Source: Chloroflexota bacterium
GTDB lineage: Bacteria; Chloroflexota; Anaerolineae; B4-G1
Direction: 5' to 3'
Assembly: GCA_024232355.1 (NCBI GenBank)
Contig: JAAEPW010000957.1
Location: 1 to 18,697 of the forward strand
DNA: 18,697 nucleotides
Shown: positions 1 to 18,697 of the stretch, piece after piece
How the letters are laid out: each line of letters starts with the position of its first letter
How positions within the stretch are numbered: the stretch's first letter is position 1
Notes under the pieces: model-generated
What the model was told of the DNA's origin: nothing
What the model saw: the letters and a program-made list of their open reading frames with translations, nothing else
Databases searched by the model: none
Made by a program: the position numbers and the translations under genes

Positions 1-359
1 GGGAGACTATCCGGCAACCATCAACTTTGAGAAAGGGTGTAAATACAAGACTATGCCCCTATATGTAGGTGAAATTTCGTGACACCCCCAATATATGGAG
101 TGTCGGTCGAAATTCATCGAAACTTTTACCGGAAACTAAAGGTTAATACTATCTTGAATAGTTTTCCTGTTGACGTGACATTGTCAAATTACCAGGGCTG
201 TTCAGTTCTGACGATCTCTTGGTACAGAGCGCTCACAGCCACCGTCCCGGGGGCGGCCCATGCGACAAAACATCAGCTTGGTAATTTTCTGCCCAAAATC
301 GCTCTCGAGGACGAGGGCTGAGAGCTCGAAAAGAAGAGTTAACCATTCCCAGACGGCGC
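1..359. other. Leading intergenic region without a convincing gene
   Basis: I see no gene here that I can support. Open frames starting near 79 and 260 lack a ribosome binding site at a usable distance, resemble no known family and have low-complexity composition. Two small inverted repeats are visible: GACAC/GTGTC at about 80-103 with a CCA/TGG inner pair, and GCTCTC/GAGAGC at 301-325 with a 13-nt loop. Neither is followed by a T-run, so neither looks like a strong terminator. The stretch may hold the end of an upstream transcription unit and the regulatory region of the chemosensory operon. Confidence 0.4.
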
Positions 360-399
360 ATTCAGAAATGCGTGCGCGTATTCAGAAATGCGTGCGCGC
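360..399. repeat. Two tandem 20-bp direct repeats, operator-like
   Basis: Units at 360-379 and 380-399 are identical except for the last base and share ATTCAGAAATGCGTGCGCG. Each unit contains an imperfect dyad centred on TGCG: AATGCG..CGTATT in the first and ATGCG..CGCAT in the second. The pair lies about 70-110 bp upstream of the TATAAT at 468-473. Two head-to-tail palindromic sites ahead of a promoter fit a transcription-factor binding region, but no regulator can be named. Confidence 0.6.
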
Positions 400-467
400 A
401 TCACAAATTGAGACATTTTTGGGATATTTGAGAGACCTTTTGTGAGGCGATTGAGATGTGAGCAGGA

Positions 468-473
468 TATAAT
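468..473 (+). promoter_or_regulatory. Candidate -10 box (TATAAT) of the chemosensory operon
   Basis: A perfect TATAAT lies 30 bp before the start of the first gene of the module. That would give a transcript starting near 480 with a leader of about 22 nt. No good -35 box sits at 16-18 bp. TTGAGA at 451 is only 11 bp away and TTGTGA at 440 is 22 bp away. The promoter may therefore be activator-dependent, which would suit the tandem repeats at 360-399. Confidence 0.4.
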
Positions 474-502
474 ATGAACAGTAGAACAAGGAGAAGCAAA
501 AA

Positions 503-910
503 ATGACAAACAGAGTTGCAAGCCTGGCGGGGAAAAAAGCTCTCGTTCTCAGCGACAATGATACGCTCTTCCGGGTGGTAGAGCTGAATCTAAACAAGAT
601 GCTGGGCATGGAGGTCGTAAAGCTTGCGCCGAACACTTTGGAAACGCAGGGAATCCCGGCACAGAACGGCAATTTTGACTTGATCGTGGTGGCCATAAGC
701 TCGCCGACCGGAGAGTTGGTTGTGTCATTGATCAGAGCCCAGTTGGCTGAGCGAATCCGAAATGTCCCCTTGTTGATCATTTCCGACAGGCTGTTCCGCT
801 CTGACCCGGAAGCGCGGATTTTTCACGTGGACTTTCCCTTTCGCACCGATAGGTTCCACGATCAAGTCAGAGAGATTCTTCAGAGTGCAGACATGGAACA
901 CGTCATGTGA
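503..910 (+). CDS. Receiver-like (pseudo-REC) protein lacking the phospho-acceptor Asp
   Basis: This 135-residue protein has the size and strand pattern of a stand-alone CheY-like receiver. Strand 1 is KALVLSDND (12-20), strand 3 is FDLIVVAIS (58-66), strand 4 is NVPLLIISD (87-95), and a terminal IFHVDFPF (106-113) sits where receivers have the conserved Lys-Pro-Phe. The phospho-acceptor Asp position reads Ala64, the conserved Lys position reads Phe111, and the acidic pair is reduced to Ser17-Asp18. The Ser/Thr switch position is kept (Ser94). It therefore probably cannot be phosphorylated and may act by binding a partner. AAGGAG at 488-493 lies 9 nt before the ATG. It is the first gene of the chemosensory block, 139 nt ahead of the chemoreceptor. 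The fold is inferred from pattern only. Confidence 0.7.
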   Translation: MTNRVASLAGKKALVLSDNDTLFRVVELNLNKMLGMEVVKLAPNTLETQGIPAQNGNFDLIVVAISSPTGELVVSLIRAQLAERIRNVPLLIISDRLFRSDPEARIFHVDFPFRTDRFHDQVREILQSADMEHVM

Positions 911-988
911 ATCACGCAATTCTAAACGGGTGGGGATGAGGCAGATTAGATATGATGCTTGAATTGAACAACGGTTCACACACCACCC

Positions 989-1007
989 GCCCAAGGCGCA
1001 TTTGGGC
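989..1007 (+). other. Perfect 6-bp hairpin in the chemoreceptor leader
   Basis: GCCCAA (989-994) and TTGGGC (1002-1007) form a perfect stem around a 7-nt loop, about 30 nt upstream of the ribosome binding site of the chemoreceptor. No T-run follows, so it is not a typical terminator. It may be an mRNA-stabilising or processing hairpin in the 139-nt gap between the first two genes. Nothing else of note is visible in that gap. Confidence 0.3.
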
Positions 1008-1049
1008 CAAGGGTGACCAAAAAGTAATACACAAAAAAGGAGTATTGTT

Positions 1050-3518
1050 ATGCAGGTAAAATCAATCCAGGTCAAGATCGCATTGTGGGCAGGGTTCAGT
1101 TTGTTGCTAGTTGCAGTGATCCTGATCGGCTATGCGGTGGTAACGCTGCGGAATCAAGCAATGGATGCTGCCCAGGCTCAAGCGATCGCCATGTCGCAAT
1201 CTGAGTCTGGGATCATCAAGGCCGAGATTGAGGTTGCACTCGACGCGGCGCGCACGCTGGCCCAGGCGCTGACGGCGATCAAGAGTCAGGAAATTGTTCT
1301 GACCCGCAATGACGTCAACGCCATGCTAAGACAGGTTCTGAACGAAAATCCGAAGTTCGTCGGCGTCTACACGCTTTGGGAGCCTAGTGCTTTTGACGGT
1401 TTGGACGCCGAGCACGTCGGCCTGGAGGGGCACGACGAGACCGGGCGCTTTATTCCCTATTGGAGCCGGGACAGCAGTGGCAACATTATGGTTGAACCCC
1501 TGGTGGATTATACACAACAAGGCCCTGGCGACTATTACCAGGTGCCCAAAAGGACCAAGCAGGAGGCCATCATTGATCCCTACATCTATCCCGTGCAGGG
1601 GGAGGATGTGTTGATCACCTCTCTGGTCGTGCCGGTGATTGCGAACGGCCAATTCTACGGCATCGCCGGGGTGGATCTGCGGCTCGAGTTCCTTCAAGAG
1701 TTGGCTGACACAGTGGACCTCTATGAAGGGACAGCTGATTTGCTCCTGATCAGCAACAATGGTTCGTTAGCGGGAGTGAGCGACCAACCGGATCTCGTCG
1801 GTGAGCACATGCAAGCTTACCACGAGGATTGGGAAGAAGACATCACTTACATCCAGGGATCTCAAGTACAATACGAAGAAGATCACGGCCACATCGCCGT
1901 GTTTGTGCCGATCCAGTTTGGCAGTACGGTGACACCCTGGTCGGTGAATCTCAATATTCCTATGGACAAAATCATGGCTGAGGCGGATGCTGTGATGTGG
2001 CAGATGATCGGGATTGGCGCAATTCTGACCGGTGGCGCACTGGTATTGTTGTGGTTCGCCTCTGGGCAAATTGCCCAACCAATCCGGCAAATCACTGGCA
2101 TCGCCCAAGGCATCGCGGAAGGAGATCTCGACCAGCAGGTGGATGTCACCAGCGAGGACGAAGTCGGGGAACTGGCCGATGCCTTCCGCCGGATGACCGC
2201 TTACTTGCAAGAGATGGCCCGCGCGGCAGGCCGCATAGCGGATGGCGACCTGACGGCCGACGTCAGAGCCAGGTCAGAGCAAGACATGCTGGGCAACAGT
2301 TTTGTCCAGATGATCGTCAATCTGCGCAACCTGATCGGGCAGGTGGCCAATAGTGCCAACGGTGTTGGTGTGGCTTCTGGTCAACTCTCTGCCGCCGCCG
2401 ACCAATCCGCTCAGGCCACCAACCAGATCGCCAGCACGATTCAGCAGGTCGCTGGCGGCACGGCGCAACAGACCGAGAGTGTGTCCAGCGCCACCGGTAT
2501 AGTCGAACAGTTGACGCGCGCCATCGATGGTGTAGCTCGGGGCGCGCAGGAGCAAGCTTCTTCGGTCGGCCAATCGGCCCAAATAACCGCCCACATCTCG
2601 ACCGTCGTCCAGAAAGTGACGGCCAATGCCCAAGCCAGCGCTCAAGGCGCTGCCGAGACCGCCCAAACCGCCCGCGATGGCGCAGAGACGGTCGCAAAGA
2701 CGGTCAAAGGTATGGAAAGCATCAAGGCCAGCACCGACATGGTGGCGCAAAGGGTCCAAGAGATGGGCCAGCGTTCCGAGCAGATCGGCGATATTGTGGC
2801 GACGATTGACGACATTGCCTCCCAGACGAACCTGCTGGCCCTCAACGCCGCTATCGAAGCCGCTCGCGCCGGGGAACACGGCAAGGGTTTCGCAGTGGTG
2901 GCCGACGAGGTGCGCAAACTGGCCGAGAGTTCTACCGAGGCCACCAAAGAGATCGCTGGGCTGATCAAGGATGTGCAGCGGACCATCACAGAAGCCGTGC
3001 AGGCGATGGACGAAGGCGCAACCCAAGTTGAAGCGGGTATGGCGCAGGCCGACGATGCTGGTCGGGCACTGGATGTGATCTTGGCAGCCGCCGAGTTGGT
3101 CAACCGGCAAGTGGGCGAGATCGCCACCGCCGCTCGGGAGATGGATGCGTCGGCCAACGAACTGGTAGGCGCGATGGACAGTGTCTCGGCAGTGGTGGAA
3201 GAGAACACCGCCTCCACCGAAGAGATGTCTGCCGGAGCGGGCGAGGCGTCACAGGCCATCGAGAATATTGCGGCTATCTCGGAAGAGAACAGTGCGGCAT
3301 CCGAAGAAATGAGTGCGACGGTCGAAGAAATGACCGCGCAGGTGGAAGAGGTCACCGCCTCAGCCCAGTCGTTGTCTGGGATGGCTGTCGAGTTGCAAAC
3401 GTTGGTGGCACAGTTTAGACTGCCCGATGGTGGGTCCACAGCATCACCAGCGGCGGCCCAAGGTGGGAACGGATGGGAGCATAAAAAAGCGCAGACACCT
3501 AGACGATATCGAGCGTAA
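1050..3518 (+). CDS. Methyl-accepting chemotaxis protein with dCACHE-like sensor
   Basis: This 822-residue membrane chemoreceptor has TM1 at about 11-33 and a periplasmic double-CACHE-like sensor at about 35-310. The sensor contains [10 protein letters not shown], a WSR motif, DYYQVPK, DPYIYP and YGIAGVDL, all typical of dCACHE_1 domains. TM2 is at about 316-338, followed by HAMP at about 340-390 and a second HAMP-like segment at 391-430. A long coiled-coil signalling domain ends the protein. The CheA/CheW-binding hairpin tip lies at about 586-625 and includes [18 protein letters not shown] and [14 protein letters not shown]. Glu/Gln-rich stretches flank it as candidate methylation or deamidation sites. 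The protein ends in RRYRA, with no NWETF-like CheR/CheB tether. AAAGGAG at 1036-1042 lies 7 nt before the ATG. It is probably the input receptor for the CheA encoded downstream. The ligand is unknown; dCACHE domains often bind amino acids or other small metabolites. Confidence 0.95.
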
Positions 3519-3686
3519 AAAGTGAAATGTGAATCATATCACAACAAGTGTGTACAATCAAGAAATGTGTGTTCACAAGACAAGCTGAACGGAGACAGAA
3601 AATAGTTTTTACGAATAGATCAGGCAAGTGGATGTGGCAAATGGGCAATAACCTATTCATACCATCACTGAAAAAGGAGATAACCA

Positions 3687-4076
3687 ATGGCATACTTTGA
3701 CGAATCGTACTTGGCTATTCGCTGGGATGAAGGAACTCGATGTGTGGTAATGAGATGGAAAAAGGCCGTTCACGGCCAAGAGTTTAGAATTGGCCTGGAA
3801 AAGGGGCTGGAATTGGTCAAAGAGAAGACGGCGAGCCGGTGGTTGGCTGATGTGCGAAATATCGACGCGCTTTCGGAGGATGACCAAGAGTGGTCGAATG
3901 GGAATTGGTTCCCGCGTGTCTTGAGTGCGGGCATCAAGCGGAATGCGCTGATCGTTCCGACGAGCACACTGCGTCAAATAGCCATCGAGGCGATCATGAG
4001 CAAGGTCGAAGGGATAGATTTGGAAACGGCTTATTTTGATAATGTCGAGCAAGCCAAAAGGTGGCTTGATTCCTGA
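3687..4076 (+). CDS. Small SpoIIAA/STAS-like protein
   Basis: This 129-residue soluble protein has an alternating strand/helix pattern similar to SpoIIAA-like (STAS/SEC14-type) proteins. An N-terminal strand pair reads YLAIRWDEGTRCVVMRW (8-24). A helix at 31-47 leads to the core strand RWLADVRNID (51-60), then EDDQEW (64-69), NWFPR (73-77), the strand NALIVPTST (86-94) and a C-terminal YFDNVEQAKRWL helix. The canonical anti-anti-sigma phospho-Ser motif (Asp-x-Ser) is absent, so a phospho-switch role is not supported. AAGGAG at 3674-3679 lies 7 nt before the ATG. It sits between the chemoreceptor and cheA, 168 nt after the first and 99 nt before the second. That placement suggests an accessory or scaffolding role, which is inference. 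The family assignment is by pattern and moderately secure. Confidence 0.7.
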   Translation: MAYFDESYLAIRWDEGTRCVVMRWKKAVHGQEFRIGLEKGLELVKEKTASRWLADVRNIDALSEDDQEWSNGNWFPRVLSAGIKRNALIVPTSTLRQIAIEAIMSKVEGIDLETAYFDNVEQAKRWLDS

Positions 4077-4111
4077 GACCTTGTCGGGTCGAGGAAATTG
4101 TTTCGCACTGG

Positions 4112-4126
4112 CTCCTTTTGAAGGAG
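4112..4126 (+). other. Hairpin CTCCTT-TTG-AAGGAG before cheA
   Basis: CTCCTT (4112-4117) and AAGGAG (4121-4126) are perfect inverted repeats around a 3-nt loop. The 3' arm is a full Shine-Dalgarno sequence. It lies 22 nt before the ATG at 4149 and about 50 nt before the chosen cheA start at 4176, so it is probably not the working cheA ribosome binding site. It could be a small RNA stem in the leader. The loop is very tight, and chance is possible. Confidence 0.3.
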
Positions 4127-4175
4127 ATCAGATCACGCGGCACGGTGTATGCAAGGTTGGAGAGTGGGGAGCACT

Positions 4176-6284
4176 ATGGAAAATATATTGACATTTGAAC
4201 TCCACGCGGAAGAAACAGAAGATTTTCTTCAGGATGTCAACGAGAACCTGGACGCTTTGGAAGCGGGTATCTTGCGCATGGAGCAATCGGCGGACCTCGA
4301 CACGCTCAATGCGACTTTTCGCGCTGCCCACACGGTCAAGGCGGTAGCTGCTACCGTGGGCCACCACCAAATGACCGAGATCACCCATACCCTAGAGACC
4401 CTCTTTGACACGATGCGTGAAGGCGAATTAAGCCCCACTCAAGCGGTGACCGACCGACTGCTCGCCACAGTCGACGTGCTCAAGGCTCTGCGAGATGAAG
4501 TGGTCACCAGGCAGCCTAGTGGCGTGGATGCTGCTGCTTTTCTGTCTGGACTGCGCGCACTGATAAATGGCGATGCTGGCGGACAGAAATCAGCCCCTGT
4601 TGTTTTGGACATTCAAGAAACCCAACACCTTGACGCGGTACATTTTGTGCTCACTGATGAACAGGCGGCCCAAGCGCAAAGCTGCCGTCAACAGGGACAG
4701 GCCATACGCAAAGTCATAGCCGTTGCCCGCACTGATGGTTTCGCGCAAGGCGCTCGCCTCCTCCAAGCAGCGATGGAATTGCACGAAATGGGCCAAGTTA
4801 TCGCCCAGCAACCGTCGCAGTCTCACTTGAACGAGGGGCAACACGACGGTTATTTGTGGCTCGTACTTGCCACCCATGTCGATACGGACATGATCGATGA
4901 GACGTTGGGCTATATCTCGGATCTGGCCGCATATCGCGTGTGCCCCTACGAGTTGGATGAATTGGGCCAGTCTTCTGCTGAACTGCTGGCCGAACTTTTG
5001 GCGGATACGTCGACGGACGCTGCCTCTGCCGCCTCACAATCGGCTGTGGAAACGGATGTGTCGGGCGCTGATCAGACCGTTCGCATCAGTGTCGAGCGCC
5101 TCGATACGCTCATGAACCTGGTGGGCGAACTGGTCACCGACCGGACTCGCTTGGTGCAGATCCAAGATCTGTTACAGTCCAAGTACGGCAAGAACGGCTC
5201 GGTCGGTGCGTTGAGCGATATGGTCTCTCACTTTGATCGCGTGGTAGACAGTTTGCAGGAAGAGGTGATGGAAGCCCGGATGCTGCCTATTGCACATCTC
5301 TTTCAAAAGTTCCCACGTCTCGTTCGCGACGTGGCCCGCATCTCTAATAAACAGGTCAACCTGATTATTGATGGTGAGGCCACCGAACTCGATCGCTCTG
5401 TCATTGAGGTCATTGGCGATCCTCTGATTCACCTGCTGCGCAACGCGGTGGACCATGGCCTCGAATCGCCCCAGGACCGGATCGCGGCGGGCAAGCCGCC
5501 TACGGGTACCATCTGGCTCGCCGCGGCCCACGAGGAAGGCCACATTGTCATCACGGTCAAAGACGACGGACGAGGCATTGACCCGGAGCGGATACGCCGT
5601 TCGGCTGTCAATCGTGGTTTGATGTCTGAGGAGCAAGTTGCCCAACTCGACGACGATGCGGCCATCAACTATATTTTTCAACCCAACCTCTCCACTGCCG
5701 AAAAGGTCACCGACGTCTCGGGGCGGGGGGTGGGGCTGGATGTGGTGCGCACCAACGTCAAGCAACTCAGCGGCTCGGTGGTGGTAGAGAGCGAGATCGG
5801 GCAGGGCACGACCTTTCGCGTCACTTTGCCCCTCACGCTGGCTATTGTGCAAGCGATGATGATCGGCCTGGGAGATGACGTATACGCGATTCCACTGACG
5901 AGCATCGTCGAGTCGTTGTACCTGGCGGACGTCCAGGCCAGCACTGTGCAAGGCAAGCCCGTGATCACGTGGCGCAACCAGGTACTGCCGATCGTGCGAT
6001 TGCGTCAATTTTTTACTCACACCCGTATGGCCCTGGCTCCCCCCAACGGCACCAAACAGGCCGTGGTGACGGTGGCATGGGGCAAACTAAAGGCTGGCTT
6101 GGTGGTAGATCAACTGCTCGGCAAACAAGAGATTGTGATAAAGTCGCTCGGTTCTTTTATCGGCAACGTGCCAGGTCTGTCGGGTTGTACCATTCTGGGC
6201 GATGGGCGGATCGCCCTCATTGTAGATGTTCCGGGCCTTATTGGTGCTTGCTTGCAAGCTCAAAGGCAGGAGGGTGCAAAGTGA
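4176..6284 (+). CDS. cheA: Chemotaxis histidine kinase CheA
   Basis: This 702-residue cytoplasmic kinase autophosphorylates on the P1 His and passes phosphate to CheY. P1/Hpt spans about 5-110 with His52 in FRAAHTVKA. A CheY-binding P2-like domain lies at about 150-262, including the stretch from GARLLQ to VIAQQPS. P3 dimerisation starts near 302 (RISVERLDTLMNLVGELV). P4 ATPase carries the N box LLRNAVDHGLE (420-430), G1 DDGRGID (463-469), an F-box-like IFQPNLSTAEKVTDVSGRG and G2 GRGVGLDVV (516-524). P5, a CheW-like domain, runs from about 555 to the end. I chose ATG 4176 because GGGGAG (4166-4171) lies just ahead, whereas ATG 4149 has no usable site. In P1 the Gly that usually follows the conserved Lys is Ala56. 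The stop codon overlaps the GTG start of cheC, which indicates translational coupling. Confidence 0.96.
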   Translation: MENILTFELHAEETEDFLQDVNENLDALEAGILRMEQSADLDTLNATFRAAHTVKAVAATVGHHQMTEITHTLETLFDTMREGELSPTQAVTDRLLATVDVLKALRDEVVTRQPSGVDAAAFLSGLRALINGDAGGQKSAPVVLDIQETQHLDAVHFVLTDEQAAQAQSCRQQGQAIRKVIAVARTDGFAQGARLLQAAMELHEMGQVIAQQPSQSHLNEGQHDGYLWLVLATHVDTDMIDETLGYISDLAAYRVCPYELDELGQSSAELLAELLADTSTDAASAASQSAVETDVSGADQTVRISVERLDTLMNLVGELVTDRTRLVQIQDLLQSKYGKNGSVGALSDMVSHFDRVVDSLQEEVMEARMLPIAHLFQKFPRLVRDVARISNKQVNLIIDGEATELDRSVIEVIGDPLIHLLRNAVDHGLESPQDRIAAGKPPTGTIWLAAAHEEGHIVITVKDDGRGIDPERIRRSAVNRGLMSEEQVAQLDDDAAINYIFQPNLSTAEKVTDVSGRGVGLDVVRTNVKQLSGSVVVESEIGQGTTFRVTLPLTLAIVQAMMIGLGDDVYAIPLTSIVESLYLADVQASTVQGKPVITWRNQVLPIVRLRQFFTHTRMALAPPNGTKQAVVTVAWGKLKAGLVVDQLLGKQEIVIKSLGSFIGNVPGLSGCTILGDGRIALIVDVPGLIGACLQAQRQEGAK

Positions 6285-6886
6285 ACGATCAACAAGCAAT
6301 TTGGCACAATCTAGTCAGTGGTCCGCACTCGGACCAGACGTTGAACCAGGTGATGTGGCAAGTGGTGAGCGGCTTGTCCGAGATGACGGGACAGTCGATC
6401 AACAACGAAATGCCCCAGGTAAAAAAAATTCCCATCGCTCAGGTGCCCATGCGCGTTGGTCACCCGGAAGCGGAAATGGTGGGGGTTTACCTGTCTATCG
6501 GAGGGGGGCTGCGTGGGCAGGCTATCCTGATCTTGCCTTTGAGCAGTGCCCTGAACATGGTAGATTTGTTGATGGGCGAGTCGCCAGGCACGAGCACTGA
6601 ACTGGGGGATATGGAGCGGTCGGCGCTGGCCGAGATCGGCAATATGACGCTCTCGTATTTTCTCAATGCCACGGCCAGCCTCGCCGATGCTACGGAAATG
6701 TTGCAACCATCCCCCCCGGCTGTGATGGTGGATATGTTGGGTGCGATTCTGGACGTGATCGTCACATCGGTGGGGGCTGTGCGAGACGATATGCTGATCG
6801 TCGAAACGGGTTTCAAGGATTCCGGCGGAAACGTACACGGATATTTTTGGGTGATGCCCGATCCGGCTATTCAGGGTTTGGGGTAG
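6281..6886 (+). CDS. cheC: CheC-type CheY-P phosphatase with one intact active-site half
   Basis: This protein of about 201 residues belongs to the CheC/CheX/FliY phosphatase family, which dephosphorylates CheY-P and binds CheD. The second half holds the signature SALAEIGN (114-121), giving the catalytic Ser-x3-Glu-x2-Asn pattern with Glu118 and Asn121. It is followed by YFLNATASLA, a Pro-rich turn and VDMLGAILDV, as in the C-terminal half of classical CheC. The first half (about 17-99) keeps the fold-like pattern LRGQAILILPLSSALNMVDLLMG. At the expected first active site it reads LNQVMWQVVSGLSEMTG, with no Glu-x2-Asn. GTG 6281 is chosen because AGGAGGG (6268-6274) lies 6 nt upstream and the GTG overlaps the cheA stop (GTGA). 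The frame stays open further upstream inside cheA, but that extension is a shadow. Confidence 0.9.
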   Translation: MNDQQAIWHNLVSGPHSDQTLNQVMWQVVSGLSEMTGQSINNEMPQVKKIPIAQVPMRVGHPEAEMVGVYLSIGGGLRGQAILILPLSSALNMVDLLMGESPGTSTELGDMERSALAEIGNMTLSYFLNATASLADATEMLQPSPPAVMVDMLGAILDVIVTSVGAVRDDMLIVETGFKDSGGNVHGYFWVMPDPAIQGLG

Positions 6887-6926
6887 GAGTTTGGAAGAGA
6901 ATGACAAGTAACGATAGGAGCAGACG

Positions 6927-7505
6927 ATGACCGAAAATATGCGTTCTGTCGGCATCGGGGAACTGATCACAAGTGATGCGCCCAACGACGTGTTGGTGGC
7001 CTATGGACTTGGCTCGTGTGTGGCGATCTGTTTGTATGATCCGGCGGTAAAAGTGGGTGGGATGTTGCACGCGCTGCTGCCAGCCAATCCCAAAAACAAT
7101 AGTAGTGGGGGCAATCCTCTCAAGTTCGTGGACCAGGGTCTGCCGCTGTTGCTCAAATCTCTGTCAAAGTTGGGGGGCATACGCACCCGATTGATCGCGC
7201 AACTATGCGGCGGTGCTCAGGCACTATCGGCCCTCGGTTTTGAAAATGACGATTTGGCAAGTATCGGAAAACGTAATATACTGGCTGCTCAAACTGCCCT
7301 AAAGGCGGCAGGTATTCCAGTACGAGCACAAGCCATTGGTGGTCGCATCGGTCGCACGGTGAGGCTCTACATTGTGGATGGGGAGGTCACGGTCAGAAGC
7401 TTGGGGCAAGACGTACAAGTTTTTACCCTTGTCCCAGATACCAAACCTCAAGCACAAAACATGGCAACGCAGCATAGATCAGGAGGCGCATTATGGCCAA
7501 AATAA
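6927..7505 (+). CDS. cheD: Chemoreceptor glutamine deamidase CheD
   Basis: This 192-residue protein matches CheD, which deamidates receptor glutamines and in CheC systems shuttles between receptors and CheC. The core GIGELITS, YGLGSCVAICLYDP and GGMLHALLP places the catalytic Cys at 31 and His at 48. The 17-residue spacing equals Cys27-His44 of Thermotoga maritima CheD. The position of Thr21 in that enzyme is Ala25 here. Later family features are AQLCGGAQAL (91-100), KRNILAAQ and IGGRIGRTVRLYI. After the core there is a C-terminal tail of about 26 residues beyond the Thermotoga length, whose codons double as the cheY ribosome binding site. AGGAG at 6916-6920 lies 6 nt before the ATG. The gene overlaps cheY by 13 nt. 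Activity may be reduced or depend on other residues because of the Thr-to-Ala change. Confidence 0.93.
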   Translation: MTENMRSVGIGELITSDAPNDVLVAYGLGSCVAICLYDPAVKVGGMLHALLPANPKNNSSGGNPLKFVDQGLPLLLKSLSKLGGIRTRLIAQLCGGAQALSALGFENDDLASIGKRNILAAQTALKAAGIPVRAQAIGGRIGRTVRLYIVDGEVTVRSLGQDVQVFTLVPDTKPQAQNMATQHRSGGALWPK

Positions 7506-7849
7506 TGGTTGTGGATGACAGTTTGTTTATGCGAAATAATCTCTCAAAATTGCTTGGTCGAAATGGATACGAGATCATCGTCGCGGAGAATGGCGAGCAG
7601 GCAGTGGAGAATTATCGTCAGGCTCGCCCGGATGCGGTGATTATGGATATCACCATGCCCAAAATGGACGGCCTGACGGCCCTGAGCGAGATCCGCGCGT
7701 TCGATTCCAAGGCCAAAGTCATCATGCTCACGGCAATGGATCAAGAGTCGGCGGCGACGCAGGCCATCCGGCGCGGAGCCAAGGACTTTTTGGGCAAACC
7801 GGCTCCACCCAAACGGATACTCGCGGCGCTGCAACATGTGCTGAGATAG
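7493..7849 (+). CDS. cheY: Response regulator CheY (single-domain receiver)
   Basis: This 118-residue stand-alone receiver is phosphorylated by CheA and dephosphorylated by CheC. All key residues are present: the acidic pair Asp8-Asp9 in KIMVVDDS, phospho-acceptor Asp52 in DAVIMDITMP, Thr80 in VIMLTA, and Lys102 in FLGKPAPP. There is no output domain. The DITMPKMDGL form is typical of CheY proteins of CheC/CheD systems. AGGAGG (7481-7486) lies inside the 3' end of cheD, 6 nt before the ATG. It is the last gene of the module and is followed by the intrinsic terminator at 7904. The output target (flagellar motor, pili or other) is not encoded nearby. Confidence 0.95.
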   Translation: MAKIMVVDDSLFMRNNLSKLLGRNGYEIIVAENGEQAVENYRQARPDAVIMDITMPKMDGLTALSEIRAFDSKAKVIMLTAMDQESAATQAIRRGAKDFLGKPAPPKRILAALQHVLR

Positions 7850-7903
7850 AACAAGTTCTGTTTGTTGGCTATTTGTCAGGTGCTGTGAGTGTTTTCATAT
7901 GTC

Positions 7904-7940
7904 AAATCTCCACTTTTCTCAAGGTGGAGATTTTTGTTTG
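7904..7940 (+). terminator. Rho-independent terminator after cheY
   Basis: AAATCTCCAC (7904-7913) pairs with GTGGAGATTT (7924-7933). The stem extends inward through TTT/AAG to a TCTC tetraloop, and TTTTTGTTT follows. It lies about 55 nt after the cheY stop and is the clear 3' end of the chemosensory operon. Confidence 0.9.
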
Positions 7941-7986
7941 ATGGTCTAATTGACTGACAAATCTTTTTGGGCCGTGTTCACCCCAA

Positions 7987-8068
7987 GGGATGAAAATGCA
8001 GCCGAGCTTTCCATAGCGCGTTGAGTTTGCCAAGTGCGCGACTTGTTGTGACGGAAACTTGGCTGCAT
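7987..8068. repeat. Paired-hairpin repeat, copy 1
   Basis: This intergenic element shares with 18577-18644 a GGGAT start, ATG(C/T)AGCCG, GCTTTCCATAGCGCG, a GGAAAC core on the far side, and a GCCCC..TTTTT tail. Outer arms ATGCAGCC (7996-8003) and GGCTGCAT (8061-8068) pair perfectly. Inside are a left hairpin, CGAGCT-TTCCAT-AGCGCG with one mismatch, and a right hairpin, GCCAAGT/ACTTGGC, whose loop is enlarged to about 21 nt compared with copy 2. It lies between the cheY terminator and the pirin pseudogene. I infer a REP- or MITE-like family; function is unknown. Confidence 0.75.
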
Positions 8069-8113
8069 TGCCCCGATTTTTATCAAAGTCACAAAAAGAA
8101 TAAAGAGGTCAAA

Positions 8114-8716
8114 ATGAACCAAAAGGATAGCAGTTCAAAGTTGAGAAAGATGCAGCGCATCATCGAGCCATAGGTTGTCTCTGATGGCGCGAGCGTGCGG
8201 TTAAGGCAAAGTATCGCCTCGCAAACGTTGAATTACCTAGACCAGTCCGGTCGGACAACTCGAACGATCATGTCGCGGGTTGTCCGATGCACCCGCACCG
8301 GGACATCGAGACGGTGACCTATATGCTCGCTGCTGTGATCCTTCACCAAGACAGCATTGGGAATCCGGCACTATCCAGGCGGGCGATGTGCAGTGGATGA
8401 CGGCGGGACCCGGTGACCGACATTGTGGTCAATCCGATGTATTTGGACGTCTCGATCTCGTCCAATGGTGTGTTCGTCCAGCCGGTTGAACGAGGGCACG
8501 TGGCCTTTGACTATGTTTTTGAGGGGGAAGGCGAATTTGGCGTTGTGGATTAGGAGGATGGGGAGCGAGTTGCACACCTCAAACTGGCCGTTTTTGATGA
8601 CAGTGATCACATTGAGGTACGCGCAACGAATTGCCCGGCCCGGGTCTTTTGTGATGAACACACGGGAAGGAAATCAGCAGGCGCTTCAAGATCTGCGGGA
8701 AGGGACGTTTGTGTAA
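8114..8716 (+). pseudogene. Decayed pirin family gene
   Basis: Fragments of a pirin (cupin-type metalloprotein) are readable in order but in all three frames. The start MNQKDSSSKLRKMQRIIEP is followed by an in-frame TAG at 8171, then VVSDGASVRLRQSIASQTLNYLD. After a frame change comes CPMHPHRDIETVTYML (about 8281-8330), which keeps the His-x-His metal ligands. After another comes SGTIQAGDVQWMTAGPG. The next fragment is PMYLDVSISS through YVFEGEGEFGVVD, then TAG at 8551 and EDGERVAHLKLAVFDD. The last is GSFVMNTREGNQQALQDL to the stop at 8716. The segment with the second His/Glu ligand pair (usually HSEM) is deleted, as is part of the C-terminal region. AAAGAGG at 8102-8108 would have been the ribosome binding site. 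The intact ancestor would have been near 280-300 residues. Confidence 0.92.
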
Positions 8717-8783
8717 GCACACGGATTTTCAGGATTCGTGGATTCAGGCATTCGGCAAGCTACAACTTTTTCTCCAATCCAAG

Positions 8784-8824
8784 ACAGCAGCCTCAATCGT
8801 CAAGGGGGCTGCTGTTTTCTGTTT
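8784..8824 (+). terminator. Rho-independent terminator after the pirin pseudogene
   Basis: ACAGCAGCC (8784-8792) pairs with GGCTGCTGT (8807-8815), followed by TTTCTGTTT. The 14-nt loop can pair slightly further. It survives although the gene it served is dead, and it insulates the downstream promoter at 8842. Confidence 0.85.
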
Positions 8825-8841
8825 GACGTTCGTGTTCCAAC

Positions 8842-8870
8842 TTGCGCAGACAGACAGAGCAGGATAGAAT
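8842..8870 (+). promoter_or_regulatory. Sigma-70-like promoter for the radical SAM gene
   Basis: TTGCGC (8842-8847) and TAGAAT (8865-8870) are separated by exactly 17 bp. Transcription would start near 8876-8878, only 2-4 nt before the ATG at 8880. That leaves no room for a ribosome binding site, so the mRNA would be leaderless or nearly so. Confidence 0.55.
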
Positions 8871-8879
8871 TGTAGATGT

Positions 8880-11387
8880 ATGAACTGGCTAAACCGCCGC
8901 AGACGGGCCCAAGCATTTCTCCCTTGCGATAATCCCACGTTCAAGAACCCTGATTTCGAGACCGCTTCCTACCGGGTTCTGATCGTGAGGCTATCTCCTT
9001 TTCGGGATGTGGACCGCTCCCTGCCTCATCTATTTCTCTTTCACGAGGTGCGGCAAGCGTTGCCGGATGCGTTCGTCGATATGGCGTTTTTTCCCTCGGC
9101 CAGCGAAAGAAAATTGCTAGAGCGGGCAGATGCCCCCGCCCTCATCGGCACCCAGTCGCTGCGCCTGGCCGAGGATTTTGACCTGGTGCTGATCTCGAAC
9201 GCCTACACCCTGGAACTGATCAACCTGCCTTATCTGCTGATTCATTCCAATATACCGCTCTTTGCCAGCCAACGGCGACTTCAGAAAGCCAAAGCCGAAT
9301 GGCCGATCATCATTCTCGGTGGGTCGAACGCGATGGCGGCGCAGTCTATCGTCCGCGCGGATGGCGATAGTTTAGTGGACGGTATCTTTTTTGGGGAAGG
9401 TGAAGGGTGGGTAGGTAGCCTGGTTTCTCTTTTGTCGCAGAATCGGCAAAAGGACAAGCGACAGGTGATGGAACAGATCACTGAAAAGACGCCCGGCCTT
9501 TGGGTCGCGGGATCACTGTGTCCCACCCAAAAGGCTGTTCTTCACACGCCGGAAGCGACGTTCTTGCCGACCGAGTACCCCATCCTCAACAGCCCCGAGG
9601 CGCACACGGCCAGCCTTCAGATCAATTACGGCTGCCCGGCGTTCTGCTCTTTTTGTTTCGAGGGCTACGACCGCAAGCCGTATCGCGAACTTGCCCTCCC
9701 CGACGTTCTCGCAGCCGCTCGCCAGATCAAGGGCGCGCAGGGAGTCGAGGAACTGAACCTGTACAGCTTTAACTTTAACACGCACCAAGACGTCCTACCG
9801 ATGGTCCTGGAACTGCACAAGCTTTTTGACCGGGTGAGTTTCAAGAGCCAGCGGGTAGACATTCTGCGGCACACGCCGGGCCTGCTGGCGGCGGAGGTCG
9901 AGGCGGACAAGCGCGAGTTTACACTGGGCATCGAGGGGATCAGCGATCGCCTGCGAGCGTGGATGCACAAGAGCCTGCCCACGGACGACGTCACCGCTTT
10001 GCTGGACCGGATATTCGGGCTCAAAGTGCGGCGGGTCAAGTTGTTTTACATCCTGACCGGTCACGAGACCGACGAGGACATTGACGAGTTTCGCCAATTC
10101 TTGCAATGGCTCAAGGAAGCCCGCCGTCGCTCTCAGAACCGGCGTTTGCGGGTGGTCTTTAGCTTTGGCTTGCTGATTCGGATGCCGTTTACGCCGCTGC
10201 GGTACGACCGGCTCTTTCTCGACGAGCAGGAATGGAAACCATTGATCGGACGGATCAAATCAGCTTGCGAGACGAACGGGTTCGAGTTTCGGCTGGCCTT
10301 TGATTGGGCGGACTATTGCGTCAGCCAGGTGCTGGCGATGGGTGGGCATTGGCTGGTGGAGCCGATCGTGATGTTGGCTCGGGAAGGATATTGTTTCGAT
10401 ACCGCGATGCCGCCACAATATTGGGACAAACTCAAAGGGTGGATGGAAGAAGCGGGACATTGGAACGATGCTTTTCTGGGTGAAAAAGAACCCGACTATC
10501 CCTTTGCGCTCGAGTTCGTCGAGTCGAATATCTCTGGCGAGTTTTTGTACTGCCAGTACCAAGAGGCCCAGTCTGGTGTGGATAGCGGCTACTGTCTGGG
10601 GAATGACAAGCAGCCCGGTCGCTGTTTGGGATGTGAAGCCTGTGTGGATCAGGAACAGAGGCGGTCAATCACACATCATCAAATCCGCCAGCCGGAGCGC
10701 AGTGCGTTCCAAGTGCAACTGCGAGAGGTGATGGCTCGCAAGCGACGGCTGCAACCGGTCTATTTCCGGCTGCGGTTGGAGCCGTGGTTGGCCGGGCTTT
10801 TGCCCGAATATCTCAACGCTTTTGTTTTTCAAGAGTTTCTTGTACAATATCCCAAGTTGGTGGATAATCTGCTGTCTGTGCGAGAGAGTTTGTTCACGCT
10901 TCGCCCCAGCAAGCATCGATTCCCCTCTGTGAGCGGCGAGACGATTTTTGCCCTGAAAGCTTGGAATGTCCGGGCACTAGAAACCGGGTTTTTCTACAAG
11001 CAAAGCGACGAAATCCCAGTTTCTGGATTCGAGATCATAGATTTGGCCGATGGTTTCACGCCCGGCGTATTTAACAAGCTGCACCTGGACGTACATTTGC
11101 CCGCTCATCTTTTTCCCGAACCACGCATCCGGCTGGAAGAGTACCTGCGCGGCGCATACGTGCGCTATTCCCTGCGGCGGGATGGCGCTCGCTATCGTTT
11201 TGAGATACCTTCCAAAGCGCTCAAAAAAAAGGTTGTTTTCGGTGGCTTTTTCGAGACTCGCGAGAACGAATTTTTTGCCAGCCTGGACGTGGGATTCAAG
11301 TTCGACTTTATGGCGTTCTTGCAGACATTTGGCAAGAAAGGACTGCATCACCGCGCGCGGGCGTGCGTCTCAGAGATCGAGTGGTAG
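8880..11387 (+). CDS. B12-binding-type radical SAM protein with C-terminal Cys cluster
   Basis: This 835-residue protein has a cobalamin-binding-like Rossmann domain at about 30-185 (YRVLIVRLSPF, DFDLVLISNAYTLE, PIIILGGSNA, GEGEG). A radical SAM core follows, with the 4Fe-4S motif CPAFCSFC (Cys252, 256, 259) after SLQINYGC. The core continues through LNLYSFNFNTH, RVDILRHTPG and FTLGIEGISDRLR to about 480. A second Cys cluster follows in YCLGNDKQPGRCLGCEACVD (Cys572, 582, 585, 588), which may bind an auxiliary cluster or zinc. The C-terminal 250 residues are of unknown fold. Such enzymes often catalyse methylation or rearrangement; the substrate here is unknown. ATG 8880 has no Shine-Dalgarno sequence but lies just after a promoter. 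The zinc-ribbon gene follows 21 nt downstream, probably in the same transcript. Confidence 0.88.
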   Translation: MNWLNRRRRAQAFLPCDNPTFKNPDFETASYRVLIVRLSPFRDVDRSLPHLFLFHEVRQALPDAFVDMAFFPSASERKLLERADAPALIGTQSLRLAEDFDLVLISNAYTLELINLPYLLIHSNIPLFASQRRLQKAKAEWPIIILGGSNAMAAQSIVRADGDSLVDGIFFGEGEGWVGSLVSLLSQNRQKDKRQVMEQITEKTPGLWVAGSLCPTQKAVLHTPEATFLPTEYPILNSPEAHTASLQINYGCPAFCSFCFEGYDRKPYRELALPDVLAAARQIKGAQGVEELNLYSFNFNTHQDVLPMVLELHKLFDRVSFKSQRVDILRHTPGLLAAEVEADKREFTLGIEGISDRLRAWMHKSLPTDDVTALLDRIFGLKVRRVKLFYILTGHETDEDIDEFRQFLQWLKEARRRSQNRRLRVVFSFGLLIRMPFTPLRYDRLFLDEQEWKPLIGRIKSACETNGFEFRLAFDWADYCVSQVLAMGGHWLVEPIVMLAREGYCFDTAMPPQYWDKLKGWMEEAGHWNDAFLGEKEPDYPFALEFVESNISGEFLYCQYQEAQSGVDSGYCLGNDKQPGRCLGCEACVDQEQRRSITHHQIRQPERSAFQVQLREVMARKRRLQPVYFRLRLEPWLAGLLPEYLNAFVFQEFLVQYPKLVDNLLSVRESLFTLRPSKHRFPSVSGETIFALKAWNVRALETGFFYKQSDEIPVSGFEIIDLADGFTPGVFNKLHLDVHLPAHLFPEPRIRLEEYLRGAYVRYSLRRDGARYRFEIPSKALKKKVVFGGFFETRENEFFASLDVGFKFDFMAFLQTFGKKGLHHRARACVSEIEW

Positions 11388-11408
11388 CAAATATTCAGGA
11401 GAATTGAC

Positions 11409-11666
11409 GTGGGGAAAGGTCGAGTCATCAAGGTAGAGTGCCGGTGCGGCAAGCTCTTGTTCAAGTATTTCAAGGGTGGGCGGGGTCGTCTCATAAAGTG
11501 CTTTTTTACCGAGATCAGGAAAGATCACGTGGGGATTTCTGGCTGCCCGACGGACGCTCGCCCGACCTGTCCGGGCTGTGGGAAAGAGATCGGCATCATA
11601 CGGCTGGTGCGGGGGCGTCCGGCGCTCAAGATCAACCAAGGCACGGTGAAGGAGACGCGGACTTAG
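11409..11666 (+). CDS. Small zinc-ribbon-like protein
   Basis: This 85-residue protein has six cysteines: Cys11 and Cys13 in ECRCGK, Cys31, Cys46, and Cys54 and Cys57 in PTCPGCGKEIG. CxCG paired with CPxCG fits a zinc ribbon. The rest is basic and highly patterned, with LFKYFKGGRGRLIKCF in the middle and GRPALKINQGTVKETRT at the end, which gives the impression of a conserved family. I do not know its function. It starts with GTG at 11409, with AGGAGA (11397-11402) 7 nt upstream, and follows the radical SAM gene by 21 nt. Co-transcription with that gene is likely, so it may act with the enzyme or bind RNA or a partner protein. Confidence 0.8.
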   Translation: MGKGRVIKVECRCGKLLFKYFKGGRGRLIKCFFTEIRKDHVGISGCPTDARPTCPGCGKEIGIIRLVRGRPALKINQGTVKETRT

Positions 11667-11682
11667 TTTTTGCAGTTGAACA

Positions 11683-11826
11683 ACCTACCTCGCCGGGAGC
11701 TGAACCGCCCGGCTAACAGCTTTGGATGCATAGCATCCGCACCCTCCTTCGGAGGCTAAAAAGAGCCCGCGAGGCAGGGTTATGCTCTGAGCCTGGCGGT
11801 TTAGCGCCCGGCGGGAGTGACCTACC
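11683..11826. repeat. Cloverleaf-like structured element, possibly MITE or leader RNA
   Basis: A 23-bp imperfect inverted repeat (11691-11713 with 11791-11813, 20 of 23 positions complementary) encloses three further hairpins. They are GGATGC-ATA-GCATCC (11724-11738), CCTCC-TTC-GGAGG (11743-11755) and AGAGC/GCTCT (11762-11788, 17-nt loop). ACCTACC occurs on both sides, at 11683-11689 and 11820-11826, and could be a target-site duplication, although the gaps to the inverted repeat are unequal (1 and 6 nt). It lies in the 188-nt gap ahead of the ABC exporter operon, so it could be an inserted miniature element, a cis-acting leader RNA, or both. Confidence 0.65.
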
Positions 11827-11854
11827 GCAAAAGTCGATCCAGAGGAGACGATCT

Positions 11855-13600
11855 ATGAACATTCCATTCAAACGATACTGGGACCTGCTCGGCCCATACC
11901 TGATGCTCCAAAAAGGACGCTTTACCCTGCTGACCGTTCTGCTCCTGTCCAGCATCTGCTTGCAGGTTTTTAACCCGCAAATCATGCGCGACTTTTTAGA
12001 TGCGGCAATGGCGGGCGAGAGCGTTGGCAAGCTGGCGGTCACGGCGCTGGTCTTCATTGGGATCGCCGTGTTCCAACAAGTGGTCGGCGTCAGCGCGACC
12101 TACGTTGGCGAGAATGTCGCCTGGACTGCCACCAACGCGCTGCGTGCCGGGCTGGCCCGACACTGCCTCACCCTGGACATGAGCTTTCACAACAATACCA
12201 GCCCCGGCGAGTTGATCGAGCGCATCGATGGCGACGTGACGGAACTGTCGAATTTTTTCTCCCAAATGGTCGTGCGCGTGATCGGCAACCTGGTGCTGCT
12301 GGCCGGGGTTTTGGTCGCGTTTTTCTTTGAAGGGTGGCTCATCGGCGTTGCGTTCACCGTCTTTGCGACCATTACGTTGTTCGCGCTGAACCGGGTCCGT
12401 GGCCTGGCCATACCCCATCAAAAAGCGCTCCGTGAGGCCATAGCGAACCTGTTCGGCTACCTGGAAGAACGATTGGCCGGAACCGAGGACATTCGTTCCA
12501 GCGGCGCGGTCGATTTTGTGCTTCTTGGGCTGTACAAACTGTCGCAGGTGATCCTGGGACACTGGCGCAAGGCGTGGCGCATGTTTGTGGTGGTGCGCTT
12601 TACGGGCGGTATGATGCACACGATGGGGAACGTGATGGCGATGGTGGCCAGTTTTTTGCTCTTTAACGACGGCACGATCACCATCGGCACCGCCTATCTC
12701 CTCGTCCACTATACCAACATCCTGGGCCGACCGATCCGCGAGTTGACCCAACAGATCGAGACCCTGCAAAACATCGGGGCGGCCATCGAGCGCTTGTCCG
12801 ACCTGCGCAGCATCGAGCGAAAGATCGAGGATGGTCCCGGGGCGAATTTGCCCGGCGGCCCGTTGTCGCTGGCGTTCGACGAGGTCTCTTTTGCTTACGT
12901 GGAGGACGAACTCGTGTTGGAGAACCTGGTCTTTAACCTGGAACCGGGCCAAGTGCTGGGCCTGTTGGGACGGACCGGCAGCGGCAAGACGACCCTGGCC
13001 CGGCTGCTGTTCCGCTTGTACGATCCAACGGTCGGGCAGATCGCGCTGGGCGGCGTCGACATCCGCCAGCCCAAGCTGGTCGATTTGAGGGAGCGCGTCG
13101 CCATCGTGACGCAAGATGTGCAATTGTTCCAGGCTAGCGTACGCGACAATTTGACGTTCTTTGACCGGCGCATTCCCGATGAGCAGATTCGGGCCGTGAT
13201 TGACGAGCTAGAATTGGCGGAATGGTATCAAACGCTGCCCGATGGGCTAGACACCAAGCTCGAAACGGGCGGGCGCAGCCTCTCGGCTGGCGAGGCACAG
13301 TTATTGGCGTTCACGCGCGTCTTTTTGCGTGACCCCGGCCTCGTCATCCTGGACGAGGCCTCGTCGAGGCTCGACCCGGCCACGGAGCAACGCATTGAGC
13401 GCGCCGTCGACAAACTGCTGCAAGACCGGACCGCTATCGTCATCGCCCACCGGCTGGGCACCGTCCAACGGGCCGACGATATCATGATCTTGGACGGAGG
13501 GCGTGTGATCGAACGCGGCGCGCGCGAACGGCTCGCGGGCGATCCCACGTCCCGTTTCTACAACCTGCTCCAGACGGGGTTAGAGGAGGTGTTGGCATGA
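11855..13600 (+). CDS. ABC exporter half-transporter 1 (catalytic Walker B, odd signature)
   Basis: This 581-residue type IV (exporter-fold) half-transporter has an N-terminal six-helix membrane domain (about 20-325) and a C-terminal ATPase domain (about 345-581). Visible motifs are Walker [10 protein letters not shown] (from 372, Lys378), Q-loop VTQDVQLF, signature LSAGE (476-480) in place of LSGGQ, Walker [10 protein letters not shown] (Asp500, catalytic Glu501) and the H-loop His532 in IAHRLG. I chose ATG 11855 because AGGAG (11843-11847) lies 7 nt upstream. The frame stays open back to 11726, but that stretch is the structured element. The stop overlaps the next start (ATGA), so the pair is co-translated and should form a heterodimer. 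Neighbours do not reveal the substrate. Confidence 0.93.
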
Positions 13601-15516
13601 CGACCACTCGAAAAGTTGAGAGTTTACCCACCTGGAAAGTCATTTCTGAGATCATTCGCTACCGGCTCCGGCTGTGGCTGATCAACCTGATGGCCATGAT
13701 GGTGCTCATATTTTTCTGGCAGTTCCCGGCTGTGGTCATGCGCGAGTTTTTCGATCTGCTCACGGGCGAGGCGCAGCTCGGGCTGAACGTCTGGTCGGTG
13801 GCCGTCCTGCTCTTTGCGTGCGAGCTGGGGCGCGTCCTCGGCATCTACGGCCTGACCAACACCAACGTGCCATTTTTTATGAACACGATGACGCTGATTC
13901 GAAAGAACCTGCTGACACACATCCTCAAACGCCCCGGCGCGTCGGCCCTGCCCGACTCGCCCGGTGAGGCCATCAGCCGCTTTCGGGGCGACGTGTTCGA
14001 GATATCGCTGTTCGCCCTGTGGATCAACGACATTCTGGGAATGATCGCTTTTGGTGTGGTCGCCGTGATCCTGATGGTGAGCATCAACTCCTCCATCGCG
14101 CTGCTGGCGGTCTTGCCCTTTATCATCGTCGGCGTCATCGCCAACACGGCCACCAAGCGCATCGAGCAATACCGCCGGGCCAGCCGCAAAGCTACGGGCC
14201 GGGTGACGGGTTTCATCGGCGAGTTCTTTGGCGCGGTGCAGGCGGTCAAGGTAGCGACGGCGGAGGATGGTGTGTTGGCGCGCTTTAACGAACTCAACGA
14301 CGAGCGGCGCAAGCTCTCGCTCAAGGACCGGCTGTTCAACGAGGTCCTACACTCGCTCTTTCGGAACGCCGTCAACCTGGGCACCGGCGTGATCCTCATC
14401 CTGGCGGGCCAGGCGATGCGGGACGGTTCCTTTACGGTGGGCGACTTTGCGTTGTTCGTCTTTTGCCTGGAGGGGATCAGCGAGCTGACCACGTTCTCTG
14501 GCCTGCTGGTGGCGCGGTACAAGCAGATCGGCGTATCGGTGGAGCGGATGGGGCGTCTGATGGAAGGTGCGTCTCCTGAGGCGCTGGTCGAGTTCAGCCC
14601 GGTCTACCTGGACGACGAGTTCCCTGACGTGGTCTATCCGGCCAAAACCGACGCGCACCGCCTGCACACCCTCGACGCCGCGAACCTGTCCTACCACTTT
14701 TCTGGCACCGACAGCGGCATCGAAGATGTCAACCTGCACATGGAGCGGGGCACATTCACCGTGATCACGGGGCGCGTCGGGTCGGGCAAGACGACGCTGC
14801 TGCGGGTGCTGCTCGGCCTGCTGCCGATGGACGAGGGCGAGATCCGTTGGAACGACGAGCGCGTGGAGCAGCCCGACACGTTCTTCGTGCCGCCGCGCAG
14901 CGCCTACACCGGGCAGGTGCCGCGCCTCTTTAGCGACTCGCTGCGAGACAATATCCTGATGGGCCTATCCCAGGACGACGACGCGATTGCGCAGGCGATT
15001 CGGTTGGCCGTGATGGAGTACGACCTCGGCGAGCTCGAAGACGGCCTGGAGACGATGGTCGGTCCCAAGGGCGTCAAGCTCTCCGGCGGGCAGATTCAGC
15101 GCACCGCCGCGGCGCGCATGTTCGTGCGCGGGCCGGAACTCTTGGTCTTTGACGATCTCTCCAGCGCGCTGGACGTCGAGACGGAGCGTACGCTCTGGGA
15201 GCGGGTCTTTGAGCAATCGGACGTGACGTGCCTGGTCGTGTCGCACCGCAAAGCCGCGCTGCGCCGCGCCGATCACATCATCGTGCTAAAGGATGGGCGG
15301 GTCGAGGCGGAAGGTCAGTTGGATGACCTGTTGGAGACCTGCGAGGAGATGCAGCGCCTCTGGCACGGTGACCTGGCTCCCACGCGGCTGGTGCGCGAGC
15401 CCGGCGCGTTGGACCTGCTGCTCGAACGCACGTTGAGCCAGACGGTGGATGAAGCACTCGACCTGTCGCTGGATCAATCCCTGGAGATGGCGCTTGACCA
15501 GGCGTTTGAGATGTAA
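13597..15516 (+). CDS. ABC exporter half-transporter 2 (degenerate Walker B)
   Basis: This 639-residue exporter half-transporter has a membrane domain at about 20-320 and an ATPase domain at about 365-590. Motifs are Walker [10 protein letters not shown] (392-400, Lys398), Q-loop [11 protein letters not shown], a canonical signature LSGGQ (495-499), Walker [10 protein letters not shown] with Asp520 in place of the catalytic Glu, and H-loop His550 in VSHRKA. The change at Asp520 pairs with the odd signature of the upstream protein to make one degenerate ATP site. A C-terminal tail of about 35 residues (605-639) alternates Leu with Asp/Glu (for example [18 protein letters not shown]) and is not part of the usual exporter fold. 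It starts at the ATGA overlap. Confidence 0.93.
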
Positions 15517-15537
15517 TAGGTTGAGGGGGATTTGTAG

Positions 15538-15801
15538 ATGGGAAATGGTTTTGAACGAAAGGGTCAATCAACAGATTTTGAAATTGATTCACTTGAACGT
15601 GAGCTTTCGTTTCTTGCTTATACTTGGCGAGGATTACATTCCCAGGAGGCTGAGAAAGCGGTAGAGATTGTGAGCAAGTATCACATAGTGTTCGCCAAAC
15701 TCTGGGACCTTGGCTGGGACGGAGAAGGGTTATTACCAGACTCGGAATTACCCAACGACTTGATGCCAAGTTACTACCTCGAAAAGTGGAAGATCAAGTA
15801 A
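15538..15801 (+). CDS. Small AT-rich protein of unknown function
   Basis: This 87-residue ORF starts 21 nt after the ABC pair with GAGGGGGA (15523-15530) 7 nt before the ATG. I do not recognise the family. No signal peptide, membrane segment or Cys motif is visible. The protein is mildly acidic, with a helical middle (SLERELSFLAYTWRGL, EAEKAVEIVSKYHIVFAKLW) and a C-terminal ELPNDLMPSYYLEKW. Its codons are clearly AT-richer than the GC-rich ABC genes just before it, which suggests a different history. The placement suggests co-transcription with the exporter. It could be an accessory, regulatory or immunity-type protein, but nothing in the sequence decides this. Confidence 0.65.
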   Translation: MGNGFERKGQSTDFEIDSLERELSFLAYTWRGLHSQEAEKAVEIVSKYHIVFAKLWDLGWDGEGLLPDSELPNDLMPSYYLEKWKIK

Positions 15802-15812
15802 AATCTCTATCT

Positions 15813-15854
15813 TGGGATGGGCGAATTTAAGACTTCCGAAGTCTGGTCGTCCCA
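15813..15854. terminator. Candidate bidirectional terminator between convergent genes
   Basis: AGACTT (15830-15835) and AAGTCT (15839-15844) form a perfect stem around CCG, and an outer TGGGA (15813-15817) can pair with TCCCA (15850-15854). The structure lies in the 83-nt gap between convergent genes. No strong T-run is present on either strand, so termination is plausible but not shown. Confidence 0.4.
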
Positions 15855-15884
15855 GCCAATTCATCCTACTCTCAAAGCTGAACC

Positions 15885-16937
15885 TCAACTCGGCACGGCA
15901 ATTAGCTTTTTCGACGACGAAAGAAACACCGCCAACACCGCCAGCAGCAGCAGACCATACGCCGCTACGTCCACAAAACCGGCGTAATAGTCGCCGGTGG
16001 ATAGCCGGGTGATCAATGCGATCGGTGAAGCGTCAAAGAAATAGCTCAGGCTGGTCGAGAGCAGGATAAAGAGCGAGTAGGTGAACTGGGAGCGCTCCCT
16101 GTCCTTGAAATAGACCGCGATAAAGGCCGCGCCCACCGCGATGAGGGCCGCGCTCACCGTCGCTAGCGTCAAAACCAGCCACATGTTTTGGATGTGGATG
16201 CCGTTAAATCGCAGCAGCGCGATCCACAAACTGCACTGCGCCACCGAGAGGACGAGGGCGTTGGCGATCTTGGCCCCAAATATCGTGTTCAGGGATAGGG
16301 GCGCGGACCAGAGCGTCTCTAGCGTGCGGTTCGATATCTCCTCCGAGATCGAGTCTACCACCAGGCTGCCCGTCACGAACGCGGGGAAAAACATCAGGAG
16401 GGGGATGATCACGGCGTAGCGGAACTCGTGTGTGGTGGAGGAGACGCCTTCGAGGTCTGTGTAACGGATATGGATGCCGTTCTTGGCGCGCAAATAGTTC
16501 TCGTACTGCTTGAGGGGTTCCCTGAGCACCATCAGTATCATGGTTGTTTGAATCTCGGATTCGGGCATAAAGAGCCGCACGTTGACGACTGGCTGCTCGT
16601 CCTCCGGCACGACCTCGGGCAGCACGATGACGGCCTGTATCTCCCCGGCCTGAAAGGCGTTCTCGGCATCCTCTGGCGTGGCAAACGGAGTGATCCTCGC
16701 GTGATAATCTTCCATAAAACTGATCAGTGGAGAGTTCATGTTCCCAAGAACTCCTACTCGAAGCTGGATCTGGGCGCTCAACTCTTTCGCCTCGGGGTCA
16801 TAGACGGCCATCAGCCCGACGAGCAGCGCCGATGAGAAGGATGCGATGAACAACTGGATCAGGATGGCGATCAGGATTGTGCTTTCCTTGGTGACTGCCT
16901 TGAGTTCTTTTTTCAAGATGGTAAAAAATGCTTTCAC
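15885..16937 (-). CDS. ABC-2 type (NatB-like) transport permease
   Basis: This 350-residue integral membrane protein has TM1 at about 20-46, an extracytoplasmic domain of about 125 residues, and five more segments at about 173-196, 222-243, 252-276, 284-302 and 323-341. The stretch SEEISNRTLETLWSAPLS (198-215) between TM2 and TM3 is the ABC-2 motif typical of NatB/ABC-2 permeases. The large domain after TM1 is typical of the NatB group, which exports sodium ions or other substrates. It starts with GTG at 16937, with AGGAG on the minus strand 7 nt upstream, only 15 nt after the stop of the next permease. The two permeases are likely co-transcribed and form a heterodimer. No ATPase partner is in the window. 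Confidence 0.88.
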   Translation of the reverse strand: MKAFFTILKKELKAVTKESTILIAILIQLFIASFSSALLVGLMAVYDPEAKELSAQIQLRVGVLGNMNSPLISFMEDYHARITPFATPEDAENAFQAGEIQAVIVLPEVVPEDEQPVVNVRLFMPESEIQTTMILMVLREPLKQYENYLRAKNGIHIRYTDLEGVSSTTHEFRYAVIIPLLMFFPAFVTGSLVVDSISEEISNRTLETLWSAPLSLNTIFGAKIANALVLSVAQCSLWIALLRFNGIHIQNMWLVLTLATVSAALIAVGAAFIAVYFKDRERSQFTYSLFILLSTSLSYFFDASPIALITRLSTGDYYAGFVDVAAYGLLLLAVLAVFLSSSKKLIAVPS

Positions 16938-16951
16938 TCTTTATCTCCTCT

Positions 16952-18541
16952 CTATCCCATCATCCCAAAAAGGATGGACAGGTTGTATACCACGTGTACG
17001 GCTGACCCGGCGAGCACGGCAAAGGGATAACGCTTGGCGCCAAAACGGAGGGTGAGCAAACAGACGATGGACGTAAAAAAGAAGTGGGCGACGAGGGGAA
17101 TCCAGAGCTTGCCGACGTTAAAGACCGCCGCCGACAGCATCGATTCCGACACGATGCCCACCGAGACGAACAATAGCAGCTTTTCTCCCACCAGGAATCC
17201 GAGCGCGGAGAGAAAAGACACCACGATGATGTCCTTGGCTGTTTTGACATCCCGGTTCTCGATCAGCACCGTGATGCCCGCCGACTTTGTGATTTCCTCA
17301 ATGATGACGGACATGATCAGCAATGCCACAAGGGCTATGCGGATGGGCAAGTTGAGCGCCACCGCCAGGGTCACCAACTGAATCATGTAGACGATGGGGA
17401 TTAGAAACAGGCTCAGCAGTGTGACGGATAGGTGAATGTGCTTGCGATTCAAGGCGAGATAGATGGCGTCTGCCACCTTTCGGTAGAGGGGGCGGAATTT
17501 CATCAGGTATTCTTCGTTCAGGACGCGGCTGCCCACGTACATGGTCAGGATAAAGACGAGATACATGGACGCCGTCGAGGTCAGATATTCCTTGAGGCCA
17601 AAAGGCTGACCCCGGTACATTTTGATCGCCAGCGTGAGGGGCGATATATAGCTCAAGTCGTTGATGCCAGAGAACATCGCCGGAAAGACCAGGTACGACA
17701 TGATGACCGTCGTCGCCAGCATCGAGATGAACGTCGTATCCTTGAACGTGCGGTAGACCAGGGGCACTATCAGGTATATCGAAAAGATGAACAGGATGAC
17801 GGGGATAAAGATGACTATTGCCAGCAGCAAATTGCCCTTCATTATCAATGTCAGAACGACCATAAATGCCAGCGCGAATATCATATAGGGCAGCATTTTC
17901 CCGACAATGATCTGGAACGGGGTCACCGGGGCCGACAACAGGACGGTGATGCGGCGGTCTTTTTTCTCGTTCATAAAGCCGCTGGTGAAAAAGACGCTGA
18001 CGAAAAAGATCGGCAGGACATAGATCGACACGGTGACGACCTGCGCAAAAGGCAAGGGAGGGCTCATCAGCGACGGGATCATGATCTCGTCATCCGCTGA
18101 CAGGTCGATAGGAAAATAGTTGACGCCGACGCGCAGGGGAAAGCCCGTATCCATCTCGTGCTCCGCCTCGACCCGGGCCAGTTCCTGAACTTCTAGGTAC
18201 AGTTTCAGTGCCGCGACCGCGTACAGGGATTTTTCTTCGTCTCTGTGAACGACCTGATCTCCGTCAATGTAGGCATTTATTGCTCCAGTTTCGAGCATCG
18301 AGTTGGCGGAAGAGCGATCCACGTTCACCGTGTCGAATCGGCTGTCGTCAATGTGCGGGCTGCCGGGGTTGACGCCTATTCTGTACAACCCTCGGCCCCG
18401 GACGGCCCCCTGCCGGAATGCCAGGTAGGTGATCAGGAACGAGCCGAGCAAGATGAGGGTGACGACCGGTCGTGATTTTCCTGTAAAGCGAGACCGCAAT
18501 CTGGTGATCTCGCGTTTTGCAACGGTCAAGATATTTTTCAT
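16952..18541 (-). CDS. ABC-2 permease fused to PrsW-like membrane protease
   Basis: This 529-residue fusion begins with a NatB-like ABC-2 permease (about 1-345), which has TM1 near 26-42, an extracytoplasmic domain to about 165 and the ABC-2 motif NEKKDRRITVLLSAPVTP near 191-208. A C-terminal multi-helix domain (about 367-529) carries PrsW-type metalloprotease motifs: IIEEITK (Glu415, Glu416, Lys419), GFLVGEK (Glu453), VAHFFFTS (His486) and HVVYN (His516, Asn520). PrsW proteins are membrane metalloproteases; B. subtilis PrsW cleaves an anti-sigma factor. I chose the ATG at 18541 because AAGGAG on the minus strand lies 10 nt upstream. The alternative GTG at 18562 would put that site inside the gene. 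It is followed 14 nt later by the second permease. The protease substrate is unknown. Confidence 0.87.
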   Translation of the reverse strand: MKNILTVAKREITRLRSRFTGKSRPVVTLILLGSFLITYLAFRQGAVRGRGLYRIGVNPGSPHIDDSRFDTVNVDRSSANSMLETGAINAYIDGDQVVHRDEEKSLYAVAALKLYLEVQELARVEAEHEMDTGFPLRVGVNYFPIDLSADDEIMIPSLMSPPLPFAQVVTVSIYVLPIFFVSVFFTSGFMNEKKDRRITVLLSAPVTPFQIIVGKMLPYMIFALAFMVVLTLIMKGNLLLAIVIFIPVILFIFSIYLIVPLVYRTFKDTTFISMLATTVIMSYLVFPAMFSGINDLSYISPLTLAIKMYRGQPFGLKEYLTSTASMYLVFILTMYVGSRVLNEEYLMKFRPLYRKVADAIYLALNRKHIHLSVTLLSLFLIPIVYMIQLVTLAVALNLPIRIALVALLIMSVIIEEITKSAGITVLIENRDVKTAKDIIVVSFLSALGFLVGEKLLLFVSVGIVSESMLSAAVFNVGKLWIPLVAHFFFTSIVCLLTLRFGAKRYPFAVLAGSAVHVVYNLSILFGMMG

Positions 18542-18576
18542 TCTCAATTTGCTCCTTGGCACTGGTTCAGTTGAAT

Positions 18577-18644
18577 GGGATTACGATGTAGCCGCGCTTT
18601 CCATAGCGCGTAAGGCCCTGCGAGGTATGGAAACCTCGGCTACA
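18577..18644. repeat. Paired-hairpin repeat, copy 2 (best preserved)
   Basis: Outer arms TGTAGC (18587-18592) and GCTACA (18639-18644) enclose two perfect hairpins. The first is CGCGCT-TTCCAT-AGCGCG (18593-18610) and the second CGAGGT-ATGGAA-ACCTCG (18621-18638), joined by a 10-nt linker. The two 6-nt loops are exact reverse complements, so they could kiss. Each half, read on its own strand, is TGTAGCCG, then variable stem bases, then TTTCCATA, then the compensating bases. AGCCCCTTTTT follows on the + strand, as GCCCC..TTTTT does after copy 1. It lies about 45 nt upstream of the minus-strand permease operon. The remaining bases to 18697 hold no feature I can support. Confidence 0.8.
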
Positions 18645-18697
18645 AGCCCCTTTTTGAGCCACAATTGGCTGACTATCCAGAAATCCCACCCAACTGA

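What the first reader, a model, noticed from the sequence alone, without database searches (positions are those of the whole stretch)
18577..18644. Twin-hairpin repeat with complementary loops and compensating stem changes
The sequence shows two perfect 6-bp hairpins whose 6-nt loops (TTCCAT and ATGGAA) are exact reverse complements, enclosed by TGTAGC/GCTACA. The two halves are inverted copies of one module, TGTAGCCG-stem-TTTCCATA-stem. Their stem bases differ, CGCGCT in one and CGAGGT in the other, yet each stays perfectly paired. Compensating change means the pairing is under selection, either as DNA cruciform or hairpin (transposase target) or as RNA with a kissing-loop. A second copy lies at 7987-8068.
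Basis: partly seen in the sequence, partly recalled or inferred. Interest (0 to 1): 0.72.

Follow-up and report, generated by a model that had tools for sequence, protein, structure and literature searches.

The report
REP doublet inside a mobile element
The twin hairpin is a pair of short mobile palindromes of a long-known bacterial kind (REP sequences), here in a relative of the Chloroflexota and sitting inside a second, independent miniature transposon, so it is mostly ordinary, with an unusual nesting and an apparent flip of the inner unit.

Summary
18588-18643 is a REP doublet (REPIN/BIME unit): two inverted copies of GTAG-CCGNGN-TTTCCATA-NCNCG. Of 60 relatives of a Thermoflexus-named MAG, 36 match (up to 2 mismatches), seven of them 23-136 times. 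Relatives carry REP-associated tyrosine transposases (NCBIfam NF047646, 142 bits, cut-off 80), with the same REP beside 5 of 8 such loci. Complementary loops need no kissing-loop explanation: inverted copies of one sequence always have them. Stem differences mark REP subtypes; pairing is conserved, but selection is not proven.

Relative G041 holds copies of this shell, four of six testable ones with 7-8 bp flanking repeats; two relatives lack it beside the orthologous gene. A second, unrelated shell in G041 also carries such doublets, with exact 9-bp duplications in 24 of 31 copies. Against G041 the window's 56-nt core is inverted inside a collinear shell (2 mismatches inverted, 12 direct). 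Copy 2 is a decayed relic with an unpaired stem change. New variant of a known kind.

The parts
18558..18582 (.). Left terminal inverted repeat of the outer MITE-like shell (GGCACTGGTTCAGTTGAATGGGATT)
   Evidence: same sequence at ends of G041 copies
18588..18610 (+). REP 1, subtype CGCGC: GTAG foot plus 6-bp hairpin
   Evidence: same subtype in G041, G045, G002
18611..18620 (.). 10-nt spacer between the two REPs
   Evidence: 8 of 10 positions match the inverted, 6 of 10 the direct G041 C107 spacer (sequences, counted by eye)
18621..18643 (-). REP 2, subtype CGAGG, inverted relative to REP 1, GTAG outward
18644..18681 (.). Inner shell sequence of the MITE-like element
   Evidence: Aligned to G041 C107, C13, C157
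18682..18697 (.). Right terminal inverted repeat, cut off by the end of the contig (16 nt seen)
   Evidence: Pairs with the left repeat in the minus-strand fold; the same end is complete in G041 C107
7998..8020 (+). Relic REP of a decayed second copy of the same composite element (foot GCAG, one A.G stem mismatch)
8048..8068 (-). Degenerate second REP of that relic; approximate limits, read by eye
   Evidence: not found by the REP scan
16952..18541 (-). ABC-2 family permease gene; its Shine-Dalgarno-like AAGGAG (18552-18557) abuts the element; orthologs in G041 and G029 have no element there

Best explanation
The twin hairpin is a REPIN (a doublet of GTAG-type REP sequences) of a Chloroflexota lineage, lying as the core of a non-autonomous MITE-like transposon. 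Shown: sequence anatomy; multicopy family in relatives; the same REP beside RAYT genes in relatives; outer terminal repeats with flanking duplications in G041; absence beside the orthologous gene in two relatives; inverted core relative to G041. Inferred: a RAYT (HUH/Y1 transposase) recognises each GTAG-hairpin as single-stranded DNA and moves REP doublets, while a separate DDE-type transposase moves the outer shell with the doublet as passenger. The doublet therefore has two possible routes of spread. In the window the shell lies directly upstream of the ribosome-binding site of an ABC permease gene. The complementary loops are a by-product of inverted duplication, not an RNA kissing contact.
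For: GTAG foot and hairpin; 0-136 pattern matches per genome in 60 relatives against 0-7 for the reversed-pattern control. Stem letters free in my filter: 62 REPs in held loci, innermost pair A-T 33, G-C 15, C-G 14; second pair C-G 53, A-T 8, T-G 1; 60 of 62 fully paired. RAYT: NF047646 141.9 and 142.3 bits, cut-off 80; PDB 4er8 TnpArep E 1e-25; HFH/HVH and YIHYNP/YVHYNP readable. RAYT relatives at E below 1e-39 in 6 of 60 genomes, same REP beside 5 of 8 such loci; these genomes hold more REPs (Mann-Whitney p 8e-5, relatedness not corrected). Outer repeats: 11 ends in G041; flank repeats 8/8, 7/8, 7/8 and 7/7 in four of six copies, best of lengths 7-9. Second shell: 24 of 31 exact 9-bp duplications, 25 of 31 with both REPs. 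G041 and G029 have 24 nt and no element between the orthologous permease gene and its divergent neighbour. Core inversion: 2 versus 12 mismatches of 56.
Against: No genome is held for the window, so neither a RAYT nor a shell transposase was shown in the same organism. Three REP-rich genomes (G055 43, G007 30, G002 23 matches) have no RAYT relative below 1e-39; draft gaps or loss are possible. In G041 the RAYT between REPs is broken and one of G045's has a stop inside. Three of the 8 RAYT loci (G023, G037, G045:C111) have no such REP nearby. No complete autonomous element with the window's own terminal repeat was found; only transposase-like pieces in G072 with no family above cut-off. One G041 copy of the shell, C113, has no REP; C113 and C157 have no flank repeat. 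The window's right end is missing, so its own target duplication is untestable, and its far neighbour gene is not seen.
Confidence: 0.88

Rival explanations
1. A structured RNA (leader or regulatory RNA) in which the two loops kiss, upstream of the permease gene.
For: Both hairpins are perfect; the minus strand, which would be the permease leader, folds 5.2 sd below shuffles with both hairpins formed, shell stem included.
Against: No Rfam match. The same doublets occur in other places, in another shell and beside RAYT genes. In the doublets compared the loop is the same module on both sides, so there is no loop covariation to point to. Plus-strand folding prefers pairing the two REPs to each other. 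Orthologous permease genes in two relatives lack it.
Confidence: 0.05
2. An ordinary MITE whose internal palindrome merely looks like a REP; no RAYT is involved.
For: Outer repeats and duplications explain spread by themselves; three REP-rich genomes lack the RAYT subfamily.
Against: The same REPs occur as doublets without a recognisable shell (C138, C33, C68, judged by eye) and lie beside RAYT genes; the core can be inverted while the shell is not; in G029 the second shell carries a different GTAG palindrome pair.
Confidence: 0.1
3. About the core inversion only: it is not a movement of the doublet but replication template switching between the 8-bp inverted arms TGTAGCCG/CGGCTACA.
For: The arms are identical and about 40 nt apart; such inversions at short inverted repeats are known in general (recalled). 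It needs no transposase.
Against: Nothing here decides between this and RAYT action; only one inversion event is inferred.
Confidence: 0.6

Closest known systems
GTAG-type REP / BIME / REPIN elements (PMC2817692, PMC3116915, PMC3733652; passages, and part 1 of 4 of the Results of the last)
   Same: GTAG foot, 6-bp stem, high copy number, inverted (head-head) doublets, RAYT genes beside the REP; GTAG repeats are already reported from Chloroflexi
   Different: Loop TTCCAT/TTCCAA is not in the part of the REP table that I saw; the family figure of PMC3733652 is not held, so a match there is not excluded. Lies inside a MITE-like shell
REP dimers inside longer palindromes in A. variabilis, T. roseum and H. 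neapolitanus (PMC3733652, passage)
   Same: REP dimers or elements regularly embedded in a longer inverted repeat
   Different: That passage mentions no target duplications and no orientation change; here two unrelated shells, 9-bp and 7-8 bp duplications, and an inverted core
Bacterial MITEs such as Nezha, NEMIS, RUP (as named in PMC3733652)
   Same: Short non-coding element with terminal inverted repeats and target duplications
   Different: The core is a second, independent class of mobile repeat

Membership tests
GTAG REP / REPIN | Palindrome of about 20-40 nt with GTAG at one foot | tested here: met
GTAG REP / REPIN | Many copies per genome, mostly intergenic | tested here: inconclusive
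   Copy number met in relatives; both window copies lie between ORFs of 100 aa or more; copy number in the window's own genome not testable; intergenic share in relatives not counted
GTAG REP / REPIN | Doublets in inverted orientation, GTAG outward | tested here: met
GTAG REP / REPIN | Cognate RAYT with the same REP beside it | tested here: met
   In relatives: 5 of 8 loci; not in the window
GTAG REP / REPIN | RAYT cleaves and rejoins the REP | not testable with these tools
   Needs biochemistry
RAYT (genes in relatives) | HUH motif, Y---NP tyrosine motif, REP-associated family model | tested here: met
   HFH/HVH and YIHYNP/YVHYNP readable; NF047646 above cut-off for the two proteins scanned; motif definition from PMC6006769 passage
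MITE (outer shell) | Terminal inverted repeats at both ends, no coding capacity | tested here: met
   in G041; right end of the window copy cut off
MITE (outer shell) | Target-site duplication | tested here: inconclusive
   Four of six G041 copies; not testable in the window copy
MITE (outer shell) | Autonomous partner element with the same terminal repeat | tested here: inconclusive
   Window-type shell: only pieces in G072. Second shell: G014 element with similar ends and a 452-aa frame, weak DDE_Tnp_1_assoc match below cut-off
Structured RNA with kissing loops | Match to a known RNA family | tested here: not met
   No Rfam match at gathering thresholds

The most novel reading that the evidence does not exclude
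REP doublets in these Chloroflexota form invertible, exchangeable cassettes inside MITE shells: a RAYT moves or flips the doublet in place while a DDE transposase disperses the whole, so two unrelated transposition chemistries act on one element of about 150 bp, and different REP families are loaded into the same shell in different genomes.
Probability: 0.2. Interest if true: 0.65.

Novelty: new variant of a known kind. Interest (0 to 1): 0.42.

Why it matters
How REP doublets spread was called a central but unresolved issue (PMC3116915, passage; I did not review later work). A REP doublet carried as passenger in an element with terminal repeats and clear target duplications gives another, testable route, and a shell with an inverted core is a natural record of an event on the doublet alone. 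It also shows that complementary stem differences between repeat copies need not be compensating mutations.

Tried and rejected
Rfam search of the window: no match at gathering thresholds. Plasmid collection with the element: no match. Exact pattern in viral contigs: no match. Kissing-loop RNA: rejected, see rivals. Reading the window-G041 stem differences as compensating mutations: rejected in favour of one inversion. Autonomous partner of the window-type shell: 11 of 400 phylum genomes match the terminal repeat with up to 3 mismatches; only G041 (11 ends) and G072 (3 ends) have more than one. Of the G072 transposase-like pieces, the first has only zinc-ribbon matches below cut-off and the second none; the second, sought in 8 genomes, found only itself. 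Single matches in G047 and G061 show no second end and no REP. Promoter/terminator scan of 18400-18697: nothing. Wider spread of the REP: with GTAG foot and up to 1 mismatch, 4 of 400 phylum genomes match, only G041 more than once, so the family seems confined to near relatives.

Rows dropped: the 62-REP count required GTAGCC and the loop TTTCCAWA, which leaves out window copy 2 with its unpaired change and REPs with other loops; 2 of the 62 have an unpaired A-C. The 31 second-shell elements are those with both ends and both flanks in loci that I had fetched, out of 168 terminal-repeat matches in G041. Of seven G041 places with the window-type end, C13 has only one end and was left out of the flank test.

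Full report
What is there. The plus strand reads TGTAGC, a hairpin with stem CGCGCT and loop TTCCAT, a 10-nt spacer, a hairpin with stem CGAGGT and loop ATGGAA, and GCTACA. The geometry is beyond chance: no neighbouring hairpin pair with complementary loops in 200 shuffles. But two inverted copies of one module must have complementary loops, so that part carries no extra information.

Family. No genome is held for the window. The radical SAM protein at 8880-11387 led to a Thermoflexus-named MAG (L002, 55% identity) and a short contig labelled Planctomycetota (L001, 71%). In the Thermoflexus-named genome (G002) the window element finds eight places at E up to 1, best 9e-7; in the genome of L001 none. 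The pattern AGCCGNGNTTTCCATANCNCG with up to 2 mismatches hits 36 of 60 relatives, with 136, 48, 43, 31, 30, 25 and 23 matches in the seven richest; many of the others are at the level of the reversed-pattern control, which gives 0-7 per genome. With the GTAG foot and up to 1 mismatch, 4 of 400 genomes drawn across the phylum match, three of them once. So this is a lineage-limited multicopy repeat.

Kind. The foot is GTAG, the stem 6 bp, and copies stand alone or as inverted doublets with GTAG outward. These are the marks of GTAG REPs and REPINs (PMC3733652, part 1 of 4 of the Results and passages; PMC3116915 and PMC2817692, passages). PMC3733652 already reports GTAG repeats in Chloroflexi. 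Seven REP-rich genomes were searched for Y1 transposases: six have them, 17 genes in all. Five of the 17 have this REP within 600 nt, and four of those five are, by their shared motifs, one RAYT subfamily. Two members pass the NCBIfam REP-associated tyrosine transposase model, and one was compared with solved structures and matches TnpArep, PDB 4er8. With that protein as query, 23 of 60 genomes match at E up to 1e-5, but only six below 1e-39, at eight loci; five of the eight have this REP alongside, on one side or both. The subfamily is common in public data: 393 relatives at E up to 1e-10; of the 120 listed, one is named Anaerolineae and one Chloroflexota. Against the link: G055, G007 and G002 are REP-rich without it, and G023, G037 and G045:C111 have the gene without this REP nearby.

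Stem pairing. In held loci, 62 REPs chosen by GTAGCC and loop only: 60 are fully paired, with stem types GCGA, GCGC, GAGG, GCGG and ACGG; two have an A-C mismatch, one of them also a T-G pair. The innermost and second pairs, which the fetching pattern left free, are standard pairs in 62 of 62. Copies are related by descent, so these are not 62 independent tests, and window copy 2, which has an unpaired change, falls outside the filter. I read this as pairing kept in active subtypes and lost in relics.

The shell. Around the doublet lies GGCACTGGTTCAGTTGAATGGGATT...AATCCCACCCAACTGA, and the contig ends there. G041 has the shell with two ends at C107, C46, C79 and C113 and with one good end at C13, C157 and C102; C113 has no REP. 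Flanking repeats, best of lengths 7-9, are 8 of 8 at C102, 7 of 8 at C107 and C46, 7 of 7 at C79, and absent at C113 and C157. Orthologs of the adjacent permease gene in G041 (68% protein identity) and G029 (70%) stand 24 nt from the start codon of a divergent gene, in G041 an ABC ATPase, with no element between. The window's own neighbour lies beyond the contig end, so the site is matched by the permease side only. I take the window to carry an insertion next to the permease's Shine-Dalgarno-like site. The element is 93.5% identical to G041 C107 once the core is flipped (86.3% as it stands), while the gene is 70.4% identical in DNA, which hints at recent spread between lineages.

A second shell. 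In G041 another element, CAGCAATTCCCGTT...AACGGGAATTGCTG, mostly 121 bp, has 168 terminal-repeat matches; 6 of 60 relatives have any. Of 31 copies read, 24 have exact 9-bp duplications and 25 hold both REPs. One sits inside a REP of the window-type element at C46, with duplication GCGAGGTAT. In G029 the same shell carries a different palindrome pair in the five copies read, GTAG-footed except for one mutated foot in L137. In the copies from G047 and G059 with two ends, this REP family was not found; other GTAG palindromes were not scanned for there. A fuller element with similar ends and a 452-aa frame is in G014; its only domain match is DDE_Tnp_1_assoc at 23.2 bits, below the cut-off of 32.3.

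The flip. Shell sequences of window and G041 align in one direction: on the right 1 mismatch in 32 nt for C107 and C157 and 4 for C13, on the left 6 in 28, against 24 in 28 for the crossed control. The 56-nt core GTAG...CTAC differs at 12 positions directly and at 2 when inverted, for C107, C13 and C157 alike. Window copy 2 has the CGCGC REP on the same side as window copy 1, and the diverged G041 copy C79 a CGCGC-like half there, so the young G041 copies probably descend from one flipped progenitor. This is one event, by inference. RAYT action or template switching could have made it.

Function. I think the doublet is a RAYT substrate, selfish or domesticated, that also travels as passenger of the shell. 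Effects on the permease gene are untested; no promoter or terminator consensus was found in 18400-18697.

Novelty. The REP family is a new member of a known kind. The nesting has a precedent in PMC3733652 (REPs in palindromes of three species). Searches of the open library listed no paper that, by title, abstract start or the passages I read, describes REP doublets in MITEs with target duplications. The MITE review PMC10969869 was only searched for terms: 'REP' appears there in the reference list alone, 'REPIN' and 'RAYT' not at all. Subscription papers are not held.

Noticed in passing
L078 (G041 C46) and L183 (G041 C95): Among 31 second-shell MITEs read, one lies in a REP hairpin (duplication GCGAGGTAT) and a second apparently does (duplication AGCCGCGAT is REP sequence; its flanks were not checked), so REPs may be targets for that element.
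   Followed up: partly
L072 (G045:C111) and L074 (G002:C186): Other Y1 genes have GTAG palindromes of their own nearby (GTAGGGCGGGATTCCCATCCCGCC; GTAGCGCGGGCGTCCCGCCCGCG): possible further REP-RAYT pairs.
   Followed up: no
L111, L117, L122, L127, L137 (G029): The second shell carries a different GTAG palindrome pair (GTAGTAGCGACTTT... / GTAGTGGCGACTTTAGTCGC); several G029 contigs begin in this element, which suggests assembly breaks.
   Followed up: partly
L104 (G041:C113, 74340-74621): A copy of the window-type shell without REPs, with other sequence as core.
   Followed up: no
window 1050-7849: Chemotaxis cluster on the plus strand: MCP, CheA, a CheX-like match below cut-off, CheD, response regulator.
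   Followed up: no
window 7850-8880: A gap of about 1 kb without an ORF of 100 aa, which contains the decayed copy 2; the rest is unexplained.
   Followed up: no
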